NCBI GenBank assembly: GCA_017415145.1
Contig: JAFQJE010000007.1
Location: 124,001-188,000, forward strand
DNA length: 64,000 nucleotides
Direction: 5' to 3'
DNA from: Clostridia bacterium
GTDB taxonomy: Bacteria > Bacillota > Clostridia > UBA1381 > UBA9506
In this document: in pieces, positions 1 to 64,000 of the stretch
How the letters are laid out: each line of letters opens with the position of its first letter
Numbering within the stretch: the first letter of the stretch is position 1
Program-made: the position numbers and the translations under genes
The notes under the pieces: model-generated
What the model saw: the letters and a program-made list of their open reading frames with translations, nothing else
Databases searched by the model: none
What the model was told of the DNA's origin: nothing

Positions 1-1
1 C

Positions 2-352
2 ACCAGCGGAAGACTTTCTTCCACATACGGCAGACGTTGGGGAAGAACCCACGCAGGCATTGATTTGGCAGCTGCAACAGGTACACCGATTTTTGCTGCT
101 GACAACGGCATTGTGGTTGAGTCTGAATACCAAAGCAACGGCTATGGTAACATTATAAAAATTGACCATCAGAACGGCTTTGTAACCTATTACGCACACT
201 GCTCTGCTTTGTATGTGAAAGCAGGAGATGTTGTTGCAAAAGGCGACAAAATCGCCGCAATCGGTAACACAGGCCGCTCAACAGGACCTCACCTCCATTT
301 TGAAATAAGAAAAGACGGTAATCACCAGAACCCGTTCAACTTTATAAAGTAA
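2..352 (+). CDS. M23 (LytM-type) metallopeptidase, 5'-truncated
   Basis: The window opens inside this gene; 116 codons and the stop are visible. The visible part is a lysostaphin/LytM zinc endopeptidase domain. HAGID (visible residues 17-21) supplies the first His and Asp zinc ligands, YAH the catalytic His, and GPHLHFE the HxH motif near the end. Such domains cut peptidoglycan cross-bridges outside the membrane. The protein stops soon after the HxH motif, as usual when the peptidase domain is C-terminal. The N-terminal part (signal, coiled coil or LysM) lies upstream, so substrate and partners cannot be judged. It resembles the C-terminal domain of the M23 protein at 19280-20422 but is a separate gene. 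Confidence 0.9.
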   Translation, partial: TSGRLSSTYGRRWGRTHAGIDLAAATGTPIFAADNGIVVESEYQSNGYGNIIKIDHQNGFVTYYAHCSALYVKAGDVVAKGDKIAAIGNTGRSTGPHLHFEIRKDGNHQNPFNFIK

Positions 353-369
353 TTTTGAAATACTGTTGC

Positions 370-553
370 ATTTAACGCAGACCGTCAAAAACAAGACAGT
401 TCAAAAAAACGAAAGAACTCAGCATCGCCGAGTTCTTTTGTTTTTACGTTTTTGACTATGAACAAACCTCACCTCTCAGCGTACCTATGTACGCTTTCGG
501 GTAACCCTCAGGCAATGCCTGCGGTTCAGTTTGTCCATTCTGCATCTAAATCC
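370..553 (+). repeat. Dispersed intergenic element, copy R1
   Basis: It starts 18 bp after the M23 stop. Order: 5' box ATTTAACGCAGACCGTCAAA (370 on), a hairpin with arms AAGAACTC/GAGTTCTT (413-437), then a core from about 465 with GCGTAC-CTAT-GTACGC, TTCGGGT and a closing GAACAAAC/GTTTGT pairing, ending in TTCTGCATCTAAATC. The same order recurs at 28073, 56070 and, reversed, at 54658 and 10625. No ORF is apparent. An intrinsic terminator follows 13 bp later. Confidence 0.75.
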
Positions 554-565
554 AATCAGTCTCCT

Positions 566-602
566 AAAAGAGGGTTGTCGCTAAAGCGACAACCCTCTTT
601 TA
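566..602. terminator. Bidirectional intrinsic terminator
   Basis: A long perfect inverted repeat, AAAAGAGGGTTGTCGC/GCGACAACCCTCTTTT with a TAAA-type loop, has A and T tails on both sides. It would end the leftward spoIIE-spoVM transcript (the spoVM stop codon lies at its edge) and the rightward M23/R1 transcript. Confidence 0.8.
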
Positions 603-680
603 GTCTTCTTTTTTAATTTTAAATATACTCCGCAACAATCCCGTCAACGCCTTAGGGCATTTCAAAACAACAATCTTCAT
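600..680 (-). CDS. spoVM: Stage V sporulation protein M (SpoVM), 26 aa
   Basis: Translation gives a 26-residue peptide starting MKIVVLKCPKALTGLLRSI and ending FKIKKED, with ATG at 680 and a good GGGAGGT ribosome site. Length and pattern (MK-hydrophobic-K-P-K near the start, then an amphipathic GLLRSIF stretch and a charged tail) match the SpoVM family, which is 26 residues in Bacillus subtilis. SpoVM inserts shallowly into the curved forespore outer membrane, recruits the coat ATPase SpoIVA and modulates FtsH. It follows a membrane micropeptide and spoIIE on the same strand. It is easily missed because of its size. A Cys at position 8 is in place of the usual hydrophobic or polar residue. The call rests on pattern recognition and sporulation context. 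Confidence 0.85.
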   Translation of the reverse strand: MKIVVLKCPKALTGLLRSIFKIKKED

Positions 681-702
681 AAGATTACCTCCCGATTATG
701 TA

Positions 703-849
703 CTAACAGCACAATATACAACACGCAACGAAGATGAGTATGGCAGCAAGCATCACCACAAGCCACATGGCAGGAAGTATCAACCCCGCAAAAAGTCCAA
801 AAGCAAAAATACCTGCCCCCACTGCCAACAATCTGCAAGTCATATGCAT
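703..849 (-). CDS. 48-aa hydrophobic membrane micropeptide
   Basis: The ATG at 849 follows a strong GGAGGTGAG site. The 48-residue product starts MHMTCRLLAVGAGIFAFGLF, contains a Pro-Ala-Met-Trp turn near residue 26, then a second hydrophobic stretch, and ends VACCILCC. The two segments could form a helical hairpin in the membrane. It lies 54 bp after spoIIE and 22 bp before spoVM, so it is probably cotranscribed and linked to sporulation. I do not recognise the family. A longer overlapping frame on the same strand (677-928) lacks this ribosome site and hydrophobic pattern. Five cysteines, four near the C-terminus, are unusual for so short a peptide. Palmitoylation, metal binding or disulfides are possible but unsupported. 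Confidence 0.6.
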   Translation of the reverse strand: MHMTCRLLAVGAGIFAFGLFAGLILPAMWLVVMLAAILIFVACCILCC

Positions 850-903
850 TTTGCTCACCTCCATCGCTTCTATACTGCATTATATGCAGCATATAAAAAT
901 GTG

Positions 904-3225
904 TTAGTGAGTTTTTGCGATTTTGCAAACACAGACAGTCATATCATCTGTAGCTATCCCGCCTGAACGTATAAGTGCTCTGTTCAAAATCTGTTCTGCC
1001 TGTTCCTTCGGTGATTCTTCTGAATTTATCAATGGAAATATTTCATTTCTTTCCCCTTTATCGAGTACATCTGTAACACCATCTGATGCCATTACTAAAA
1101 TATCATTGTCCTGAGCATATTTTATATGAAAATCTGCTTCTACCACAGGAATAAGTCCCGCAGGCAAAGAGGTTGACGTAACGGAAATATCTTCTTTTCC
1201 TTTTTTCATATATGACGACGCAGCACCCGTCTTTACAAACTCAATCATCCCCGAATACAGATTTATAACACACAAATCTACTGTAGCAAAGGTTTCCCTG
1301 TCTGCATTTGCCATTAAAATACTGTTAATAAGACGTACGCAAGTCTCACCCTTAATTCCTGATGACAAAAGTTTTTTGGTAAGACTTATAACTACACTGC
1401 TCTGAAAATTTGCATATTCTCCGCTACCCATTCCATCTGACAGAATTATAGCATGACGCCCCGGTGCAAAGGAAAATTCTGCACAACAATCACCACATAT
1501 CTGAGAGTGTTTTCTGGCTTTAGTGCAAATATCTAAAGACACATAAAACTCAGGCCTTTGGTAAAAGACCAGAACGTTATTCCCAAGCTTTTCTGAAACC
1601 ATTTCCACCTCAAAAACCTCAGATAGTGCCTCGCACATTTTTTCTGTACATTCCCCCGTTCTGTATACAGGCTGATGAAGTTCTACCAAAAAGCCTTCGT
1701 CTGATATTATTCTAAGTTCTGTGCACGATACACCTATTCTGTCAAGGGCAGTTAAAATTTTTCTTTCCAGCTCAGGCGCATACAGAAGCTTTTTTTCTAA
1801 ATTCTGCTTCAGGTTTTCAAGTATCATAGATATATTTTTAAACTGTTCTGCTACCAGTTTCTTACTTTCCCTGACCTTGCCTGACCACATTTTTGTAACC
1901 TTTAGTGATTCGAAATTTTTGGAAAGTTCAGACACAAAGCTTTCACATCTTATACACATCTGAGAAAATTCCTTAGGTACATCCTTTTGGCCCAATATGT
2001 TTTTTGATTCCATAGTTTTTGTCATATTTTCAAGAAGTGACACAGTCTTTGCCTTTTCTTTGTGCCAGCAAAACCGACACAGGGAACAATCTGCACATAC
2101 ATTGTGAGCAGTTGCGTCAAATACTGCATTGTAGCTGTTTGTATAATTGTCACAACAGGAGTTTATAACATCCTGAAATATATCAGAAACAGAGTTCACC
2201 GTTTCCATTGTGCCTTCAAGCTCTTCGCTGACCACACGCTTCATACGGAAATTTGCCCTTTGTGATTTGTCGGTGACCGTTGCGGCGGTGCCAAAAGACA
2301 GGAGTATTTTATCAGGTACAAAAAAGAGGACCAGGCACGCTACCGCAACGTAAGACACCGTGAGTAAGCCATTTGATTCGGGGAACAGGAGCCATGTAAC
2401 AACAAAGGAGCACGCAGCAAACATCCCCGACACTGCCAATCTGCCAAAGCGTGCTACCATCCCCGCAAAAAGTGCTGATAAAGTATAGGCACAGACAATC
2501 TGTGCAGGGTATGCAGTTGCAAGTCCGATTGCTAAAGACAACACTGCACCCGCAGCAACAGATACAGAAAATCCACAGGTAAGCGCTAAAAAAAGTATAA
2601 TAGTAACTGCTAGGATATGCGCCAGAGGCAGCAGACTCTCTACCAATGAAATGCTCAGTATTGCACAAGCACAAAGGAGTGTAAATCCTACCAGTTCTTT
2701 TGGTTCATACACACTTCGATAACCAATAGTACACAGGTTGTCCGCCGCTTCCCAGAAAACAAAAAAAGAAAGATAGCATAATCCGCTCTCTGCCAAAAGC
2801 ATTAAAAAATCATAAAGAAACAAACCTTCTGTAATAACATACACAGCACCATTGACAAAAAGCGACGCCGTTGTGATAACCGCTAAAATATTCTTTTTGT
2901 TCTTCAATTCTTCTCTGAAAATAATTGTAAGTGTCAGTATGATGAGAGTCGTTCCTATGTATTTAAAGTAAAAGACAGGGTTGCCTGTAAGTAAAACCCC
3001 CAAAACGCTAAAAACCACATATGAGGGACGAAATCTCTTTGCAAAAAGCACGCAGAACATAGACGCCCCAAAGGGTGACACAAGATATTCCATAAAGCAT
3101 ATACGGGACACGAGCAACAAAAATATATTTTCTGTCAGCTCCCTCTTTGTTATTTTAGTAAACATCTCCTTAAGACCTGTGCCAAACTCCTGAGGGTTGT
3201 GCCTCGGCTGTAACTGATTTTTCAT
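904..3225 (-). CDS. spoIIE: Stage II sporulation protein E (SpoIIE), PP2C-type phosphatase
   Basis: SpoIIE sits at the asymmetric septum and dephosphorylates the anti-anti-sigma factor SpoIIAA, releasing sigma-F in the forespore. The 773-residue product has the full plan: about ten hydrophobic segments in the first ~320 residues, a regulatory linker with a Cys cluster (CADCSLCRFCW, ~385-395), and a C-terminal PP2C domain with LSDGMGSG, ASDGVTD and TDDMTV metal-site motifs. I chose the ATG at 3225 because GGAGGT lies just upstream; an in-frame ATG 33 bp earlier has no site. The gene is preceded by a Spo0A-box-like sequence and a TATAAT, and followed by the membrane micropeptide and spoVM. Length is close to that of known SpoIIE proteins (about 800). 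Confidence 0.95.
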   Translation of the reverse strand: MKNQLQPRHNPQEFGTGLKEMFTKITKRELTENIFLLLVSRICFMEYLVSPFGASMFCVLFAKRFRPSYVVFSVLGVLLTGNPVFYFKYIGTTLIILTLTIIFREELKNKKNILAVITTASLFVNGAVYVITEGLFLYDFLMLLAESGLCYLSFFVFWEAADNLCTIGYRSVYEPKELVGFTLLCACAILSISLVESLLPLAHILAVTIILFLALTCGFSVSVAAGAVLSLAIGLATAYPAQIVCAYTLSALFAGMVARFGRLAVSGMFAACSFVVTWLLFPESNGLLTVSYVAVACLVLFFVPDKILLSFGTAATVTDKSQRANFRMKRVVSEELEGTMETVNSVSDIFQDVINSCCDNYTNSYNAVFDATAHNVCADCSLCRFCWHKEKAKTVSLLENMTKTMESKNILGQKDVPKEFSQMCIRCESFVSELSKNFESLKVTKMWSGKVRESKKLVAEQFKNISMILENLKQNLEKKLLYAPELERKILTALDRIGVSCTELRIISDEGFLVELHQPVYRTGECTEKMCEALSEVFEVEMVSEKLGNNVLVFYQRPEFYVSLDICTKARKHSQICGDCCAEFSFAPGRHAIILSDGMGSGEYANFQSSVVISLTKKLLSSGIKGETCVRLINSILMANADRETFATVDLCVINLYSGMIEFVKTGAASSYMKKGKEDISVTSTSLPAGLIPVVEADFHIKYAQDNDILVMASDGVTDVLDKGERNEIFPLINSEESPKEQAEQILNRALIRSGGIATDDMTVCVCKIAKTH

Positions 3226-3256
3226 CTTTTGTACCTCCAAATCTTTGATTATTTCC

Positions 3257-3323
3257 ATTATATACCAATTTATGTAAGAAAAATGTAAAAAATTGGAAGT
3301 GCTCTCCCGTATTTTTTCGACAA
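3257..3323 (-). promoter_or_regulatory. spoIIE promoter with Spo0A-box-like site
   Basis: On the minus strand TTGTCGAA (3323-3316) matches the Spo0A box consensus. About 54 bp downstream is a perfect TATAAT (3262-3257), with no good -35 hexamer at 17 bp. A weak -35 plus an upstream Spo0A site is what is known for spoIIE in Bacillus, where Spo0A~P activates a sigma-A promoter. Only one clear box is visible. The box begins inside the T-run of the neighbouring terminator. Confidence 0.6.
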
Positions 3324-3353
3324 AAAAAGAGTTTTAGAAACTAAAACTCTTTT
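3322..3353 (-). terminator. Intrinsic terminator after the tyrosine phosphatase gene
   Basis: The arms AAAGAGTTTTAG/CTAAAACTCTTT form a 12-bp stem with an AAA loop. Read leftward it is followed by a T-run that runs into the Spo0A-like box. It would stop the kinase-phosphatase transcript before spoIIE. Confidence 0.75.
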
Positions 3354-3429
3354 AATTCTTGGTTTATTTTGTTGTAAAATGTAAAATTCTCTTTAAAATA
3401 TGCACATTTTGCGATTATTGGTTGGCATA

Positions 3430-4146
3430 TTATTTTACCCTGTGAGATTCGATAAGATGTTGGGACTTATGGTACAGATAATCTATAAACTCGTCTCCAA
3501 ATTTTCTATTAAACGCTCTAATTGCTTTTGAGATATCAGGCGAACGTCCTGACATATTATGGCAATCAGAACCAATAGCCGAAATTAAGCCTTCTGCTGC
3601 AAGAGCACGTATTATGCCTCTCCCACGAAAACTCATAAACGAACCTGCATTTACCTGAAATTTAACACCAAATGATACAAGTGTTGAAAGCTTAGCTATA
3701 TCCTTGGGACTCTTCAGATACCTTTCAATATGTGCCATAACAGGGGTTACATTATGCTTTGACACGAGGTTGTAGATTTCGTTATTGTACCACGAATTCC
3801 ACGAAGTATATGGAAGTTCTAAAAGCAAAAGGTCCGTACCTTCTACGCATAAAGCAGATACACCATCACGCTCTGCCAATGAACCATCCAACGAAACCTC
3901 TGCACCCAATAAAATCTCAGGACATGGAAACCATTCCTTTTTTATCGCACGCTTAACGCTGTCTGCTCTTTTCTTGCGTTTTTTTATAAATTCATGAAAA
4001 TCCGCCCCAGAAGAAACATGTGGCGTAAACACTACTGTTTCCGCACCACAATTCTCAGCACAGGAAAGCATAGCCAAGGACATCTCTATATCACTTGCTC
4101 CATCATCCAGCTCAGGGAGAATATGTGTGTGAAAATCTATATACAT
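3430..4146 (-). CDS. Tyrosine-protein phosphatase, PHP family (CpsB/YwqE type)
   Basis: The 238-residue protein has the PHP metal-site signatures of manganese-dependent tyrosine phosphatases: DFHTHILPELDDG at residues 4-16, GAEVSLDG, VMAHIERY and IGSDCHN near the C-terminus. These enzymes dephosphorylate bacterial tyrosine kinases and their targets. The ATG at 4146 is preceded by GGAGGGGTG; an ATG five codons upstream overlaps that site and was rejected. The gene lies 33 bp after the tyrosine kinase gene, so the two form a kinase/phosphatase pair. No polysaccharide polymerase, flippase or Wzz-like chain-length protein is adjacent, unlike most cps loci. Confidence 0.9.
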   Translation of the reverse strand: MYIDFHTHILPELDDGASDIEMSLAMLSCAENCGAETVVFTPHVSSGADFHEFIKKRKKRADSVKRAIKKEWFPCPEILLGAEVSLDGSLAERDGVSALCVEGTDLLLLELPYTSWNSWYNNEIYNLVSKHNVTPVMAHIERYLKSPKDIAKLSTLVSFGVKFQVNAGSFMSFRGRGIIRALAAEGLISAIGSDCHNMSGRSPDISKAIRAFNRKFGDEFIDYLYHKSQHLIESHRVK

Positions 4147-4179
4147 AACACACCCCTCCAATTATTATCTTTCCAACAA

Positions 4180-4902
4180 TTATCTGTAACCGTAATATCC
4201 TGAATACGTTTCATAGTTTTTTATCTTTCTATTCCGGGCATCAATTGTTATAAACCCTAAAATCTTTGCTTGTGCAAACTCAAGTGCCAAAATCGCCTTT
4301 TGCACTTCTTTAGTGATTGATATACCACAGCGGCAAACAAATATCACATTTTTAGCATTCGCTACAATAGACAGAGCATCTGCAACTGCATTAACAGGAG
4401 GAGTGTCTATTATTATATAATCATACTTCTCCTTGACAGCATCTAAGAATTCCGCAAACTTTTTAGAAGACAGAAGCTCTGCGGGATTGGGCGGGAGATT
4501 TCCCGCTGTAATATAATCAAAATCAAATTCTTTCATTTTGTTGATAATTGACTCAACAGTTGCAAAGCCACCTAAATGGTTTGCAAGACCCTGTCCGTTC
4601 TTCACCTCCAGATACGTGTGTATTCTGGGGCGTCTAAGATCTGCATCCACTAACAATACCTTTGTCCTCACCTGTGCCAAGGCGGCTGCTACATTTATGC
4701 AGGTTGTGGTCTTTCCCTCTGCCGAAAAAGCGGACGTAACCATCATTGTTTTACAGCCTTGGATTTCAGCTAACGTGTACATAAGATTAGTTCGCGCCGC
4801 TTTTAATGCTTCAGAAAGCGAAGAGCTAGGTTTTTTTGTAATTAAATCTACATCTGATATTGCATGGGGATCAATCTTTTTCTTCTTAAAAGAAAAACTC
4901 AT
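4180..4902 (-). CDS. Bacterial tyrosine kinase (BY-kinase), CpsD/CapB type
   Basis: The 240-residue protein has the BY-kinase set: Walker A SAFSAEGKTT (57-66), Walker A' VLLVDADLRRP (82-92), Walker B YIIIDTPP (~160), and a C-terminal tyrosine cluster YETYSGYYGYR with five tyrosines for autophosphorylation. A conserved SEALKAARTNL segment precedes Walker A. In Firmicutes this cytosolic kinase is activated by a separate membrane adaptor (CapA/CpsC type). None is encoded here, so the adaptor must lie elsewhere or be absent. The start has an AAGGAG site. Cotranscribed with the downstream phosphatase. ParA/MinD-type ATPases share the fold, but the Tyr tail argues for BY-kinase. Confidence 0.9.
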   Translation of the reverse strand: MSFSFKKKKIDPHAISDVDLITKKPSSSLSEALKAARTNLMYTLAEIQGCKTMMVTSAFSAEGKTTTCINVAAALAQVRTKVLLVDADLRRPRIHTYLEVKNGQGLANHLGGFATVESIINKMKEFDFDYITAGNLPPNPAELLSSKKFAEFLDAVKEKYDYIIIDTPPVNAVADALSIVANAKNVIFVCRCGISITKEVQKAILALEFAQAKILGFITIDARNRKIKNYETYSGYYGYR

Positions 4903-5013
4903 TTTTTTACTCCTTATATTTCTTATCGGGGCAGATAAAGACCCAAATTATATAATCACTATGATATTCTACCACAATAAAAACTTTTTTTCAACATTTT
5001 TTATAAAAAGTAC

Positions 5014-5057
5014 TTGACATAATAAAAATTATACTGTACTATTTTAAATAGTACAGT
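5014..5057 (+). promoter_or_regulatory. Promoter with perfect palindromic operator for the GntR/ABC operon
   Basis: TTGACA (5014-5019) and TACTAT (5037-5042) are 17 bp apart. A perfect 12-1-12 palindrome with arms ACTGTACTATTT/AAATAGTACAGT (5033-5057) covers the -10 element. YtrA-type GntR repressors bind GTACTA...TAGTAC palindromes in their own promoters, so autorepression is the likely mode. Confidence 0.8.
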
Positions 5058-5089
5058 TAATACAGTTTTGAACAGGGAGGAGGAGTAAT

Positions 5090-5461
5090 ATGTTTCAACT
5101 TGACCACAAAGACCCAAGACCCCTATATGAGCAGATAAAAGGCAAAGTTAAAGAGCTTATTATCTCAGGAGTTTTAAAAGAAAACGACAAGGTCCCGTCT
5201 GTCAGGGAGTTAGCGAGCACACTTACTATTAACCCCAACACAATTCAGAAGGCATACCGTGACTTAGAGACGGAAGGGTATATTTATTCTTTAAGGGCAA
5301 AGGGAAGCTTTGTAGCCCCAAAGCGCGAGGTAGTAAAAAGAAGTGACATAGACGAAATCTTAACAGAGTTGTCTGCTTTGGTGTCAAAAATCAGATTTTT
5401 AGGCATAGCTTATGAAGAAGCAAATGAAATTCTCATAAAAGAATATAAAGGAAAGGAATGA
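5090..5461 (+). CDS. GntR-family transcriptional regulator, YtrA subfamily
   Basis: The 123-residue protein has a GntR winged-helix domain (DPRPLYEQIKGKVKELIISG, then KVPSVRELASTLTINPNTIQKAYRDLETEGYI) and only a short C-terminal helical dimerisation segment, the mark of the YtrA subfamily. These proteins usually repress an ABC transporter operon until wall-active or other envelope stress relieves it. The start has a GGGAGGAGG site. The stop overlaps the ABC ATPase start by 4 bp (ATGA), so translation is coupled. The palindrome at 5033-5057 is its likely operator. The inducer cannot be read from the sequence. Confidence 0.9.
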   Translation: MFQLDHKDPRPLYEQIKGKVKELIISGVLKENDKVPSVRELASTLTINPNTIQKAYRDLETEGYIYSLRAKGSFVAPKREVVKRSDIDEILTELSALVSKIRFLGIAYEEANEILIKEYKGKE

Positions 5462-6366
5462 GATACGTGATAAAAGTAAAAAACGTTTTTAAAACATTCG
5501 GAGATTTTACCGCCTTGGACGACTTAACTATAAATGTTGATAAAGGCTCTGTATATGGGTTAATTGGCCCAAATGGCGCCGGAAAAACTACAATACTTAA
5601 AATCTTGGCAGGCGTTTACAAAAGCAATGCAGGCAAGGTTACAATAGATGGGCAAGATGTTTTTGAAAATATGCAAATCAAAGAGCGTCTCACATTTATA
5701 AGCGATGATTTGTTCTTTTATTCTACATATACTGTCAAGGATACTGCAAAATATTATGCAGGTCTTTACAAAAACTGGAGTTGGGAGCGTTTTGAGTCTT
5801 TAAAAGAGATTTTCAAAATTGATGTAAACCGTAAGGTGAGGAGATTATCAAAAGGTATGCAAAAGCAGGTGGCTTTCTGGCTTTCCATCTCTGCCCAACC
5901 TGATATTATGCTTTTAGACGAGCCAGTTGACGGACTTGACCCTGTAATGAGAAGAAACGTGTGGAGACTGATGCTCCAGGATGTAGCAGAGCGTGGCACT
6001 ACCGTTTTAGTGTCGAGCCACAACCTTCGTGAGCTTGAGGATATATGCGACCATGTAGGTATTATGCACAACGGACGAATTGTTTTAGAAAAAGCACTAG
6101 ACGACGTAAAGGGCAACACCCATAAGCTTCAGGTGGCGTTCGAGGGTGATGTTTCTGTCGACTTGATTTCACAAATCAGGCCCATTCACCGCGAAACCTA
6201 CGGCAGTGTTAACATATTTATTGTCAAAGGCGACAGCGACGAAATTGTAAAAACAGTCAAAGATTATTCTCCTCTTATTTGCGACATTCTGCCCCTTACA
6301 TTAGAAGAAGTTTTCATTTATGAGTTGGGAGGTTTAGGTTATGAGTTTGAAAACATCATTCTTTAA
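5458..6366 (+). CDS. ABC transporter ATP-binding protein
   Basis: The 302-residue ATPase carries Walker A GPNGAGKTT (37-45), a signature written LSKGMQKQ in place of LSGGQ, Walker B IMLLDEPVDGLDP and the switch His in VSSHNLRELE. The fold and neighbours match YtrB/EcsA-like drug or bacitracin-type exporters. A C-terminal extension of about 80 residues follows the nucleotide-binding domain. It overlaps the regulator gene by 4 bp and the permease gene by 26 bp. A GTG three codons in is an alternative start. It works at the inner face of the membrane with the permease encoded next. Confidence 0.9.
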   Translation: MRYVIKVKNVFKTFGDFTALDDLTINVDKGSVYGLIGPNGAGKTTILKILAGVYKSNAGKVTIDGQDVFENMQIKERLTFISDDLFFYSTYTVKDTAKYYAGLYKNWSWERFESLKEIFKIDVNRKVRRLSKGMQKQVAFWLSISAQPDIMLLDEPVDGLDPVMRRNVWRLMLQDVAERGTTVLVSSHNLRELEDICDHVGIMHNGRIVLEKALDDVKGNTHKLQVAFEGDVSVDLISQIRPIHRETYGSVNIFIVKGDSDEIVKTVKDYSPLICDILPLTLEEVFIYELGGLGYEFENIIL

Positions 6367-8383
6367 TAAAACTTTAGTAAAATCAGACTTCAAACGTCTT
6401 TGGTGGATACCTGCGGTACACACCATCTCACTGTTTTTGATGTGTGTGTTTACCTTTATGGAAAGATACTTCAACAGCCCCACAACAGGTGCGCTTATGA
6501 TGCGTTTTGAGAGAAATTGCGAGCTTGTATATTCAACTCTTTACCGCTATATGATTCCCTCCTTTGTACTGTCATTAATTGTGCCTGTGGTGCTTGCGGT
6601 TTTCCTCTTTTCATATATGCAGTCAGGAAAATCCTCAACATTTGCACACTCTGTACCCGTTTCCCGCGGTGCAACCTTTGTCTCACATGCAGTTTCGGGG
6701 ATTTTAATGTTTTTAATTCCTTTGATTGTTAACGGCGCTATTCTTTTGGTTATGAGATTGGACTCAGGCTTTGCACAGACATTTTTGGTATCACATCTTA
6801 TGCAATGCTTATTGACTTCCGCACTTTACAGCTTCGTGGCATTTGCTTTAGCTACTGCAGTTGCAATGATAACAGGCAATGTTGTTGCAAACTTTGTCTT
6901 TACATATATATTTAGTTTTCTCCCCCTTGCTGCTGAGGCGTTTTTAAAGTTTTTCCTTTACACTCAGCTTTACGGCAATATATTGACATCAGATTATTGG
7001 TGCGGAAAGCATCTGTATCTGGCACCGGAAAAAGCCCTCGCATTTGGTGGGGTTGCCCTGTATGTGATACTGTCTGCCGCACTTTTGGCGGTAGCGTATC
7101 TTCTCTATCGTGCACGAAATATGGAAAACCACTCTGAAGTAGTGGCGTTCCCAGTGCTCCGTCCTGTGTTTGTGTTCAGCGTAGCACTCTGCTCAGGTGC
7201 AGTTGGCTTTGCATATGTTAATGCCCTGTGGAGTATCGAGAACACACTTTCTATGCTTCCCTTTGGTCTTGTTGGCTTAATCATTGCCACAATGCTTGTT
7301 AAGAAAAGTTTCCGTGGCTTAAAACTTTTAAAGCCGGTAATCATATATTCACTGGCAATAGTTTGCGTGTTTACAATATTCCACTATGATTTAACAGGCT
7401 ACGAAAGACGCGTGCCTACAGCCTTTGAAGTCGAGCATGTAACCTTTGAACAAAACGGCATAAACCCCACAGACAGTGGTTGGTATTATGACGATTATGG
7501 CAAGAAATATAAATTAAACGAAGAATTCTCTCCCGACATAACGAATCCTGAGGATATTAAAAACGTCTGCACTCTCCATCTGTACCTGACCGATGAGGAG
7601 CAAGTGGCAGAAACTCTTAACGACCCCTGGAGACTGACACTTCGCTATAAATTAAGGAACGGAAAGACACTTTCTCGTCAGTACACCGTTGACTACACAG
7701 AATACAAGGCATTCTTAGAACCTATCGTTACAACCGATACAGTGAGAAAGACATACTTCCCTATTCTTCGGGATACAAAACGCCAATACACCAGCGTGTC
7801 TGTTTATGACGATAGAATTGCCGATGCTGCGACGGTTATGTTCAACGACGAGGAAACTGTCAATGAATTTTTAGAAGCTTTAAAAAAGGACACAAAAAAT
7901 GCTCCTTATGATGAATATGCCCCACGGGGACGTACATATACAAGAATAGAGATTTCTTACAAGGCAAATGCAACATATGAAGACGGCACTCCTGTTGCAG
8001 ACGAAAATATTCTAGAAAAATCAGAAACCTATTACATACGTCCATCCTATAAAAACACCCTGGCATTAATCGAAAAGTACAACGTGCTTTCACAGCTACC
8101 CGATGTTTCAGACATAAAGAAAATAGGCGTAGAATACTATGGCATTTACGGTGAAGTAATGACCTCTTCAAAAATGATACAGATTGAACACTGGGAATTC
8201 CCCGTTGTAATAGAAAACCCTCAGGAAATTGCAGAAGTTTACGAATATTGCAAACGTGGCGGATCGAGAAATTCTGATATGATGGTAATGTTTTTCCTGG
8301 AAAACGGACACAGCTTCAGTTGTGATTTGTTAAGCACAAAAGCTGATCTGCCCCAATGCTTAAAAACTTTTATTACTCCTTGA
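6341..8383 (+). CDS. ABC transporter permease with large extracytoplasmic domain
   Basis: This 680-residue membrane protein has about 8-10 hydrophobic segments in the first ~350 residues (for example VLSLIVPVVLAVFLFSYM and LLIPLIVNGAILLVM). A soluble C-terminal half of about 320 residues follows, rich in charged residues and likely outside the cell. YtrC/D-type permeases have the first half; the second half resembles no domain I can name. The start is set by GGGAGG and lies inside the end of the ATPase gene. It completes the regulator-ATPase-permease operon. Its substrate is unknown; export of or defence against wall-active compounds is inferred from the YtrA-type regulator. Confidence 0.8.
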   Translation: MSLKTSFFNKTLVKSDFKRLWWIPAVHTISLFLMCVFTFMERYFNSPTTGALMMRFERNCELVYSTLYRYMIPSFVLSLIVPVVLAVFLFSYMQSGKSSTFAHSVPVSRGATFVSHAVSGILMFLIPLIVNGAILLVMRLDSGFAQTFLVSHLMQCLLTSALYSFVAFALATAVAMITGNVVANFVFTYIFSFLPLAAEAFLKFFLYTQLYGNILTSDYWCGKHLYLAPEKALAFGGVALYVILSAALLAVAYLLYRARNMENHSEVVAFPVLRPVFVFSVALCSGAVGFAYVNALWSIENTLSMLPFGLVGLIIATMLVKKSFRGLKLLKPVIIYSLAIVCVFTIFHYDLTGYERRVPTAFEVEHVTFEQNGINPTDSGWYYDDYGKKYKLNEEFSPDITNPEDIKNVCTLHLYLTDEEQVAETLNDPWRLTLRYKLRNGKTLSRQYTVDYTEYKAFLEPIVTTDTVRKTYFPILRDTKRQYTSVSVYDDRIADAATVMFNDEETVNEFLEALKKDTKNAPYDEYAPRGRTYTRIEISYKANATYEDGTPVADENILEKSETYYIRPSYKNTLALIEKYNVLSQLPDVSDIKKIGVEYYGIYGEVMTSSKMIQIEHWEFPVVIENPQEIAEVYEYCKRGGSRNSDMMVMFFLENGHSFSCDLLSTKADLPQCLKTFITP

Positions 8384-8409
8384 CCACAAAACGGTCAGTA
8401 ATGTCCTAC

Positions 8410-8446
8410 AAAAGACAGGCGGTTTCAACTGTCTGTCTTTTCTTTA
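8410..8446 (+). terminator. Intrinsic terminator of the GntR/ABC operon
   Basis: The arms AAAAGACAG/CTGTCTTTT close an imperfect stem and run into a T-rich tail. It lies 26 bp after the permease stop. Confidence 0.75.
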
Positions 8447-8466
8447 AATTTTTTTGAAAAAAACTC

Positions 8467-8522
8467 TTGACAAAGGATATATGTTCGGATATAATTGTAA
8501 TTGAAAACGATAATGATTATTA
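8467..8522 (+). promoter_or_regulatory. perR promoter with Per box
   Basis: TTGACA (8467-8472) and TATAAT (8490-8495) are perfect hexamers 17 bp apart. Just downstream of the predicted start, CGATAATGATTATTA (8508-8522) carries the full ATAATNATTAT core of the PerR operator. Binding there would block the promoter, as expected for autorepression released by peroxide. Confidence 0.8.
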
Positions 8523-8549
8523 ATTTTACTTTTAATAAGGAGGTGTCAT

Positions 8550-8915
8550 ATGAATTTTTCGAGACAGCGAGAGTGCATTTTGAATTATTTAAAAAACACC
8601 ACAGCACACCCCACTGCCGAGGAAATTTATCAGGATTTAAAATCAGAGCTTCCCAATCTGAGTCTTGCGACAGTTTACAGAAACTGCAATAAGCTCGCAG
8701 ATGCAGGCGAATTAATCAGATTGGAAGCCGGAGGCAAGACCCACTTTGATGCAGACATCTCAGACCATCAGCACTTCGTGTGCAACACCTGTGGTAAAGT
8801 ACACGATATGTTCTTTAAGCTTCCTGAAAGCTTAATCAAAAAAAATGCCCCTGACGGATTTGTAACAGATACATATAAGCTGTTTTTTTACGGGGCTTGT
8901 AATCAATGTAAATAA
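8550..8915 (+). CDS. perR: Fur-family peroxide regulator, PerR-like
   Basis: The 121-residue protein has the Fur-family winged helix (HPTAEEIYQDL, LATVYRNCNKL) and C-terminal metal domain. Two CxxC pairs (CNTC and CNQC at the end) form the structural zinc site. HFDADISDHQHF and the Asp in GKVHDMF supply the regulatory metal ligands; Asp rather than Glu at the latter position favours PerR over Fur. PerR senses peroxide by metal-catalysed His oxidation and then leaves DNA. The start has AAGGAGG. The genes that follow encode reverse rubrerythrin, a BFD-like protein and rubredoxin, which is the expected regulon, and a Per box lies in the promoter. Confidence 0.9.
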   Translation: MNFSRQRECILNYLKNTTAHPTAEEIYQDLKSELPNLSLATVYRNCNKLADAGELIRLEAGGKTHFDADISDHQHFVCNTCGKVHDMFFKLPESLIKKNAPDGFVTDTYKLFFYGACNQCK

Positions 8916-8955
8916 TTTTTAAAAAAATTAATATAATATTATGGAGGAATTTATT

Positions 8956-9543
8956 ATGAAAAAATTTGTATGTCCAGTTTGCGGTTATGTTCACGAAGGT
9001 ACAGAACCCCCTGCAGCTTGCCCTGTATGTAAGGTTCCCGGTGAAAAGTTTACAGTAATGAAGGAAGGCGCGGCATTAGCTGCAGAACACGAATACGGTG
9101 TTTACGCTAAAACAGTAAAGAATAACCCTGATATCTCAGAAGAAGATAAAAAATACATCTTTGAACAGTTGATGGCAAACTTCAACGGCGAATGTGCAGA
9201 AGTTGGTATGTACCTCTGCATGGCTCGTATCGCTCATCGTGAAGGCTATCCCGAAGTAGGTCTTTACTGGGAAAAGGCAGCTTATGAAGAAGCAGAACAC
9301 GCTGCAAAATTTGCAGAACTCTTAGGTGAAGATTTAGAACCTAACATGAAAGCTACAACAAAGGATAACTTGAAATGGCGCGTTGACTGCGAATATGGTG
9401 CAACACAGGGTAAATTTGATTTAGCTGCTTGCGCTAAGAAAAACGGCTTAGATGCAATTCACGACACAGTTCACGAAATGGCAAGAGACGAAGCTCGCCA
9501 CGGTCGTGGTTTAGAAGGCTTACTCAAAAGATATTTTAAATAA
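8956..9543 (+). CDS. Reverse rubrerythrin (N-terminal rubredoxin, C-terminal di-iron domain)
   Basis: The 195-residue protein begins with a rubredoxin-type FeS4 site (CPVCGY at 6-11, CPVC at 22-25). A ferritin-like four-helix domain follows, with di-iron ligands in [21 protein letters not shown] and [10 protein letters not shown]. Domain order is opposite to classical rubrerythrin; in Clostridium such reverse rubrerythrins are peroxide and oxygen reductases strongly induced under PerR control. The chosen ATG at 8956 has TGGAGG upstream; an ATG five codons earlier overlaps that site. Neighbours (perR, BFD-like protein, rubredoxin) could supply regulation and electrons. It acts in the cytoplasm. 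Confidence 0.93.
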
Positions 9544-9555
9544 GAGGTGAGCAAT

Positions 9556-9762
9556 ATGACCGAAAATTATATGGTTTGTAATTGCATGCAGGTAAGCTAT
9601 AACGACATTGCCGATGCTATGCACAATCTCACAAAATTTGATGATGTACTGAGCGCATTTAAAAGCGTTCAGAATGTAACTCATTGCTCAACAGGCTGCG
9701 GCGGCTGCCATCAAAAGGTTTTAGACGTAATATCTGAAATTATGAGCGGCACTGCAAGCTGA
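9556..9762 (+). CDS. Small BFD-like [2Fe-2S] protein
   Basis: The 68-residue protein has a CNC motif (Cys8, Cys10) and a second cluster HCSTGCGGC (Cys44, 48, 51), resembling the bacterioferritin-associated ferredoxin (Fer2_BFD) fold, which binds a [2Fe-2S] cluster through CxC and CxxC. The start follows GAGGTG; a GTG three codons upstream was rejected. It lies 12 bp after the reverse rubrerythrin gene and before rubredoxin, so it may be an electron carrier in the peroxide-reducing chain or an iron-release partner. The linker between the Cys pairs is slightly longer than the usual 31-34 residues, and Cys44 is an extra Cys. Confidence 0.75.
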
Positions 9763-9791
9763 ATTTAAAAATAGGAAAGAGGTTATTTAAA

Positions 9792-9947
9792 ATGGAAAAA
9801 ATGGTTTGTCCCTGCGGATATGTTTACGACCCAGCAATCGGTGACCCCGACAATGGCATTGCTCCCGGCACGGCTTGGGAAGATGTTCCAGAAGATTGGG
9901 TATGTCCCGTTTGCTCACTTGGAAAAGACGTATTTGTAGAAGAATAA
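9792..9947 (+). CDS. Rubredoxin, 51 aa, with a shortened first Cys knuckle
   Basis: The 51-residue protein is clearly rubredoxin: [31 protein letters not shown] and a final KDVF. It carries one electron from NAD(P)H:rubredoxin reductase to rubrerythrins. The second metal knuckle is normal (Cys38, Cys41). The first reads VCPCGY (Cys6, Cys8), one residue shorter than the usual CxxCGY. Four cysteines are still present, so iron binding is plausible with altered geometry. The gene is the last of the peroxide-defence cluster, 29 bp after the BFD-like gene, with AAAGAGG upstream and a strong terminator after it. Confidence 0.92.
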
Positions 9948-9966
9948 TAAAAATATAACAGGTTAA

Positions 9967-10003
9967 AATAAAGCCGTACTGTTACAGTACGGCTTTATTT
10001 TTT
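9967..10003 (+). terminator. Intrinsic terminator of the peroxide-defence cluster
   Basis: AAAGCCGTACTG/CAGTACGGCTTT form a stem with a TTA loop, followed by ATTTTTTT. It lies 20 bp after the rubredoxin stop. Confidence 0.85.
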
Positions 10004-10019
10004 AAAAGGAGGAGAAAAA

Positions 10020-10418
10020 ATGAAAAAAATACTGACTGTAATTTTATGCTTAGCTATGGCATTATCCCTTTTTGCAGGTTGCATGGGAATGGACGAACCA
10101 ATGCAATCAGCTATGCCCAATACGGACAAAAATGAAAACGATCAGACACAAAAGCCCGAAAATGTTGATAACAACCAGCAAATGCAGACAACAGTCGACA
10201 CATCCAAGCTCATAGGTGAGGATAAAGCCAAGGAAATGGCTCTGTCAAAGGCAGGAATTTCTGCAGAAGGTGTCGTGTTTGATCGTGTCGATTTAGACCT
10301 TGATGACGGCGTGTGGGCTTACGAGGTTGAATTCAGAAAAGACAATGTTGAATATGATGTAAAAGTGAAAGCAGACGACGGTGCAATTCTTGAATTTGAA
10401 AAGGATGCTAATGACTAA
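10020..10418 (+). CDS. PepSY-domain lipoprotein
   Basis: The 132-residue protein has a lipoprotein signal (MKKILTVILCLAMALSLFAGC; lipobox LFAGC with the lipidated Cys at 21). An Asn/Gln/Asp-rich linker follows, then one PepSY repeat (EDKAKEMALSKAG...VWAYEVEFRKDNVEYDVKVKADDGAILEFE). PepSY domains in Firmicutes are thought to inhibit or modulate secreted peptidases; the function of single-domain lipoproteins is not established. It should be anchored on the outer face of the membrane. It starts 16 bp after the preceding terminator with an AAAGGAGGAG site, so it probably depends on read-through or a weak promoter. A perfect terminator follows. Confidence 0.85.
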   Translation: MKKILTVILCLAMALSLFAGCMGMDEPMQSAMPNTDKNENDQTQKPENVDNNQQMQTTVDTSKLIGEDKAKEMALSKAGISAEGVVFDRVDLDLDDGVWAYEVEFRKDNVEYDVKVKADDGAILEFEKDAND

Positions 10419-10423
10419 AAAAT

Positions 10424-10461
10424 AAAAAGAGCTGTAGCAAAATTTTGCTACAGCTCTTTTT
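10424..10461. terminator. Bidirectional intrinsic terminator
   Basis: A perfect palindrome AAAAAGAGCTGTAGCAAAA / TTTTGCTACAGCTCTTTTT lies between the PepSY lipoprotein gene and element R2. It ends the lipoprotein transcript and, read leftward, follows R2 by about 25 bp. Confidence 0.85.
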
Positions 10462-10485
10462 GGGGTGAACAGAAAATAGCACATA

Positions 10486-10625
10486 TTGAACAAACTGAGC
10501 GAAAGTAAGGTACAGCCTTGCTTTCGGTTACCCGAAAGCGTACGCGGGTACGCCAAGAGGCGAAGTTTGTTCAAAACACAAGGCAATAAAAAACAGAAGA
10601 AATTCGATAGTTTCGAATTTCTTCC
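10486..10625 (-). repeat. Dispersed intergenic element, copy R2
   Basis: On the minus strand: a hairpin with arms GAAGAAATTCGAAA/TTTCGAATTTCTTC (10625-10596), then a core closed by a perfect TTGAACAAACT/AGTTTGTTCAA stem (10574-10486) that contains GGCGTAC-CCGC-GTACGC and TTTCGGGTAACC. It is the most diverged copy: the TTCTGCATC box is replaced by CAATATGTGC and the ACGCAGACC box is not evident. The remainder, to 10720, holds only a weak ACAAGG...CCTTGT inverted repeat and the trailer of the lipid kinase gene. Confidence 0.6.
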
Positions 10626-10720
10626 TTAAATTTTATAATATTCTAACTTTACCGACAAGGTTTGATGCATCAGAATATAGCTTTATGCCTTGTGTGGTGT
10701 GGGCGTTTTGCTACACCCCT

Positions 10721-11611
10721 TTATTTTTTAGGTAATATTATAGTAATTGCCTTCTGATAATTTCTTACAACCTCTTTTTCTTTTGGTTCAAAGCATTCAC
10801 CGTCTAATGACCATTGGATATGCTCTTTGCTTTCAACAGTTAACTCACGTGCACGGAAAAACTCAATGGACGGATTTTCATAATCGTTTGTGTTAAACGA
10901 GGTTATAATATTGTTTAAATCCATAATGTTTTTCGGATACTTAATCAGCAACACTTCAAATTCACCGTCAGACATATCAACACGAGCTCTGTCAAGCTTA
11001 ATTATTCCGCCAATTGAAGTAGAATTTGCTATAGCACCCAATACGTACTCTCCGCTGTATTCATCACCTGTTTCTGTAGTAATCTTTAGCATCGTAGGCT
11101 TAAGATAAGGAATTTCCTTAACTCCCTCCAACACATAGGCAAAGTGACCAAATGTATTTTTCATATTCTGAGGTGTGGCGTATGAACTTTGAGTAAAGGC
11201 TCCAAATGATGCCACATAGGAAAAGTAATTATCTCCGAATTGTCCCACATCAATTTCCGTAGGAATCCCTGAAATAATGTCTTTTGCAGCACGAACCACA
11301 TTCTTTGACAGACCAATACCTGACGCAAAGTCATTGGTTGTACCGCAGGGGATATACCCTATAGGCACAGATATATCGCTTTCCATAATGCCGTTTATAA
11401 TATCGTTTAACGTTCCGTCTCCACCGCAACATATTATTATGTCATTGTCAAGGGCATTTTCTTTTACTATCTTCTGAGCACTACCCTTGCCCGACGTACA
11501 ACGTATATCCAACTCATACCCTGCTTCCTTTAAAAGTCGGGTAATCTCAGCAAAATTTCTTATTAAAGACATTTTTCCCGATACGGGATTCATAATCATT
11601 AAAGCTTTCAT
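10721..11611 (-). CDS. Diacylglycerol/lipid kinase, DgkB/YegS family
   Basis: The 296-residue protein has the DAGK catalytic signatures MIMNPVSGK (near the N-terminus), ICCGGDGTLNDIINGIM and IPCGTTNDFASGIG, and a C-terminal beta domain ending with SLDGECFEP. DgkB-type soluble kinases phosphorylate diacylglycerol made during lipoteichoic acid synthesis and return it to the phospholipid pool. The longest frame starts 13 codons upstream; the ATG at 11611 was chosen because the conserved MKALMIMNP start follows it, with only a weak GAAAGAAG site. It is alone on its strand here. R2 follows it. Membrane-lipid function is inferred from the family; the exact lipid is not readable. Confidence 0.85.
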   Translation of the reverse strand: MKALMIMNPVSGKMSLIRNFAEITRLLKEAGYELDIRCTSGKGSAQKIVKENALDNDIIICCGGDGTLNDIINGIMESDISVPIGYIPCGTTNDFASGIGLSKNVVRAAKDIISGIPTEIDVGQFGDNYFSYVASFGAFTQSSYATPQNMKNTFGHFAYVLEGVKEIPYLKPTMLKITTETGDEYSGEYVLGAIANSTSIGGIIKLDRARVDMSDGEFEVLLIKYPKNIMDLNNIITSFNTNDYENPSIEFFRARELTVESKEHIQWSLDGECFEPKEKEVVRNYQKAITIILPKK

Positions 11612-11730
11612 AATAAGACTTCTTTCTTTTAAACAGGTATGTTCTTTCAATTAGCAATATAAGAATTTTCTCTTTTTATTTAATATCACAATTCTATCAC
11701 AAACCATCAGTTGTGTCAATCGCTCTTTTA

Positions 11731-11759
11731 TTGACAAAAATCTTCAAATATTGTATTAT
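11731..11759 (+). promoter_or_regulatory. Promoter of the PspC-domain gene
   Basis: TTGACA (11731-11736) and TATTAT (11754-11759) lie 17 bp apart, 34 bp before the start codon. No operator is obvious. The rest of 11612-11730 shows nothing more than AT-rich spacer. Confidence 0.7.
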
Positions 11760-11793
11760 ATAAGTGTAATAACTTTTAGAGGAGATGATATTT

Positions 11794-11979
11794 ATGAAAA
11801 AGCTATATAAATCAAGAACAGACAAAAAGCTCTGTGGTGTGTGTGGAGGAATTGCAGAATATCTTGAGGTAGACCCCACTATTGTACGACTGATAACCGT
11901 AATAGTTGCACTCGCCTGCGGGTCAGGACTTTTGGCTTACATTATCGCAGCTTTGATTATGTCATATAAACCAGAATAA
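11794..11979 (+). CDS. PspC-domain small membrane protein
   Basis: The 61-residue protein is a single PspC domain: KKLYKSRTDKKLCGVCGGIAEYL, then DPTIVRLITVIVALACGSGLLAYIIAALIM. PspC proteins sit in the membrane and take part in phage-shock or envelope-stress responses; in Firmicutes this short form is often a lone gene of unclear role. An ATG three codons upstream touches the GAGGAG site and was rejected. It has its own promoter and a terminator shared with the convergent decarboxylase gene. A CGVCGG segment gives two Cys near the membrane surface. Confidence 0.88.
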   Translation: MKKLYKSRTDKKLCGVCGGIAEYLEVDPTIVRLITVIVALACGSGLLAYIIAALIMSYKPE

Positions 11980-11991
11980 AAAGGGCTGTAA

Positions 11992-12039
11992 AAAAAGGTG
12001 CTGTAAAATAACTTATAGTTATTTTACAGCACCTTTTTA
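11992..12039. terminator. Bidirectional terminator overlapping the decarboxylase stop codon
   Basis: A long perfect palindrome with arms AAAAAGGTGCTGTAAAATAA / TTATTTTACAGCACCTTTTT lies between convergent genes. The last codons of the decarboxylase (Lys-Lys-Val-Leu-stop) form part of one arm. Confidence 0.85.
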
Positions 12040-13319
12040 ACGTAAATGTTTGGATATTTTCCCATTGTACTTTTCAAATTCTTTTTTGATTTTAAGTAAC
12101 CTATAATATCTTTATCTATTATTTCATTGGGTGCTACCAATGGCACTCCCGGAGGATATGCCCAGATATATTCTTTTGAAATTTTTCCGCAACACATATC
12201 AAGCTCACAAAACTCACCCTGCCCTGTACCATCTCCCTTTTGGGGCAGATTTATCGGTAATGTTTCCGGAGCGTTGTAAGGCGGCAATATTTTGTCAATT
12301 TTGTCAAGAGCATCGAGCAAAATCTGCAAATCGCCGAGTTTATCCTGGCAGGTTACAATAGCAAGAACATAATAATCCGATGCCATTTCTACTTCTATGT
12401 TGTTTTTCCGCAGCAAATCTGCCAGGAGGTATCCGTCTGATGATGCAATGATTATTTTCGTCGGGTCGTCAAAGCAAAACACTTTCATATTGTGAAGACT
12501 GGCAGTATTTTCGTAAAAAAATGAAAGATTTCTTGCTAATTCATCAAAGTCATCTTTATTCTCCTGTACATACCGCAAACACTCGTCAATAGATGCAAGC
12601 AATACATAGCTTGGGCTTGATGTTTCAAATATGGATAATGCGTGCTGCACCAGACTCTTATCAACCCTGTCAGAGCAGATATTAAGAAGTGCCGTCTGCG
12701 TAAGGGCGGGCAATGTCTTGTGTAAACTCATAACACACATATCACACTTAACTGCTTTTTCCATAAAATGTGCACCATGAGCTGCATCAACAAAAAGATA
12801 CGCACCATAACGCTTACACACCTGATATATTGCATCAACATCAGATACTACACCCTCATAAGTAGGTGATGTAATCACAACTGTACCAATATCACTGCCT
12901 TTTAAGGCCTTTTCAACGCTCTCGGGAGTGATTTTTCCCATTATGCCCAGTTTCTCTGTTTTGGGCATAATGTATGTTGGAGCAAGCCCTGCAATTTCTG
13001 CTGCATTGTACACAGACTTGTGGCAATTTCGCGCGATTAGTATGTTTTTATTATCTCGCGTTAAAGAATATATTCCCGCAAGAATTCCGCAGGTAGAACC
13101 GTTAACTAGTGGATACGAAGCAACACTCCTATAAATTTGTGCTCCACGGTCTGCAATATCTTTTATTTCCCCTTGCATATCGTGGAGATTGTCAAAGCCT
13201 TCAATCTCTGTAATATCAATACTATAGGGAAGTCCCTCCGCTATCACCCGTCTTTTGTGACCGGGCATATGGTAGGGCTTCATATTGTTTTCTTTTAATT
13301 TCTCTAAAAGTGATTTCAT
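12024..13319 (-). CDS. Orn/Lys/Arg decarboxylase-family PLP enzyme
   Basis: The 431-residue protein belongs to the fold-I PLP decarboxylases of the SpeA/YaaO type. It starts with KPYHMPGHKRR, has DAAHGAHF (Asp and His contacting PLP) and the Schiff-base lysine in SLHKTLPALTQT, and ends with a smaller C-terminal domain (AYPPGVPLVAPNE). Substrate (arginine, lysine or ornithine) cannot be set by eye; polyamine precursor synthesis is the common role. It lacks the N-terminal receiver-like domain of the large inducible enterobacterial enzymes, as is normal for the short Firmicutes form. It lies 7 bp upstream of nfo on the same strand. In some Firmicutes such a gene sits upstream of tmk, which is not the case here. 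Confidence 0.9.
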   Translation of the reverse strand: MKSLLEKLKENNMKPYHMPGHKRRVIAEGLPYSIDITEIEGFDNLHDMQGEIKDIADRGAQIYRSVASYPLVNGSTCGILAGIYSLTRDNKNILIARNCHKSVYNAAEIAGLAPTYIMPKTEKLGIMGKITPESVEKALKGSDIGTVVITSPTYEGVVSDVDAIYQVCKRYGAYLFVDAAHGAHFMEKAVKCDMCVMSLHKTLPALTQTALLNICSDRVDKSLVQHALSIFETSSPSYVLLASIDECLRYVQENKDDFDELARNLSFFYENTASLHNMKVFCFDDPTKIIIASSDGYLLADLLRKNNIEVEMASDYYVLAIVTCQDKLGDLQILLDALDKIDKILPPYNAPETLPINLPQKGDGTGQGEFCELDMCCGKISKEYIWAYPPGVPLVAPNEIIDKDIIGYLKSKKNLKSTMGKYPNIYVKKVL

Positions 13320-13326
13320 GATATGT

Positions 13327-14157
13327 CTACTTTCTCAAAGATTTTAAAAGCTCAATTTCCTTTGCATAGCCATCTAATTCGTTCGGTGTTTCAAGATAAA
13401 AAGGTAAATCGCGAAGCTCAGGATGGTTAATAATCCGCGCAAAAGCTTCTTCACCTATGGAGCCTCCTCCAATTACCTCATGGCGGTCCTTATGGCTTGC
13501 AAACGGGTTTTTGCTGTCGTTTATGTGAATTGCACGTAGTTTATCCAAGCCTATAACCTTGTCAAAAGCCTCAAGTACACCATCTAAATCGTTAACTATA
13601 TCATACCCTGCATCGTATACATGGCAGGTATCTAAGCACACTCCAAGCTTGTCCGACAATTCTACACGGTCTAAAATTTCCCTTATCTCTTCAAAGCTTC
13701 TGCCAACCTCAGAACCTTTGCCCGACATAGTTTCTAAGAGAATTGTTGTGGTCATTTCAGGGTAGATAATTTCATTTAGTGTGTCTGCAATCATTTTAAT
13801 TCCTGTCTCAGCCCCTTGTCCCACATGACTACCCGGGTGGAAATTATATAAATTTCCAGGAACTGCCTCCATACGCCTGATATCGTCAATAAAGGTGTTT
13901 TTTGCGAATTCACGAATACCTGCATCCGCAGAGCAGATGTTTAAAGTATAAGGAGCATGAGCTAAAATTACATCTATTCCGTTATCGCGGGAATAGTCCA
14001 AAAACGCACTGATATCCGCAGTGTCAAGCTCTTTTGCTGCTCCTCCTCTTGGATTTCTTGTAAAAAACTGAAATGTGTTCGCTCCTATTGATATAGAAGT
14101 TTTTCCCATGGCAAGAAAGCCCTTTGATGCTGATAAATGACAACCTATTTTAAACAT
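13327..14157 (-). CDS. nfo: Endonuclease IV (deoxyribonuclease IV)
   Basis: The 276-residue TIM-barrel AP endonuclease cuts 5' of abasic sites in base-excision repair and uses three zinc ions. Family motifs are present: [11 protein letters not shown] at the start, [54 protein letters not shown] with the zinc ligands, and FYLETPNE near the end. The ATG at 14157 follows AGGTGG; an upstream GTG adds three residues and was rejected. It is the third gene of a leftward run aroK-hinT-nfo-decarboxylase with gaps of 2-9 bp, so these are likely one transcript. Length is normal. Confidence 0.95.
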
Positions 14158-14166
14158 AGTTACCAC

Positions 14167-14508
14167 CTACACCATTCTGTCAAATTTTTCACCTGCAAGT
14201 AAGTGAAAATGAATATGGAACACTGTCTGTCCCGCGTTTTCTCCACAGTTGTTTACTAAACGGTAGCCGTCCTCTGCAATTCCTTCTGCTTTTGCTATCT
14301 TTGTTGCCGTCAGAATAATGTGTCCTATCAATTCCTTGTGACTGTCGTTCAATTCATTCGCACAGCAAATGTGTTCTTTAGGGATAATCAAAATATGGAC
14401 CGGTGCTACGGGATTTATATCACGAAAGGCATAAATAAGTTCATCCTCATACACTTTTTGAGATGGAATATCACCATTTATAATCTTACAAAAAATACAA
14501 TCACTCAT
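14167..14508 (-). CDS. HIT-family nucleotide-binding protein (HinT type)
   Basis: The 113-residue protein has the histidine triad motif GQTVFHIHFHLLAG (HxHxHxx) near the C-terminus and CIFCKIINGDIPS at the N-terminus, whose Cys pair often binds zinc with a later His. HinT proteins hydrolyse adenosine phosphoramidates and some AMP-lysine adducts. Length is typical (about 112-119). It lies 2 bp after shikimate kinase and 9 bp before nfo. The gene order has no clear biochemical link, so cotranscription is probably incidental. Confidence 0.93.
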   Translation of the reverse strand: MSDCIFCKIINGDIPSQKVYEDELIYAFRDINPVAPVHILIIPKEHICCANELNDSHKELIGHIILTATKIAKAEGIAEDGYRLVNNCGENAGQTVFHIHFHLLAGEKFDRMV

Positions 14509-14510
14509 GT

Positions 14511-15041
14511 TTAATTCTCCTTTGTATATGCTTTAATTTCTGCTACTACTTTATCTACTACTGCGTCAATATCACGGTTTGTATTGTCGTCAACGTCTAT
14601 TATGACATCGCTCTTTTGATAATCCTCAGAATAAACTTTTATAATTTCTATAATTTCTTCCAAAGATTTTCCTGTAAGCTCTACACGTTTGTTGCGGGAA
14701 TTTGACAAATTCTCATAGATTGTTTCAGGCTTTGCTCTTAACCATACGGTTATACCATTTTCAAATAGCATCTTCCGGCACTTTTCGTCATGGAGAGTGC
14801 TTCCTCCCGTGGCAATGAGTGCATTCTTGTTTTCACAGATATTCTGTACTGCAAAACGCTGTGCACCCTCAAAATATTTTGCACCCTTCCTGGTTAAAAC
14901 ATCTGCAACACTCATTCCCTCGCATCTTTTTATATATTCGTCAGTGTCATAAAAATCCATATTGAGTTTTCCCGACACCCGCCTGCCTATGGTAGTCTTG
15001 CCGGTCCCCATAAACCCTACAAGTATGATATTTCTATTCAT
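14511..15041 (-). CDS. aroK: Shikimate kinase
   Basis: The 176-residue P-loop kinase makes shikimate 3-phosphate in chorismate synthesis. It shows Walker A GFMGTGKTTIGRR (9-21), the shikimate-binding DFYDTDEYI and ATGGSTLHDEKCR, and the lid Arg in NSRNKRVELTG. The ATG at 15041 follows GGAGGGG; an in-frame ATG five codons earlier overlaps that site. It is the first gene of the leftward aroK-hinT-nfo-decarboxylase run, and no other shikimate gene is nearby. The long C-terminal helix rich in Val and Ile is common in clostridial forms. Confidence 0.93.
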   Translation of the reverse strand: MNRNIILVGFMGTGKTTIGRRVSGKLNMDFYDTDEYIKRCEGMSVADVLTRKGAKYFEGAQRFAVQNICENKNALIATGGSTLHDEKCRKMLFENGITVWLRAKPETIYENLSNSRNKRVELTGKSLEEIIEIIKVYSEDYQKSDVIIDVDDNTNRDIDAVVDKVVAEIKAYTKEN

Positions 15042-15222
15042 AGCCCCTCCGCTCAATTTTTTAAGTCTTTGTCTTATTATATTCGCAATACCAATATTTT
15101 ATCTATAATTATTACTCTGTTGGCAAATATTTCGTGTACTTATATTTTATCACTCTGCTTATCCACTGTCAAGAAACACATAATCTATTGGTGAAACATT
15201 TGTCACGTTTTAGCTCTTTGTG

Positions 15223-15250
15223 TTGATTTTTAAATATTAAGTGATATACT
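15223..15250 (+). promoter_or_regulatory. Promoter of the XRE regulator gene
   Basis: TTGATT (15223-15228) and TATACT (15245-15250) are 16 bp apart and 26 bp before the start codon. An imperfect inverted repeat GGTGAAACATTTGTCAC lies just upstream and could be an operator. Confidence 0.65.
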
Positions 15251-15276
15251 CAAAATAGACAACCAGGGAGGACAAA

Positions 15277-15663
15277 ATGATGACATATAATACAGAGAAT
15301 TTTGCAAAAAATTTAAGGCTTCTAAGAAAACTGCGGGGCATCACACAATCAGAACTTGCACAGGCAATTAACACCACAAGAAGTTGTATTTCAAACTATG
15401 AAAATGACACCCGCCAACCTGACGGGGAAACTATAGAGATTATAGCAAGCTATTTTGATGTTAGCACCGACTACCTTTTGGGCAGAAGCAGCGTAAGAAT
15501 GTCAATACGTACCGAGGAGGAGTTGCGAGAACTAGAAGAAATCAGCAAAGAACTGCACTCCATTACACGCCTGGATTTGCGTGGTGTGTCCAACAAGATA
15601 AAATGCGCTGTACTGGAATACTACGATTTTCTCACAAAACAGAAAAAAGACAAAGCAAATTAA
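15277..15663 (+). CDS. XRE-family helix-turn-helix regulator
   Basis: The 128-residue protein has an N-terminal HTH_3 domain (NLRLLRKLRGITQSELAQAI, NTTRSCISNYENDTRQP, YFDVSTDYLLGR; ~10-70). A helical C-terminal part of about 55 residues follows, ending in a Lys-rich tail. Such short regulators are common as phage-type, SinR-like or stress repressors; the target is unknown. ATGATG offers two starts; GGGAGGAC precedes them. It is a single gene with its own promoter. It lies 50 bp upstream of the first tRNA-Leu fragment, which is worth noting because XRE regulators often accompany mobile DNA, but no integrase or toxin is present. Confidence 0.85.
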   Translation: MMTYNTENFAKNLRLLRKLRGITQSELAQAINTTRSCISNYENDTRQPDGETIEIIASYFDVSTDYLLGRSSVRMSIRTEEELRELEEISKELHSITRLDLRGVSNKIKCAVLEYYDFLTKQKKDKAN

Positions 15664-15714
15664 TTGACAAACCCCCATTTTTGTGGTAAAATGTCAAGGT
15701 CAAGTGAAGACCTT

Positions 15715-15830
15715 GCGGATATGGCGGAATTGGCAGCTTCAAGCACGAGCGCTACCAGTGGCAGATGTAGCGAGTGTGAGAAGGTGCAGCGGTCGAAATC
15801 TTTGATTTCGGGAACCGCAAACTGTCTCGC
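15715..15830 (+). other. tRNA-Leu 5' fragment fused to a structured sequence
   Basis: The first 22 bases, GCGGATATGGCGGAATTGGC plus AG (15715-15736), are identical to the 5' end of the intact tRNA-Leu at 15887. After that the sequence departs. It contains GCTAC...GTAGC pairing around CAGTGGCAGAT and a hairpin with GCGGT/ACCGC closing CGAAATC-TTT-GATTTCG (15788-15819). No tRNA D-loop, anticodon or T-arm follows, so it is not a functional tRNA. The function is unknown. Confidence 0.6.
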
Positions 15831-15886
15831 GGTACGCGTATGACAATTGTGCCATTATGATGATATAATTACTTAACTTAATATTT

Positions 15887-15973
15887 GCGGATATGGCGGA
15901 ATTGGCAGACGCGTACGGTTCAGGTCCGTATGAAAGCAATTTCATGCAGGTTCAAGTCCTGTTATCCGCACCA
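15887..15973 (+). tRNA. tRNA-Leu (anticodon CAG)
   Basis: The 87-nt gene folds as a class II tRNA. Acceptor arms are GCGGATA/TATCCGC, the anticodon stem is TACGG/CCGTA with loop TTCAGGT (anticodon CAG), and the variable arm is TGAAA-GCAA-TTTCA. The T-arm is CAGG-TTCAAGT-CCTG, and CCA is encoded. It reads CUG codons. It is flanked by a copy of its own 5' end (15715) and of its own 3' end (16101). Confidence 0.95.
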
Positions 15974-15974
15974 A

Positions 15975-16012
15975 AAATACGGCATGCCCTTTGTTGGTGT
16001 GCCGTGTTTTTT
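15975..16012 (+). terminator. tRNA-Leu terminator
   Basis: ACGGCAT/GTGCCGT arms directly after the CCA end are followed by TTTTTT. Confidence 0.75.
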
Positions 16013-16027
16013 ATTCAAATGGATGGC

Positions 16028-16121
16028 AGGACTTGAAGGGTCAGGAGTGAATGCTTGCCAGTGGCAAGCAGAGCCGACCACAGCTCCGTCCGCAGACGGG
16101 CAAGTCCTGTTATCCGCATCA
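16028..16121 (+). other. Structured element ending in a copy of the tRNA-Leu 3' end
   Basis: CAAGTCCTGTTATCCGCATC plus A (16101-16121) matches the last 21 bases of the tRNA-Leu with one change (CCA to TCA). The preceding bases can form a multi-branch fold: AGGACTTG (16028) with CAAGTCCT (16101), hairpin GCTTGCC-AGT-GGCAAGC, and hairpin CCGTC-CGCA-GACGG. It has no anticodon arm and is not a tRNA. A terminator-like hairpin follows at once. Function unknown; it could be a remnant or a tRNA-derived RNA. Confidence 0.6.
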
Positions 16122-16158
16122 AAATATGGAGTATCCTTTTGGGGGCTCCATATTTTTA
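16120..16158 (+). terminator. Hairpin terminator after the tRNA-like element
   Basis: AAAATATGGAG/CTCCATATTTTT arms are followed by a T-rich tail, directly abutting the TCA end of the tRNA-like element. Confidence 0.65.
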
Positions 16159-16168
16159 TTGGACAACT

Positions 16169-16206
16169 AAAACCTCTCCAAGCAAAAAGCAGGAGAGGTT
16201 TTTTGT
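16169..16206. terminator. Intrinsic terminator before glucokinase
   Basis: AAAACCTCTCC/GGAGAGGTTTTTT arms lie between the tRNA region and the convergent glucokinase gene. The remaining 55 bp to 16261 show nothing further. Confidence 0.75.
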
Positions 16207-16261
16207 TCTGTATTCCTATTCGTCTTGTAGGAACAGGCTTTGCTTTCATCAAATTGCTGAT

Positions 16262-17224
16262 TTACTGTTTATACAGCAGGGCAGCACCTATGATACCTGC
16301 GTCATTCCCCATTTTTGCTGCAACAATTTGTGTCTGGGGAAAGTCGGGAATAGAACTTGTATATACGTGTTTTTTAACGTATTCACGAAGTGGCTTTATT
16401 ATATAGTCTCCCTCTTTGCTGATTCCGCCCCCGATTACTACGATTTCAGGCTGCAGAACATTCACCATATCTACAAGCCCGATACCTATATATTCTATAT
16501 ATTTTTCTACAATTGCTTTACCGCAGGCATCCCCTTTACGCATTGCATCAAAGGATGTGAGTCCGCTAATTCTTGAAATATCACCATCTATGATTTTATG
16601 GATAATACTGTGGGGGTATTTTCTCAGTTCTTCTTCTGTTTCGCGGACAAGTGCCGTGACAGATGCATACTGCTCCCAGCATCCCTGCCTGCCACAATTA
16701 CAGAGCAACCCATTTTTTACTATAACAACGTGCCCTATTTCTCCACCTGCACCATTAAATCCTCGACAAATTTTCCCGTCAATTATAATGCCACCGCCCA
16801 CACCTGTACCTAAAGTTATCATCAACACGTTTTTCTTTCCCTTAGCTGCACCGCACTCTGCCTCTGCTAAAGCTGCAACATTTGCATCGTTATCAAGGTA
16901 GAGTTTCATATGAGGGTAATGTTCTTTTACAGCTACATCAAAATCAGCACCTGTAAAGCTTGGAATGTTGTTGCCGAAAACAACTCGATTTGCATGCGTG
17001 TCAACATTACCCGGTGTGCCTATGCCTATAGTTGTTATCTGTGCTGCATCAATTCTTGCTCTCAATATTATCTCATCGCACAGCGCCAGCATGTCACCCA
17101 TAATCTCAGCAAACGGACGGTGTCGACCTGTTTTTGCACTGCTGCGGATTATTAATTTCCCATTATCATCAATAATACCTGCTGCAATATTTGTTCCACC
17201 CACGTCCACACCTATATGATACAT
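16262..17224 (-). CDS. glk: ROK-family glucokinase
   Basis: The 320-residue protein has the ROK kinase features: phosphate-binding IGVDVGGTNIAAGI at the N-terminus, DNDANVAALAEAECGAAKG with the catalytic Asp, ITLGTGVGGGII, and the ROK zinc motif CNCGRQGCWEQYAS. It phosphorylates glucose (or a related hexose) with ATP at the start of glycolysis; other ROK sugar kinases have the same motifs, so glucose specificity is inferred from closeness to the Firmicutes GlcK type. No N-terminal DNA-binding domain is present, so it is not a NagC/XylR repressor. It lies 4 bp after rlmB on the same strand. Confidence 0.9.
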   Translation of the reverse strand: MYHIGVDVGGTNIAAGIIDDNGKLIIRSSAKTGRHRPFAEIMGDMLALCDEIILRARIDAAQITTIGIGTPGNVDTHANRVVFGNNIPSFTGADFDVAVKEHYPHMKLYLDNDANVAALAEAECGAAKGKKNVLMITLGTGVGGGIIIDGKICRGFNGAGGEIGHVVIVKNGLLCNCGRQGCWEQYASVTALVRETEEELRKYPHSIIHKIIDGDISRISGLTSFDAMRKGDACGKAIVEKYIEYIGIGLVDMVNVLQPEIVVIGGGISKEGDYIIKPLREYVKKHVYTSSIPDFPQTQIVAAKMGNDAGIIGAALLYKQ

Positions 17225-17228
17225 AAAC

Positions 17229-17957
17229 TTATCTCCTTTGTCTTAAGATCTCATACATAAGGACAGATGCTGCTACTGATGCATTGAGAGAATTTATCTG
17301 CCCTACCATGGGGATACTTACTAAAAAATCACAGTTTTCCTTTATTTTCTTCGAAATGCCCTTGCCCTCAGAGCCAACTACTAGCGCGATAGCTCCACGA
17401 AGGTCTTCTCTGTACATTTCATTGCCCGACATATCTGCTCCCGTCACCCAGACGCCCCGCTCTTTCAGTTCCTTGATTGTCTGATTTAAGTTTCCAACCT
17501 TTGCAATCAGCGTATGTGCTGCTGCACCTGCAGACGTCTTAAACACTACCGCATTTACGCCTACGGCACGGTTTTTCGGAATAATTACTCCGTGGGCACC
17601 AGTGGCATTTGCCGTTCTGATTATAGCACCCAAATTGTGGGGGTCTGTTATTTCATCGCATACTATTATAAATGGTTTTTCTCCTTTTTTGTCCGCAAAT
17701 GCAAAAATGTCGTCAATAGTGCAATAATCCACCTGAGACACTATCGCTACAACGCCCTGATTTGACTGGGTCTGGCATAGTTCATCAATTCTGTCTGCAG
17801 ATACTGATTTAAAGGGAATACCACGACGTTTTGCTTCGTTTATTATTTTTGAAATCTGTGAGCCGTGAGCCGTATCGCTTATATAAATTTTTTCAACTGC
17901 TGCGTCACCCACTAACGCCTCAAAAACAGGGTTTCTTCCTTCGATTGTGTTGTTCAT
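17229..17957 (-). CDS. rlmB: 23S rRNA 2'-O-methyltransferase, TrmH/SpoU family (RlmB)
   Basis: The 242-residue SPOUT methyltransferase has the N-terminal substrate-binding domain (IEGRNPVFEAL, then KSVSADRIDELCQTQSNQGV) and the knotted SAM domain with DEITDPHNLGAIIRTANATGA, ALVVGSEGKGISKKI and IPMVGQINSLNASVAASVLMYE. RlmB methylates G2251 of 23S rRNA; in Firmicutes close paralogs have other targets, so the site is inferred. The start MNNTIEGRN at 17957 follows AGGAG; in-frame starts further up lack a site. In many Firmicutes the gene follows cysS and mrnC; here it follows the ctpA block. Confidence 0.9.
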   Translation of the reverse strand: MNNTIEGRNPVFEALVGDAAVEKIYISDTAHGSQISKIINEAKRRGIPFKSVSADRIDELCQTQSNQGVVAIVSQVDYCTIDDIFAFADKKGEKPFIIVCDEITDPHNLGAIIRTANATGAHGVIIPKNRAVGVNAVVFKTSAGAAAHTLIAKVGNLNQTIKELKERGVWVTGADMSGNEMYREDLRGAIALVVGSEGKGISKKIKENCDFLVSIPMVGQINSLNASVAASVLMYEILRQRR

Positions 17958-18058
17958 TATCATTTCTCCTATCCTACCGCCCATTCTGGGATAATTGATA
18001 ATACGTCTGTGTACCATTGGGGTACTATATGACCTGCTCTAACAGGATAATACATAAG

Positions 18059-18083
18059 AAAATTCAGGCATAACCTGAATTTT
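18059..18083. terminator. Hairpin terminator after the S41 peptidase gene
   Basis: AAAATTCAGG/CCTGAATTTT arms with a short loop lie 8 bp beyond the ctpA stop on the minus strand. Confidence 0.65.
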
Positions 18084-18090
18084 CCAGATT

Positions 18091-19263
18091 TTATTTTGTT
18101 ATTTCTTTATATATTTCCGTCATCGCCCGTGCAAGCTGGGTATCTGTATCAGGTGTCACTTCAGAAAGCTTATTTGTAAGCTGGCCTACCTGCTCTGCCT
18201 CTATATCGGGCACAATTCCGATTTTGTCAATACATTCGCCCTTAGGTGTGTAGTAACGTGCGGTTGTCAGGTATATAGCAGTCTCTTCTGTCAACATAAT
18301 AGGTGTCTGACCTACTGCTTTTCCATAAGATTTTTTGCCTATTACTGTTGCAAGTTCGTATGCCTGAAGGCTTCCCGCCATAAGCTCTGCCGCACTTGCC
18401 GTGCCCTCATTTATCAATATTGCCATAGGAAGATTTATACAAGCTGCATCTGATTCAAAATATTCACGTTTGCCCTTGTTATCCTCAAGGTATGCAATAG
18501 TTCCCTTAGGGAGTAACATATCTGTCATCTTGAGCACACTGTCTGCATAACCGCCCGGGTTATTCCGCAAATCTATAATAATAGCTCTTGCTCCGCTTCC
18601 CTTCAGCTTTGTAATCGCCGCAGAAAAGTCCTCTACTGAGTTGTACTGAAATTTGGTGATTTTAATAAAACCTACCGCTGAATCCAGCATTTTGGAAAAT
18701 ATCGTCTGTGTCACGATCTTCTCACGGGTTACAGGGATTGTCTTTTTCTCTTCCCCTCTTAAAATATGGAGTTTTACAACATCACCCTCCACACCGCCTT
18801 TAATATGGTCAATTACCGCATCGTAGCCGTGTTTTTCTATAGTGATGTCGTCTACACCCATGATAATATCTCTTGGCAACACTCCTGCTCGCTGTGCGGG
18901 AGACCCTGAAGTAGGTGAGGTTACAGTGAGTGTCTTGGTTTTTGCATTAAATTCTACATTTACGCCAATTCCCACGTATTCCTCTTCGTTATTTTCCTCA
19001 AAATTATCATAATCCTCCATATCGAAATAATATGAATACGGATCATTAAGGCTTGCCACCATAGCAGTCAAAGCTGCATCGTTCATTTCGTTTATCTGCT
19101 CATCAGTAAGGGTGTCTACATAATTTTCCGTCACCAGATTTTTTGCCGCGGTAAGTACATCAACATTTATCTGGGAGTACCAGTAAAAGCCCAGAGCACC
19201 CAAAGCTGCCGTGGTTAAAAATGTAATTATTACCGCTATTGCAACATACTTTTTAGAATACAA
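18091..19263 (-). CDS. Carboxyl-terminal processing peptidase (S41, PDZ)
   Basis: The 390-residue protein starts with a membrane anchor (VAIAVIITFLTTAALGALGFYW). A PDZ domain follows (GIGVNVEF...GSPAQRAGVLPRDIIMGVD), then the S41 catalytic domain with LRNNPGGYADSVLKM, the serine in NEGTASAAELMAGSLQ and the lysine in KSYGKA. CtpB-type proteases act outside the membrane; in Bacillus CtpB helps activate sigma-K by cutting SpoIVFA. The start is TTG at 19263. It is the third gene of an S41-M23-S41 run and lies 16 bp after the M23 gene. Without the C-terminal peptidoglycan-binding domain of its relative, it may have a different substrate. Confidence 0.9.
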   Translation of the reverse strand: MYSKKYVAIAVIITFLTTAALGALGFYWYSQINVDVLTAAKNLVTENYVDTLTDEQINEMNDAALTAMVASLNDPYSYYFDMEDYDNFEENNEEEYVGIGVNVEFNAKTKTLTVTSPTSGSPAQRAGVLPRDIIMGVDDITIEKHGYDAVIDHIKGGVEGDVVKLHILRGEEKKTIPVTREKIVTQTIFSKMLDSAVGFIKITKFQYNSVEDFSAAITKLKGSGARAIIIDLRNNPGGYADSVLKMTDMLLPKGTIAYLEDNKGKREYFESDAACINLPMAILINEGTASAAELMAGSLQAYELATVIGKKSYGKAVGQTPIMLTEETAIYLTTARYYTPKGECIDKIGIVPDIEAEQVGQLTNKLSEVTPDTDTQLARAMTEIYKEITK

Positions 19264-19279
19264 AATCCGCCATCTCCAA

Positions 19280-20422
19280 TTATCTTATATAAGTCATCGG
19301 GTCTGTTGTTTTACCATTTATCAACACTTCAAAGTGAAGGTGGTTGCCTGTAGAATTTCCTGTTGTACCTACTTTTGCCACAACCTCTCCCTTTGATACA
19401 TACTGCCCTTTTGATACGCAAAGCTTTGATGCGTGACCATAAAGTGTAGTTATACCGCCGCCATGGTCGATTATCAGGCAGTTACCATAACCACCGTTCC
19501 AACCGGAAAATTTAACTGTGCCTGACTCTGCCGCCAAAATATTAGAACCCCCGGGAGCAGCTAAATCCACTCCTGAATGGAATTTATTTGTTTTATAAAT
19601 AGGATGCAGTCTCCAGCCATAGGGAGAAGAAATTCTTGTATAGCTTGGTGCAGGCCAACAGAACTGACCGTTGCCCGTATATGTAGAGTTTGAAGATGTG
19701 GAAAGGGAACCTGCGATTGACTTTTTCAGCGCCTCTTCCTGACGTCTTGCTTCTTCATATACCTGCTTATATTTTTCAATATCTTTTTCCAGTGCTTTTG
19801 CCAGTGCTTCTTTTTCAGCAAGTTTAACTTCTAAATCACCCTGCTTGTCTGCAGCAACTGCACGTGCCTCTTCCTGTGTTTTGCGTTTTGCTTCAATAGC
19901 CGCCTTTGCAGCCTCCACCTCAGTCTTTAAATCCGTCATTTCCTGAATGATAGCCATATCATACTCTGTCATTTCATTGATTGTTTCAATGTTTATTAAA
20001 AGTTCCGCAAAACTTTCAGACGAAAGAAGCAAATCAAGATAAGATGTCATAGAGTTTTCATCCATTGCCCTAAGGCATGCCTTCAGCTTTTCGTCCTGAG
20101 CCGCAATATCTGCCTCAAACTGAGCGATTTCTGCCTCTTTTTCTGCAATTTCTGCATCTATCTGGGCAATGATATCATCAATGGCATAAATCTCTGACTG
20201 AATTAAGTCAATCTCACGCTCCAACTGCTCGCTCTGAGCCACAACGTCGTCTTTTGCTTTTTCTGCATCCTTTATTTTATCTAAAGCTTCCTGTTTTTCC
20301 TTTGTTGCCGCATTTATCTTTTCCTGAACTGTGGCGGCATATGCAACATCTCTGTCTACGCTGACCATAACGGGAATACTCAACACAATTGCCAACGCCA
20401 GTGCTAAAACCTTCTTTTTCAC
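19280..20422 (-). CDS. Coiled-coil M23 peptidase (EnvC/PcsB-like wall hydrolase)
   Basis: The 380-residue protein has a signal peptide (KKKVLALALAIVLSIPVMV...AYA), a long coiled coil of about 200 residues rich in Glu, Lys and Ala, a Ser/Thr-rich linker, and a C-terminal LytM domain with HSGVDLAAPGG, YGHAS and NHLHFEV. Such proteins cut peptidoglycan peptides or activate amidases, controlled by FtsEX or sporulation complexes through the coiled coil. The start is a GTG at 20422 preceded by AGGTGG; another GTG three codons up is possible. All zinc ligands are present, so it is probably an active enzyme. It sits between two S41 protease genes. Confidence 0.9.
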   Translation of the reverse strand: MKKKVLALALAIVLSIPVMVSVDRDVAYAATVQEKINAATKEKQEALDKIKDAEKAKDDVVAQSEQLEREIDLIQSEIYAIDDIIAQIDAEIAEKEAEIAQFEADIAAQDEKLKACLRAMDENSMTSYLDLLLSSESFAELLINIETINEMTEYDMAIIQEMTDLKTEVEAAKAAIEAKRKTQEEARAVAADKQGDLEVKLAEKEALAKALEKDIEKYKQVYEEARRQEEALKKSIAGSLSTSSNSTYTGNGQFCWPAPSYTRISSPYGWRLHPIYKTNKFHSGVDLAAPGGSNILAAESGTVKFSGWNGGYGNCLIIDHGGGITTLYGHASKLCVSKGQYVSKGEVVAKVGTTGNSTGNHLHFEVLINGKTTDPMTYIR

Positions 20423-20431
20423 AAATGCCAC

Positions 20432-21880
20432 CTACTTTCTTAAAATTTCCAGTGCTTTTTCAAGCTGTGTATCTATTTCTACTTCTAAATCTTCTATCAC
20501 GTCATTAAGTCTTGCCTGTGTGGTATAGTCCATTACACCATAAGGGTGAAGCTCTGTATCTGCCTGAAAATTTATTGTTGCCTGATGTGTCATCTTGTCA
20601 AACACACCGTCAACCTCACCAACGATGTAACCGAGTGCCGCTAAACGTTCCTCAATTGCTAAAACGTCTGAATGCTCATCGCCTATTGAGTATCTTGCAT
20701 TGATAGTCATAGGTGTAAGCTCACTTTCGTCAAAGTCTTTGTGCTTATTCTTTACCGCCACATCAGGTAGAATACCCAGATGATTTATGCGACCGCCGTC
20801 AGGTTTCGTAAACTCTGCCATTGTGAGTTTAATATCACCGAGATTAAAGCCCGGCGGGTCAATGATGCCTACCATTTCCTGCATGCTCCCCTTTCCGAAA
20901 GTAATCTGTCCCACAACGGTAGCAAGCTTATAGTGTTGCATAGTAGCTGTAAAAAGTTCTGACGCACTGGCGCTGTTTTCATTTGCCAAAATCACAATTT
21001 TACGATTTGGAGCTTTTGAAAATGTAGCTTTTGACTTTATGTCATAATTCATTTTTTCGTTTTTATATTCAAACTTTACCAAAACCTTATTCTCAGGAAC
21101 AAACATGCTCAAAATGTCAATTACACTACCCAACTCACCACCGGGATTATCACGAACATCAATAATAATTTTTTTGAGTTTGTGATTTTCTTCGATGTCA
21201 AAGAGTGCATCCTTTAATTCCTGAGCGGTAGCGGTAGCAAAGGAGCTTATATAAATATAGCCTATGTCATCAATTATGTCATAAGACACAGTCTGTATAT
21301 TTATTTTCTTTCTTTCTATATCAAGTGTGAGGTAAACATCGTTTCTCATAATACCAACAGTAACAGTTGTGCCTGCTAAACCTTGTATCTTTGAGACCAT
21401 ATCATTTAACGATTTTCCCGATAATGACTCTCCGTCAGCAGAGATGATTTCATCTCCAACGCATACGCCTGCAGCGTACGCACCGCCTGAGGGGTTTACC
21501 TCTGTAACTATGCAGCCAAGGTCTGTCTTTTGCACTGTTACGCCTATACCTACATAGCTCTGATGCACATTCTGTACAAAATCTCCAAGCTCGTCTGCAG
21601 TGTAATAAACAGAATAGTCGTCTAGTTTATCTGTTACAACTTTAAGAGCCGATTCCAGCTCATCAGGGTTTTCCTTAATAAAGTATTCAATAACTGCCTC
21701 ATATAGCTCTTCTTTTGTAATATCGTCATACTTGTAATACTTGTCAATAAGCTCAATAAGTCCCGTCAAATACCTTGAGGCTGTTTCTCCAGGAGTTTCT
21801 GCCGAAACGCTCACACAGGAAAAAATCATAACCAGTGCCAGTATAATACTTAAAATTCTTTTTTTCATTTTAATTTCCAT
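20432..21880 (-). CDS. S41 peptidase with PDZ and C-terminal peptidoglycan-binding domain
   Basis: The 482-residue secreted protein has a signal peptide (KKRILSIILALVMIFSCVSVSA), a helical N-terminal region, a PDZ domain (GIGVTVQKTDLGCIVTEVNP) and the S41 domain with VRDNPGGELGSVIDIL, catalytic Ser in NENSASASELFTATMQ and Lys in FGKGSMQ. A C-terminal PG_binding_1 domain follows (ERLAALGYIVGEVDGVFDKMTHQATINFQ). It is the first gene of the S41-M23-S41 run. The wall-binding domain suggests anchoring to peptidoglycan. CtpA/CtpB-type proteases process secreted or spore-membrane proteins; the substrate here is unknown. ATG at 21880 follows GGAAAGG. Confidence 0.9.
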   Translation of the reverse strand: MEIKMKKRILSIILALVMIFSCVSVSAETPGETASRYLTGLIELIDKYYKYDDITKEELYEAVIEYFIKENPDELESALKVVTDKLDDYSVYYTADELGDFVQNVHQSYVGIGVTVQKTDLGCIVTEVNPSGGAYAAGVCVGDEIISADGESLSGKSLNDMVSKIQGLAGTTVTVGIMRNDVYLTLDIERKKINIQTVSYDIIDDIGYIYISSFATATAQELKDALFDIEENHKLKKIIIDVRDNPGGELGSVIDILSMFVPENKVLVKFEYKNEKMNYDIKSKATFSKAPNRKIVILANENSASASELFTATMQHYKLATVVGQITFGKGSMQEMVGIIDPPGFNLGDIKLTMAEFTKPDGGRINHLGILPDVAVKNKHKDFDESELTPMTINARYSIGDEHSDVLAIEERLAALGYIVGEVDGVFDKMTHQATINFQADTELHPYGVMDYTTQARLNDVIEDLEVEIDTQLEKALEILRK

Positions 21881-21958
21881 AGCCTTTCCGCCCACAGATG
21901 GTAATTAAAAATGTATACGCACTTTTCGTGGGCGGATAAGGCGTATAATGGAAATTAT

Positions 21959-22004
21959 GCACATCGCCGTTTCGTGCCCTTAGGCACGAAAAATCGGCGG
22001 TGCA
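21959..22004. repeat. Large GC-rich hairpin between argS and the S41 gene
   Basis: Arms GCACATCGCCG...TTCGTGCC and GGCACGAA...CGGCGGTGC pair over about 20 bases with a CTTA loop. A second small hairpin, ACGTGATTTTTTCACGT, lies at about 22025-22041. There is no clear T-run, so it is either a weak terminator for argS or an RNA-processing or repeat element. It resembles the style of the hairpin cluster at 60684-60888. Confidence 0.5.
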
Positions 22005-22049
22005 ATTAATTCCGCCGAAGGCAAACGTGATTTTTTCACGTTGTACCTC

Positions 22050-23741
22050 CTACATATGTTCAGGAGCATCAATTCCTAAAACTGCAAGTGAGTTCTTTAT
22101 TGTCTGACGGCACGCCGCAACCAAAGCTATACGCGCATTTCTCAGGCTCTCATCCTCGCAACCTACTTTACATGCACCATAAAACGCATGGAATGCCGCC
22201 GCTAAATCCATAGAATATTTTGTTATTCTGCTGGGTTCGCGGATAATTGCAGATGCCTTTATTTCTTCGGGGAATTTTGCTATCATTTTCATAAGCTCAA
22301 TTTCCTTAGCATCACAAAGAAGCTCAGGATTGATGTCAGAAAACGCTTTAACTGTGTATCCCTGCTCTGCCATTGCCGCAAGTATACCGCATATACGAGC
22401 ATGAGCATACTGAACGTAGAACACAGGGTTTTCACTTGACTGACGAACCGCAAGCTCTAAGTCAAATTCAAAATGACTGTTTGCCTGACGGAGATTAAAA
22501 TAAAAACGAGCTGCATCTACGCCTGTTTCTTCTATTAAATCGTTTAATGTGATGGCTTTGCCTGTACGCTTTGACATTCTTACGGCTTCACCGTCACGAA
22601 CTAAACGCACCAGCTGCATCAAAATGATTTCAAGTCTGTCAGGGTTAATTCCCAAAGCCTGCATAGCAGCCTTGAGTCTTGCTACATGACCGTGGTGGTC
22701 TGCACCCCATATATCAATTGCTGTATCGAAGTTTCTTGTCAATAACTTATTTTTGTGGTATGCAATGTCTGCTGCAAAATAGGTAACAAAACCATTTGCG
22801 CGAACTAAAACATCGTCTTTTTCCAAACCAAAGTCGGTAGCACGGAACCAGATTGCACCGTCTTGTTCATAGGTGTAACCACGCTCCGTTAATTCTTCCA
22901 CTGTTTTCATTACTTCGTTTTCATTATGAAGTGTGCTTTCGTGGAACCAGACATCATAATTTATGCGATAAGCCTCTAATCCTGTTTTCAGGCCCGCAAT
23001 ATTTTTATACAAGGTTTCATCGATTAACTTCGCCTTTAATTCCTCATCAGGAGTGTTTACCATTGAATTGCCATACTTTTCAAAGAAATTCTTGGCGTGT
23101 TCCTTAACGTCATCGCCGTGGTATCCGTCTTCGGGAAATTCATAATTTTCTTCTCCTAAAACGAGCTGCTTATATCTTGCCATTAAAGATACTGCAAGCT
23201 TTTCTATCTGATTACCTGCATCATTTACATAAAATTCCTTTGTAACATTAAAGCCCGCCAGTGCCATAATGTTAGCAAGACAGTCACCTAAAGCTCCACC
23301 TCGTGCGTTACCCATGTGCATAGGTCCTGTGGGATTTGCACTGACAAATTCAACATTTACTTTCTTGCCCTGACCATAGTCTGACTTACCAAAACGCTCG
23401 CCCTCAGCTTCTACAGTTTTGATAATTTCTGTAATATAAACGGGGTTTAATTTAAAGTTGATAAAGCCTGCACCTGCAACGTTTACTTCGTTTATGTAAG
23501 TGCCTTCTGTGTCCATATTTGATACTATAACATTTGCAATATCACGGGGAGCACGTCTTGCCTCTTTTGCCATAAGCATAGCTGCATTTACAGAAAAGTC
23601 ACCAAAGTCCTTTTCTCTTGGCTCTTCCACCGCATATTCAGGAATGGCACCAAAATCAATTTCGCCCTTTTCATTTGCAGCATTGAGTGCTTTATTTGTA
23701 ATATCTTTTATCAAATTCTTTGTCTGTTCGTAAAGTGTCAC
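22050..23741 (-). CDS. argS: Arginyl-tRNA synthetase
   Basis: The 563-residue class I synthetase charges tRNA-Arg. It has the ArgS N-terminal Add-1 domain, the HIGH-type motif NPTGPMHMGNARGGALGD (~130-147), a KMSKS-type motif MSKRTGKA, and the C-terminal DALR anticodon domain (NPVFYVQYAHARICGIL...). The start is a GTG at 23741 with GGAGG six bases upstream. It follows the DUF1934 gene by 1 bp, an order also seen in Bacillus (ywiB-argS). Length is normal (about 560). No T-box leader precedes the operon. Confidence 0.96.
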   Translation of the reverse strand: MTLYEQTKNLIKDITNKALNAANEKGEIDFGAIPEYAVEEPREKDFGDFSVNAAMLMAKEARRAPRDIANVIVSNMDTEGTYINEVNVAGAGFINFKLNPVYITEIIKTVEAEGERFGKSDYGQGKKVNVEFVSANPTGPMHMGNARGGALGDCLANIMALAGFNVTKEFYVNDAGNQIEKLAVSLMARYKQLVLGEENYEFPEDGYHGDDVKEHAKNFFEKYGNSMVNTPDEELKAKLIDETLYKNIAGLKTGLEAYRINYDVWFHESTLHNENEVMKTVEELTERGYTYEQDGAIWFRATDFGLEKDDVLVRANGFVTYFAADIAYHKNKLLTRNFDTAIDIWGADHHGHVARLKAAMQALGINPDRLEIILMQLVRLVRDGEAVRMSKRTGKAITLNDLIEETGVDAARFYFNLRQANSHFEFDLELAVRQSSENPVFYVQYAHARICGILAAMAEQGYTVKAFSDINPELLCDAKEIELMKMIAKFPEEIKASAIIREPSRITKYSMDLAAAFHAFYGACKVGCEDESLRNARIALVAACRQTIKNSLAVLGIDAPEHM

Positions 23742-23742
23742 T

Positions 23743-24174
23743 TTAGTCCTCCACCTTTCTTATCTTCACTCTTAGGTTATTTCTCACAGGCTGACAGCTG
23801 TTTAACTGAACAAAGTAATCAAGCATTACCTCGCCACCGCAGTCATCAACATTTACTTGCATTTCATTTGTATAAACGTCAACGCTCATATTGCCGTGAG
23901 GTGTTCGATATACTCCCGTATACTGCTTGTTTTCCTCAAAAATCATCTGAGATGAGCCCGCGCTTTTACCAAAACGTATCATTGATACCAGATTTTCCTG
24001 AATTTTTAAGGTTGTGGTAGTATTGTCATACCCTGTTATTTCGCTACCCTCATAGGAAACTAAGTACTTGCCGTTTTGTTTCATATATTTTCCTTCAGTT
24101 GTCAGCTCAAAGCTATCCACTTCACCGTCAACCGTATTTTTACCGATTAGGGTAATTAGTGCATTGTTTTCCAT
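23743..24174 (-). CDS. DUF1934 (YwiB-like) beta-barrel protein
   Basis: The 143-residue protein matches the DUF1934/YwiB family: an N-terminal strand ALITLIGKNTVDGEVDSFELTTEG, KYLVSYEGSEITG, and a C-terminal VQLNSCQPVRNNLRVKIRKVE. The family folds as a lipocalin-like barrel and has no proven function; it is almost always next to argS in Firmicutes. ATG at 24174 follows AGGTGA; a GTG three codons upstream is the other option. It sits between murI and argS with gaps of 12 and 1 bp. Confidence 0.88.
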   Translation of the reverse strand: MENNALITLIGKNTVDGEVDSFELTTEGKYMKQNGKYLVSYEGSEITGYDNTTTTLKIQENLVSMIRFGKSAGSSQMIFEENKQYTGVYRTPHGNMSVDVYTNEMQVNVDDCGGEVMLDYFVQLNSCQPVRNNLRVKIRKVED

Positions 24175-24186
24175 TATGTTCACCTG

Positions 24187-24990
24187 TTATACGTATTTTT
24201 CTATATCTATTTTTTCCACTCCGCCCGGAATATCTCTTTGCAGAAAATCTTTTGCCAGTTTTTCAAAATCGTCAGGACAGTCGCTTACAAAGAATTTGTA
24301 ATCACTCGCTAATGCTAACATTTTGTTGCGGGAGAGATATTCTCTCACATACCCTGCAACGATTTTGCCAGGGTCAATCAATGTTACACCCTCTCCCATA
24401 ACGGACGCAATAGTTTCTTTAAGCAGAGGATAATGGGTGCAGCCAAGGATAAGCGTATCAACTCCTGCTGACTTTATCTTTTCTAAATATTCTTCTGCAA
24501 CAAGACGTGCAACCTGAGTTTTTGTGTGACCTGCTTCCACAAGCGGCACAAACAAAGGACAAGCCGTAGCTGTTGTGATAATTTCTGGGTTAATTTCCTT
24601 TATTTTTTTCTCATAGGCACCCGACCTGATTGAGCCGGCAGTACCTATTATGCCGACACGACCGCACTCCGTTGCACTGACTGCTGCTGCCGCTGCAGTA
24701 TCTATAACGCCGAAGGTTGGGATGTCTAGCTCACCCGTAATTTCCGGCAATGCAATGGCACTTGCCGTACCGCAGGCAACTACTATCATTTTTAAATCAA
24801 AGGTCTTTAAAAAGTTGATGTCACTTCTGGCATACTTTATGATAGTTTCATTTGATTTTGAGCCGTAGGGCACTCTTCCCGTGTCACCGAAATATACAAT
24901 CGGCTCATTGGGGAGTAATTCCATAAGCTCCTTTACGCATGTAAGACCGCCCAGGCCTGAATCAAACACGCCTATATACTTTTCGGGCAT
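24187..24990 (-). CDS. murI: Glutamate racemase
   Basis: The 267-residue cofactor-independent racemase makes D-glutamate for peptidoglycan. It has the two-cysteine catalytic pair in VVACGTASAIALPE and LILGCTHYPLL, an N-terminal VFDSGLGGLTC, and the PYGSKSNETI substrate loop. It has a GGAGG site. The gene is directly after ddl (3 bp) and before the DUF1934 gene, so the cell-wall precursor genes ddl and murI share a transcript with argS. Length is normal. Confidence 0.95.
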   Translation of the reverse strand: MPEKYIGVFDSGLGGLTCVKELMELLPNEPIVYFGDTGRVPYGSKSNETIIKYARSDINFLKTFDLKMIVVACGTASAIALPEITGELDIPTFGVIDTAAAAAVSATECGRVGIIGTAGSIRSGAYEKKIKEINPEIITTATACPLFVPLVEAGHTKTQVARLVAEEYLEKIKSAGVDTLILGCTHYPLLKETIASVMGEGVTLIDPGKIVAGYVREYLSRNKMLALASDYKFFVSDCPDDFEKLAKDFLQRDIPGGVEKIDIEKYV

Positions 24991-24993
24991 ATA

Positions 24994-26061
24994 TTACGCC
25001 TCCGCTTCTTTTATTGCAAGTTCTATCACTCTGTCTAAAAGCTCAGAGTATGGGATTCCCGTTGCTCCCCAGAGCATGGGATACATGCTGATATTGGTAA
25101 ATCCGGGAAGTGTGTTGATTTCATTTAGATAAATTTTGTTTGTGCCTGCTTCTACAAAGAAATCAACGCGTGCAAGTCCCGTACAGTCACAAGCCAAAAA
25201 GGCACGTACTGCAAGTTCGCGGATTTTGCCAGAAATTTCTTCATCTATCACAGCAGGGATTACTGTCTGGGTTGATGCGTCCTCGTACTTGGTTGTGTAG
25301 TCATACATTTTGGACAATGTTACAACCTCACCCAATACTGACGCAGAAGCTCCTTCGTGTCCACCAAGTACTGCACACTCAAGTTCACGCTTTTCGATTT
25401 TTTTCTCAATTAAAATTCTTCTGTCTTCCGACGCCGCAACCTCTAAGGCAGTTGCTAACTCCTCTTCTGTTTCTACCAAAGAAACGCCAACAGATGAGCC
25501 TGCATTTGAAGGCTTAACAACTACCGGATAGCCAAAGCTTTCTTTTATTCTTTTGTTTACGGCTTCAACATCTTCTATTTCGCCTTTAATTATGTAAAAA
25601 CCGGGTGTTACAGGAATACCTACACACTCCAAAATGTTCTTTGTAAAAATTTTGTCCATACAAAGAGCTGATGCTGCAACACCGTTTCCAACGTAAGGGA
25701 TTTGTGCAAGCTCAAACACGCCCTGAATTGTTCCGTCCTCACCGTTTTTGCCGTGCAGAACAGGGAAGAAAACATCGACCTTGATTTTTTGAGCATGGCC
25801 GTCTGCAAGCAAGAACAATCCTTCGGTCTTAGGGCAATGTGAAATCACACAGGGTGCACAGTCATGAGTGTACCACGTTGCATCCTTTATGCTCTCATCG
25901 TCGCCTGTGTAGAGCCATGTTGCACCTTCCTTTGTAATACCAAACTTTATAATGTCATATTTTGTTTTATCTAAGTTCTTCAAAATGTTGTAGGCAGACT
26001 TACAGGAAACCTCATGTTCTGAAGATTTTCCGCCGAAAATTACACATAATTTTGTAGCCAT
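24994..26061 (-). CDS. ddl: D-alanine--D-alanine ligase
   Basis: The 355-residue ATP-grasp ligase joins two D-Ala for the peptidoglycan stem. It shows CVIFGGKSSEHEVS at the N-terminus, HGKNGEDGTIQGVFEL, KPSNAGSSVGVSLV, the metal-binding LARVDFFVEAGTNKIYLNEINTLPGFTNISMYP and the final domain. The long ~350-residue form is common in Firmicutes; D-Ala-D-Lac ligases of the VanA group share the layout, and I cannot fully exclude altered specificity without aligning the omega-loop. The neighbours murI and argS suggest a housekeeping role. GCGGAGG precedes the start. Confidence 0.93.
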   Translation of the reverse strand: MATKLCVIFGGKSSEHEVSCKSAYNILKNLDKTKYDIIKFGITKEGATWLYTGDDESIKDATWYTHDCAPCVISHCPKTEGLFLLADGHAQKIKVDVFFPVLHGKNGEDGTIQGVFELAQIPYVGNGVAASALCMDKIFTKNILECVGIPVTPGFYIIKGEIEDVEAVNKRIKESFGYPVVVKPSNAGSSVGVSLVETEEELATALEVAASEDRRILIEKKIEKRELECAVLGGHEGASASVLGEVVTLSKMYDYTTKYEDASTQTVIPAVIDEEISGKIRELAVRAFLACDCTGLARVDFFVEAGTNKIYLNEINTLPGFTNISMYPMLWGATGIPYSELLDRVIELAIKEAEA

Positions 26062-26102
26062 AACATACCTCCGCTAATATATAATCATAACAATTCTATT
26101 AT

Positions 26103-26131
26103 ATTATAGTACATTTTAGGAATCATTACAA
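26103..26131 (-). promoter_or_regulatory. ddl operon promoter
   Basis: On the minus strand TTGTAA (26131-26126) and TATAAT (26108-26103) are 17 bp apart, about 40 bp before the ddl start. It is divergent from the ABC exporter promoter. Confidence 0.65.
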
Positions 26132-26150
26132 TATTTTTTTATATTTTTAA

Positions 26151-26223
26151 ACAGAAATTTAACATAAAAGTAATGAAATTCTTAAGTTTTTATATTGACT
26201 TTTAAATTTCTGTATGGCATAAT
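26151..26223 (+). promoter_or_regulatory. ABC exporter promoter with long inverted repeat
   Basis: TTGACT (26195-26200) and CATAAT (26218-26223) lie 17 bp apart. A 12-bp perfect inverted repeat ACAGAAATTTAA (26151-26162) / TTAAATTTCTGT (26202-26213), with inner AAAAGT/ACTTTT arms, covers the spacer. It may be an operator or an RNA structure. Confidence 0.6.
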
Positions 26224-26266
26224 GACTTTAACCTAAAGAACATTTGCAAAGGTGCAGGTGATTGGT

Positions 26267-28051
26267 ATGAAAAAGTTAGAAAAAAACGAGAGCTTTTGGT
26301 TTAAAATGTGGCCTTATCTTAAGGAATTTAAGCCGAAGCTTATTTTTTCGGTTATTTGTGCCCTTGTGGTAGGCATTTTTGTGGCGGTTCAGCCCTTTAT
26401 TATCAAATATATTGTAGACGAAGGCATAGCAAATGACGCGCTGGCCGGAATGGACAAAATTCGTTACGTTGCCATGATGTGCGTAGTTTACGTTATTGTT
26501 TCTGCATCCCGCGTTCTTCTGTGGCAAGAAGGATTTTTCAAAATGCAAAGAGCACTGGAAGGGTCTTTATTCAACCTGCGTACCAAGTTTTTCTCCCACG
26601 TTCAGGGAATAGGCATGAAGTTTTACCAAAGTGTTTCTGCAGGCGAGCTTTTTAACTGTATTTTAGGCTCTCCCATGACAAACATAAAAGCATACATGAA
26701 CTCAATTTTCATGAGTGTTCCCTATCAGATTGTCGCATTTTTCATTTCTTTGTCGGCACTCGTTTTTTATGACTGGTTGCTGACGTTAATCCTCCTTGCT
26801 ACAACTATATTTATGGCACTCTTAAATAAGTACGCAAGGCAGAAGATGAGACGCCTTTCTCACGACTACATAAAAAGCGAATCAGAAGCTTCAAAATATC
26901 TTACTGATACATTAAACGGCATTGATGCGGTGGAGCTTTACTCAATAGAAGAAAACACTCTGGCGAACTTTGAAAACAAACTCGGTGCAATGTATGAAAA
27001 AGGCGTTACTATGGCATTTTCTCAGCATAAAGAAGCCGCAAAAGTTGAAATTCTTCGATATGTCGGAACTGCCGTTGTATATTTAGTCGGTGCAATTTCC
27101 TGTGTTTATCGTGGCGTTTCCATCGGTGTTTTGTATGCATTTTTATCCAGTATGGGCGAAATCCTATCCGTACTTATTTCATGGCTTAACCTGGGTATTA
27201 CAAAGGCAAGTGCAATGTCGGGATTAAATAAAATTTATGACATTTTGGAAACCGATACCTCTGTCCCTGAAAAGCAGGAAAACATAAAAGATGTAAAGGT
27301 TTCAAAAGAAAAAAGCATGGCAAGTGGACACCCCTGTATTCAGTTTGACAATGTTTCCTTTGCTTACGACAATATAAAGGTTTTTGAGAATTTCAACTGC
27401 AGTATAAACTACGGCGAATCGGTGGCTTTAGTCGGCTCATCAGGTAGTGGAAAAAGTACCTTTTCAAAGCTTGTTATGCGACTCTACGACGTAGAAGAAG
27501 GCAGCATCCGTGTTCACGGGGAAGATATCCGTGACTACCTTACTCACGACCTTCGTATTTCTTTCGGAATTGTGCCCCAAAGCCCCTTTATTTTCTACGG
27601 CTCAATATGGGACAACATTAAAATGGCACGGCCCGAGGCCTCAAACAAAGAAATAATAAACGCAATGGAAATTGCAAATGTCCACGAATTTGTAAATAAT
27701 TTAGAGCACGGCTGGAACACCATAGTCGGCGACGGCGGTCTTGATTTATCCGGCGGTCAGCGTCAGCGTATTGCAATAGCGAGAGCAGTTTTAGGAAATC
27801 CCGACGTTTTGATATTTGACGAGGCAACCTCAGCTCTTGACAACATCTCAGAACGTGCCATTCAGTCCTCTATGGAAACTTTGATGAAATCCCACACGGT
27901 AATCATTATCGCCCACAGGCTCTCCACTATCAAAAACGTAGATAGAATAATGGTTTTTGAATACGGCAAAGTGGTGGAAGAAGGCACATACGACAATTTG
28001 GCAGAAAAAGAAAACGGGAAGTTTGCAGAGTTATTAAGGCACGGCAATTAA
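26267..28051 (+). CDS. ABC exporter, fused permease and ATPase
   Basis: This 594-residue half-transporter has an N-terminal six-helix ABC exporter domain (about residues 15-310; LIFSVICALVVGIFVAVQPF, RFFS-type coupling helix LRTKFFSHVQGIGMKFYQ). The C-terminal ATPase has Walker A GSSGSGKSTFSKL, Q-loop VPQSPFIFYGSI, signature LSGGQRQR, Walker B VLIFDEATSALD and the switch HRLST. It must dimerise, with itself or with another half-transporter, but no partner gene is adjacent. Substrates of this family include lipids, drugs and peptides; none can be inferred here. ATG at 26267 follows AGGTG. It is a single gene, divergent from ddl, followed by R3. Confidence 0.88.
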   Translation: MKKLEKNESFWFKMWPYLKEFKPKLIFSVICALVVGIFVAVQPFIIKYIVDEGIANDALAGMDKIRYVAMMCVVYVIVSASRVLLWQEGFFKMQRALEGSLFNLRTKFFSHVQGIGMKFYQSVSAGELFNCILGSPMTNIKAYMNSIFMSVPYQIVAFFISLSALVFYDWLLTLILLATTIFMALLNKYARQKMRRLSHDYIKSESEASKYLTDTLNGIDAVELYSIEENTLANFENKLGAMYEKGVTMAFSQHKEAAKVEILRYVGTAVVYLVGAISCVYRGVSIGVLYAFLSSMGEILSVLISWLNLGITKASAMSGLNKIYDILETDTSVPEKQENIKDVKVSKEKSMASGHPCIQFDNVSFAYDNIKVFENFNCSINYGESVALVGSSGSGKSTFSKLVMRLYDVEEGSIRVHGEDIRDYLTHDLRISFGIVPQSPFIFYGSIWDNIKMARPEASNKEIINAMEIANVHEFVNNLEHGWNTIVGDGGLDLSGGQRQRIAIARAVLGNPDVLIFDEATSALDNISERAIQSSMETLMKSHTVIIIAHRLSTIKNVDRIMVFEYGKVVEEGTYDNLAEKENGKFAELLRHGN

Positions 28052-28072
28052 TTAAAGAAAAAAGGCTTTTAG

Positions 28073-28263
28073 ATTTAACGCAGACTGTCAAAAGAAATAA
28101 TGATAATATATTTTAGTAAAAGTATGTAGAGAATCGCGCGAAATGTGCGATTCTCTTGTTTTTATGTCTTTTGACTACGAACAACCCGAACCACTCGCTG
28201 TACTTATGTACAGCTTCGGGGCACACCCCTGCGGGTTCGGTTTGTCCGTTCTGCATCTAAATC
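28073..28263 (+). repeat. Dispersed intergenic element, copy R3
   Basis: It starts 22 bp after the ABC exporter stop with ATTTAACGCAGACTGTCAAA. A hairpin AGAGAATCGC/GCGATTCTCT follows (28127-28156), then GTTTTTATGTC, TTTGACTACGAACAACCCGA and CTGTAC-TTAT-GTACAG, ending in TTCTGCATCTAAATC. It shares order and end boxes with R1, while the hairpin stem differs completely in sequence. A terminator lies 18 bp beyond. Together with that terminator it fills most of 28052-28381. Confidence 0.75.
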
Positions 28264-28280
28264 TTTCAATCCTAAATTTC

Positions 28281-28316
28281 AAGACGTTATTTTTACAAAA
28301 ATAACGTCTTTTTTTC
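28281..28316 (+). terminator. Intrinsic terminator after R3
   Basis: AAGACGTTATTTT/AAAATAACGTCTT arms are followed by a T-run, ending the ABC exporter/R3 transcript. A TATAAT-like sequence at about 28340-28360 probably starts the next gene. Confidence 0.85.
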
Positions 28317-28381
28317 TTGTGTTTTTATCCTGGATGTGATATAATTTATCCTGTATAATTAGGTATAATCAGGTGGATTGT

Positions 28382-29833
28382 ATGAAAATAGCGAAAATGC
28401 GTATTTTTTGTGATATTTGCTTTTTTACATCACTTATGGTAAAGATGTTTTCTTTGGGAGTTACATACTACCCCATTTTAGACGATTACATCCAGTATGG
28501 CGGATATCCCCTTTATGAAAATCTTTCACACGTTTACTTAAATATCGGAACAGTTGCAACACGCCCCGCGGCCGCTTTCTTAGACCCTCTATTGTGGGGA
28601 AAATTCTATCCTGATTTGTGGGTTGCACTTTTCCTGATTTCTGTAGCGTTTTTCATCGGTGTAAAGCTGATAGCATCCGTACTTGAACGTACAGGAATTT
28701 TTGTAACACCATTTCTGTATGCAATTGTGCTTTTAATTCCTTTAGGCTTTGAGGGCACTTACTGGATTTCTGCATCTTCAAGAATTTGTGTAGGGTTGTT
28801 TTTTACAGGGTTGGCATCATTTCTGCTTACAAAAATGATAACAGAGAATAAAAACATCCTGTTTATACCTTACATGGCACTGACCTTACTTTCATTTGGT
28901 TTTTACGAGTCAGTTATGGTGTTTTCCGCATTTTTGCAGTTTGTCGTGATTGTGGGTTTTGTAAAGAACAACAAAAAACGATTTGTTTATCTGCTTACAC
29001 CTGTTATTTTAGGTATTTCAATGCTTGCGTATTATAAGCTGACTGCAGGCATCAGTACGTTGGCTAGCCGCGTAAATACATTTGAGTTTTCAATGCTTAT
29101 ACCAAATATTCGTGAGCTTTTTTTACAGTTTGTTGAGATTATCGTTGACGGTGGCACAAAAACAACTCTTGGCGGTGCAAAGGAAGGGCTTTATCTTGCA
29201 ATATATTCGCCAATTCCGGCGATTGCCATTATCGCCGTATCTGCTTACTGCGGATATTTCGGCGCAAAAGCCCCATTTACGGCAAAAGCAAAATACTGTA
29301 TTCCCATAGGTCTTGGGTTTATGATTTTTCCCCTTTTACCAAATATTTTAACAGAAACTGTATGGCTTACTTACAGAAGTATTGTCCCGTCGCTTTTCGG
29401 GCTTGTTATTATTTCCGCGTCAATGCTTGGAATTTTACTGAAAAACAGTCGTGTGCGGGGTATTGTGATTTTTGTAATGGTATTCATATTTATGCTCGGT
29501 AATCTGTCAGAACTCAACACCTACAAAAATGTCCACGAAAAAGACGATGTGCTCGTTTCAGAAATCGCACGGCAGCTGGATGATGATGTACTTTCGGGCA
29601 ACAAGGAAACTATAGTAGTTTTCCCCGAAGGAATCTTAAAACCCGTACCACAGATAAGCTACTACAAAGACCACGTAAAAAGCGTCTGTGACTCCGATTG
29701 GGCGTTAACAGGTGCAGTCAGGGCAAAAACGAGAAATATAAATATAAAAATGATTACCCCTGTTTTGTCGCTTGAGGACATTGATACTCAAGGCAAACAG
29801 ATTATATATCTTGGAGGAAGCAATGGAAAATAG
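28382..29833 (+). CDS. Polytopic membrane protein, possible GT-C-type glycosyltransferase
   Basis: The 483-residue protein has about eleven hydrophobic helices and a short soluble C-terminus of roughly 90 residues. An acidic pair in YYPILDDYIQYGG lies in the first extracytoplasmic loop, the usual place for the catalytic Asp pair of GT-C enzymes that use lipid-linked sugars; GtrII-like and DUF6056-like proteins have a similar layout. I cannot assign a family firmly. The start ATG at 28382 has AGGTGG upstream. Its stop overlaps the start of the TagA-type glycosyltransferase gene by about 11 bp, so translation is probably coupled. Together they may build or modify a wall glycopolymer. Confidence 0.65.
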   Translation: MKIAKMRIFCDICFFTSLMVKMFSLGVTYYPILDDYIQYGGYPLYENLSHVYLNIGTVATRPAAAFLDPLLWGKFYPDLWVALFLISVAFFIGVKLIASVLERTGIFVTPFLYAIVLLIPLGFEGTYWISASSRICVGLFFTGLASFLLTKMITENKNILFIPYMALTLLSFGFYESVMVFSAFLQFVVIVGFVKNNKKRFVYLLTPVILGISMLAYYKLTAGISTLASRVNTFEFSMLIPNIRELFLQFVEIIVDGGTKTTLGGAKEGLYLAIYSPIPAIAIIAVSAYCGYFGAKAPFTAKAKYCIPIGLGFMIFPLLPNILTETVWLTYRSIVPSLFGLVIISASMLGILLKNSRVRGIVIFVMVFIFMLGNLSELNTYKNVHEKDDVLVSEIARQLDDDVLSGNKETIVVFPEGILKPVPQISYYKDHVKSVCDSDWALTGAVRAKTRNINIKMITPVLSLEDIDTQGKQIIYLGGSNGK

Positions 29834-30557
29834 ATTAAACATTTTAGGAGTCGGTGTTGACAACTGTACAATGAACAGTGCCACAGATTTTTTAGTATCT
29901 TCTATGGATACAGAAGGTCTTACATCTGTCTATACACCAAATTCAGAGATTATCTTACACGCATATAAAAACCCCGACTATTGTGAAATCTTAAACCGGG
30001 GAAGTCTCATTACTGCTGACGGCATCGGCGTTGTTTATGCGTCTAAAATATTAGGACAAGCTCTTCCTGAACGTGTGTCAGGCTTTGACCTTGCAAATAA
30101 GCTTTTAGAACGTTCGGCACCTTTAGGCAAAACCCTTTACCTTTTCGGTGGAAAGCCCGGTGTGGCAGAAAAAGCTGCTGAAAAGATTGTTTCCATCCAC
30201 CCCGGTATTAATATCGTTGGAGTTTCCGACGGGTACTTTGATGCAGAAAAAGAAAAAACGATAATAGCAGACATTAACGAAAAGAGTCCCGACATACTCT
30301 TCGTTTGCCTTGGGTTTCCCAAGCAGGAGTGCTGGATCGATGCACACCGCGATTTAAAAACAAAAGTTGCAATGGGAATCGGCGGTTCATTAGACGTTTT
30401 TGCAGGGGAAGTAAAACGTGCACCTGTATTTTTTCAAAAGGCAGGACTTGAGTGGTTCTATCGCTTAATCAAGCAGCCATCAAGATTTATCAGAATGTTA
30501 GCACTTCCCAAATTCGGATTGACAGTATTATTTCACGGCAAGAAATTTTTAAAATAG
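29823..30557 (+). CDS. WecG/TagA/CpsF-family glycosyltransferase
   Basis: The 244-residue GT26 enzyme shows the family blocks ILGVGVDNCTMNSATDFL, VYTPNSEIILHA, LITADGIGVVYASKILG, ERVSGFDL, LYLFGGKPGVAEKAAE, PDILFVCLGFPKQECWI, GIGGSLDVFAGEVKRAPVFFQKAGLEWFYRLIKQPSR. TagA transfers ManNAc to undecaprenyl-PP-GlcNAc, the second step of teichoic acid linkage-unit synthesis; relatives make other lipid-linked disaccharides. The C-terminal appendage needed for membrane association is present. ATG at 29823 follows GGAGG and overlaps the preceding gene. No tagO or tag polymerase is nearby. Confidence 0.9.
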   Translation: MENRLNILGVGVDNCTMNSATDFLVSSMDTEGLTSVYTPNSEIILHAYKNPDYCEILNRGSLITADGIGVVYASKILGQALPERVSGFDLANKLLERSAPLGKTLYLFGGKPGVAEKAAEKIVSIHPGINIVGVSDGYFDAEKEKTIIADINEKSPDILFVCLGFPKQECWIDAHRDLKTKVAMGIGGSLDVFAGEVKRAPVFFQKAGLEWFYRLIKQPSRFIRMLALPKFGLTVLFHGKKFLK

Positions 30558-30566
30558 AGGTATCGT

Positions 30567-31451
30567 ATGGAATATAAATCAGGCTTTGTAAGCATTATAG
30601 GACGCCCCAATGTGGGTAAATCAACACTTATCAACCGTCTTGTGGGGGAAAAAATTGCAATTATTTCAAGCAAGCCCCAGACCACAAGAAACAACATTTT
30701 AGGAATTTTAACAAAAGAAAATATGCAGATAGTGTTCACGGACACTCCCGGTATCCATGAGCCTACAAGTAAGCTGGCAGAGCTTATGGTAAAGTCCGCT
30801 CGTGATGCTATGCAGGATACCGATGCAATTCTGTTTTTGGTTGAACCTATTCCGAACGTTGGCAGAACAGAAGAAAAAATTATAGAGGGTTTAAAAAAGC
30901 AGTCCGCCCCTGTAATTTTAGTAATAAATAAAATTGATACAGTAAAAAAAGACATTTTACTTGAGGTTATCACAAAATACACAGAAAAATTTGACTTTGC
31001 AGCAGTTGTTCCCATTTCTGCAATGAGACGAGACGGTGTTGATGCGGTAATGACAGAAATCGTGCCCTATATCCCCGAAGGGCCGCAGTTTTTCCCCGAG
31101 GATATGGTAACAGACCAGCCAGAACGTCAGATTGCGGCAGAAATCATCCGTGAAAAGCTTTTGCGTAGCCTTGACAAGGAAATTCCCCATGGCATTGCCA
31201 TTGAGATTTTCTCAATGAAGGATAAAAAAGACAGTTTGAAAATTGAAGCTAATATCTACTGCGAAAAGCAGTCCCACAAGGGCATCATCATAGGAAAAGG
31301 CGGCGCACTGCTCAAAAAAATCGGCACTCAGGCAAGAGAAGATTTAGAGCGTGCCCATGGTAAAAAAGTATATTTAGACCTTTGGGTTAAAGTAAATGAG
31401 GACTGGCGCAACAAACGTGGCAAAATTGCAAACTTTGGATTTGAAATATAA
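30567..31451 (+). CDS. era: GTPase Era
   Basis: The 294-residue GTPase binds 16S rRNA near its 3' end and helps assemble the 30S subunit. G motifs: GRPNVGKST (G1), QTTRNNI (G2), DTPG (G3), NKID (G4), ISA (G5). A C-terminal KH domain carries KGIIIGKGGALLKKIGTQAR. Length matches the family (about 295-300). It starts the long rightward block and overlaps recO by 1 bp; the era-recO order is common in Firmicutes. Confidence 0.96.
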   Translation: MEYKSGFVSIIGRPNVGKSTLINRLVGEKIAIISSKPQTTRNNILGILTKENMQIVFTDTPGIHEPTSKLAELMVKSARDAMQDTDAILFLVEPIPNVGRTEEKIIEGLKKQSAPVILVINKIDTVKKDILLEVITKYTEKFDFAAVVPISAMRRDGVDAVMTEIVPYIPEGPQFFPEDMVTDQPERQIAAEIIREKLLRSLDKEIPHGIAIEIFSMKDKKDSLKIEANIYCEKQSHKGIIIGKGGALLKKIGTQAREDLERAHGKKVYLDLWVKVNEDWRNKRGKIANFGFEI

Positions 31452-32194
31452 TGGAAATTAAAACAAAAGGCGTCGTTTTGCACAGAACATTTGTTGGCGA
31501 AAAGGACGCAATCATCAAAATTTTAACAGAAAGCTCAGGGGTAATTTCAGCTTCTGCCAAGAGTGTCAAAAGTATGAAAAGCAAGTTGTCAGCAGGGTGC
31601 TCACTATTTTCATACAGCGACTTTTTGCTGACAGAATCAAAGGGGCGCTACATTGTAACATCAGCATCTTTACTTGAGGGATTTTACGGGTTATCTGCAA
31701 ACATCGAGCGGCTTTCTTATGCTACTTATGCGGCAGAATTAGCATCAGCAATCTCTCCTGACGCAGATGATGCCAAGGCAATAATCCCCTTGTTACTCAA
31801 CACATTTTACCTTTTTTCAAATACTCAGAAAAATTTACGGCTTATAAAGTGTGTTTTTGAGTTGAGGCTTTTGTGCCTGTTGGGGTATGCACCCGAGCTT
31901 GAAGGGTGTGTAGAGTGCGGTGATACGGAAGAAATTTGTTTCTTTTCTCCTGCCGAGGGCGGTATTGTGTGCCGTTCCTGTGGTAATATCCCCGACACTC
32001 AGATAATCACCCCCGATACCCTGTCTGCTATGAGATACGTTCACAACGCAGACAACAAAAAAGCATTTTCATTTTCTTTACCAAAATCAAATATTGATGA
32101 ATTTGAGGCGTGTACTGAGAAAATGCTTGATAACTTAATCGGTTACAGACTTTCATCACTTAACTACTTAAAGCAGATTGCAGGAAGGATATAA
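31451..32194 (+). CDS. recO: DNA repair protein RecO
   Basis: The 247-residue protein has the N-terminal OB fold (KTKGVVLHRTFVGEKDAIIKILTE), a helical middle part, and a four-Cys zinc site (CVECG ... CRSCG). RecO loads RecA on SSB-coated DNA with RecR. The zinc finger is standard for Gram-positive RecO. Its start overlaps the era stop (TAATG). A TIGR03960-type radical SAM gene follows 12 bp later. Confidence 0.93.
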   Translation: MEIKTKGVVLHRTFVGEKDAIIKILTESSGVISASAKSVKSMKSKLSAGCSLFSYSDFLLTESKGRYIVTSASLLEGFYGLSANIERLSYATYAAELASAISPDADDAKAIIPLLLNTFYLFSNTQKNLRLIKCVFELRLLCLLGYAPELEGCVECGDTEEICFFSPAEGGIVCRSCGNIPDTQIITPDTLSAMRYVHNADNKKAFSFSLPKSNIDEFEACTEKMLDNLIGYRLSSLNYLKQIAGRI

Positions 32195-32206
32195 AGAAGA
32201 TACATT

Positions 32207-34039
32207 ATGAATTTAGATAAAATTTTAAAGGTCGTGGAGCGTCCCTCCCGATACATCGGAAACGAATTTAACAGCGTTCACAAAGAGCTTGACGGTATCA
32301 ATATCCGCTTTGGCTTTTGCTTTGCTGATGTTTATGAAATAGGTATGTCACACCTTGGTATGAAAATACTCTACCATCTGCTTAACTCAGCAGAAGATAT
32401 TTATTGCGAGCGTTTTTTCACTCCCTGGGTTGATATGGAAGAACAAATGAGAAAGAACGATATTCCCCTCTTCTCACTGGAGACCAAAACACCTGCCCGT
32501 GATTTTGATTTTTTAGGATTTACTCTTCAGTACGAGATGAGCTATACAAATATTTTAAATATGCTGGATTTAGGCGGTATCCCCTTGCGTTCGGAGATGC
32601 GTGATGACTCATACCCCATAATCTGTGCAGGCGGACCCTGTGCTTATAACCCGGAACCTTTAGCTCCCTTCATTGATTTCTTCATGATGGGCGAAGGGGA
32701 AGAAGTTATGATGGAGGTTATGGACCTTTATCGCACTATGAAATCACAAAGCAAATCAAAAGACGAATTCTTAGCAGAGGTTGTAAAAATCGAGGGCATC
32801 TATGTCCCCAAATTTTATGATGTTACCTATAACGAAGACGGTACTATAAAATCATTTACCAAGAATTATGATGCTGCTCCCGACACAGTTAAAAAACGTA
32901 TTATTAAGGATTTTGATTCCTGCTTTGCACCAGATAACATTATAGTTCCATTTATGGAAGTTATACACGACAGAATTATGCTTGAAATCTTCCGTGGATG
33001 TATCCGCGGATGCAGATTTTGTCAGGCAGGTATGATTTACCGCCCCGTGCGAGAAAGAAGTCCTGAAACACTTCTTTCGCTTGCTGAGCGACTAATTAAA
33101 AACACAGGATATGAAGAAATCTCACTTTCTTCACTTTCTACCAATGACTACACCCGCTTAAAGGAACTAACAGACGGATTATTAGACTTAACGGAAGAAC
33201 AAAAAATCAGTCTGTCACTCCCCTCTCTCCGACTTGATAACTTTTCAATGGAGCTTATGCAGAAGGTGCAAAAAGTCAGAAAATCAGGTCTTACCTTTGC
33301 TCCTGAGGCAGGAACCCAAAGGCTTCGTGATGTAATAAATAAAAATATAACAGAAGAAGATTTAACAAATGCGGCTACTATGGCATTTAATGGTGGATAT
33401 GGCACAATAAAATTATATTTTATGATTGGTCTCCCCACGGAAACAAATGAAGATATTGCAGGCATCGCACGTCTTGCCGACGAGGTTGTGTCAATTTATA
33501 AACACACACCAAAAGAAATACGAAACAAAAACTTGCGTGTAACTGTGAGCGTATCGTCCTTTGTGCCAAAGCCTTTTACACCTTTTCAGTGGGTGGCACA
33601 AAACTCGAAAGATTCGCTTTTCACAAAGCAGATGTTTTTAAAAGAGCAAATAAATAACCGCTATGTATCCTACAACTGGCACGATTCGTCACTCAGCATT
33701 TTAGAGGGTATTGTTGCCCGAGGCGACAGGAGACTCGCCGATGCTATTGAGGCAGCATTCAAGAACGGTGCCCGATTCGATTCATGGCATGAGCATTTCC
33801 GCCCTGATGTGTGGTATAAGGCATTTGAACAGACAAACATCAATCCCGACTTCTATAACACCCGTGAGCGTTCCTATGAGGAAATTCTTCCCTGGGATTT
33901 CGTTGATGTCGGCGTTTCCAAGAAATTCTTAATCTCAGAAAGCGAAAAATCAAAGCGTGGCGAAACCACCAAAAACTGCCGCGAAGGTTGTTCAGGTTGT
34001 GGCATAGTTTCTGCATTCGGAGGTGGTTTGTGTGGCTAA
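32207..34039 (+). CDS. TIGR03960-family radical SAM protein with B12-binding-like domain
   Basis: The 610-residue protein has an N-terminal region resembling B12-binding radical SAM proteins (GFCFADVYEIGMSHLGMKILYHLLN, then GFTLQYEMSYTNILNML). The radical SAM core has CIRGCRFCQAG for the SAM-bound [4Fe-4S] cluster. A C-terminal Cys tail CREGCSGCG may bind another cluster. This family is almost always next to a DUF2344 partner, which overlaps it here by 8 bp. Links to ribosome-assembly or RNA modification genes are common, but the substrate is unproven. The neighbours (era, recO, rsmB, rlmN) fit an RNA-modification idea but do not show it. Confidence 0.9.
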   Translation: MNLDKILKVVERPSRYIGNEFNSVHKELDGINIRFGFCFADVYEIGMSHLGMKILYHLLNSAEDIYCERFFTPWVDMEEQMRKNDIPLFSLETKTPARDFDFLGFTLQYEMSYTNILNMLDLGGIPLRSEMRDDSYPIICAGGPCAYNPEPLAPFIDFFMMGEGEEVMMEVMDLYRTMKSQSKSKDEFLAEVVKIEGIYVPKFYDVTYNEDGTIKSFTKNYDAAPDTVKKRIIKDFDSCFAPDNIIVPFMEVIHDRIMLEIFRGCIRGCRFCQAGMIYRPVRERSPETLLSLAERLIKNTGYEEISLSSLSTNDYTRLKELTDGLLDLTEEQKISLSLPSLRLDNFSMELMQKVQKVRKSGLTFAPEAGTQRLRDVINKNITEEDLTNAATMAFNGGYGTIKLYFMIGLPTETNEDIAGIARLADEVVSIYKHTPKEIRNKNLRVTVSVSSFVPKPFTPFQWVAQNSKDSLFTKQMFLKEQINNRYVSYNWHDSSLSILEGIVARGDRRLADAIEAAFKNGARFDSWHEHFRPDVWYKAFEQTNINPDFYNTRERSYEEILPWDFVDVGVSKKFLISESEKSKRGETTKNCREGCSGCGIVSAFGGGLCG

Positions 34040-34676
34040 ATATAGACTTCAATTTACAAAATACGGCGATATGAAATACGTATCCCACCTAGATTTAATA
34101 AGACTTTTTACGAGAATTTTCCACAGAGCAGATTTACCTTTAGCTTACTCTGAGGGCTTTAACCCACATCCTAAGATGTCGGTACTGCTTCCCTTGTCAG
34201 TTGGCTTTGAGTCGGCTTGTGAATATATTGATGTAGAATTCCGCGATGGCGTGGGAATGCTTGACTGCATGAAAAAGTTAAAGGGAAAACTCCCTTTAGG
34301 TATGGAAATTCCCCAGATTACACAGTTAAACGAAACCAGCAAAAAAGCAAAAGCAATCCGCTATGCAAGCTACGAGCTTACATTTACAAATCCTCCCTCA
34401 GAAAAAGAAATCGAAGATTTTTGGAGTTTGGCAGAAATTAATGTGATTAAAAAGACCAAACGTTCAGAGGGGTTAGCAGATATAAAGCCTGATATTATGG
34501 ATTTGTATGTAGCTGATGGCAAAGTATTTGCCGTGATTTCTGCAGGCAGCGAGGCAAATTTAAAAGCCGACCTTTTAGTTACTGCTATGGAACAATACAT
34601 TGATGGATTTATTGCCGACGATTACTCGGTGCTCAGAACAGGAATTTTAGATGACAGAGGAACTCCTATGATGTAG
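34032..34676 (+). CDS. DUF2344 (TIGR03936) radical SAM partner protein
   Basis: The 214-residue protein starts AKYRLQFTKYGDMKYVSHLD and continues LIRLFTRIFHRADLPLAYSEGFNPHPKMS, the conserved face of the TIGR03936/DUF2344 family. It has no cysteine cluster and no radical SAM domain, so it probably binds the substrate for its upstream partner. In some species the two are fused. The GTG start at 34032 has GGAGGTGG upstream and lies within the end of the partner gene, so the two are translationally coupled. The name in databases is a domain of unknown function. Confidence 0.88.
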   Translation: MAKYRLQFTKYGDMKYVSHLDLIRLFTRIFHRADLPLAYSEGFNPHPKMSVLLPLSVGFESACEYIDVEFRDGVGMLDCMKKLKGKLPLGMEIPQITQLNETSKKAKAIRYASYELTFTNPPSEKEIEDFWSLAEINVIKKTKRSEGLADIKPDIMDLYVADGKVFAVISAGSEANLKADLLVTAMEQYIDGFIADDYSVLRTGILDDRGTPMM

Positions 34677-34687
34677 AAAGGAAAACT

Positions 34688-36016
34688 ATGCGAAAGATAG
34701 CTCTAAATATTTTGACCCAAACGGAACAAAAAGACGCATACTTAAACCTTGTGTTTGAAGAAGCACTTAAAAATGTAAACCTCTCATCTTTAGATGTGGG
34801 TTTTGTAAAAGAGCTTGTTTTTGGTGTCTTTCGCAATAAAATTCTACTTGATTACATCATCCGCAAAAATTCCTCAATCCGTTTAAAAAAGATTGACCCG
34901 AAAATTTTGAATATATTGCGGTGCGGTGCATATCAATTGCTTTTTATGGACAAGGTTCCCAATCACGCAGCGGTGGACGAGTCTGTAAAGCTTGCAAAAA
35001 AATGCTCATCCCCCAAAACCACATCCTATGTAAACGGTGTTTTAAGAGGTATTATACGCACTTGCGAAAATGGTGTTGACTTAAAAGATATAAAGGACGA
35101 AACAGAGAAACTATCCGTAAAATATTCTTACCCCAAGCCATTGGCTGAGTTTTTTGTAAAAGACTTTGGCAATGATGCAGAGAGATTAATGGCAGCAGGA
35201 AACAAAACCCCTGAGCTTTGTGTAAGAGTAAACACATTAAAAACAACAAAGGAAGAGTTTAAGGAAAAGTTAGACGAACTTGATATTACCTATCGTGATA
35301 CGCCCTATACCGATTGTGGTCTGTACCTCTTTGGTGCAACGACAGAAAAACGCAAGGGATTAGAAGGTTTATTCACCGTTCAGGATCAAAGCTCACAGTT
35401 GGCAGCACTTTCTCTTTCCCCCGAGCCTGACAGTTTAGTATTGGATTTATGTGCAGCTCCAGGCGGAAAAACTACTCACTTAGCAGAGTTAATGAAAAAT
35501 CAGGGCAAAATTATCGCCACAGATATATATGAAACACGTTTAAAAAGTGTAGCTGCACTGGCAGAAAAGCTTGGCATTTCAATTATTGAAACAAAGGTGC
35601 AGGATGCATCAATAGTTGACCCGAACCTTGTTAGCAAGGCCGACTACATTTTAGCAGATGTGCCCTGTTCAGGGCTTGGTATTATACGCAGAAAGCCCGA
35701 CATAAAATATAAGGAAAATATAACAGATTTTACTGAACTCAACGAAATTCAGCAAAAGATTTTAGATGCTGCTTACCATTATTTAAAACAGGGTGGCATA
35801 ATGGTTTACTCCACCTGTACAGTAAACAAGGGCGAAAATATTGAAATGATAAATAACTTCTTGAAAACCCATCCCGATATGGCACTTGATAAAATAAAAA
35901 GTCCTCATATTACGGGAGATGTGGTAAAAAATGAGGGATACTTAGAAATTTTCCCCCACATACACAATTCAGACGGCTTTTTTGTGTGCCGTATAAAAAA
36001 ACAGGAGAACGTATGA
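34688..36016 (+). CDS. rsmB: 16S rRNA m5C967 methyltransferase
   Basis: The 442-residue protein has an N-terminal NusB-like RNA-binding domain (ALNILTQTEQKDAYLNLVFEEALK...) and a C-terminal Rossmann methyltransferase with DLCAAPGGKTTHLAEL, DVPCSGLGIIRRKPDIK (catalytic Cys) and YSTCTVNKGENIEMI (second Cys). It makes 5-methylcytidine in 16S rRNA. The stop overlaps the rlmN start by 4 bp (ATGA). The order rsmB-rlmN-prpC-prkC-rsgA-rpe-thiN matches the corresponding Bacillus subtilis cluster. Confidence 0.95.
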   Translation: MRKIALNILTQTEQKDAYLNLVFEEALKNVNLSSLDVGFVKELVFGVFRNKILLDYIIRKNSSIRLKKIDPKILNILRCGAYQLLFMDKVPNHAAVDESVKLAKKCSSPKTTSYVNGVLRGIIRTCENGVDLKDIKDETEKLSVKYSYPKPLAEFFVKDFGNDAERLMAAGNKTPELCVRVNTLKTTKEEFKEKLDELDITYRDTPYTDCGLYLFGATTEKRKGLEGLFTVQDQSSQLAALSLSPEPDSLVLDLCAAPGGKTTHLAELMKNQGKIIATDIYETRLKSVAALAEKLGISIIETKVQDASIVDPNLVSKADYILADVPCSGLGIIRRKPDIKYKENITDFTELNEIQQKILDAAYHYLKQGGIMVYSTCTVNKGENIEMINNFLKTHPDMALDKIKSPHITGDVVKNEGYLEIFPHIHNSDGFFVCRIKKQENV

Positions 36017-37044
36017 AAACAGATTTGCGAGGATTGACATACACAGAAATTGAAAACTTATTGGTAGATATGGGCGAAGCAAAGTTTCGTGCTAAGCAGT
36101 TATATCCTGCCATATTTAAGGTAGACAGTTTAGATGAGGTAACCACTTTGTCCAAGGATTTGCGTGCCCGACTTTCTGAAAATTTTTATATAGGAAATTT
36201 AGAAACTGAAAGTAAGCAACAATCAAAGGATGGTACAGTAAAGTTCCTTTTTAAACTTCATGACGGTAACTTCATAGAAAGCGTTTTTATGAAATACCAC
36301 CACGGCAACACCCTGTGTGTTTCATCACAGGTAGGCTGCCTTATGGGGTGCAAATTTTGTGCATCCACCATCGGGGGTAAGGTGCGAGACCTTTCTTCTG
36401 CTGAAATCATGGAACAGATTATTGCTGCACAGCGTGACACTGGCGAAAGAGTTTCCAACATTGTAATGATGGGTATTGGTGAGCCTTTGGATAACTTTTC
36501 TAATGTAATGAAATTCTTAGAAATTGTAAACCATCCTGATACATTAAATATAGGCCTCCGCCACATTTCCCTTTCTACCTGCGGTATTGTGCCGAAAATC
36601 TACGAGCTGGCAGAGAGGAATCTTCCCATTACATTGTCGGTATCCCTACACGCACCATTTAACGATATGCGGTCAAACATCATGCCCGTAAATAAAAAGT
36701 ACCCCCTAGATACTTTAGTTACGGCAATGTACGATTACATAAAGAAAACAAACAGAAGAATCAGTATAGAATACGCACTTATTCAGGGCAAAAACGACAC
36801 CCCTGAATGTGCGAATGAATTAGTCCGCCTTTTTAAAAACGGGCTTTTCCATATAAATTTAATTCCCGTTAATAACGTCAGAGAACGTGATTATAAAAAA
36901 ACAACCAGTGATGCCACAAAAGATTTCTGTGAAAGGCTGAACAAGAGAGGTTTAAATGCCACAGTCAGACGAGAACTAGGCGCAGACATTGATGCCGCTT
37001 GCGGTCAGCTGAGAAGAAAAAAACAGGAAAATATCAGTAAATAG
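36013..37044 (+). CDS. rlmN: 23S rRNA/tRNA adenine C2-methyltransferase RlmN
   Basis: The 343-residue radical SAM enzyme methylates A2503 of 23S rRNA and A37 of some tRNAs. It has the SAM-cluster motif CLMGCKFCAST, VVMMG-type GIGEPLDNFSNV, LSVSLHAPFNDMRSNIMPVN, and a C-terminal methyl-carrier Cys in DIDAACGQLR. The ATG at 36013 overlaps the rsmB stop; ORF codons upstream lie inside rsmB. Length is normal. Cfr resistance proteins are close relatives, but RlmN-type sequence and operon place argue for the housekeeping enzyme. Confidence 0.95.
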   Translation: MKTDLRGLTYTEIENLLVDMGEAKFRAKQLYPAIFKVDSLDEVTTLSKDLRARLSENFYIGNLETESKQQSKDGTVKFLFKLHDGNFIESVFMKYHHGNTLCVSSQVGCLMGCKFCASTIGGKVRDLSSAEIMEQIIAAQRDTGERVSNIVMMGIGEPLDNFSNVMKFLEIVNHPDTLNIGLRHISLSTCGIVPKIYELAERNLPITLSVSLHAPFNDMRSNIMPVNKKYPLDTLVTAMYDYIKKTNRRISIEYALIQGKNDTPECANELVRLFKNGLFHINLIPVNNVRERDYKKTTSDATKDFCERLNKRGLNATVRRELGADIDAACGQLRRKKQENISK

Positions 37045-37068
37045 TATATTTTGAAAGGAAGATGAACT

Positions 37069-37785
37069 ATGAAAATCAGTTCAGCGACCAGCGTGGGTAA
37101 GGTTCGCCCCGTAAATGAGGACGCATTTTTTGTTTCGCCTCCTGATGAGTCTGGTTCACTCCTTGCAATTGTTGCCGACGGAATGGGCGGGCACAATGCA
37201 GGAGAAGTCGCAAGCAGCGAGGCAATAAACGTAATAAAGGATGTTGTATTAGACCACGAGCATAACGCAAAAGAAATGCTGATTGAGGCTATAAACAGTG
37301 CAAACAGCACAGTCTACAACATGAGCCTTGATAAACAATCCCTTTTCGGCATGGGCACAACAATTACCGCCTGTGTAATCGACAAAGACAAGGTTACGGC
37401 AGCACAGGTAGGAGATTCACGTCTTTACCTGATTCGTGACGGGATGATTATTCAGATTACAAAGGACCATTCATTAGTAGAAATGCTGATTGAAAACGGT
37501 TCAATAACAAAAGAAGATGCAAAGCATCATCCGCAGAAAAATGTTATCACAAGAGCAATCGGCACCGACAAAGAGGTGTCAGCAGATATTTACGAGTTTT
37601 CTATATGCGCAGGCGATATCCTTCTCCTCTGCTCTGACGGACTTGTAAATATGGTAGAGGACGAAAAAATCCTCTCTGTTATAACCCGAAGCAAAAAGTT
37701 TGAAGAAACAGCTGACAAACTTATCGATGCGGCAGAAACCGCCGGCGGAAGCGATAACATCACAGTTATCCTTATTAAATTTTAA
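37069..37785 (+). CDS. prpC: PP2C-type Ser/Thr phosphatase (PrpC/Stp)
   Basis: The 238-residue phosphatase has the PP2C motifs SSATSVGKVRPVNEDAFFV, AIVADGMGGHNAGEVAS, AAQVGDSRLYLIRDG, LLLCSDGLVNMVEDE and GGSDNITVILI, with all metal Asp residues. It reverses phosphorylation by the PASTA kinase encoded next, 24 bp downstream. It acts in the cytosol. The catalytic domain is complete without extra regions. Confidence 0.95.
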   Translation: MKISSATSVGKVRPVNEDAFFVSPPDESGSLLAIVADGMGGHNAGEVASSEAINVIKDVVLDHEHNAKEMLIEAINSANSTVYNMSLDKQSLFGMGTTITACVIDKDKVTAAQVGDSRLYLIRDGMIIQITKDHSLVEMLIENGSITKEDAKHHPQKNVITRAIGTDKEVSADIYEFSICAGDILLLCSDGLVNMVEDEKILSVITRSKKFEETADKLIDAAETAGGSDNITVILIKF

Positions 37786-37809
37786 AACCGATTGATTGGA
37801 GTGTTAAAT

Positions 37810-39582
37810 ATGACAAACGGAAAAATAATAGATGGAAGATATGAAATAATAGAAGAAATCGGCCGCGGCGGTATGGCACAGGTGTTTTTGGCAAAATGTC
37901 TTGTCCTAAATCGCTATGTTGCCATCAAGGTCTTGCGTCCTGAATACAGAGATGATGCAGAATTTATCAAAAGATTTAAAATAGAAGCACAGTCTGCCGC
38001 AAGCCTTTCTCATCCCAACATTGTGTCAATTTACGACGTTGGTAATGAGGGCGATATGGAATATATCGTAATGGAGCACGTTGAAGGAATAACTTTGAAG
38101 CAGTACTTAGGCGCAAAGGGCACTCTTCCCTGGAAAGAAGCAGTAGACTCTGCTGCTCAAATCTGCTCAGGCTTAGAGCACGCTCACAAAAAAGGCATTA
38201 TTCATAAAGACATAAAGCCTGAAAACATTATGATAACAAAAGAGGGCATCTTAAAGATTACTGACTTTGGTATAGCAAAGGCTCTAAATCAGGGTACAAT
38301 CACAACAGGCGGGCTTACAATGGGAAGCGTTCACTACTTCTCACCCGAACAGGCAAGAGGCGGCATCACAGATGCCAAAACCGACCTTTACTCTGTTGGC
38401 ATCCTTCTTTATGAAATGGTTGCAGGAAAGCGTCCCTTTGAGGGAGAAACTGCAATATCTGTTGCTATGCAGCATATAGAAGCAGAGCCTGTAAGACCTT
38501 CTATGTTTAATCAGTCTATTCCTAAGTCCTTAGAAACAGTTATATTAAAGGCTATGAAGAAAAATCAGTCTGAGCGTTATCAGTCAGCAACAGAGATGCT
38601 TATTGACCTAAAGAAAGTATACGTTGGCTCTCACGTTGCAGGGGATGAGGATGCTCCCAAGGTTAAAAGGACAGTATCTGTTCCTGAGAAAAAAGAGTCT
38701 CCCGATGCAGCAGGCACAGGCGTACGCCGTGCAGGTGCAACAGGCACAAAGACTGAAATAAAAAATCCTAAAAACACCAAAAAGAAAAAGAAAAACGACA
38801 CACTCTCTATTCTTGCAGGTGTAGGTACTGCGGTTGTAATCGCTGCTGCAATTTTCGTTACATGGTTTATGACAACAGGCTCATCAGGTGAAATTGAATG
38901 TCCCGAGCTTATTAACACCACGACAGAGCAGGCATTAAACCTTATTGCAGGCACAGACCTTACAATCGTTTTAGACAAAACAAATGAAGAAATTACTGCC
39001 GATATGGAAGGTATCATCACAGAACAGGACCCCAAAAGCGGCAAAGGTATAAAGGGCAACGCTATTATCCGTGTAGTTTTAGGTGAAGCTCCTCCGGAAA
39101 CAGAAAAAGTTCCTACTGTGTCAGGAATGCTTGAGTCGGAGGCTATTGCGACTTTGAGAAACAAAGGGTTTGACGTATCTGTTCAGGTGGAAACAAGTAC
39201 AGAAGTTGAGGCAGGCAGAGCAATAAAAACAAAACCCGAAGCTGCAGCACCTGTACCCAAAGGTTCTACCATTACTCTTTACATCAGCAGCGGTGAATCC
39301 GAAGAAGACGCCTACACAATGGTACCCAGTGTTCTTGGCAAAACCGAAGCTGAAGCGAAAAAAATCTTAGAAGAGAATAACCTAATTTTAGGCGAAGTAC
39401 AACAGGTTGCAAGCGACAAGGAAAAAGGTGTTATCGTAAAACAGTCCGAGGCTGAGGGCAACCGTGTTAAAAAGGGCAAGGCTATTGATGTCCGCGTAAG
39501 CAATGGTCAGGGTAATACAACTCCCACACCTGACACACCTGCAGTAACACCTACACCAGGCAACAACGCGAATCAAAACTGA
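37810..39582 (+). CDS. prkC: PASTA-domain Ser/Thr kinase (PrkC)
   Basis: The 590-residue kinase has an N-terminal Hanks-type domain (1-270) with GRGGMAQVFLAK, catalytic HKDIKPENIM (HKD in place of HRD), DFGIAKAL, and a GSVHYFSPEQARG activation loop. A Lys-rich juxtamembrane region and one membrane helix (~335-358: TLSILAGVGTAVVIAAAIFV) follow. Three outer PASTA repeats (about 360-565) and a Thr/Pro-rich tail close the protein. PrkC senses muropeptides or lipid II and regulates wall synthesis, ribosomes and spore germination. ATG at 37810 follows TTGGAG. It sits between prpC and rsgA; the latter is a known PrkC target in Bacillus. Confidence 0.95.
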   Translation: MTNGKIIDGRYEIIEEIGRGGMAQVFLAKCLVLNRYVAIKVLRPEYRDDAEFIKRFKIEAQSAASLSHPNIVSIYDVGNEGDMEYIVMEHVEGITLKQYLGAKGTLPWKEAVDSAAQICSGLEHAHKKGIIHKDIKPENIMITKEGILKITDFGIAKALNQGTITTGGLTMGSVHYFSPEQARGGITDAKTDLYSVGILLYEMVAGKRPFEGETAISVAMQHIEAEPVRPSMFNQSIPKSLETVILKAMKKNQSERYQSATEMLIDLKKVYVGSHVAGDEDAPKVKRTVSVPEKKESPDAAGTGVRRAGATGTKTEIKNPKNTKKKKKNDTLSILAGVGTAVVIAAAIFVTWFMTTGSSGEIECPELINTTTEQALNLIAGTDLTIVLDKTNEEITADMEGIITEQDPKSGKGIKGNAIIRVVLGEAPPETEKVPTVSGMLESEAIATLRNKGFDVSVQVETSTEVEAGRAIKTKPEAAAPVPKGSTITLYISSGESEEDAYTMVPSVLGKTEAEAKKILEENNLILGEVQQVASDKEKGVIVKQSEAEGNRVKKGKAIDVRVSNGQGNTTPTPDTPAVTPTPGNNANQN

Positions 39583-39597
39583 TAAGGGGCGACCTGT

Positions 39598-40476
39598 TTG
39601 TTAGAAGGAAAAATTATAAAAGGCATCGGCGGGTTTTATTACGTAAAAACCAATGAAGATATATACTCCTGCCGTGCCAGAGGAAAATTCAGAAATAAAA
39701 GTCTTACCCCCATGGTAGGCGATATTGTAAATATAGACGTAACGGACACCGAAAAGCTTGAAGGCTATGTCACAGAAATTCTGCCCAGAAAAAACGAGCT
39801 TTTTCGTCCTTTGGTATCAAACATTGATTTACTGCTGGTAACCTTTGCGGTTACCTCACCTGAGCCGTCTTTTGTACTTATTGACAAGCTTATCGTTACA
39901 GCGGAAGCAAGAAAAATTCCTGTTGCGATTTGTATCAACAAGTGTGACCTTGACGAAGAAAAAGCCGAAGAATATGCCCGCACCTACGAGCTTTGCGGAT
40001 ATCCTGTTGTTGTATGTTCTGCAGAAATTGGTAAAAATCTCGACTCCCTTCGAGAGCTTTTGAGGGACAAAACAACGGCTTTAGCTGGAAATTCAGGTGT
40101 AGGAAAATCAAGCCTGCTTAATGCTATCGGTGAAAGCTTTAACTTAAAGACAGGCAGTGTATCCGACAAAATCCAAAGAGGCAAGCACACTACCCGACAT
40201 ACGGAGTTGTTTCCTTTGTCCTTCGGCGGATATGTGCTGGACACTCCAGGATTTGGCTCCTATGAGCTTGAAAGACTCTCTTTCCGTGACCTGCCGTCAC
40301 TTTTTCCTGAAATTACACGTCACGAGGGCGGATGCAGATTTGCAGGCTGCAGTCATATAAAAGAGCCTGATTGCTCGGTGAAAGATGCACTTATTGAGGG
40401 AAAAATAAGCGAAAGCCGATATGAAAGTTATAAGGAATTATACGAACAACTAAAACAAATCAAAGAATGGGAATAA
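39598..40476 (+). CDS. rsgA: Ribosome-assembly GTPase RsgA
   Basis: The 292-residue circularly permuted GTPase helps mature the 30S subunit. It has an N-terminal OB fold (LEGKIIKGIGGFYYVKT), permuted G motifs (NKCDLDEEKA G4, SAEIGKN G5, GNSGVGKSSLLNAI G1, HTTRHTELFPL G2, DTPGFGSYEL G3) and a C-terminal zinc site CRFAGCSHIKEPDCSVK. The start is TTG at 39598, with GGGGCGA upstream. It is the third gene of the prpC-prkC-rsgA block. Confidence 0.93.
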   Translation: MLEGKIIKGIGGFYYVKTNEDIYSCRARGKFRNKSLTPMVGDIVNIDVTDTEKLEGYVTEILPRKNELFRPLVSNIDLLLVTFAVTSPEPSFVLIDKLIVTAEARKIPVAICINKCDLDEEKAEEYARTYELCGYPVVVCSAEIGKNLDSLRELLRDKTTALAGNSGVGKSSLLNAIGESFNLKTGSVSDKIQRGKHTTRHTELFPLSFGGYVLDTPGFGSYELERLSFRDLPSLFPEITRHEGGCRFAGCSHIKEPDCSVKDALIEGKISESRYESYKELYEQLKQIKEWE

Positions 40477-40493
40477 CCCACAAGGAGGACAAA

Positions 40494-41129
40494 ATGATAA
40501 AATTAGCACCATCTATGTTGTCTGCAGATTTTGCATATCTTGCAGACCAAATAAAAATAGTAGAGAGTGCCGGTGCACAGTACCTGCACATTGACGTAAT
40601 GGACGGACACTTTGTGCCCAATATGAGCTTTGCAGCCCCCGTTATAAAGTCCATAAGACCCCACTCATCAATGGTTTTTGACGTACATCTTATGATTTCT
40701 GACCCCTATCGCTACATTGACGATTTTGTAAAAGCAGGGGCAGATATTATTACTTTTCACGTAAATTCTGACAGTGATGTGGATGCCACTATAGAAAAAA
40801 TTAAATCCCAGGGTGTAAAATGCGGACTTGCGGTAAATCCTGACGTTGATATTGAGCTTTTGTACCCCTATCGTGATAAAATTGATATGGTGCTTATCAT
40901 GTCAGTTTTTGCAGGCTTTGGCGGACAAAGCTATATCCCCGATGTAAATGAAAAAATCAAAAAAGCACGTGAATTTTTCGGACCCGATATGGATATTCAG
41001 GTTGACGGCGGAATCAACGCTCAAAACAAAGATATACCCGTATCTTGCGGTGCAAATGTATTGGTTGCAGGAACTGCAGTTTTTGGAGCTGACGACATTG
41101 CTCAGGCAGTAGCTGATTTTTTAAACTAA
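40494..41129 (+). CDS. rpe: Ribulose-phosphate 3-epimerase
   Basis: The 211-residue TIM barrel interconverts ribulose 5-phosphate and xylulose 5-phosphate in the pentose phosphate pathway. It shows LAPSMLSADFAYL, YLHIDVMDGHFVPNMSF, FDVHLMISDPYRY, MSVFAGFGGQSYIP and IQVDGGIN, with catalytic Asp and metal His residues. ATG at 40494 has AAGGAGG upstream. It lies between rsgA and thiN, as in the Bacillus cluster. Confidence 0.95.
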   Translation: MIKLAPSMLSADFAYLADQIKIVESAGAQYLHIDVMDGHFVPNMSFAAPVIKSIRPHSSMVFDVHLMISDPYRYIDDFVKAGADIITFHVNSDSDVDATIEKIKSQGVKCGLAVNPDVDIELLYPYRDKIDMVLIMSVFAGFGGQSYIPDVNEKIKKAREFFGPDMDIQVDGGINAQNKDIPVSCGANVLVAGTAVFGADDIAQAVADFLN

Positions 41130-41139
41130 GGATAAATTT

Positions 41140-41754
41140 ATGAAAGCATTGATTTTTTCAGGCGGGGAATTTGACAACTTACCCGAATACATAAATGTAA
41201 ATGAATATGGGCTTATTATTGCGGCAGATTCAGGTTATTTGTCAGCGCAAGAGTGCGGAATTTCTCCCGACATCTTTATCGGAGATTTTGATTCTGTTCC
41301 CGAGAGCGAGGTACAATCCCCTGAAGTTATACGTCTTTTTCCTGTTAAGGATATGACAGACACTCAGGAAGCCATTGACGTTGCGATTTCACGAGGTGCT
41401 GAACACATTACAATTTTAGGTGCATTGGGTGGCAGAATTGACCATACTCTTGCAAATCTGCACCTTTTAAAATATGCCCGCATCAAAGGTGTTGCGGCAG
41501 AAATTGCGGACATTGATTCGTATATTTGTCTTGCAGAAAAAAATACAACCATTTTACGCCGTGATGGCTTTTGCCTGTCACTTATTCCCCTGACAGACTG
41601 TAACGGAGTAAGTGTTTCGGGAGTTTATTATCCCTTAAATTGTGCTGAAATGCCCGTGGGAAACCCCTACGGCATCAGCAACGAATTTACAGAGGATAAT
41701 GCACAAATTTCTGTAGAAACGGGAGAGCTTTTAATAATGCTTTGCAGGTCATAG
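41140..41754 (+). CDS. thiN: Thiamine pyrophosphokinase
   Basis: The 204-residue protein makes thiamine diphosphate from thiamine. It carries the TPK N-terminal motifs IIAADSGYLSAQECGISPDIFIGDFDS and MTDTQEAIDVAISRGAEHITILGALGGRIDHTLANL, followed by a smaller beta domain (NEFTEDNAQISVETGELLIML). The gene order rpe-thiN is conserved in Firmicutes. There is no TPP riboswitch in its 10-bp upstream gap, so its expression should follow the cluster. It is the last member of the prpC cluster here. Confidence 0.92.
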   Translation: MKALIFSGGEFDNLPEYINVNEYGLIIAADSGYLSAQECGISPDIFIGDFDSVPESEVQSPEVIRLFPVKDMTDTQEAIDVAISRGAEHITILGALGGRIDHTLANLHLLKYARIKGVAAEIADIDSYICLAEKNTTILRRDGFCLSLIPLTDCNGVSVSGVYYPLNCAEMPVGNPYGISNEFTEDNAQISVETGELLIMLCRS

Positions 41755-41764
41755 GGGGGATTTT

Positions 41765-42823
41765 GTGGAAAATCGCACAATCGACAACAAAAAACTTTCA
41801 GGTATAAACGCCCTGATGAGTGTACTTGTAGTGTTGCTCCATTCAGAAAACCTCCACGCATACACCATGACCGAGGGTATGTTATCATCCTTTGTAAAAG
41901 GATTTGAGTGGTTCTTTTCAGAAAATCTTTGCCTTGTGGCAGTGCCTGCATTTTTTATGATTTCAGGAGTTTTGTTTTACAGAGATTTTGATATTTCGCT
42001 CTACCCTAAAAAGCTAAAATCCAGGTTTTTCTCACTGATAGTTCCCTTTTTTGCCTGGAACTTATTCAGATATTTACTCTTTTATATTCTGGGCGTTACA
42101 GGCTTTGCAAAAGGGGTTATGGGTGCCCGCCCTCTGGAGTTTAATTTCAAAAGCATTATTTCTTCGGTAGTCTTTTATGAGAGCAATCTGGGGTTCTGGT
42201 TTATTTATCAGTTGATACTCTACAGCATCCTCTCTCCTGTAATAAGACTCCTTGTAAAAAATAAATGGGTAGGGATTTTTTCGGTTTTTGGTATGATTGC
42301 CATATATTCGTCAGATATTTTCGGCGATTTCTTAATGGTTACAATGAATAAACGCTTTATCCTTTTAGATAGCTTTATATACTATTTTATCGGCGCATAC
42401 GTTGGAACCCATGGTTTTTGGCTTCTTGACAAAAAAAGCAATACCATAAAATACCTTTCATTTGCAGGTTTGCTGACAGGACAAGCCCTCCACTACATAT
42501 ATCTTCATACCTGTCTTTTGTGGATTTATGTTTTGTGGCTTGCTATATCTGCAATATCCCTGTGGTATGCTTATGACTATATTAAGCCTGCAAAATGGCT
42601 TACCGCTATCTCCTCCATAACATTCTTTGTCTATGCAGGACATGGCACAATACTTGAATTTTTACAGCTTTTGGGGGCATACACCCTGCATGACAGTCCC
42701 ATAGTGGCACTCATAACTTATATCCTGTTCCCTGTGGCTACGCTCTTGCTGCTTCTGGGTTTGTCAAAGCTCTATAAAAGATATACTCCCCGCCTGTGGA
42801 AAATCTTGAACGGCGGAAGATAG
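41765..42823 (+). CDS. Membrane acyltransferase, acyltransferase-3 (OafA-like) family
   Basis: The 352-residue protein has about ten membrane helices and the family pattern: LSGINALMSVLVVLLHSEN at the start (His in the first helix region), AVPAFFMISGVLFY, SRFFSLIVPFFAWNLFRYLLF, and SITFFVYAGHGTILEFLQ near the end. These enzymes O-acylate sugars or lipids outside the membrane. It has a GTG start at 41765 with GGGGGGA upstream, 10 bp after thiN. The next gene is a deacetylase, and two LCP ligases follow, so a role in wall glycopolymer decoration is plausible. The acceptor is unknown. Confidence 0.85.
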   Translation: MENRTIDNKKLSGINALMSVLVVLLHSENLHAYTMTEGMLSSFVKGFEWFFSENLCLVAVPAFFMISGVLFYRDFDISLYPKKLKSRFFSLIVPFFAWNLFRYLLFYILGVTGFAKGVMGARPLEFNFKSIISSVVFYESNLGFWFIYQLILYSILSPVIRLLVKNKWVGIFSVFGMIAIYSSDIFGDFLMVTMNKRFILLDSFIYYFIGAYVGTHGFWLLDKKSNTIKYLSFAGLLTGQALHYIYLHTCLLWIYVLWLAISAISLWYAYDYIKPAKWLTAISSITFFVYAGHGTILEFLQLLGAYTLHDSPIVALITYILFPVATLLLLLGLSKLYKRYTPRLWKILNGGR

Positions 42824-42831
42824 AGGTGCCT

Positions 42832-43719
42832 ATGAAAAAATTTTTAGTTATATTCATCACTTTACTGATTACATTTTCTATATCTGCTTATGCCGTCAGT
42901 GCACCGACCTTGCCAGAACCCGTGCAAAAGGTGTATTCACCCGACGGACGCATTGCTCTGCTTCCTCAGTCACGTGCTGAAGAATACATTGCAGCAGGTT
43001 GGTTTGATGCTCCTGTTGTAACAATTTATAAACCCAATGGTGAGACAAGCTTGGTTTTTATGAGCGATGTTCATATACATCTTGCAAACGGCTGGTATAT
43101 GTCACCTGATGATTTTCCCAAAAAGACTAAAGCGGTGGCTCTTACCTACGATGACGGCCCCAGCAAGTATACAAACCAAGTACTGGATTGCTTAGAGCGT
43201 TACGGTGCTAAAGCAACCTTCTTTGTGGTAGGCACCAACGTAAACCGCAACCCTGATATCTTGCGACGTGCACATTCTTTGGGCATGGAAATCGGAAACC
43301 ACACAGCAAACCACAAAAGGCTTACCAGTTTGTCAGCATCAAGCATCGCATCAGAAATCAATTCAAATGCTACATATATTGAAAATGCCACAGGAATAAG
43401 GCCTACGTTTACCCGTCCGCCCTATGGCAGCTACACCTCTGCTACACTATCAGCAGCAAAACAGCCCTTTATCCTTTGGTCAATAGACACTCTTGACTGG
43501 AAAACAAGAAATGCAGACAGCACAGTATCAGAGGTGCTCTCCAAGGCAAAGGACGGAGATATAATCCTGATGCACGACCTATACTCTGCAACAGTTTCAG
43601 CAACCGAGAGGATTGTTCCTGCACTTATTGACAGGGGCTTTGATTTGGTGACAGTATCAGAGCTTGCACAGCGTAAGGGTGTTACAATGGGAGTTGCAGG
43701 TTACCGCTCTTTTAAATAA
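42832..43719 (+). CDS. Secreted polysaccharide deacetylase (NodB domain)
   Basis: The 295-residue protein has a signal peptide (KKFLVIFITLLITFSISAYAVSA), a region of about 85 residues with two WF/WY repeat-like segments (EEYIAAGWFDAPV..., LANGWYMSPDD), then a NodB domain. Its motifs are TYDDGPSKYT (catalytic and metal Asp), MEIGNHTANHKRL (two metal His), RPPYGSYT, LDWKTRN, and LMHDLYSATVSAT. It would remove acetyl groups from peptidoglycan or another polysaccharide outside the cell. ATG at 42832 follows AGAGGTG and overlaps nothing. An upstream acyltransferase and downstream LCP proteins suggest a wall-modification cluster. Confidence 0.92.
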   Translation: MKKFLVIFITLLITFSISAYAVSAPTLPEPVQKVYSPDGRIALLPQSRAEEYIAAGWFDAPVVTIYKPNGETSLVFMSDVHIHLANGWYMSPDDFPKKTKAVALTYDDGPSKYTNQVLDCLERYGAKATFFVVGTNVNRNPDILRRAHSLGMEIGNHTANHKRLTSLSASSIASEINSNATYIENATGIRPTFTRPPYGSYTSATLSAAKQPFILWSIDTLDWKTRNADSTVSEVLSKAKDGDIILMHDLYSATVSATERIVPALIDRGFDLVTVSELAQRKGVTMGVAGYRSFK

Positions 43720-43802
43720 AATTTAAAGTTTCCTTAATAGAATGTTAATAATAGTATTGTATAATGTATTTTGTTGAATAATTAAAATAGGAGGGATATG
43801 CC

Positions 43803-44765
43803 ATGAAAAAAGTGTCGACAAAGAAAAGAATAGTTGCAATAATTTTGCTGATTGTACTGTCTATTGCTTCAGTTACTCTGGGCATTGAGTATGGCAAGCT
43901 CTCTTATATGACATCTTTGGGAAGTGCAGAAAAAATCTTAGACGAACCCCCTGCACGGGGCAAGGTAAACCTTCTTCTTTTAGGCGTAGACGAGGAAGGT
44001 GTCAGAGCAGATACTATTATGGTGGTGTCAGTCGACAATGTCAACAAATCCATAAAGCTTTTGTCTATCCCCAGAGACACACGTGTGACGCTAAACACTG
44101 GTAAAAAAATAAAAATCAACGCATGCTTAGGTTATGAGTCCCGAGAAACCATGATGATAGGTGCAATCCGCGCCATAACAGGTATGCCAATACACCACTA
44201 CTGCGAAATTGATTTTGCAGGTTTTATTGAAATTATAGATATTTTAGACGGCGTAGACTATAATGTGCCATATGATATGGACTATGACGATGATGTACAG
44301 AATCTGCACATTCACTTAAAGGCAGGACCTCAACACTTAGACGGTCAGGCGGCACATGATTTTGTGCGGTTCCGCCACAACAACCGTGGCTCGGATGTAT
44401 ATGCCCCCGGTGAATATCAGCTTGGGGACATCGGAAGAATTTCTGCTCAGCAAAAATTTATAAAAGAATTATTTCGTCAGAAAATGCAACCCCAGTATCT
44501 TTTAAAGGTTACAGAGCTTTTAGATGTAGGCTACAAATATGTAAAGACGGACTTTTCCATTACTACTGCACTTAAGCTTTTAAGTATTATCAAATCTGCA
44601 GAAACAACAGATATGGACACCTTCACATTACCCGGTGAGGGACAGTATATAAATAATGTTTCATACTATTTATATTCTCCCGCCGAAACCCGTGAGCTTG
44701 TCCGCACCGAATTCGGCTACGAAGACGGAAAAATCATAGATGCTCCTACGGAGGTGGAACAGTAA
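43803..44765 (+). CDS. LytR-CpsA-Psr (LCP) family ligase, first copy
   Basis: The 320-residue protein has one N-terminal membrane helix (RIVAIILLIVLSIASVTLGI) and an outer LCP domain: LLLLGVDEEGVRADTIMVVSV, LLSIPRDTRVTL, KINACLGYES, YCEIDFAGFIEIIDILDGVDYNVP and HDFVRFRHNN with the conserved Arg residues. LCP enzymes attach teichoic acids or capsule from undecaprenyl carriers to peptidoglycan. It is immediately followed by a second LCP gene with no gap. It has its own upstream -10-like TATAAT at about 43760 and a GGAGGG site. Confidence 0.93.
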   Translation: MKKVSTKKRIVAIILLIVLSIASVTLGIEYGKLSYMTSLGSAEKILDEPPARGKVNLLLLGVDEEGVRADTIMVVSVDNVNKSIKLLSIPRDTRVTLNTGKKIKINACLGYESRETMMIGAIRAITGMPIHHYCEIDFAGFIEIIDILDGVDYNVPYDMDYDDDVQNLHIHLKAGPQHLDGQAAHDFVRFRHNNRGSDVYAPGEYQLGDIGRISAQQKFIKELFRQKMQPQYLLKVTELLDVGYKYVKTDFSITTALKLLSIIKSAETTDMDTFTLPGEGQYINNVSYYLYSPAETRELVRTEFGYEDGKIIDAPTEVEQ

Positions 44766-45677
44766 ATGAATATAAAAAAATTCCTATTGTCTTTAATCGC
44801 CACACTCCTGATTGTGTCTGTGGTATTCTTTGGGATTACCTTCTTTACTGCAACAGGCGGTTTCGACGGGATTTTGGATAAAACCCCTAATGAAACCACA
44901 AACATTTTAGTTGTTGGCGTGGACAAGGATGGAACAAGAGCCGATACAATCATGATTATTTCAGCTACACCCAAGAACAAGACCATAAACCTTTTGTCCG
45001 TTCCCCGTGACACAAGGATAAAATACACAAACAAGCGTCATGGTAAAATAAACGCCTGTCTTGGAAAGGACGACGGCGAACAACTACTTATCGATAATGT
45101 GCGTGAGCTTACAGGAATGCCCATTCACAGCTTTTGTAAGGTAAGCTTTGATGGAGTTACCAATATTATTGATATTTTAGGCGGCGTTGAGTACGACGTG
45201 CCAATAGATATGGATTATGATGACCCTGTACAGGATTTGTCCATTCATCTGAAAAAAGGTGTTCAAACCCTAAATGGCGACCAGTCTATAGGTCTTTTGC
45301 GCTTCCGCTCAGGGTACGCAAGTGCAGATCTAGGACGAATTGCAACCCAGCAGGATTTTATCAAGGAAGCCGCAAAACAAAAACTTAACGTAAAATACAT
45401 ATTCAAGCTCCCCTCTGTTATGAGAGAAATCAGCAAAAGCCTTGATACTGACCTTTCCCCCATGGAAATTATTAAACTTGCGTGGAAATTCCGCCAAGGG
45501 GACAAGGTTAAATTTGAATCATATATGCTCCCCGGTCAGGCGAAAACAATCGGCGGTGTGGCATACTATGTTGCCGATGAGGACGCTGCACAACAAATAG
45601 AAATGATGTTTGAAACAGTCCCCACCGACGTAGATGGCAATATGGATGAAACTGTAAGCGATAAAGTCATTGACTAA
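44766..45677 (+). CDS. LytR-CpsA-Psr (LCP) family ligase, second copy
   Basis: The 303-residue protein has an N-terminal helix (FLLSLIATLLIVSVVFFGITFF) and an LCP domain (ILVVGVDKDGTRADTIMIISA, LLSVPRDTRIKY, KINACLGKDDG, FCKVSFDGVTNIIDILGGVEYDVP, LLRFRSG). It is a tandem paralog of the previous gene, with the same motif order but a shorter loop after LLRFR (no HNNRGSDVY insert). It starts directly after the upstream stop codon, with GGAGG inside the end of that gene. Two LCP ligases may differ in substrate or act redundantly, as in Bacillus. Confidence 0.93.
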   Translation: MNIKKFLLSLIATLLIVSVVFFGITFFTATGGFDGILDKTPNETTNILVVGVDKDGTRADTIMIISATPKNKTINLLSVPRDTRIKYTNKRHGKINACLGKDDGEQLLIDNVRELTGMPIHSFCKVSFDGVTNIIDILGGVEYDVPIDMDYDDPVQDLSIHLKKGVQTLNGDQSIGLLRFRSGYASADLGRIATQQDFIKEAAKQKLNVKYIFKLPSVMREISKSLDTDLSPMEIIKLAWKFRQGDKVKFESYMLPGQAKTIGGVAYYVADEDAAQQIEMMFETVPTDVDGNMDETVSDKVID

Positions 45678-45734
45678 TTAAAGAAATTATACTATACTTA
45701 TATTAGTGATAATTATAAAAAGGAGGTGTCAGGT

Positions 45735-45902
45735 ATGGCATACGTTATTAAGGAAGATTGCATCGGCTGCGGCGCTTGTGCTTCACAGTGTCCTGTTGAA
45801 TGTATTTCTGAAGGTTCTCCCTACGTTATTGACGCTGACGCTTGCATCAGCTGCGGTAACTGTGCAGAAGTTTGTCCTGTGGACGCTCCTGTTGAGGAAT
45901 AA
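45735..45902 (+). CDS. 2[4Fe-4S] ferredoxin, 55 aa
   Basis: The 55-residue protein has two CxxCxxCxxxCP sites: CIGCGACASQCPVECI and CISCGNCAEVCPVDAP. This is the classical small clostridial ferredoxin that passes electrons between pyruvate oxidation, hydrogenase and the Rnf complex. The start follows AGGAGGTGTC. It is a single gene with an upstream AT-rich promoter region and a strong terminator. The Rnf genes lie about 0.8 kb downstream on the other strand. A longer frame overlapping it in another phase was rejected. Confidence 0.95.
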   Translation: MAYVIKEDCIGCGACASQCPVECISEGSPYVIDADACISCGNCAEVCPVDAPVEE

Positions 45903-45933
45903 TTTCAAAAAATATTTTTTACATGTAAAAAAG

Positions 45934-45970
45934 AAAGAACTCAGGCAATGCCTGAGTTCTTTTTTTTTTA
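45934..45970 (+). terminator. Ferredoxin terminator
   Basis: AAAGAACTCAGGC/GCCTGAGTTCTTT arms with an AAT loop and a run of about ten T's. Confidence 0.9.
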
Positions 45971-46045
45971 AGGCTTGATAAATTTAGATGCAAATGTAAT
46001 ATTTGTACTTTTTCCTGCCTATAATAACAACAGGAGGGAAATATT

Positions 46046-46330
46046 ATGGAATTTGTACAGGGACAAGTATTTAATATCAATAAACTCACAGAACGTATAA
46101 AAAAATCAAAACACAAAAAACAACAACAGCTTGCAAATTATCAAATATATCAGAATTTTCAGGATGCAGTATCGGAGCGAGCTCATTTACAAAACCGCAT
46201 AGAGCATAATTCCGATAAAGACTTACTTGCAGCTGATATTTATCGCCTTAAGGCCGCTGAAATTCTGCAAAACTATCACATAAAGACAGCAAAACAACAA
46301 CTAAATTCACCTTTGGAGGGACAGCTATGA
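46046..46330 (+). CDS. DUF2508 (YaaL-like) small protein
   Basis: The 94-residue helical protein has a C-terminal pattern DLLAADIYRLKAAEILQNYHIKTAK, matching the DUF2508/YaaL family (D-L-x3-IY-RL-x-AAE). Its N-terminal part is Gln/Lys-rich and longer than in YaaL. In Firmicutes the gene lies between recR and bofA; here bofA follows with a 4-bp overlap and recR is absent from the window. No function is known. GGAGGG precedes the start. Confidence 0.7.
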   Translation: MEFVQGQVFNINKLTERIKKSKHKKQQQLANYQIYQNFQDAVSERAHLQNRIEHNSDKDLLAADIYRLKAAEILQNYHIKTAKQQLNSPLEGQL

Positions 46331-46590
46331 ATACATCATTTTTAATTATAGGTGGCGTTGCCTTAGTTGCCGTATTTCTTCTCGTTTCTTTGGTCTTAAA
46401 GCCCTTAAGGGCACTCCTTGCCCTTGTTTTAAATACTCTGGTCGGGTGGGCAGGGCTTTACATATTTAATCTTTTGCTGGCATCATCAGGGCTTGCCATC
46501 GGAATAAACATTGTATCTGCCACAACCGTGGGCGTTTTAGGACTCCCTGGGCTTGCTCTTTTAATCGTTTTGAAGTTTTTGTATTTGTAG
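46327..46590 (+). CDS. bofA: Pro-sigma-K processing inhibitor BofA family protein
   Basis: The 87-residue protein is almost all hydrophobic, with two long helices (SFLIIGGVALVAVFLLVSLVLKPLRALLALVLNTLVGWAGLYIFNLL and the C-terminal NIVSATTVGVLGLPGLALLIVLKFL). The NxxxG...N...TVGVLGLPGL signature is typical of BofA, which with SpoIVFA holds the protease SpoIVFB inactive until engulfment. Its start overlaps the DUF2508 gene. A bidirectional terminator follows. In species lacking SpoIVFB the family may have another role; the full pathway is not visible here. Confidence 0.9.
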   Translation: MNTSFLIIGGVALVAVFLLVSLVLKPLRALLALVLNTLVGWAGLYIFNLLLASSGLAIGINIVSATTVGVLGLPGLALLIVLKFLYL

Positions 46591-46611
46591 AGCAAAAGTT
46601 TGTGTAAACAT

Positions 46612-46652
46612 AAAAAATAATCCTATAGGGAATCTCCCTATAGGATTATTTT
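46612..46652. terminator. Bidirectional terminator between bofA and rnfB
   Basis: AAAATAATCCTATAGGG/CCCTATAGGATTATTTT, a perfect 17-bp stem with an AATCT loop between convergent genes. Confidence 0.9.
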
Positions 46653-46653
46653 A

Positions 46654-47493
46654 TTAGATTTCTTCTTTTTCCGCAACATAGGGCTTTGTGCCGTCAGGAC
46701 GTGTAAAGTCTATGATTTTTTTAGGACATTTACTTGCACAAATTCCGCAGTTTACGCATTTTTCATAATCAATGGACGCTAAATTTTCAACAACATGAAT
46801 TGCATCCTTGGGACAGTTCTTTTCACAAATCCTGCAACCAAGACAACCGGCAGAACAAATATTTTTAAGGGTTGCCCCTTTATCTTTTGATACACATTTT
46901 ACAAAAGTACGCTGACGAACCTCAACAAGTCTGATTACATTGTGAGGACAAACATCAACACATGCACCGCAAGCAACACACTTATCCTTATCTACCACTG
47001 CAACGTCGTTTTCCACATGGATTGCACCAAACTTACAGACGTCTGCACAACTTCCAAAGCCTATACAGCCGTATGAACACGCCTTGTCGCTGCCGCCATA
47101 TCTAGCCGCTGCAACGCAGTCGTTGATACCCTCGTAGTGGTGGTTTAAAACAACATTTGAGCAAGTGCCGCTACACATTACCATAGCAACCTTTGGCACG
47201 CTTTCTCCTACCACAACTCCTAAAATTTTTGCAATTTCTTCTTTATTTTCGGGCTTTGTGGAGGGACAGTCTGTTATGTTTGCAACACCACGGCACAAAC
47301 CCTGGGCAAAGCCTGAGCAACCGGGATAACCGCAACCACCGCAGTTTGCACCTGCAAGTAGTTCCTCTATCTGTTCTAAACGCTCGTCTCTTTTCACTTT
47401 AAATACTTTGGCTGCAACACCTAAAAGCACACCAAAGATTGCACCCATAGCACCCAAAATTATTACAGGTATTAATATTTCTTTCATATCCAT
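46654..47493 (-). CDS. rnfB: Rnf complex subunit B (iron-sulfur protein)
   Basis: The 279-residue protein has one N-terminal helix (ILIPVIILGAMGAIFGVLLGVAAKVF), the RnfB-specific cluster CGGCGYPGCSGFAQG, and a Cys-rich series: CSGTC...CSYGCIGFGSCADVC, CVACGACVDVCP, CLGCRICEKNCP and CVNCGICASKCP. It is the electron entry from ferredoxin. The extended C-terminal 2[4Fe-4S] region is common in clostridial RnfB. It is last in the rnfCDGEAB operon. Confidence 0.95.
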   Translation of the reverse strand: MDMKEILIPVIILGAMGAIFGVLLGVAAKVFKVKRDERLEQIEELLAGANCGGCGYPGCSGFAQGLCRGVANITDCPSTKPENKEEIAKILGVVVGESVPKVAMVMCSGTCSNVVLNHHYEGINDCVAAARYGGSDKACSYGCIGFGSCADVCKFGAIHVENDVAVVDKDKCVACGACVDVCPHNVIRLVEVRQRTFVKCVSKDKGATLKNICSAGCLGCRICEKNCPKDAIHVVENLASIDYEKCVNCGICASKCPKKIIDFTRPDGTKPYVAEKEEI

Positions 47494-47499
47494 ACCTCC

Positions 47500-48084
47500 C
47501 TAAAACTTCATTCCCGAAAATCCCAAAAATGCTAAAGCCAAAAGCCCTGCAGTAACCAATGCAATGGGAAACCCCTGCAAATATTTGGGAATATCGGCAG
47601 TTTCAAGTCTCTCTCTTACACCTGCAAAAAGTACAATTGCAAGCATAAATGAAAGTCCTGCTGAAAAACTGTAAACCAATGTATGAACAAAGTCAAAGCC
47701 TTCCTGCACGTTTAAGAGTGCAACACCTAAAACCGCACAGTTTGTGGTAATCAAGGGAAGGTATATTCCTAATGCACCGTAGAGGGAGGGGGAAAATTTT
47801 TGTATGGCCATTTCCACCAACTGTACAAGCACCGCTATAACTAAAATGAATGCCACCGTCTGCATATATCCGATACCTGCAGCGTCAAGTAATATCTGCA
47901 CAAAATATGTAACCACAGACGCAACCGTCATAACAAAGGTTACAGCAACGCTCATTCCTACTGCCGTACCTACTTTCTTTGACACGCCAAGGAAAGGACA
48001 AATACCTAAAAATTTAACCAAAACGTAGTTGTTTGCCAAAATTGTTGTTAAAGAAAGGAGAACTAATTCTGCTAATAATTTCAT
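47500..48084 (-). CDS. rnfA: Rnf complex subunit A (membrane)
   Basis: The 194-residue six-helix subunit has LTTILANNYVLVKFLGICPFLGVSKKVGTA with the conserved Cys that helps bind a membrane [2Fe-2S] cluster together with RnfE, and FITTNCAVLGVAL in the second half. RnfA and RnfE are inverted-topology homologs. Its start overlaps the rnfE stop by 4 bp. Confidence 0.95.
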   Translation of the reverse strand: MKLLAELVLLSLTTILANNYVLVKFLGICPFLGVSKKVGTAVGMSVAVTFVMTVASVVTYFVQILLDAAGIGYMQTVAFILVIAVLVQLVEMAIQKFSPSLYGALGIYLPLITTNCAVLGVALLNVQEGFDFVHTLVYSFSAGLSFMLAIVLFAGVRERLETADIPKYLQGFPIALVTAGLLALAFLGFSGMKF

Positions 48085-48689
48085 TGTTTTTCTCCCCTTT
48101 CTTTTTTTGCAGATATTATATTAATAACTGCCAGTACACAACCCAGCACAATGAATGCACCGGGAGGTAAAATCATAATTGTTGCAGGTTGAAAACCTGC
48201 ACCGAAAAGCTCAATTCCCAAAAATGTTCCGTTGCCTAAAATTTCACGGATTGTACCTAAAATACAAAGGGCAAGAGTAAATCCAAGTCCCATTCCTATA
48301 CCATCTAATGCTGATTTTACAACGCCGTTTTTAGAAGCAAAGGCTTCAGCACGACCAAGTATAATACAGTTTACAACGATTAAGGGAATAAATATGCCGA
48401 GGGACTTTGATATTTCAGGAAGAAAGGCCTTCAGTGCCATTTCAACTGCCGTAACGCAACCTGCAATAACGATAATATATGCCGCTATTCTTACCTTGTT
48501 GGGAATAAAGTTCCTCAATAGTGAAATTATGATATTTGATGCAACCAAAACCACCATTGTAGAAAGTCCCATACCAAGACCGTTAATAACAGATGTGGAT
48601 ACGGCCAGGGTCGCACACATTCCTAAAAACTGTACAAAGATGGGGTTTTCCTTTAGAATACCTTTCGTGAGTTCCTTTAAATTACTCAT
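48081..48689 (-). CDS. rnfE: Rnf complex subunit E (membrane)
   Basis: The 202-residue six-helix subunit has PIFVQFLGMCATLAVSTSVINGLGMG and IVVNCIILGRAEAFASKN, the conserved RnfE segments with a cluster-binding Cys. It pairs with RnfA in the membrane. It overlaps rnfG and rnfA at both ends, which supports coupled translation. Confidence 0.95.
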   Translation of the reverse strand: MSNLKELTKGILKENPIFVQFLGMCATLAVSTSVINGLGMGLSTMVVLVASNIIISLLRNFIPNKVRIAAYIIVIAGCVTAVEMALKAFLPEISKSLGIFIPLIVVNCIILGRAEAFASKNGVVKSALDGIGMGLGFTLALCILGTIREILGNGTFLGIELFGAGFQPATIMILPPGAFIVLGCVLAVINIISAKKERGEKQ

Positions 48690-49260
48690 CTACCACACCT
48701 CCCAACAGCTCATTGATTTCTTCTATTGCAGCTACCGCCTCATTTACACCTTTTGTAACTGCCTCAGAGGTGACGGTTGCACCTGTTATTGCAACTATTT
48801 CATTACTTTCCGGTGTTCCGTTCTTAATGACAGAAACAGGAGCGGTTTTCTTTGCAAACTGCCCTGAGAATTCTCTATCTGCACACTTTGCACCAAGACC
48901 TGCAGTTTCCGAGTTAGAAACAACCTTAATACCCGAAACCTTCATATCGGAAGATATGCCAACCATAAGGTCAATTTCTCCGCCATAACCTGATGGTGTT
49001 ATGTTTACACACCATCCAACAATATCGGTGCCGCTCCTACCTTCAAACACAGATTCCACATTGCCTTTTCTGTAATTTACATAAACAAACTCTGAAGCCC
49101 CAGACAACACCTCGCGTCTTGCCTGTTTTTGTTCGTTAAGAGTGTTTTCTGCGATTTTTTCCCGTGTTATGGTGTTTGTAAAAGCAAGGAGCAGAGCAAC
49201 AACTAAAGAAATAACCAACAAAACTAAAGACAGTACAACGGGATTTTCATTCTTCTGCAT
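48682..49260 (-). CDS. rnfG: Rnf complex subunit G (FMN protein)
   Basis: The 192-residue protein has one N-terminal helix (VLSLVLLVISLVVALLLAF) and an outer FMN-binding domain. The covalent FMN site is TGATVTS (SGATxT-type; the Thr carries FMN) after GIKVVSNSETAGLGAK. It passes electrons between RnfD and RnfC-side carriers, depending on the model. It overlaps rnfE by 8 bp and rnfD by 1 bp. Confidence 0.94.
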   Translation of the reverse strand: MQKNENPVVLSLVLLVISLVVALLLAFTNTITREKIAENTLNEQKQARREVLSGASEFVYVNYRKGNVESVFEGRSGTDIVGWCVNITPSGYGGEIDLMVGISSDMKVSGIKVVSNSETAGLGAKCADREFSGQFAKKTAPVSVIKNGTPESNEIVAITGATVTSEAVTKGVNEAVAAIEEINELLGGVVDE

Positions 49261-50243
49261 TACTGCACTCCCCCTTTCTTAGTCTTTGTGTTACCGAATG
49301 GACGGGGTTTTGTCCATCTGTCAATTAGAGGCGTTACCACATTCATCAAAAGTATTGAATAGCTGACACCCTCAGGGTACGCACCAAATCTTCTGATTAC
49401 AAATGTAAGTATACCGCAACCCAACGCAAAAATAATCTGACCCCGTGATGTAATGGGAGATGTTACATAGTCCGTTGCCATAAAGATTGCACCTAAGAAA
49501 AGTCCTCCCGATAAGATGTTATACATCATACTGTCAAAGGCAGATAACCCTGTCGACGGGAACACAAATGTTAAAACTGCCACTGTCAGAATATATGTAA
49601 TGGGAATTCTTACAGAAATCACTTTTCTAATAACTAAATAAATACCGCCAAGTAGGAGTGCAGCCGTTGAAACCTCACCGATGCAACCGCCTAATTTGCC
49701 TAAAAACATATCTAAAAATCCAGGAAGTGCACCTGCCTCTGGGTTTTTAAGGATAGCAAGAGGCGTTGCTGATGTTACAACGTCTGCAGGAATAATAAAC
49801 CCTGTTGAGAAAGGCTTAGTCCACTTTGTCATAATAACAGGCCATGATGCTAAAAGAAACGCTCTTCCCACTAACGCCGGGTTCATAAAGTTATGACCCA
49901 CACCGCCAAAGAATTGTTTTGCAATAACGATTGCCACAACTGAGCCTATAAGGCAAATCCACCAGGGAGCAGAAACGGGGAGGTTAAAGGCTAAAAGCAT
50001 TCCTGTAACTGCCGCTGTTCCGTCACAAATGGTCACAGGTCTTCCTACAATTTTTTGCCACAAAAATTCTGTGCCTACACAGAATATCATGCAAAGAGCA
50101 GTAATGTATGCCGCTCTTATACCAAAGTAAAATACCGACGCAATCAGTGCTGGAATGAGGGCTATTAAAACATCTCTCATTATTCCTGAGGTGCGGACAT
50201 TATCCTTAATATGCGGAGATGAAGAAACTATTATTTTTTCCAT
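49260..50243 (-). CDS. rnfD: Rnf complex subunit D (membrane flavoprotein)
   Basis: The 327-residue protein has about ten helices and the RnfD patterns SSSPHIKDNVRTSGIMRDVLIALIPA, GHNFMNPALVGRAFLLASWP, and VTSATPLAI, where a Thr is the usual covalent FMN site. It is the main candidate for sodium or proton coupling. Its ATG at 50243 overlaps the rnfC stop (TAATG); the longest frame would start inside rnfC, and was rejected because GGAGG-like GCAAAGAAAT lies before this one. Confidence 0.94.
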   Translation of the reverse strand: MEKIIVSSSPHIKDNVRTSGIMRDVLIALIPALIASVFYFGIRAAYITALCMIFCVGTEFLWQKIVGRPVTICDGTAAVTGMLLAFNLPVSAPWWICLIGSVVAIVIAKQFFGGVGHNFMNPALVGRAFLLASWPVIMTKWTKPFSTGFIIPADVVTSATPLAILKNPEAGALPGFLDMFLGKLGGCIGEVSTAALLLGGIYLVIRKVISVRIPITYILTVAVLTFVFPSTGLSAFDSMMYNILSGGLFLGAIFMATDYVTSPITSRGQIIFALGCGILTFVIRRFGAYPEGVSYSILLMNVVTPLIDRWTKPRPFGNTKTKKGGVQ

Positions 50244-51568
50244 TATTTCTTTGCCTCCTTTGCGCGAGTCGCGTTTATTTTTTGTTTGCCCAGGCGGATT
50301 GACTGCACAAGGTGTCTTTTTGACGGGCAAACATAAGTACAGCTACCGCATTCCATACAATTTAAAATATTGTTTTCTATTAAGATTTCAATATCACCTC
50401 TGCGGCTATACATATCAAGTGTGGTGGGCAACAGTTTCATAGGACACACATTCACACATCTGCCGCATCTAATACAGTTTAATTCCTCTTCATGGCGTGT
50501 GTACTTTTCGGAGAATAAAAGCAATCCCGACGTACCCTTAACCACAGGAATATCTAAAGATACTCCCGCAATACCCATCATAGGTCCGCCCATAATGATT
50601 TTGTGGACTTCTTCATTTGTACCACCGCAGGCATCAACAAGGTATGAAAAAGGTGTGCCCAGAGGAACGTACAGGTTTGAGGGATTAGATATTGCATCAC
50701 CTGATACTGTAACAATTCTTCTGTGGAGAGGAATGCCATAGGCTAATGCCCTATAAATCTCTGCCACAGTTCCAATATTTATAACTATACACCCAACGTC
50801 CATAGGGAGCTTGCCCATAGGCACTTCCTTGCCGCATATAGCGTTAATTATCTGCTTTTCCGAGCCTTGAGGATACTTTTTCTTTAAGACCTTTATTTCT
50901 ATGCCGGTGCCTTTTACTTTTTCCTCTAAAAGAGCAATCGCCTCAGGGGCATTGTCCTCTATACCTACATAACACTTCGACAGATTAAGAAGACGCATCA
51001 AGCATTTGAGTCCGCCGATGATATCATCTGTCATCTCCAGCATAACACGTCTGTCAGAGGTAAGGTACGGCTCGCACTCTGCAGCATTCACTATTAGGTG
51101 TGTAATCTCTTTATCTTCAGGAGGAGAAAGCTTTACATGGGTAGGAAATCCTGCACCACCCATACCAACAATGCCTGCCTCCCTGATTATACGTCTCATT
51201 TCGTTGGGGGACAAATCATCAATACTCTGTGTATGTATGGGTTCTGCCTCTTCGTACAGTCCGTCATTTTCTATTACAATAGTCAGAACCTTTGAGTTGG
51301 TATGATTTAAATACATACCGATATCTTTTACCTTGCCTGACACTGATGAATGCAGGGGTGCTGAAACAAAAGCTTCAGCATCTGCAATTTTTTGCATTTT
51401 CAACACTCTGTCACCCACAGAAACCAAGGGTTTTAAGGGTGCTCCAATGTGCTGGCCAAGGGGAAAATACAAAACCTCAGGAGCCGCGAGTTCCACCAAA
51501 GGCTTATCCTTGGTGGCGTTTTTTTTGCCCGATGGGTGTATCCCGCCCGAAAATGTCAGCTTTGCCAT
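50243..51568 (-). CDS. rnfC: Rnf complex subunit C (NADH/FMN/Fe-S)
   Basis: The 441-residue peripheral subunit binds NADH and FMN. It shows FSGGIHPSGKK at the N-terminus, GAPLKPLVSVGDRV, GMGGAGFPTHVKLSPP, NAAECEPYLTSD (FMN/NAD site), and two [4Fe-4S] motifs CIRCGRCVNVCP and CMECGSCTYVCPSKR. Together with the other subunits it couples reduced ferredoxin oxidation and NAD+ reduction to ion export. It is the first gene of the operon. ATG at 51568 was preferred; the upstream frame start is three codons earlier and overlaps the site. Confidence 0.95.
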   Translation of the reverse strand: MAKLTFSGGIHPSGKKNATKDKPLVELAAPEVLYFPLGQHIGAPLKPLVSVGDRVLKMQKIADAEAFVSAPLHSSVSGKVKDIGMYLNHTNSKVLTIVIENDGLYEEAEPIHTQSIDDLSPNEMRRIIREAGIVGMGGAGFPTHVKLSPPEDKEITHLIVNAAECEPYLTSDRRVMLEMTDDIIGGLKCLMRLLNLSKCYVGIEDNAPEAIALLEEKVKGTGIEIKVLKKKYPQGSEKQIINAICGKEVPMGKLPMDVGCIVINIGTVAEIYRALAYGIPLHRRIVTVSGDAISNPSNLYVPLGTPFSYLVDACGGTNEEVHKIIMGGPMMGIAGVSLDIPVVKGTSGLLLFSEKYTRHEEELNCIRCGRCVNVCPMKLLPTTLDMYSRRGDIEILIENNILNCMECGSCTYVCPSKRHLVQSIRLGKQKINATRAKEAKK

Positions 51569-51634
51569 TTTAAACATCCTCTCTTTATTTATATCTATTA
51601 TATTTATCCTATCATAAAAAAGCCTTCAAAACAA

Positions 51635-51665
51635 GTAAAACTTGAGGGATTTCCTCAAGTTTTAC
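51635..51665 (-). terminator. Terminator of the metal-efflux operon
   Basis: GTAAAACTTGAGG/CCTCAAGTTTTAC arms lie 3 bp beyond the P-type ATPase stop, between it and rnfC; the T-run is modest. Confidence 0.7.
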
Positions 51666-51667
51666 CG

Positions 51668-53509
51668 TTAGAATTTTACCAATTTATCCGATAACATCCT
51701 GATAGAGTTAAGCACCGCAATAACGCACACACCAACGTCTGCAAAAACCGCTGCCCATATATTCGTTATACCTAACGCTCCAAGTATCAGCACAGCCACC
51801 TTTACTCCAATAGAAAAAACAATGTTCACACGGGCAACTTTTACAGTTTTTTTAGCAAGGCGAAGTGCTCGGGGGAGTTTTTCCAAGTTGTCATCTGTTA
51901 TAACAATATCAGATGCCTCAATTGCCGCATCCTGACCGATTTGTCCCATAGAAATCGCCACATCTGCCATCGCCATAACAGGAGCATCATTAATTCCGTC
52001 ACCACAAAACACAACTCTGCCACAAGTATCTTTCATAATCTCCTCTGTTTTTTCTACCTTATCCTGAGGGAGAACCTCTGCAAAAAACTCATCTGCACCC
52101 ACGGCCGTTGCCACAGCATCAGCACTTCCTTTTTTATCTCCTGTTAAGATAACAGTCCTTTTTATGCCCGTACTTTTAAGCTGTGATATTGCGTCTTCTG
52201 CATTTTCTTTTATTTTATCACTTACTGTAACAGTTCCCAAAAATTTGTCGTTTTGTGCTACATAAACTACTGTGCCATTGTCACTCGAGGCTTCGTATGA
52301 AATGTTATATTCTTCCATCAGATGCTTGTTCCCTGCAAGAATTTTTCCCTCATTGCTTTCAGCCGAAACTCCCCTTCCTGCAATCTCGCAGAAGTTTTTT
52401 ACCTCAAGGAGTTCCCCCCTATATTCTTCTTGTATTGCCCTGGATACGGGATGATTGGAATATATTTCTGCCGATGCACATATTTTTAAAAGCTCTTCTT
52501 TGTCTACACCTGTGGGACAAATATTGGTAACAGAAAATTCTCCTTTAGTCAGAGTGCCTGTCTTGTCAAATATTATGGTATCTGCCTGTGATAGCGTTTC
52601 TAAAAAGTTTGAGCCCTTTATCAAAATTCCCAAAGCCGATGCCCTACCCAGACCTGCAAAAAATGCCAAGGGCACAGAAATCACCAAAGCACAGGGGCAG
52701 GAAATTACCAAAAATGTAAGGGCACGCCGAATCCACTCAAGAGGATTTCTGAAAATAACGGAAGGCACAACTGCCAAAAGAAGTGCTAATGCCACAACAA
52801 CAGGTGTGTATACAAGAGCAAATCTATGGATAAAGCTCTCATAGGTTGATTTTCTGGAGGATACATTCTCAGTAAGCTCAAGTATTTTTGCCACGGTAGA
52901 ATTCTTATAAATCTCAACCACCGAAGCTTTAATTGCACCATTTATATTTACGCTTCCGCTGAGGACTTTATCACCAACATTAACGGCCACAGGAACGCTT
53001 TCTCCCGTAATGGCACTGGTGTCAATTTCTGCACTGCCTTCGGTTATTTTACAGTCAACAGGCACACGCTCTCCTGCTTTTATGAGTATGATTTCACCCA
53101 AACCTACTTCCTCAGGAGAAACCGTCACAAATTCTCCCTCACGCAGGACACAAGCGTGTTCGGGTGCAATGTTCGCTAATGACGCAATCTCCTTTCTGCT
53201 CTTTGATACGGCAATGCTCTGAAAAAGCTCTCCCACCTGATAAAACACCATTACTGCCGCACCCTCAACAGGCTCACCGATAAAAAATGCTCCTATTGCT
53301 GCAACGCTCATCAGGAAATGCTCATCTAAGGGGTTTAGTCGCACTAAATTTTTTATTGCTCGCACAATGCTTTTGTAGCCGCACACTAAAAATGCAACTA
53401 AAGAAAAGAGCGACGTAAAAAATTCCACTCCTTTTGTAAAAAGTGCCGCTATAAAAAACACCAAAGCTATTATGATTTTTTTAAGCTCACGCCTCTGTTT
53501 TTTTGTCAT
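51668..53509 (-). CDS. Heavy-metal P1B-type ATPase (Zn/Cd/Pb efflux)
   Basis: The 613-residue pump has the P1B core: SAITGESVPV in the actuator domain, the membrane CPC motif SCPCALVISVPLAFF, the phosphorylation site DKTGTLTKG, HP locus NHPVSRAIQ, and GDGINDAPVMAMADVAISMG. CPC with this layout and an SmtB-type Zn sensor suggest Zn2+/Cd2+/Pb2+ export. Unlike most ZntA/CadA proteins it lacks an N-terminal metal-binding domain; a separate gene for that domain overlaps its start by 4 bp. Membrane protein. Confidence 0.93.
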   Translation of the reverse strand: MTKKQRRELKKIIIALVFFIAALFTKGVEFFTSLFSLVAFLVCGYKSIVRAIKNLVRLNPLDEHFLMSVAAIGAFFIGEPVEGAAVMVFYQVGELFQSIAVSKSRKEIASLANIAPEHACVLREGEFVTVSPEEVGLGEIILIKAGERVPVDCKITEGSAEIDTSAITGESVPVAVNVGDKVLSGSVNINGAIKASVVEIYKNSTVAKILELTENVSSRKSTYESFIHRFALVYTPVVVALALLLAVVPSVIFRNPLEWIRRALTFLVISCPCALVISVPLAFFAGLGRASALGILIKGSNFLETLSQADTIIFDKTGTLTKGEFSVTNICPTGVDKEELLKICASAEIYSNHPVSRAIQEEYRGELLEVKNFCEIAGRGVSAESNEGKILAGNKHLMEEYNISYEASSDNGTVVYVAQNDKFLGTVTVSDKIKENAEDAISQLKSTGIKRTVILTGDKKGSADAVATAVGADEFFAEVLPQDKVEKTEEIMKDTCGRVVFCGDGINDAPVMAMADVAISMGQIGQDAAIEASDIVITDDNLEKLPRALRLAKKTVKVARVNIVFSIGVKVAVLILGALGITNIWAAVFADVGVCVIAVLNSIRMLSDKLVKF

Positions 53510-53724
53510 AGGACTATCTCCGCATCAGGCTCGATTTTTCTGCATTCCATTACTGCCTGCTTCATAACCCTGTCAAATATTTCATCAGGTGCTTCTACGG
53601 TCAGGCTTGACCTTACAAAATTCACCCTTGCATCAGTTACTCCGTCAATATTTTTTATCGCCTTCTCCATTTTTGCTGCACAATGTGCACATTCTAAATC
53701 CTCTATTAAAAATGTTTTTTTCAT
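53506..53724 (-). CDS. Stand-alone heavy-metal-associated (HMA) domain protein
   Basis: The 72-residue protein is one HMA domain: KKTFLIEDLECAHCAAKMEKAIKNIDGVTDARVNFVRSSLTVEA, with the metal CxxC motif written CAHC. It probably delivers Zn/Cd to the ATPase encoded next (4-bp overlap), doing the job that a fused N-terminal domain does in ZntA/CadA. It may also be a CopZ-like chaperone, but the neighbours favour Zn/Cd. ATG at 53724; the upstream codons of the long frame are outside the domain and lack a site. Confidence 0.88.
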   Translation of the reverse strand: MKKTFLIEDLECAHCAAKMEKAIKNIDGVTDARVNFVRSSLTVEAPDEIFDRVMKQAVMECRKIEPDAEIVL

Positions 53725-53734
53725 ATTTTTTCTC

Positions 53735-54082
53735 CTATTCTGATATATGTTCCATTCCCATTTCAATAATTGTTCTTACATGGTCGTCAGACAGAGAGTA
53801 AAACACAGTCTTTCCCTCTCTTCTCTGCTTTACAAGCCTTGCACCCTTTAAAACCCTTAACTGATGTGAAATTGCCGACATTGTCATATTAAGCAATTGT
53901 GCAATACCACCCACACACATCTCCGATTCAAAAAGTACATATAATATCTTTATGCGGGTAGAATCTCCAAATACCTTATAGAATTCTGCCAAATCAAAAA
54001 GGTCGGTATCTTCAGGCAAGTGGTCACGTACCTCGTCTACAACAAGGTCGTGGTTATGTATTTTTTTGCAATCTTCTGCCAT
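53735..54082 (-). CDS. ArsR/SmtB-family metal-sensing repressor
   Basis: The 115-residue winged-helix repressor has LAEFYKVFGDSTRIKILYVLFESEMCVGGIAQLLNMTMSAISHQLRVLKGARLVKQRREGKTVFYSL. The C-terminal helix DDHVRTIIEMGMEHISE fits the alpha5 zinc-site pattern DxHx10Hx2E of SmtB/CzrA. The alpha3 Cys site of cadmium sensors (CVC) is CVG here, so it should respond mainly to Zn. An inverted repeat at 54096-54120 is the likely operator. It starts the sensor-HMA-ATPase operon. ATG at 54082; codons upstream of it run into the operator. Confidence 0.93.
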   Translation of the reverse strand: MAEDCKKIHNHDLVVDEVRDHLPEDTDLFDLAEFYKVFGDSTRIKILYVLFESEMCVGGIAQLLNMTMSAISHQLRVLKGARLVKQRREGKTVFYSLSDDHVRTIIEMGMEHISE

Positions 54083-54095
54083 AATCTTTCCTCCA

Positions 54096-54120
54096 ACAAT
54101 TGAATACTTGTTCAATTGTT
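54096..54120 (-). promoter_or_regulatory. ArsR/SmtB operator
   Basis: AACAATTGAATAC/TTGTTCAATTGTT: the half-sites TTGAA...TTCAA form the 12-2-12-like imperfect repeat seen for SmtB-family repressors. It lies 14 bp upstream of the repressor start, where the promoter should be. Confidence 0.7.
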
Positions 54121-54199
54121 ATTATATACCTCTCACCCTTGTTTGTCAACATCTAAATATAGATAGTCTATATTTTGACATATGTTGGAGACTAATATC

Positions 54200-54229
54200 T
54201 TGACAACCCCCCATTGTATATGTTATAAT
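54200..54229 (+). promoter_or_regulatory. Promoter of the SCIFF precursor gene
   Basis: TTGACA (54200-54205) and TATAAT (54224-54229) are perfect hexamers 18 bp apart, 35 bp before the start codon. A strong, apparently constitutive promoter. Confidence 0.75.
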
Positions 54230-54264
54230 TTTTCCATAAACAAACAAAAAAGGAGTTACTTACT

Positions 54265-54411
54265 ATGTCAAGAATTAAGACTTTAGAAACTAAAGATTTA
54301 AAGAAGAGCGTTGAAAACGGCGGCTGCGGCGAATGCCAGACATCTTGCCAGTCAGCTTGCAAAACATCTTGCGGCGTTGCCAATCAGCAGTGCGAAAGCA
54401 AAAATAAATAA
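54265..54411 (+). CDS. scfA: SCIFF peptide (six-Cys ranthipeptide precursor), 48 aa
   Basis: The 48-residue product starts MSRIKTLETKDLKKSVENGG and then has six Cys in a row of motifs: CGEC, QTSC, QSAC, KTSC and a final Cys after GVANQQ. This is the SCIFF (six cysteines in forty-five residues) family, made in nearly all Clostridia. Its maturase forms Cys-to-gamma-carbon thioether links, giving a ranthipeptide; a quorum-sensing-like role has been proposed in some species. A strong promoter precedes it and AAGGAG lies before the ATG. The maturase gene follows 273 bp later, with a terminator and R4 between them. Confidence 0.95.
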   Translation: MSRIKTLETKDLKKSVENGGCGECQTSCQSACKTSCGVANQQCESKNK

Positions 54412-54424
54412 TTAAGAATGCAAG

Positions 54425-54461
54425 AATAGGGGCTGTTGTATGAGCAACAGCCCCCTATTTT
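54425..54461. terminator. Terminator after the SCIFF precursor gene
   Basis: AGGGGCTGTTG/CAACAGCCCCCT arms are followed by ATTTTAA. It lets the peptide mRNA be made in excess of the maturase mRNA. Read leftward it follows R4 by 17 bp. Confidence 0.8.
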
Positions 54462-54477
54462 AAGCTGGACGAAAAAA

Positions 54478-54658
54478 GATGCAGAATGAACCGTCTGAAC
54501 CCAAAGGCGTACATAGGTACGTCGAGAGGTGAAGAATGTTCATAGCATAAAGAAATCAATAAAAAGCCACCGTTTTCGGTGGATACATATTTTATGTTAC
54601 ATAGATTAGTTTGCACTATGTGCTATTTATGATTTATTTTTCTTTATGCGGTCTGCGC
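54478..54658 (-). repeat. Dispersed intergenic element, copy R4
   Basis: Read on the minus strand: CGCAGACCGCATAAAG, a hairpin CCACCG/CGGTGG, then TATGAACATTCTTCACCTCT, CGACGTAC-CTAT-GTACG, TTTGGGTTCAGACGGTTCAT, ending in TTCTGCATCTTTTT. Same order as R1 and R3, opposite orientation. It lies between the SCIFF precursor and its maturase gene, and is the one copy not directly following a same-strand gene. Confidence 0.7.
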
Positions 54659-54684
54659 TTTTTACTACAGCGTAGGAGAAGAAC

Positions 54685-56064
54685 ATGATACATTGCTATA
54701 AATTAAACGGCTACAATATAATTTTAGATATGGCATCAGGAAGCGTTCACTCGGTAGATGAGGTGGCGTATGATGCTATTGAAATGTACGAAAGCCATAC
54801 AAAAGACGAAATAAAGGCATTTTTACTGGATAAATATAAGGACATTCCCGACGTAACAAATGATGAAATCGATGAGTTGTTTTCAGATATTGAGTCGCTC
54901 AAGGACGCAGGTAGGCTTTTTTCCAAGGACATTTACGAAAACCACGCCTTTGACTTCAAAGCTCGTCACACCGAGGTAAAAGCACTTTGCTTACATATTG
55001 CTCACACCTGTAACCTGACCTGTGACTACTGCTTTGCGGCACAAGGTAAATTCCACGGAAAGTCTGCACTTATGAGCCTTGATGTAGGAAAACGTGCAAT
55101 AGATTTCTTAATCGAAAATTCGGGGAAAAGACGAAATCTTGAGGTGGACTTTTTTGGTGGCGAGCCACTTTTAGGCTTTGATGTTGTAAAGGGAGTTGTA
55201 GAATATGCCCGTTCAATAGAAAAGCAACACAACAAAAATTTCCGCTTTACCTTAACCACCAATGGCATGCTCATTGATGATGAGGTTATTGACTTTGCAA
55301 ACCGCGAGTGTCACAACGTGGTATTGTCCTTAGACGGCCGAAAAGAAATTCACGATGCCCTTCGCAAAACCCCCTCTGGCGAGGGCTCTTATGACACGAT
55401 TGTTCCAAAGTTTAAAAAGCTGGTGGAAGCAAGAGATGGCAAGGGCTACTATATGAGAGGCACATTTACTCACAAAAACCCCGACTTTACCAAGGATGTT
55501 TTACATATGGCAGATTTGGGATTTCGTGAACTCTCCATGGAGCCTGTTGTATGTGCCCCCGATGACCCCAATGGTCTCACTGACGAGGATATCAAAATCG
55601 TTTGCGACCAGTATGAGGTTCTGGCTAAAGAAATGATAAAACGCAAAAAAATGGGATGCGGCTTTACATTTTATCATTATATGATTGATTTAACAGGCGG
55701 TCCATGTATATATAAACGAATTGCGGGATGCGGCTCTGGCACTGAGTATTTTGCCGTTACACCCTGGGGCGAGCTTTATCCCTGCCATCAGTTTGTAGGC
55801 GAGGAAAAATACAAAATGGGTGACATCTGGAAAGGCGTGACAGAAGAGGACATCCTCAATGAATTTAAAATGTGTAACGCCTATGCAAAGCCAGAGTGTA
55901 AAGATTGCTGGGCAAAGCTATATTGCAGCGGCGGTTGTGCGGCAAACGCCTACCACGCATCAGGCAAAATCACAGGAATTTATGAGCAAGGATGTACACT
56001 TTTTAAGAAAAGAATTGAATGTGCAATCATGATACAGGTAGCAGAAAACGAAAATGGCAAGTAA
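54685..56064 (+). CDS. scfB: SCIFF radical SAM maturase (thioether-forming)
   Basis: The 459-residue enzyme has an N-terminal peptide-binding region (RRE/PqqD-like, ~1-90), the radical SAM core with CNLTCDYCFAAQG (SAM cluster), FFGGEPLL and LSLDGRKEIHD, and a C-terminal SPASM-type region with CHQFVGEEKYKMGDIW, CNAYAKPECKDCWAKLYCSGGCAANAY and the final Cys. It installs thioether bonds in SCIFF. ATG at 54685 follows AGGAG. Its promoter should lie in or just after R4; the intervening gap has no clear -35/-10 pair. Confidence 0.95.
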   Translation: MIHCYKLNGYNIILDMASGSVHSVDEVAYDAIEMYESHTKDEIKAFLLDKYKDIPDVTNDEIDELFSDIESLKDAGRLFSKDIYENHAFDFKARHTEVKALCLHIAHTCNLTCDYCFAAQGKFHGKSALMSLDVGKRAIDFLIENSGKRRNLEVDFFGGEPLLGFDVVKGVVEYARSIEKQHNKNFRFTLTTNGMLIDDEVIDFANRECHNVVLSLDGRKEIHDALRKTPSGEGSYDTIVPKFKKLVEARDGKGYYMRGTFTHKNPDFTKDVLHMADLGFRELSMEPVVCAPDDPNGLTDEDIKIVCDQYEVLAKEMIKRKKMGCGFTFYHYMIDLTGGPCIYKRIAGCGSGTEYFAVTPWGELYPCHQFVGEEKYKMGDIWKGVTEEDILNEFKMCNAYAKPECKDCWAKLYCSGGCAANAYHASGKITGIYEQGCTLFKKRIECAIMIQVAENENGK

Positions 56065-56069
56065 AAAAG

Positions 56070-56236
56070 ACGCATAACCCTTCAAAACAATAAATGTTTA
56101 ATTCTAAATAGATGAAGGCACTCCTTTGGGAGTGCCTTTTATTTTATGTTTTGAAGTTAAACGACCTTCACCTCTCGGCGTACACCAGTACGCCTTCGGG
56201 TATCCCCTGCGGGTTCAGCTCGTTTATTCTGCATTC
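56070..56236 (+). repeat. Dispersed intergenic element, copy R5
   Basis: It starts 6 bp after the maturase stop. A hairpin AAGGCACTCC/GGAGTGCCTT (56114-56138) is followed by TTATTTTATGTTTTGAAG, CACCTCTCGGCGTAC-ACCA-GTACGCC, TTCGGGTATCCCC, and GGTTCAGCTCGTTTATTCTG ending CATTC. The 5' box is weak (GACGCATAACCCTTCAAAAC). Unlike the others it has no terminator beyond it; the convergent gene ends 15 bp later. Confidence 0.7.
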
Positions 56237-56250
56237 TTTTTTCCATTGCC

Positions 56251-57534
56251 TTAATCTACGCGTAATTTTAAAATATTATTAGCTGCACAAAGAACAGACA
56301 ACTTTCCACTTTCGTAAGTTAAGCCACCTTGCATATAAGCGGCATAGGGTTCACGAAGGGGGCCGTCTGCTGAAATTTCAATGCTTGCCCCCGACACAAA
56401 AGCACCTGCTGCCATAATAACCTGATCACTATATCCGGGCATATCCCAAGGTTCAGGAGTTACAAACGAATCAATGGGTGCACCACGCTGAATTCCCCGA
56501 CAAAATGCACACAGATTCTCGGCAGAGTTTAATTTTACCGCCTGTATTATATCACCACGTTTTTCGCGGGTAGCAGGCGCTACCTCAAAGCCTAAAAGGG
56601 TGAACATTTCCGCTGCAAAAACCGCAGTTTTTAAGCTCTGCGCAACAGTATGGGGTGCCATAAAGAAACCCTGATACATATGTCGGTTCATGCCTAAAGA
56701 CGCTCCAACCTCTGCTCCGATTCCGGGAGAGGTAAGGCGGTATGAAACCTGCTCTACTAAATCTGCACGACCTGCTAAATATCCGCCGGTTAAAGCCAGT
56801 CCGCCACCGGGGTTTTTAATTAATGAGCCTGCCATAATATCTGCACCTACGTTTGTAGGCTCGTAAGTTTGCACAAATTCGCCATAGCAGTTATCTACCA
56901 TTACAACTACATCAGCGCGAGCGTTCTTAATTATATCTATCGCATCAGCAAGTTCCTCGACTGTATAGGAAAGTCTCCACGCATAACCCTTTGACCTTTG
57001 AAGCTCTACCATTTTTACCTTGGGGTTTTTGAGCACCTCACGGAGTGCAGCTTTGTCTATTTTACCCTCAGGGGTGAGAGCTACCTCTATGTAATCAATT
57101 CCCCAATCAGCAAGCGATGCTCCTGAGTTTCCACGTTTGCCTATGACTTCTTCTAACGTGTCATATGGTGCACCTGTTGCTGAAACTAAAATATCCCCCG
57201 GACGCAAAATACCAAAGAGACATGAGCAAAGTGCATGAGTTCCCGAAACTATACTGTGACGAACCAGAGCCGATTCTGTACCGAAAACAGTGGCATAAAT
57301 CTTTTCTAACGTATCTCTGCCCAAATCGTCATAGCCATAACCTGTGGAAAGTCCCAGGTGTGCTTCTGACACTCTGTGCTCAGAAAAAGCCGTGAGCACC
57401 TTTATCTGATTATATTCGGCAGTAGCATTGATGTCATCAAAGGTTGAGCGTATGTTTTCCTCAGCTACTTTGCCTAACTCTATTACCTTGTCCGATAAAC
57501 CATATTCTTCTTTTAAAATTTTTTGTATTTCCAT
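56251..57534 (-). CDS. PLP enzyme, methionine gamma-lyase/aluminium-resistance-like family
   Basis: The 427-residue protein belongs to the PF06838-type family of fold-I PLP enzymes: FSEHRVSEAHLGLSTGYGYDDLGRDTLE, ALVRHSIVSGTHALCSCLFG, VMVDNCYGEFVQ, and SLIKNPGGGLALTGGYLAG (the Lys is the expected Schiff base). Database names (aluminium resistance protein, methionine gamma-lyase-like) are not well proven. In many Firmicutes it lies near hfq, miaA or a radical SAM gene; here it follows a PflA-like radical SAM gene by 1 bp. It lies in the cytosol. Confidence 0.9.
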   Translation of the reverse strand: MEIQKILKEEYGLSDKVIELGKVAEENIRSTFDDINATAEYNQIKVLTAFSEHRVSEAHLGLSTGYGYDDLGRDTLEKIYATVFGTESALVRHSIVSGTHALCSCLFGILRPGDILVSATGAPYDTLEEVIGKRGNSGASLADWGIDYIEVALTPEGKIDKAALREVLKNPKVKMVELQRSKGYAWRLSYTVEELADAIDIIKNARADVVVMVDNCYGEFVQTYEPTNVGADIMAGSLIKNPGGGLALTGGYLAGRADLVEQVSYRLTSPGIGAEVGASLGMNRHMYQGFFMAPHTVAQSLKTAVFAAEMFTLLGFEVAPATREKRGDIIQAVKLNSAENLCAFCRGIQRGAPIDSFVTPEPWDMPGYSDQVIMAAGAFVSGASIEISADGPLREPYAAYMQGGLTYESGKLSVLCAANNILKLRVD

Positions 57535-57535
57535 T

Positions 57536-58444
57536 TTAACCCTCTATTCCTTCCCCCGAAAACTCAGGGATAAAACTCTCCTGTGCCGCTTCACCTTCCT
57601 GTATGAATGCATTTTCTACACCAAGCTCTATTGCAAAATCCACAAGCTTGTCGTAGTCTTTTTTACTTACTTTATTCATAAGTTCAGGAAACTTTTCTAA
57701 ATTCCCCACAGGAGTATATTGGCTCATAATTGATATAAAAATTTTGTCCCCGTAAGTATCGTGCAAATATTTTATGATTTTTTTGCTCTCCCGCAGATGC
57801 GACGGCAGCATCATATGCCGAACAATTACACCACGCTCTATAAGACCACCATCATCAAAGATACATTCTGGTTGTTGTGTTACCATTTCCTCTATTGCCT
57901 CTTTTGCAATTTCGGGATAATCAAAAGCATTTGAGTATTTTTTTGCATTTTCATTTTCCATGTACTTAAAATCAGGCAGAAAGATGTCGATTAACCCCTT
58001 ACATTTTGCTATCGCTTCCCGCTTTTCGTAGCTACTTGAATTATATACAAATGGTATGCCAATGTTTTTTACCTTTGCTTTTTCTACTGCCCTTATCACC
58101 TGAGGCAGGAAATGTCCCGCCGTAACTAAATTTATATTGTGAGCACCCTTGTCCCTTAGTTCAAAAAAAATCTCACAAAGCCTCTGGGGGGATATCTTTA
58201 TTCCCTTACCGCCGTGAGAAATCTGTCCGTTCTGACAGAATACACAACCCATATTACAGCCTGAGAAAAACACTGTCCCCGAGCCTTTATCTCCTGAAAG
58301 ACAAGGCTCTTCCCATAAATGTAATGACGCACGAGCACAAATTATTTTATCACTCGCACCACAAACGCCTTTTTCCCCTTTTGTTCTGTCCGCACCGCAC
58401 TCCCTGGGACAAAGCCGACATGCGGTTAAATCTAAAATATTCAT
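57536..58444 (-). CDS. PflA-like radical SAM protein
   Basis: The 302-residue protein has an N-terminal Cys block CRLCPRECGADRTKGEKGVC, then the radical SAM cluster motif CNMGCVFCQNGQIS, and a partial TIM-barrel (LVTAGHFLPQVIRAV, GLIDIFLPDFKYM). It resembles the YfiU/PflA-related activases, which make glycyl radicals in partner enzymes, but no glycyl-radical enzyme is nearby, so the target is unknown. Its start overlaps the TSCPD gene stop by 1 bp and its stop is 1 bp before the PLP gene. This three-gene set may act on one substrate. Confidence 0.85.
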   Translation of the reverse strand: MNILDLTACRLCPRECGADRTKGEKGVCGASDKIICARASLHLWEEPCLSGDKGSGTVFFSGCNMGCVFCQNGQISHGGKGIKISPQRLCEIFFELRDKGAHNINLVTAGHFLPQVIRAVEKAKVKNIGIPFVYNSSSYEKREAIAKCKGLIDIFLPDFKYMENENAKKYSNAFDYPEIAKEAIEEMVTQQPECIFDDGGLIERGVIVRHMMLPSHLRESKKIIKYLHDTYGDKIFISIMSQYTPVGNLEKFPELMNKVSKKDYDKLVDFAIELGVENAFIQEGEAAQESFIPEFSGEGIEG

Positions 58445-58695
58445 TACTCGTTAACCGCAAGCTCTACTGCCTGTGCAAGTTTATCAGGACAAGATGTACC
58501 ACGCCCACGGCAGTCGATACCCTTTAATCTTTTGATTACCTCGTGAGCATCCATTCCCTCGACTAAAGATGCCACGCCCTGCGTATTTCCTGCACAACCG
58601 CCATAGAATTTTACGTTTCTTATTTTATTGTCATCATCTATCTCAAAAGCAATCTGAGATGTGCACACACCTGAAGTGTTTACTACATATTCCAT
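58444..58695 (-). CDS. TSCPD-domain protein (TIGR03905 family)
   Basis: The 83-residue protein has the TSCPD signature at its end (GRGTSCPDKLAQAVELA), an earlier GVCTSQIAFEID, and FYGGCAGNTQGVASLVEGM. Four conserved Cys suggest metal or cluster binding. The TSCPD domain is also found at the C-terminus of class II ribonucleotide reductases; the stand-alone family is of unknown function. It is directly coupled to the radical SAM gene. Confidence 0.85.
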   Translation of the reverse strand: MEYVVNTSGVCTSQIAFEIDDDNKIRNVKFYGGCAGNTQGVASLVEGMDAHEVIKRLKGIDCRGRGTSCPDKLAQAVELAVNE

Positions 58696-58707
58696 ATTCT
58701 TTTCTCC

Positions 58708-59706
58708 TTAGTTGTTGAGCCAGATTTTTGGCACAAAGATTTCATTAAATTTATGAATTGCATAGTTATCCGTCATACCTGCAATGTAGTCACAAACAGT
58801 CTGCTCAAGTCCGAACCTTTCAATATCGGAATATATGTCCCCCATAAGTGACGGTTTTTCCATAAAGGTTTCAAAGAGCATGGTGATGACTCTCTGACTT
58901 TTGTGATTTTCCTCCTGTGCACGGCTGTTTACATATACAGTGCGGAACATAAAATCACGAAGCTCTTTCATCGCTCCAAAAACTTCGGGTGTCATCGCTA
59001 TTTCGTTTTTTCCTGTTGACGCTTCTACAATATCGAAAATCAGCGTACTTATTCTGTCGCCGTGGGTTGTGCCCAATACTTTGATACAGTCTGATGGAAT
59101 GTCTGTTTCTTTGATTATGCCACCACGGATAGCGTCGTCAATATCGTGGTTGATATAAGCTATTCGGTCTGCAAGCTTTATGATTTTTCCCTCTAAGGTT
59201 TTCGCCTCGTTATCACCTGCGTGATTTAAAATTCCGTCACGCACCTCTTCGGTAAGGTTTAAGCCTGTACCATTTTCAAGGTGGTCAACCACTCTTAAGC
59301 TCTGCTCGTAGTGATGAAACCCAAAGGTGCAAATTTTATCAAGCATAAATTCACCCGTATGGCCGAAAGGCGTGTGACCTAAGTCGTGCCCTAATGCAAT
59401 TGCCTCTGTAAGATCCTCGTTTAAACGAAGAGAGCGTGCTATGGTTCGGGCAATCTGCGAAACCTCCATAGTGTGGGTAAGGCGGGTTCTGTAATGGTCG
59501 CCTGCAGGGGCTAAAAAAACCTGTGTTTTGTGTTTTAGGCGTCTGAAGGACTTTGCGTGTATAATTCGGTCACGGTCACGCTGAAATTCTGTACGCATAT
59601 CACAGGGAGAAATTGAATGTTGTCTTCCCTTGGTATCTTTTGATTTTGTTGCAAAGGGCGACAGGATTTTTTCCTCGTTTTGCTCTGTCATTTCTCTTAT
59701 TGTCAA
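58708..59706 (-). CDS. dgt: Deoxyguanosinetriphosphate triphosphohydrolase-like HD protein
   Basis: The 332-residue HD-domain enzyme hydrolyses dNTPs to nucleoside and triphosphate. It has FQRDRDRIIHAKSFRRLKHKTQVF, RTRLTHTMEVSQIARTIAR (first His), EAIALGHDLGHTPFGHTGE (HD pair) and a downstream Asp in RIAYINHDIDDAIRGG. The start is TTG at 59706 with GGCGGTGG upstream, giving the usual LTIREMTEQNEEKILSPFA opening; a later ATG and earlier in-frame ATG lack support. In many Firmicutes dgt lies before dnaG-rpoD; it does not here. Confidence 0.9.
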   Translation of the reverse strand: MTIREMTEQNEEKILSPFATKSKDTKGRQHSISPCDMRTEFQRDRDRIIHAKSFRRLKHKTQVFLAPAGDHYRTRLTHTMEVSQIARTIARSLRLNEDLTEAIALGHDLGHTPFGHTGEFMLDKICTFGFHHYEQSLRVVDHLENGTGLNLTEEVRDGILNHAGDNEAKTLEGKIIKLADRIAYINHDIDDAIRGGIIKETDIPSDCIKVLGTTHGDRISTLIFDIVEASTGKNEIAMTPEVFGAMKELRDFMFRTVYVNSRAQEENHKSQRVITMLFETFMEKPSLMGDIYSDIERFGLEQTVCDYIAGMTDNYAIHKFNEIFVPKIWLNN

Positions 59707-59883
59707 GATATACCACCGCCTTTTATACTTTCTCAATTATATAATAACACACCAATATTACAATTGTGTGAAAATGGTAATAAATTCCCTTTAAATTTTA
59801 GTGTCCTGTTTTTGGTACTGTTCCTGTGATATATTGTAACCGAAGATTGGATTGAAAACTGCACAAATAGGAGGATATAAAGA

Positions 59884-60249
59884 ATGATACACAACACAGC
59901 TTTAAGAACAATGCTTCCTGAAAATCTTATGATTTTTTCCGACAGTGTGTCAATTATGGAAAAAACCATTACACCCAAAACCTTTTTTGAGCGATACAAT
60001 GCCGCAGTAGACATTGCAGAATCAATTGCTGCAGCATACTGTGCCTGTCAGCTCTATGACGACGTGGATGACTGGTGCGAACGGCGGGAAAGGCTCATAG
60101 CCGAAAAGGATGACTATATCATAGATTTTGCAAACAGGCTCTATGAAACAGGCAGAATTGATGCTCTTTTTGAGGTGTGTACAAAATATTCTTATGAATT
60201 AAGCGAAAACACAGAAAAACACGTTGAATACCTTTTACAGGATTTTTAA
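59884..60249 (+). CDS. Hypothetical helical protein, 121 aa
   Basis: The 121-residue protein is acidic and predicted helical, with TFFERYNAAVDIAESIAAAYCACQLYDDVDDWCERRERLIAEKDDYIIDFANRLYETGRIDALFEVCTKYSYELSEN. It has no signal or membrane segment. AGGAGG precedes the ATG by nine bases. It is a single gene divergent from dgt, followed by a strong terminator. I do not recognise the family; it could be a regulatory or scaffold protein. Codon use looks like the neighbours. Confidence 0.7.
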   Translation: MIHNTALRTMLPENLMIFSDSVSIMEKTITPKTFFERYNAAVDIAESIAAAYCACQLYDDVDDWCERRERLIAEKDDYIIDFANRLYETGRIDALFEVCTKYSYELSENTEKHVEYLLQDF

Positions 60250-60275
60250 AAAAAGACGGCATTGCCGTCTTTTTT
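60249..60275. terminator. Bidirectional terminator
   Basis: AAAAAAGACGGC/GCCGTCTTTTTT arms with an ATT loop lie between the 121-aa gene and the convergent 54-aa ORF, whose stop codon it touches. Confidence 0.85.
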
Positions 60276-60438
60276 AATATTCCAATGGGTCATAATTTTC
60301 AATCATGCCCTTTAATATGTTTATTTTTTCTGTATCAGACATCATCTCATCATTGATAATGGGTTCAATCTTTTGCAAGAGCCAGTTTTCATAAAAATCA
60401 TCTGATTCAATAGGAATTTCCCTCATATGCTTACTCAT
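60274..60438 (-). CDS. 54-aa ORF coupled to the four-helix-bundle gene
   Basis: ATG at 60438 overlaps the TGA stop of the preceding S23-type gene (ATGA). The product begins MSKHMREIPIESDDFYENWL, and continues LQKIEPIINDEMMSDTEKINILKGMIENYDPLEY. It is acidic and helical with no membrane segment. I do not recognise it. The overlap and the natural-looking composition support a real, translationally coupled gene, but no separate ribosome site is visible. Confidence 0.5.
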   Translation of the reverse strand: MSKHMREIPIESDDFYENWLLQKIEPIINDEMMSDTEKINILKGMIENYDPLEY

Positions 60439-60668
60439 AAAATAAGGCAATACTCTGTTTCATAACATTCTTTTAAGGCAATTTGCATTTTTGAGATAAA
60501 GTCCGCCCTGCTATGAGCGTAATTTGCTTCGTGAATATTGGCACCGATGCTTGTACCACTTCTGATTACTTGATTTGTAAGTACCGATTTTCCTTTTATA
60601 GAATCGCAAAGATTTACAATCTCTACCGAAAAGTCCATTGACAAATCTATAAGAATATTATCTGTCAT
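60435..60668 (-). CDS. Four-helix-bundle protein, S23 rRNA-intervening-sequence family (short)
   Basis: The 77-residue protein has the family core NLCDSIKGKSVLTNQVIRSGTSIGANIHEANYAHSRADFISKMQIALKECYETEYCL. Family members are about 115-125 residues, so the last helix (usually about 40 residues) is missing. It ends at ETEYCLIL and a TGA stop, overlapped by the 54-aa ORF. The family is related to the Avd accessory protein of diversity-generating retroelements, but no retroelement is here. GGAGGT lies before the ATG. It may be a truncated relic or a short form complemented by the coupled ORF. Confidence 0.75.
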   Translation of the reverse strand: MTDNILIDLSMDFSVEIVNLCDSIKGKSVLTNQVIRSGTSIGANIHEANYAHSRADFISKMQIALKECYETEYCLIL

Positions 60669-60683
60669 TTGTTACCTCCAAAA

Positions 60684-60888
60684 ATGAAATGAGCTTCGTT
60701 CTTGAAATGACAAAGCAAGCTTTGTCTTGAAATAGGCTCACGTTGTTCGCCCATGAAATAAAATTTGCCCATATTAATATGCACCGCAAAGAGAGTTTCT
60801 GCGGTGCATTTCATGTTTAACATTTCAATCGCTGTAAGCGAATTTCAATTGCCGAAGGCAAATTTCATTGCAAATAATTTTGAAAAAA
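60684..60888. repeat. Array of small hairpins delimited by GAAAT/ATTTC
   Basis: Between the S23-type and GGGtGRT genes are repeated units. GAAAT boxes at 60686-60690, 60699, 60724 and 60750 flank palindromes (GACAAAG-CAAGC-CTTTGTC type). Then come a hairpin GCACCGCA/TGCGGTGC (60781-60807) and ATTTCA boxes flanking TCGCTGTAAGCGA and TTGCCGAAGGCAA, ending with TTGCAAATAATTTT/AAAATTATTTGCAA. This is a compact intergenic repeat, probably a mosaic of repeats, and it also ends the GGGtGRT transcript. Confidence 0.6.
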
Positions 60889-61887
60889 TTATTTGCAAGC
60901 TTCTTCAATAGCAACTGCAACTGCAACAGTCATACCAACCATGGGGTTGTTACCTGCGCCTATAAGTCCCATCATTTCAACGTGAGCGGGAACAGATGAT
61001 GAACCTGCAAATTGTGCATCACTATGCATTCTGCCCATTGTGTCTGTCATACCGTAAGAAGCGGGGCCTGCTGCCATATTGTCGGGGTGAAGTGTACGAC
61101 CTGTACCGCCACCTGATGCAACTGAGAAGTATTTCTTACCCTGCTCGATACATTCCTTCTTATATGTACCTGCAACGGGATGCTGGAAACGTGTGGGGTT
61201 GGTTGAATTACCTGTGATAGATACGTCAACACCCTCTAAGTGCATGATTGCTACACCTTCACGAACGTCGTCTGAACCGTAGCAACGAACCTTTGCACGC
61301 TCACCGTTAGAATAAGCTGTTTCCTTAACAACCTTAACTTCGCCTGTGTGGTAGTCAAACTGTGTCTGAACATATGTAAAGCCGTTGATACGAGAGATAA
61401 TCTGAGCAGCGTCCTTACCGAGACCATTTAAGATAACTCTTAAGTCTTCTTTACGAGCTTTGTTAGCACTTCTCGCTAAACCGATAGCACCTTCAGCAGC
61501 TGCGAATGATTCGTGACCTGCTAAGAATGCAAAGCACTTTGTTTCCTCACGAAGTAACATTGCACCTAAGTTACCGTGGCCGATACCTACTTTTCTGTCA
61601 TCTGCAACAGAACCGGGGATACAGAAAGACTGTAAGCCTAAACCGATTTTTTCTGCAGCGTCAGCGGCTTTTGTACAACCGTCTTTGATTGCAATAGCAG
61701 CACCTACAATATATGCCCAACAAGCGTTTTCAAAGCAGATAGGCTGAATTGATTTTACTAAATTATATACGTCGATACCTTTATCGTCGCAGATTTTCTT
61801 TGCTTCTTCGATAGATGAAATGCCATGTTTAGCTAACTCTGCATTTATCTGGTCGATTCTTCTTTCATAACTTTCAAATAATGCCAT
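60889..61887 (-). CDS. GGGtGRT protein
   Basis: The 332-residue protein belongs to the GGGtGRT family, with the name-giving SVASGGGTGRTLHPDNMAAGPASYG near its end and a long glycine/alanine-rich C-terminal region (GAGNNPMVGMTVAVAVAIEEACK). It has no named function. Conserved polar segments (AFLAGHESFAAAEGAIGLARSANKARKEDLRVILNGLGKDAAQIISRI) suggest an enzyme. It lies 17 bp after a NifU-like scaffold gene with its own GGAGGTG; the pair recurs in Clostridia and probably forms a two-gene system. It lacks a signal peptide, so cytosolic. Confidence 0.9.
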   Translation of the reverse strand: MALFESYERRIDQINAELAKHGISSIEEAKKICDDKGIDVYNLVKSIQPICFENACWAYIVGAAIAIKDGCTKAADAAEKIGLGLQSFCIPGSVADDRKVGIGHGNLGAMLLREETKCFAFLAGHESFAAAEGAIGLARSANKARKEDLRVILNGLGKDAAQIISRINGFTYVQTQFDYHTGEVKVVKETAYSNGERAKVRCYGSDDVREGVAIMHLEGVDVSITGNSTNPTRFQHPVAGTYKKECIEQGKKYFSVASGGGTGRTLHPDNMAAGPASYGMTDTMGRMHSDAQFAGSSSVPAHVEMMGLIGAGNNPMVGMTVAVAVAIEEACK

Positions 61888-61904
61888 CTTACTACACCTC
61901 CTGA

Positions 61905-62597
61905 TTATTCGTGACGGGGATCGAGCAGTTTAGCTGCATCGTCCACTCTGCCGTACTGACCGCTAGCCTTAGCTAAAGCTTCGTTAGCGTCCATACCTTT
62001 AGCAATCATTTCCATCATTTTGCCGAGGTGTACGAATTTATAACCAATGATTTCGTTGTTATCATCTACTGCAATCTTTGTGATGTAGCCTTCAGCGAGC
62101 TCTAAGTATCTGGGGCCTTTTTCACGTGTAGCATATGTAGTACCAACCTGTGAACGTAAGCCTTTACCTAAATCCTCAAGACCTGCGCCGATGGGAAGAC
62201 CGTCTTCTGAGAAAGCTGTCTGTGTACGACCGTAAACAATCTGTAAGAAGAGCTCTCTCATAGCTGTGTTGATAGCGTCACAAACTAAGTCTGTGTTCAT
62301 AGCCTCAAGTATTGTCTTGCCAACTAAGATTTCAGAAGCCATAGCTGCAGAGTGTGTCATACCTGAGCAACCAACAGTTTCAACTAACGCTTCTTCGATG
62401 ATGCCTTCCTTAACATTTAAGGTAAGCTTACATGTACCCTGCTGAGGAGCACACCAACCTATACCGTGTGTTAAACCGGAGATTTCTTTAATTTCTTTTA
62501 CCTGTGTCCATCTGCCTTCCTGAGGAATAGGCGCAGGACCGTGATATGCACCCTTAGCAAGAGGACACATATGTTCTACTTCAGCTGAATATTTCAT
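61905..62597 (-). CDS. NifU/IscU-like iron-sulfur scaffold-type protein
   Basis: The 230-residue protein has an IscU-like segment with EALVETVGCSGMTHSAAMASEILVGKTILEAMNTDLVCDAINTAMREL and a C-terminal GKMMEMIAKGMDANEALAKASGQYGRVDDAAKLLDP. The conserved Cys in GCSG sits where NifU-like proteins bind metal; other Cys are CPLAKG at the N-terminus and GWCAPQQGTC. It is named in databases as an iron-sulfur assembly scaffold, but it lacks the usual isc/suf neighbours and its role is open. A strong promoter lies upstream. It is the first gene of the pair with GGGtGRT. Confidence 0.85.
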   Translation of the reverse strand: MKYSAEVEHMCPLAKGAYHGPAPIPQEGRWTQVKEIKEISGLTHGIGWCAPQQGTCKLTLNVKEGIIEEALVETVGCSGMTHSAAMASEILVGKTILEAMNTDLVCDAINTAMRELFLQIVYGRTQTAFSEDGLPIGAGLEDLGKGLRSQVGTTYATREKGPRYLELAEGYITKIAVDDNNEIIGYKFVHLGKMMEMIAKGMDANEALAKASGQYGRVDDAAKLLDPRHE

Positions 62598-62659
62598 TCT
62601 ATTCTGCTCCTTTCAAGTATTTATTTAAATTTTATAAAATACCAAATTTCGCCGTATAA

Positions 62660-62688
62660 ATTTTACCACAATGTTAGTTGTTTGTCAA
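62660..62688 (-). promoter_or_regulatory. Promoter of the NifU-like/GGGtGRT pair
   Basis: On the minus strand TTGACA (62688-62683) and TAAAAT (62665-62660) are 17 bp apart, 63 bp before the ATG. It is back-to-back with the ylxM-ffh promoter. Confidence 0.75.
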
Positions 62689-62716
62689 ACAATATGAAGA
62701 TTTTTTTAAAATTCCC

Positions 62717-62745
62717 TTGACAAATATTACGTTTTGAGTTAGAAT
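62717..62745 (+). promoter_or_regulatory. Promoter of the ylxM-ffh operon
   Basis: TTGACA (62717-62722) and TAGAAT (62740-62745) are 17 bp apart and 56 bp before the ylxM start. The two promoters at 62660-62745 run in opposite directions. Confidence 0.75.
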
Positions 62746-62801
62746 GTTAGAGGTGTGAAGATTGATGCCTTTACACCCTACCAAAAAGAGAGGTGATTTT
62801 C

Positions 62802-63179
62802 TTGAAAAAGACAGGTAAAGATTATGAAATGGCTATGCTTTTGGATTTTTACGGAGAACTTTTGACAGAAAAGCAGCGCGAGGCAATGGACCTTTATTAT
62901 AATGAAGATTTGTCCCTGGCTGAAATCGCAGAACCTCTGAACATTTCCCGTCAGGGTGTAAGAGATTCCATAAAGCGTGGCGAAAAGCAGTTAGAAGAGC
63001 TTGAAACCACCCTCGGTCTTGCAAAAAGATTTCGTGAAATTAAGCAGGAGGTCGTAGACATTAAGGAAATGTTTACGGAGCTTAAAACCTACATTGACAC
63101 CTACATCCACTCGGCAAAACTTTCCGGTGCTGTTAGTGAGATGGCGGAAAAAATTGACGCAATAACAGAAAAACTTTGA
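62802..63179 (+). CDS. ylxM: YlxM/UPF0122 family DNA-binding protein
   Basis: The 125-residue protein has a sigma-70 region-4-like HTH: LLDFYGELLTEKQREAMDLYYNEDLSLAEIAEPLNISRQGVRDSIKRGEKQLEELE. YlxM is always next to ffh in Firmicutes and is thought to support or regulate the signal recognition particle; a direct role is not settled. The TTG start at 62802 has GAGAGGTG upstream; a GTG three codons earlier is inside that site. The C-terminal part (about 55 residues) is helical and charged. Confidence 0.93.
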   Translation: MKKTGKDYEMAMLLDFYGELLTEKQREAMDLYYNEDLSLAEIAEPLNISRQGVRDSIKRGEKQLEELETTLGLAKRFREIKQEVVDIKEMFTELKTYIDTYIHSAKLSGAVSEMAEKIDAITEKL

Positions 63180-63198
63180 TATAAAGGGGGCAGGCATT

Positions 63199-64000
63199 TT
63201 GGCATTTGAAAACTTATCAGACAAGCTCGGTCAGGCGTTGAAAAAACTCCGTGGCCGCGGCGTAATAACTGAAAAAGATATAAAAGAATCAATGCGTGAA
63301 ATCAAGCTTGCACTCTTAGAAGCTGACGTAAACTACAAGGTAGTTAAAGACTTTGTGGCACGTGTTTCAGAACGTTGTGTCGGTGCTGACGTTTTGGAGA
63401 GTCTTACCCCCGGTCAGCAGATTGTAAAAATAGTAAACGACGAACTCACAGTCTTAATGGGCAGTGAAAACTCCCGTATAGAGTTTGGAAAATCTCCCAC
63501 AGTAATTCTTATGGCAGGTTTGCAAGGTGCTGGTAAAACCACCTTCTGTGCAAAGCTTGCAGGATTTATGAGAAAACGCCACAACAAGCGTCCCTTGCTT
63601 GTTGCAGCAGACATTTACAGACCTGCAGCCATAAAGCAGTTACAGGTTGTTGGCAAGCAGTTAGATATTCCTGTTTTTGAAATGGGAACAGATACAACCG
63701 CTGTAAAGATTGCAAAAAGTGCCATTGAGCATGCAAAAGCTCATGGCAACGACTTTGTCATCATAGATACCGCAGGTCGACTCCACATTGACGATGAGCT
63801 TATGCAGGAGTTGGAAGATGTAAAAACTGCGGTAAATCCCGATGAAATTCTTCTTGTAATTGACGCAATGACAGGTCAGGATGCGGTAAACATTGCAGAA
63901 AACTTCAATAACCGCTTGGAAATCACAGGCGTTATCGTCACAAAGCTTGACGGCGATACCCGTGGTGGTGCGGCACTCTCTGTTAAGGCAGTTACAGGAA
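63199..64000 (+). CDS. ffh: Signal recognition particle GTPase Ffh, 3'-truncated by window end
   Basis: 267 residues are visible. The N domain (LSDKLGQALKKLRGRGVITEKDIKESMREIKLALLEADVNYKVVKDFV) is followed by the G domain with LMAGLQGAGKTTFCAKLA (G1), AADIYRPAAIKQLQ (G2 region), IIDTAGRLHIDDELM (G3), and TKLDGDTRGGAALS (G4). Ffh binds signal sequences and SRP RNA and docks with FtsY. The start is a TTG at 63199 with AAGGGGG upstream. The M domain lies beyond the window. No ffs RNA gene is seen here. Confidence 0.95.
   Translation, partial: MAFENLSDKLGQALKKLRGRGVITEKDIKESMREIKLALLEADVNYKVVKDFVARVSERCVGADVLESLTPGQQIVKIVNDELTVLMGSENSRIEFGKSPTVILMAGLQGAGKTTFCAKLAGFMRKRHNKRPLLVAADIYRPAAIKQLQVVGKQLDIPVFEMGTDTTAVKIAKSAIEHAKAHGNDFVIIDTAGRLHIDDELMQELEDVKTAVNPDEILLVIDAMTGQDAVNIAENFNNRLEITGVIVTKLDGDTRGGAALSVKAVTG

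Follow-up and report, generated by a model that had tools for sequence, protein, structure and literature searches.

tRNA genes and possible insertion elements beside them in Clostridia

tRNA genes are main docking sites for bacterial genomic islands, and an integrase is normally tied to one or a few tRNAs. In the islands that target tRNA and tmRNA genes, an intact gene stands next to a displaced fragment of the same gene, and the sizes of these islands peak at 13.6 and 39.9 kb (Islander, PMC4383910). A second group of sequences worth considering here comprises the small stem-loop repeat families of bacteria, such as REP/PU-BIME, ERIC and RPE, which are 50-300 bp long, intergenic, strongly folded and multi-copy, and which have family-specific ends (PMC2267715). 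MITEs and other non-autonomous transposons are small, encode no protein, are presumed to be mobilised in trans and carry terminal inverted repeats. Finally, guide-directed transposons of the CAST type that home to tRNA genes have a short stretch complementary to a tRNA gene next to a structured segment.

Here we describe short, non-coding, folded DNA elements that sit just outside tRNA genes in a group of gut Clostridia, each carrying direct and inverted copies of the end of the very tRNA beside it. They look like tiny mobile elements of a kind that we could not match to a described family. Like tRNA islands, they combine an intact tRNA or tmRNA gene with a displaced direct fragment of that gene; unlike them, the units are about 140-250 bp long with cores of 60-160 nt, contain no integrase or other gene, include an additional inverted copy of the gene end, and use one core at many different tRNAs, also at 5′ ends. 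They share size and folding with the stem-loop repeat families, but their end arms are copies of whichever tRNA gene is adjacent and their placement is mainly at tRNA gene ends. With respect to MITEs, they have neither a fixed terminal repeat nor a short constant target duplication, as the arms change with the tRNA and the duplicated stretch is the gene end plus terminator. The likeness to CAST elements is a resemblance only; Cas and Tn7 genes were not looked for beside the elements, and no search for Cas12k, TnpB or IscB was made. Literature searches, within open-access papers, found no description of such elements or of cognate tRNA arms.

Organization of the tRNA-Leu(cag) locus

The starting point was an intact tRNA-Leu(cag) gene in the window, a 64,000-nucleotide stretch (positions 124,001 to 188,000 of contig JAFQJE010000007.1, assembly GCA_017415145.1) of a 1.12-Mb draft genome of a Clostridia bacterium, hereafter G000. 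An earlier note, made from the sequence alone, had described copies of the 5′ and 3′ ends of this tRNA on either side of it, each joined to a foldable sequence. The observation proved correct, and represents one case of a recurrent pattern. Element A (15715-15859) and element B (16021-16121) flank the gene, and the features that compose them are collected in Table 1.

Table 1. Features of the tRNA-Leu(cag) locus, in window coordinates
Position	Strand	Feature	Basis
15664-15692	+	Promoter-like site upstream of element A (TTGACA-17-TAAAAT)	11 of 12 consensus bases
15713-15736	+	T5, direct copy of the tRNA-Leu 5′ end with TT leader, ending in the D-loop	24/24 identical to 15885-15908
15737-15840	+	Core A (structured); related copies beside tRNA-Leu(tag) in two genomes	Fold of the whole element, z = -2.5 as RNA and -3.7 as DNA
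15841-15859	+	T5′, decayed inverted copy of the tRNA 5′ end, overlapping the -35 of the second promoter-like site	Read from the sequence; pairs with T5 in the RNA and DNA folds
15840-15869	+	Second promoter-like site, between A and the tRNA (ATGACA-18-TATAAT)	11 of 12 consensus bases
15887-15973	+	Intact tRNA-Leu(cag) gene	tRNA and Rfam searches
15974-16020	+	Proximal terminator-like hairpin and spacer	Read by eye; not called by a simple scan
16021-16037	+	T′, inverted copy of the tRNA 3′ end (T-loop to acceptor)	17 nt, 88% complementary to 15951-15967; 16021-16035 pairs with 16101-16115 (15 nt, 87%)
16038-16100	+	Core B, two stacked helices ending in a CCAGTGG tip plus a CGCA-loop hairpin	Covariation between copies; fold
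16101-16124	+	T, direct copy of the tRNA 3′ end (T-loop to CCA), CCA reads TCA	23/24 identical to 15953-15976
16118-16159	+	Distal terminator-like hairpin	Inverted repeat, 14 nt, 93%

Element B therefore has the order T′-core-T, in which a 15-bp stem closes a three-hairpin core of 63 nt. Element A mirrors this plan on the 5′ side, with the break in the D-loop. As claimed in the note, CCAGTGGCA is present in both fragments (15755-15763 and 16058-16066), and in B it forms the tip of a perfect hairpin. The AGGACTTG/CAAGTCCT stem that the note proposed to close a three-stem fold is also real, and it is longer than described. What the note missed is that the 5′ strand of this stem is itself an inverted copy of the tRNA end, and that two promoter-like sites are associated with element A. 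Folded as RNA, B reaches -51.8 kcal/mol (z = -6.0, 0/200 shuffles), and as DNA z = -5.1, whereas A is weaker.

The note had offered three interpretations, namely tRNA-derived RNAs, recombination remnants of a tRNA array and scars of tRNA-targeted integration, and this part of it is only partly supported. The integration scar fits best, since the elements recur beside many tRNA and tmRNA genes, are variably present at one orthologous locus, and the far arm is a displaced gene end. A single degraded tRNA array is rejected, as only the arms are tRNA: the cores have no tRNA similarity and recur at unrelated tRNAs with matching arms. Indeed, a search against Rfam returned only tRNA at the cut-off, and nothing credible for the elements at E values up to 1. 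The RNA reading is neither shown nor excluded.

Recurrence of the cores beside tRNA and tmRNA genes

The note had named the absence of the fragments from other places as evidence against its proposal, and a search for them gave the opposite result. The same or related cores occur beside Leu, Ser, Thr, Pro, Arg, Glu, Lys, Gln and Tyr tRNA genes and tmRNA in at least six families of Clostridia. Further copies stand beside other tRNAs in G000 itself. In the genus, core B is found beside tRNA-Leu(cag), Leu(gag), Thr(cgt), Pro(cgg), Ser(gga) and Arg(acg). A second core, C, with about 120-130 nt between the arms, recurs beside Glu(ctc), Ser(gga), Lys(ttt) and, in altered form, Lys(ctt). We had considered that core C starts with a piece of the tRNA-Glu anticodon arm, but this idea was dropped once the same stretch appeared beside Ser and Lys.

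A pattern scan of GTDB genomes found core B in other ruminant-gut Clostridia, including tandem elements behind tRNA-Leu(gag) and copies behind the tmRNA gene (loci L031 and L027 of our survey, in tandem in L031). Pattern matches outside Clostridia (Pseudomonas, Comamonas, Chloroflexi and others) are most likely chance, as they score nothing or next to nothing with the covariance model. Covariance searches detected core B in 9 of 95 genomes of the order and in 5 of 391 of the class, distributed over at least six families and again mostly beside tRNAs, in this case Ser(gga), Gln(ctg) and Tyr(gta). The survey rests on searches and on retrieved stretches. Viral contigs gave no match to the core B pattern, and the listed best matches of phage and plasmid records to the window stretch cover only the tRNA part. 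Host tRNAs look enriched for isolated, decoding-redundant isoacceptors (Leu cag/gag, Glu ctc, Lys ctt, Pro cgg, Thr cgt, Gln ctg, Ser gga), an impression not tested against a background. An A-like core lies behind tRNA-Asn (L064/L004), preceded by a copy of the Asn 5′ end into which an 11-nt inverted D-arm piece is inserted, and in Subdoligranulum (OY725838.1, locus L184, 1940-2265) about 50 bp of leader plus the first 45 nt or so of a tRNA-Leu are duplicated upstream of the intact gene, like an A-type layout.

Core B also exists away from tRNAs with different, fixed-looking ends. At six loci (L028, L029, L045, L051, L100 and L103) its hairpin occurs inside other long palindromic intergenic repeats of Clostridia, with ends GTAGCG...GAGAC. 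Moreover, in G000 a core B element with tRNA-Leu(gag)-type arms (L003, contig C4, 69540-69636) stands without a tRNA beside it, while the tRNA-Leu(gag) of this genome (L084) has none. A different recurring sequence, CGTCGGAAC...GTTCCGATTTTTT followed by a TTCCTCCTTTTTCGCAAAAAG-type stretch, starts directly at the CCA of tRNAs or of T copies at L055, L098, L102, L104 and L105, and seems to replace the terminator.

The presence of core B away from tRNAs with other arms is compatible with ordinary duplication, in which unequal recombination would have duplicated tRNA ends with terminators or promoters, common palindromic repeats of Clostridia would have inserted between the copies, and hairpin-driven template switching during replication would have made the inverted arms. 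Tandem units in genome G136 and at L036, as well as perfect stems without wobble, which fit palindrome correction at the DNA level, also speak for this view. On the other hand, breakpoints are repeatedly in the T-loop or D-loop, the same core is found at many different tRNAs in the fixed order T′-core-T, and T′ stands 43-62 nt behind CCA at most loci, so that we regard this explanation as unlikely.

The arms match the adjacent tRNA

To evaluate whether the arms are cognate, the ends of all other tRNAs were scored against the same downstream stretch at each tRNA locus. At most element-bearing loci, 0 of about 51 other tRNA ends fits the direct copy as well as the own one, which argues against chance. 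The inverted copy is less specific, because T-arms resemble one another. T also tracks the host's own variant of the tRNA: within tRNA-Ser(gga) of ten genomes, eight elements fit the variant of their own host as well as or better than any other (for example 21/21 in G190), while two (G012 and G136) did not fit their own tRNA best.

Covariation of the cores

Both cores B and C show compensatory base changes. In seven copies of core B, 15 of 34 pairs change on both sides, with 92% of cells paired, and in six copies of core C the same is true for 20 of 43 pairs; in both cases 0/500 shuffles reach the observed values. In core B the helix made of T′ and T shares in this covariation (7 of 15 pairs). 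Such changes are expected of a structured RNA, but also of a structure acting as single-stranded DNA. The central hairpin of core B is almost free of wobble pairs, and G-U pairs hardly outnumber A-C mismatches (11 against 8 in core B and 39 against 27 in the wide set, although 9 against 2 in core C). The wobble pattern thus gives no clear RNA-strand signal, and the data do not say whether the structure acts as RNA or as DNA.

These observations bear on the possibility that the elements are genes for structured RNAs with tRNA-like ends. In this view, T′ and T would form an acceptor/T-arm-like helix ending in CCA, transcribed by read-through of the tRNA terminator (B, C) or from the tRNA promoter (A), processed by the tRNA 3′-end machinery, and having a regulatory or decoy role. 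The covarying multi-helix cores, the CCA and terminator kept after T at many loci, the promoter-like site directly upstream of A and the greater stability as RNA on the tRNA-sense strand (-51.8 against -44.1) are consistent with it. No expression data were examined, so transcription and defined ends were not assessed. However, the small excess of G-U pairs over A-C mismatches in core B and the wide set and the near absence of wobble in the central core B hairpin are more like DNA palindromes, CCA is mutated in the window, presence is patchy, and neither the mirrored 5′ layout nor core swaps at one locus are expected of a conserved RNA gene. We therefore consider this reading possible but doubtful.

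Variable presence and duplication of the terminator

Thirty tRNA-Ser(gga) loci were read. Elements are present in G000 and G012 (core C), G011 (truncated C), G002 and G094 (core B), G010, G016 and G019 (a third core) and G092 (a C-like core cut by the contig end), and G085 carries B. In one genus (g6) the locus has the same upstream gene in seven species, four with and three without an element, and cores differ. G083, without an element, and G085, with one, also share upstream genes. Downstream genes were not shared between element-bearing loci and their relatives, so that no exact empty site with both flanks conserved was found. At tRNA-Ser(gga), G000 and its congener G002 carry cores C and B, respectively, behind near-identical terminators and T′.

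The terminator after T is a recognisable duplicate of the tRNA's own terminator at 4 of 16 loci (scores 64, 74, 38 and 81, against a cross-locus 95% value of 24). At the other 12 loci the two terminators are not recognisably alike, the window included, where the likeness is weak (score 16). In addition, G136 has tandem copies of the whole unit, cut by the contig end, and a further copy on another contig. As regards restoration of the split gene by site-specific recombination, as in tRNA islands, the layout and the tandem units fit, but in the absence of a clean empty site the question is left undecided.

A further possibility is that the elements are remnant attachment sites of conventional integrase-carrying tRNA islands that have lost their contents. 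The tRNA-Ser(gga) of G004, G006 and G008 (loci L124, L123 and L126) is followed by an opposite-strand open frame that, by reading the sequence, resembles a tyrosine integrase, and in G004 a 42-nt 5′ fragment of the tRNA lies upstream: an ordinary tRNA island. Likewise, Monoglobus pectinilyticus (NZ_OY725741.1, L182) has a tRNA-Leu closely similar to that of the window (about 91%) with an annotated tyrosine recombinase directly downstream; orthology between the HTH gene upstream in the window and a gene near this kind of tRNA-Leu in Monoglobus was tested and not supported. Nevertheless, the same structured cores recur at unrelated tRNAs, are conserved by covariation and are 60-160 nt long, whereas conventional attachment-site remnants would be unrelated to one another and would not carry inverted arms, which makes this origin very unlikely.

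A proposed model for insertion at tRNA gene ends

We favor, with moderate confidence, the view that A and B belong to a family of very small, protein-less, structured insertion units that lodge at the outer ends of tRNA and tmRNA genes. What the analysis demonstrates directly is the arrangement: on the 3′ side, the recurring unit consists of the gene end from T-loop to CCA (T), a terminator, the inverted gene end (T′) and a structured core, followed by a second T and often a second terminator, and units can stand in tandem; on the 5′ side the layout is mirrored. The break in the T-loop or D-loop, the few cores shared between different tRNAs, the cognate arms, the covariation and the patchy presence belong to the same body of direct evidence. 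The mechanism, by contrast, we only deduce. A unit would enter at the T-loop or D-loop, whose stems form a natural inverted repeat, so that the tRNA stays intact and the original gene end is displaced outward, as with ordinary tRNA-targeted islands, by machinery that must act in trans. Against this view speak the lack of an identified mobilising enzyme, the 12 of 16 loci at which the two terminators are not recognisably alike, the lack of an exact empty site with both flanks conserved, and the two Ser(gga) elements that did not fit their own tRNA best.

How T′ and T come to match each new tRNA is the unexplained step, and site-specific recombination alone does not explain how one core acquires arms for many different tRNAs. 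It can be postulated that the inverted arm is made by fold-back copying of the target during insertion, or that it is kept complementary afterwards because the hairpin is what the mobilising machinery recognises; neither idea was tested. No mobilising enzyme was found. The Y1 (RAYT) transposase profile PF01797 has no match in the three genomes of the genus (G000, G001 and G002), although it is present in some other host genomes. The single reverse transcriptase of G000, next to a conjugation-type gene, is of the group II intron type judged from its sequence, and the one PF00589 (integrase-family) gene in this genome lies on the same contig but about 120 kb away from the elements. These absences are weak evidence, because the genomes are 54-85% complete. 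A bolder reading, which the data allow but which we consider unlikely, is that these are a class of protein-less elements that re-target themselves by copying the end of the tRNA gene they enter into their own inverted arm, so that one core can colonise any tRNA or tmRNA gene without destroying it. There is a real but unproven chance that they represent a new transposition strategy.

Implications for tRNA genes in Clostridia

An element whose arms match whichever tRNA it adjoins would need a target-copying step that, as far as we are aware, has not been described for bacterial elements. If instead the units are transcribed, they would be a new class of tRNA-ended RNA. Either way, they can distort tRNA annotation and the reading of tRNA fragments and attachment sites in Clostridia metagenomes.
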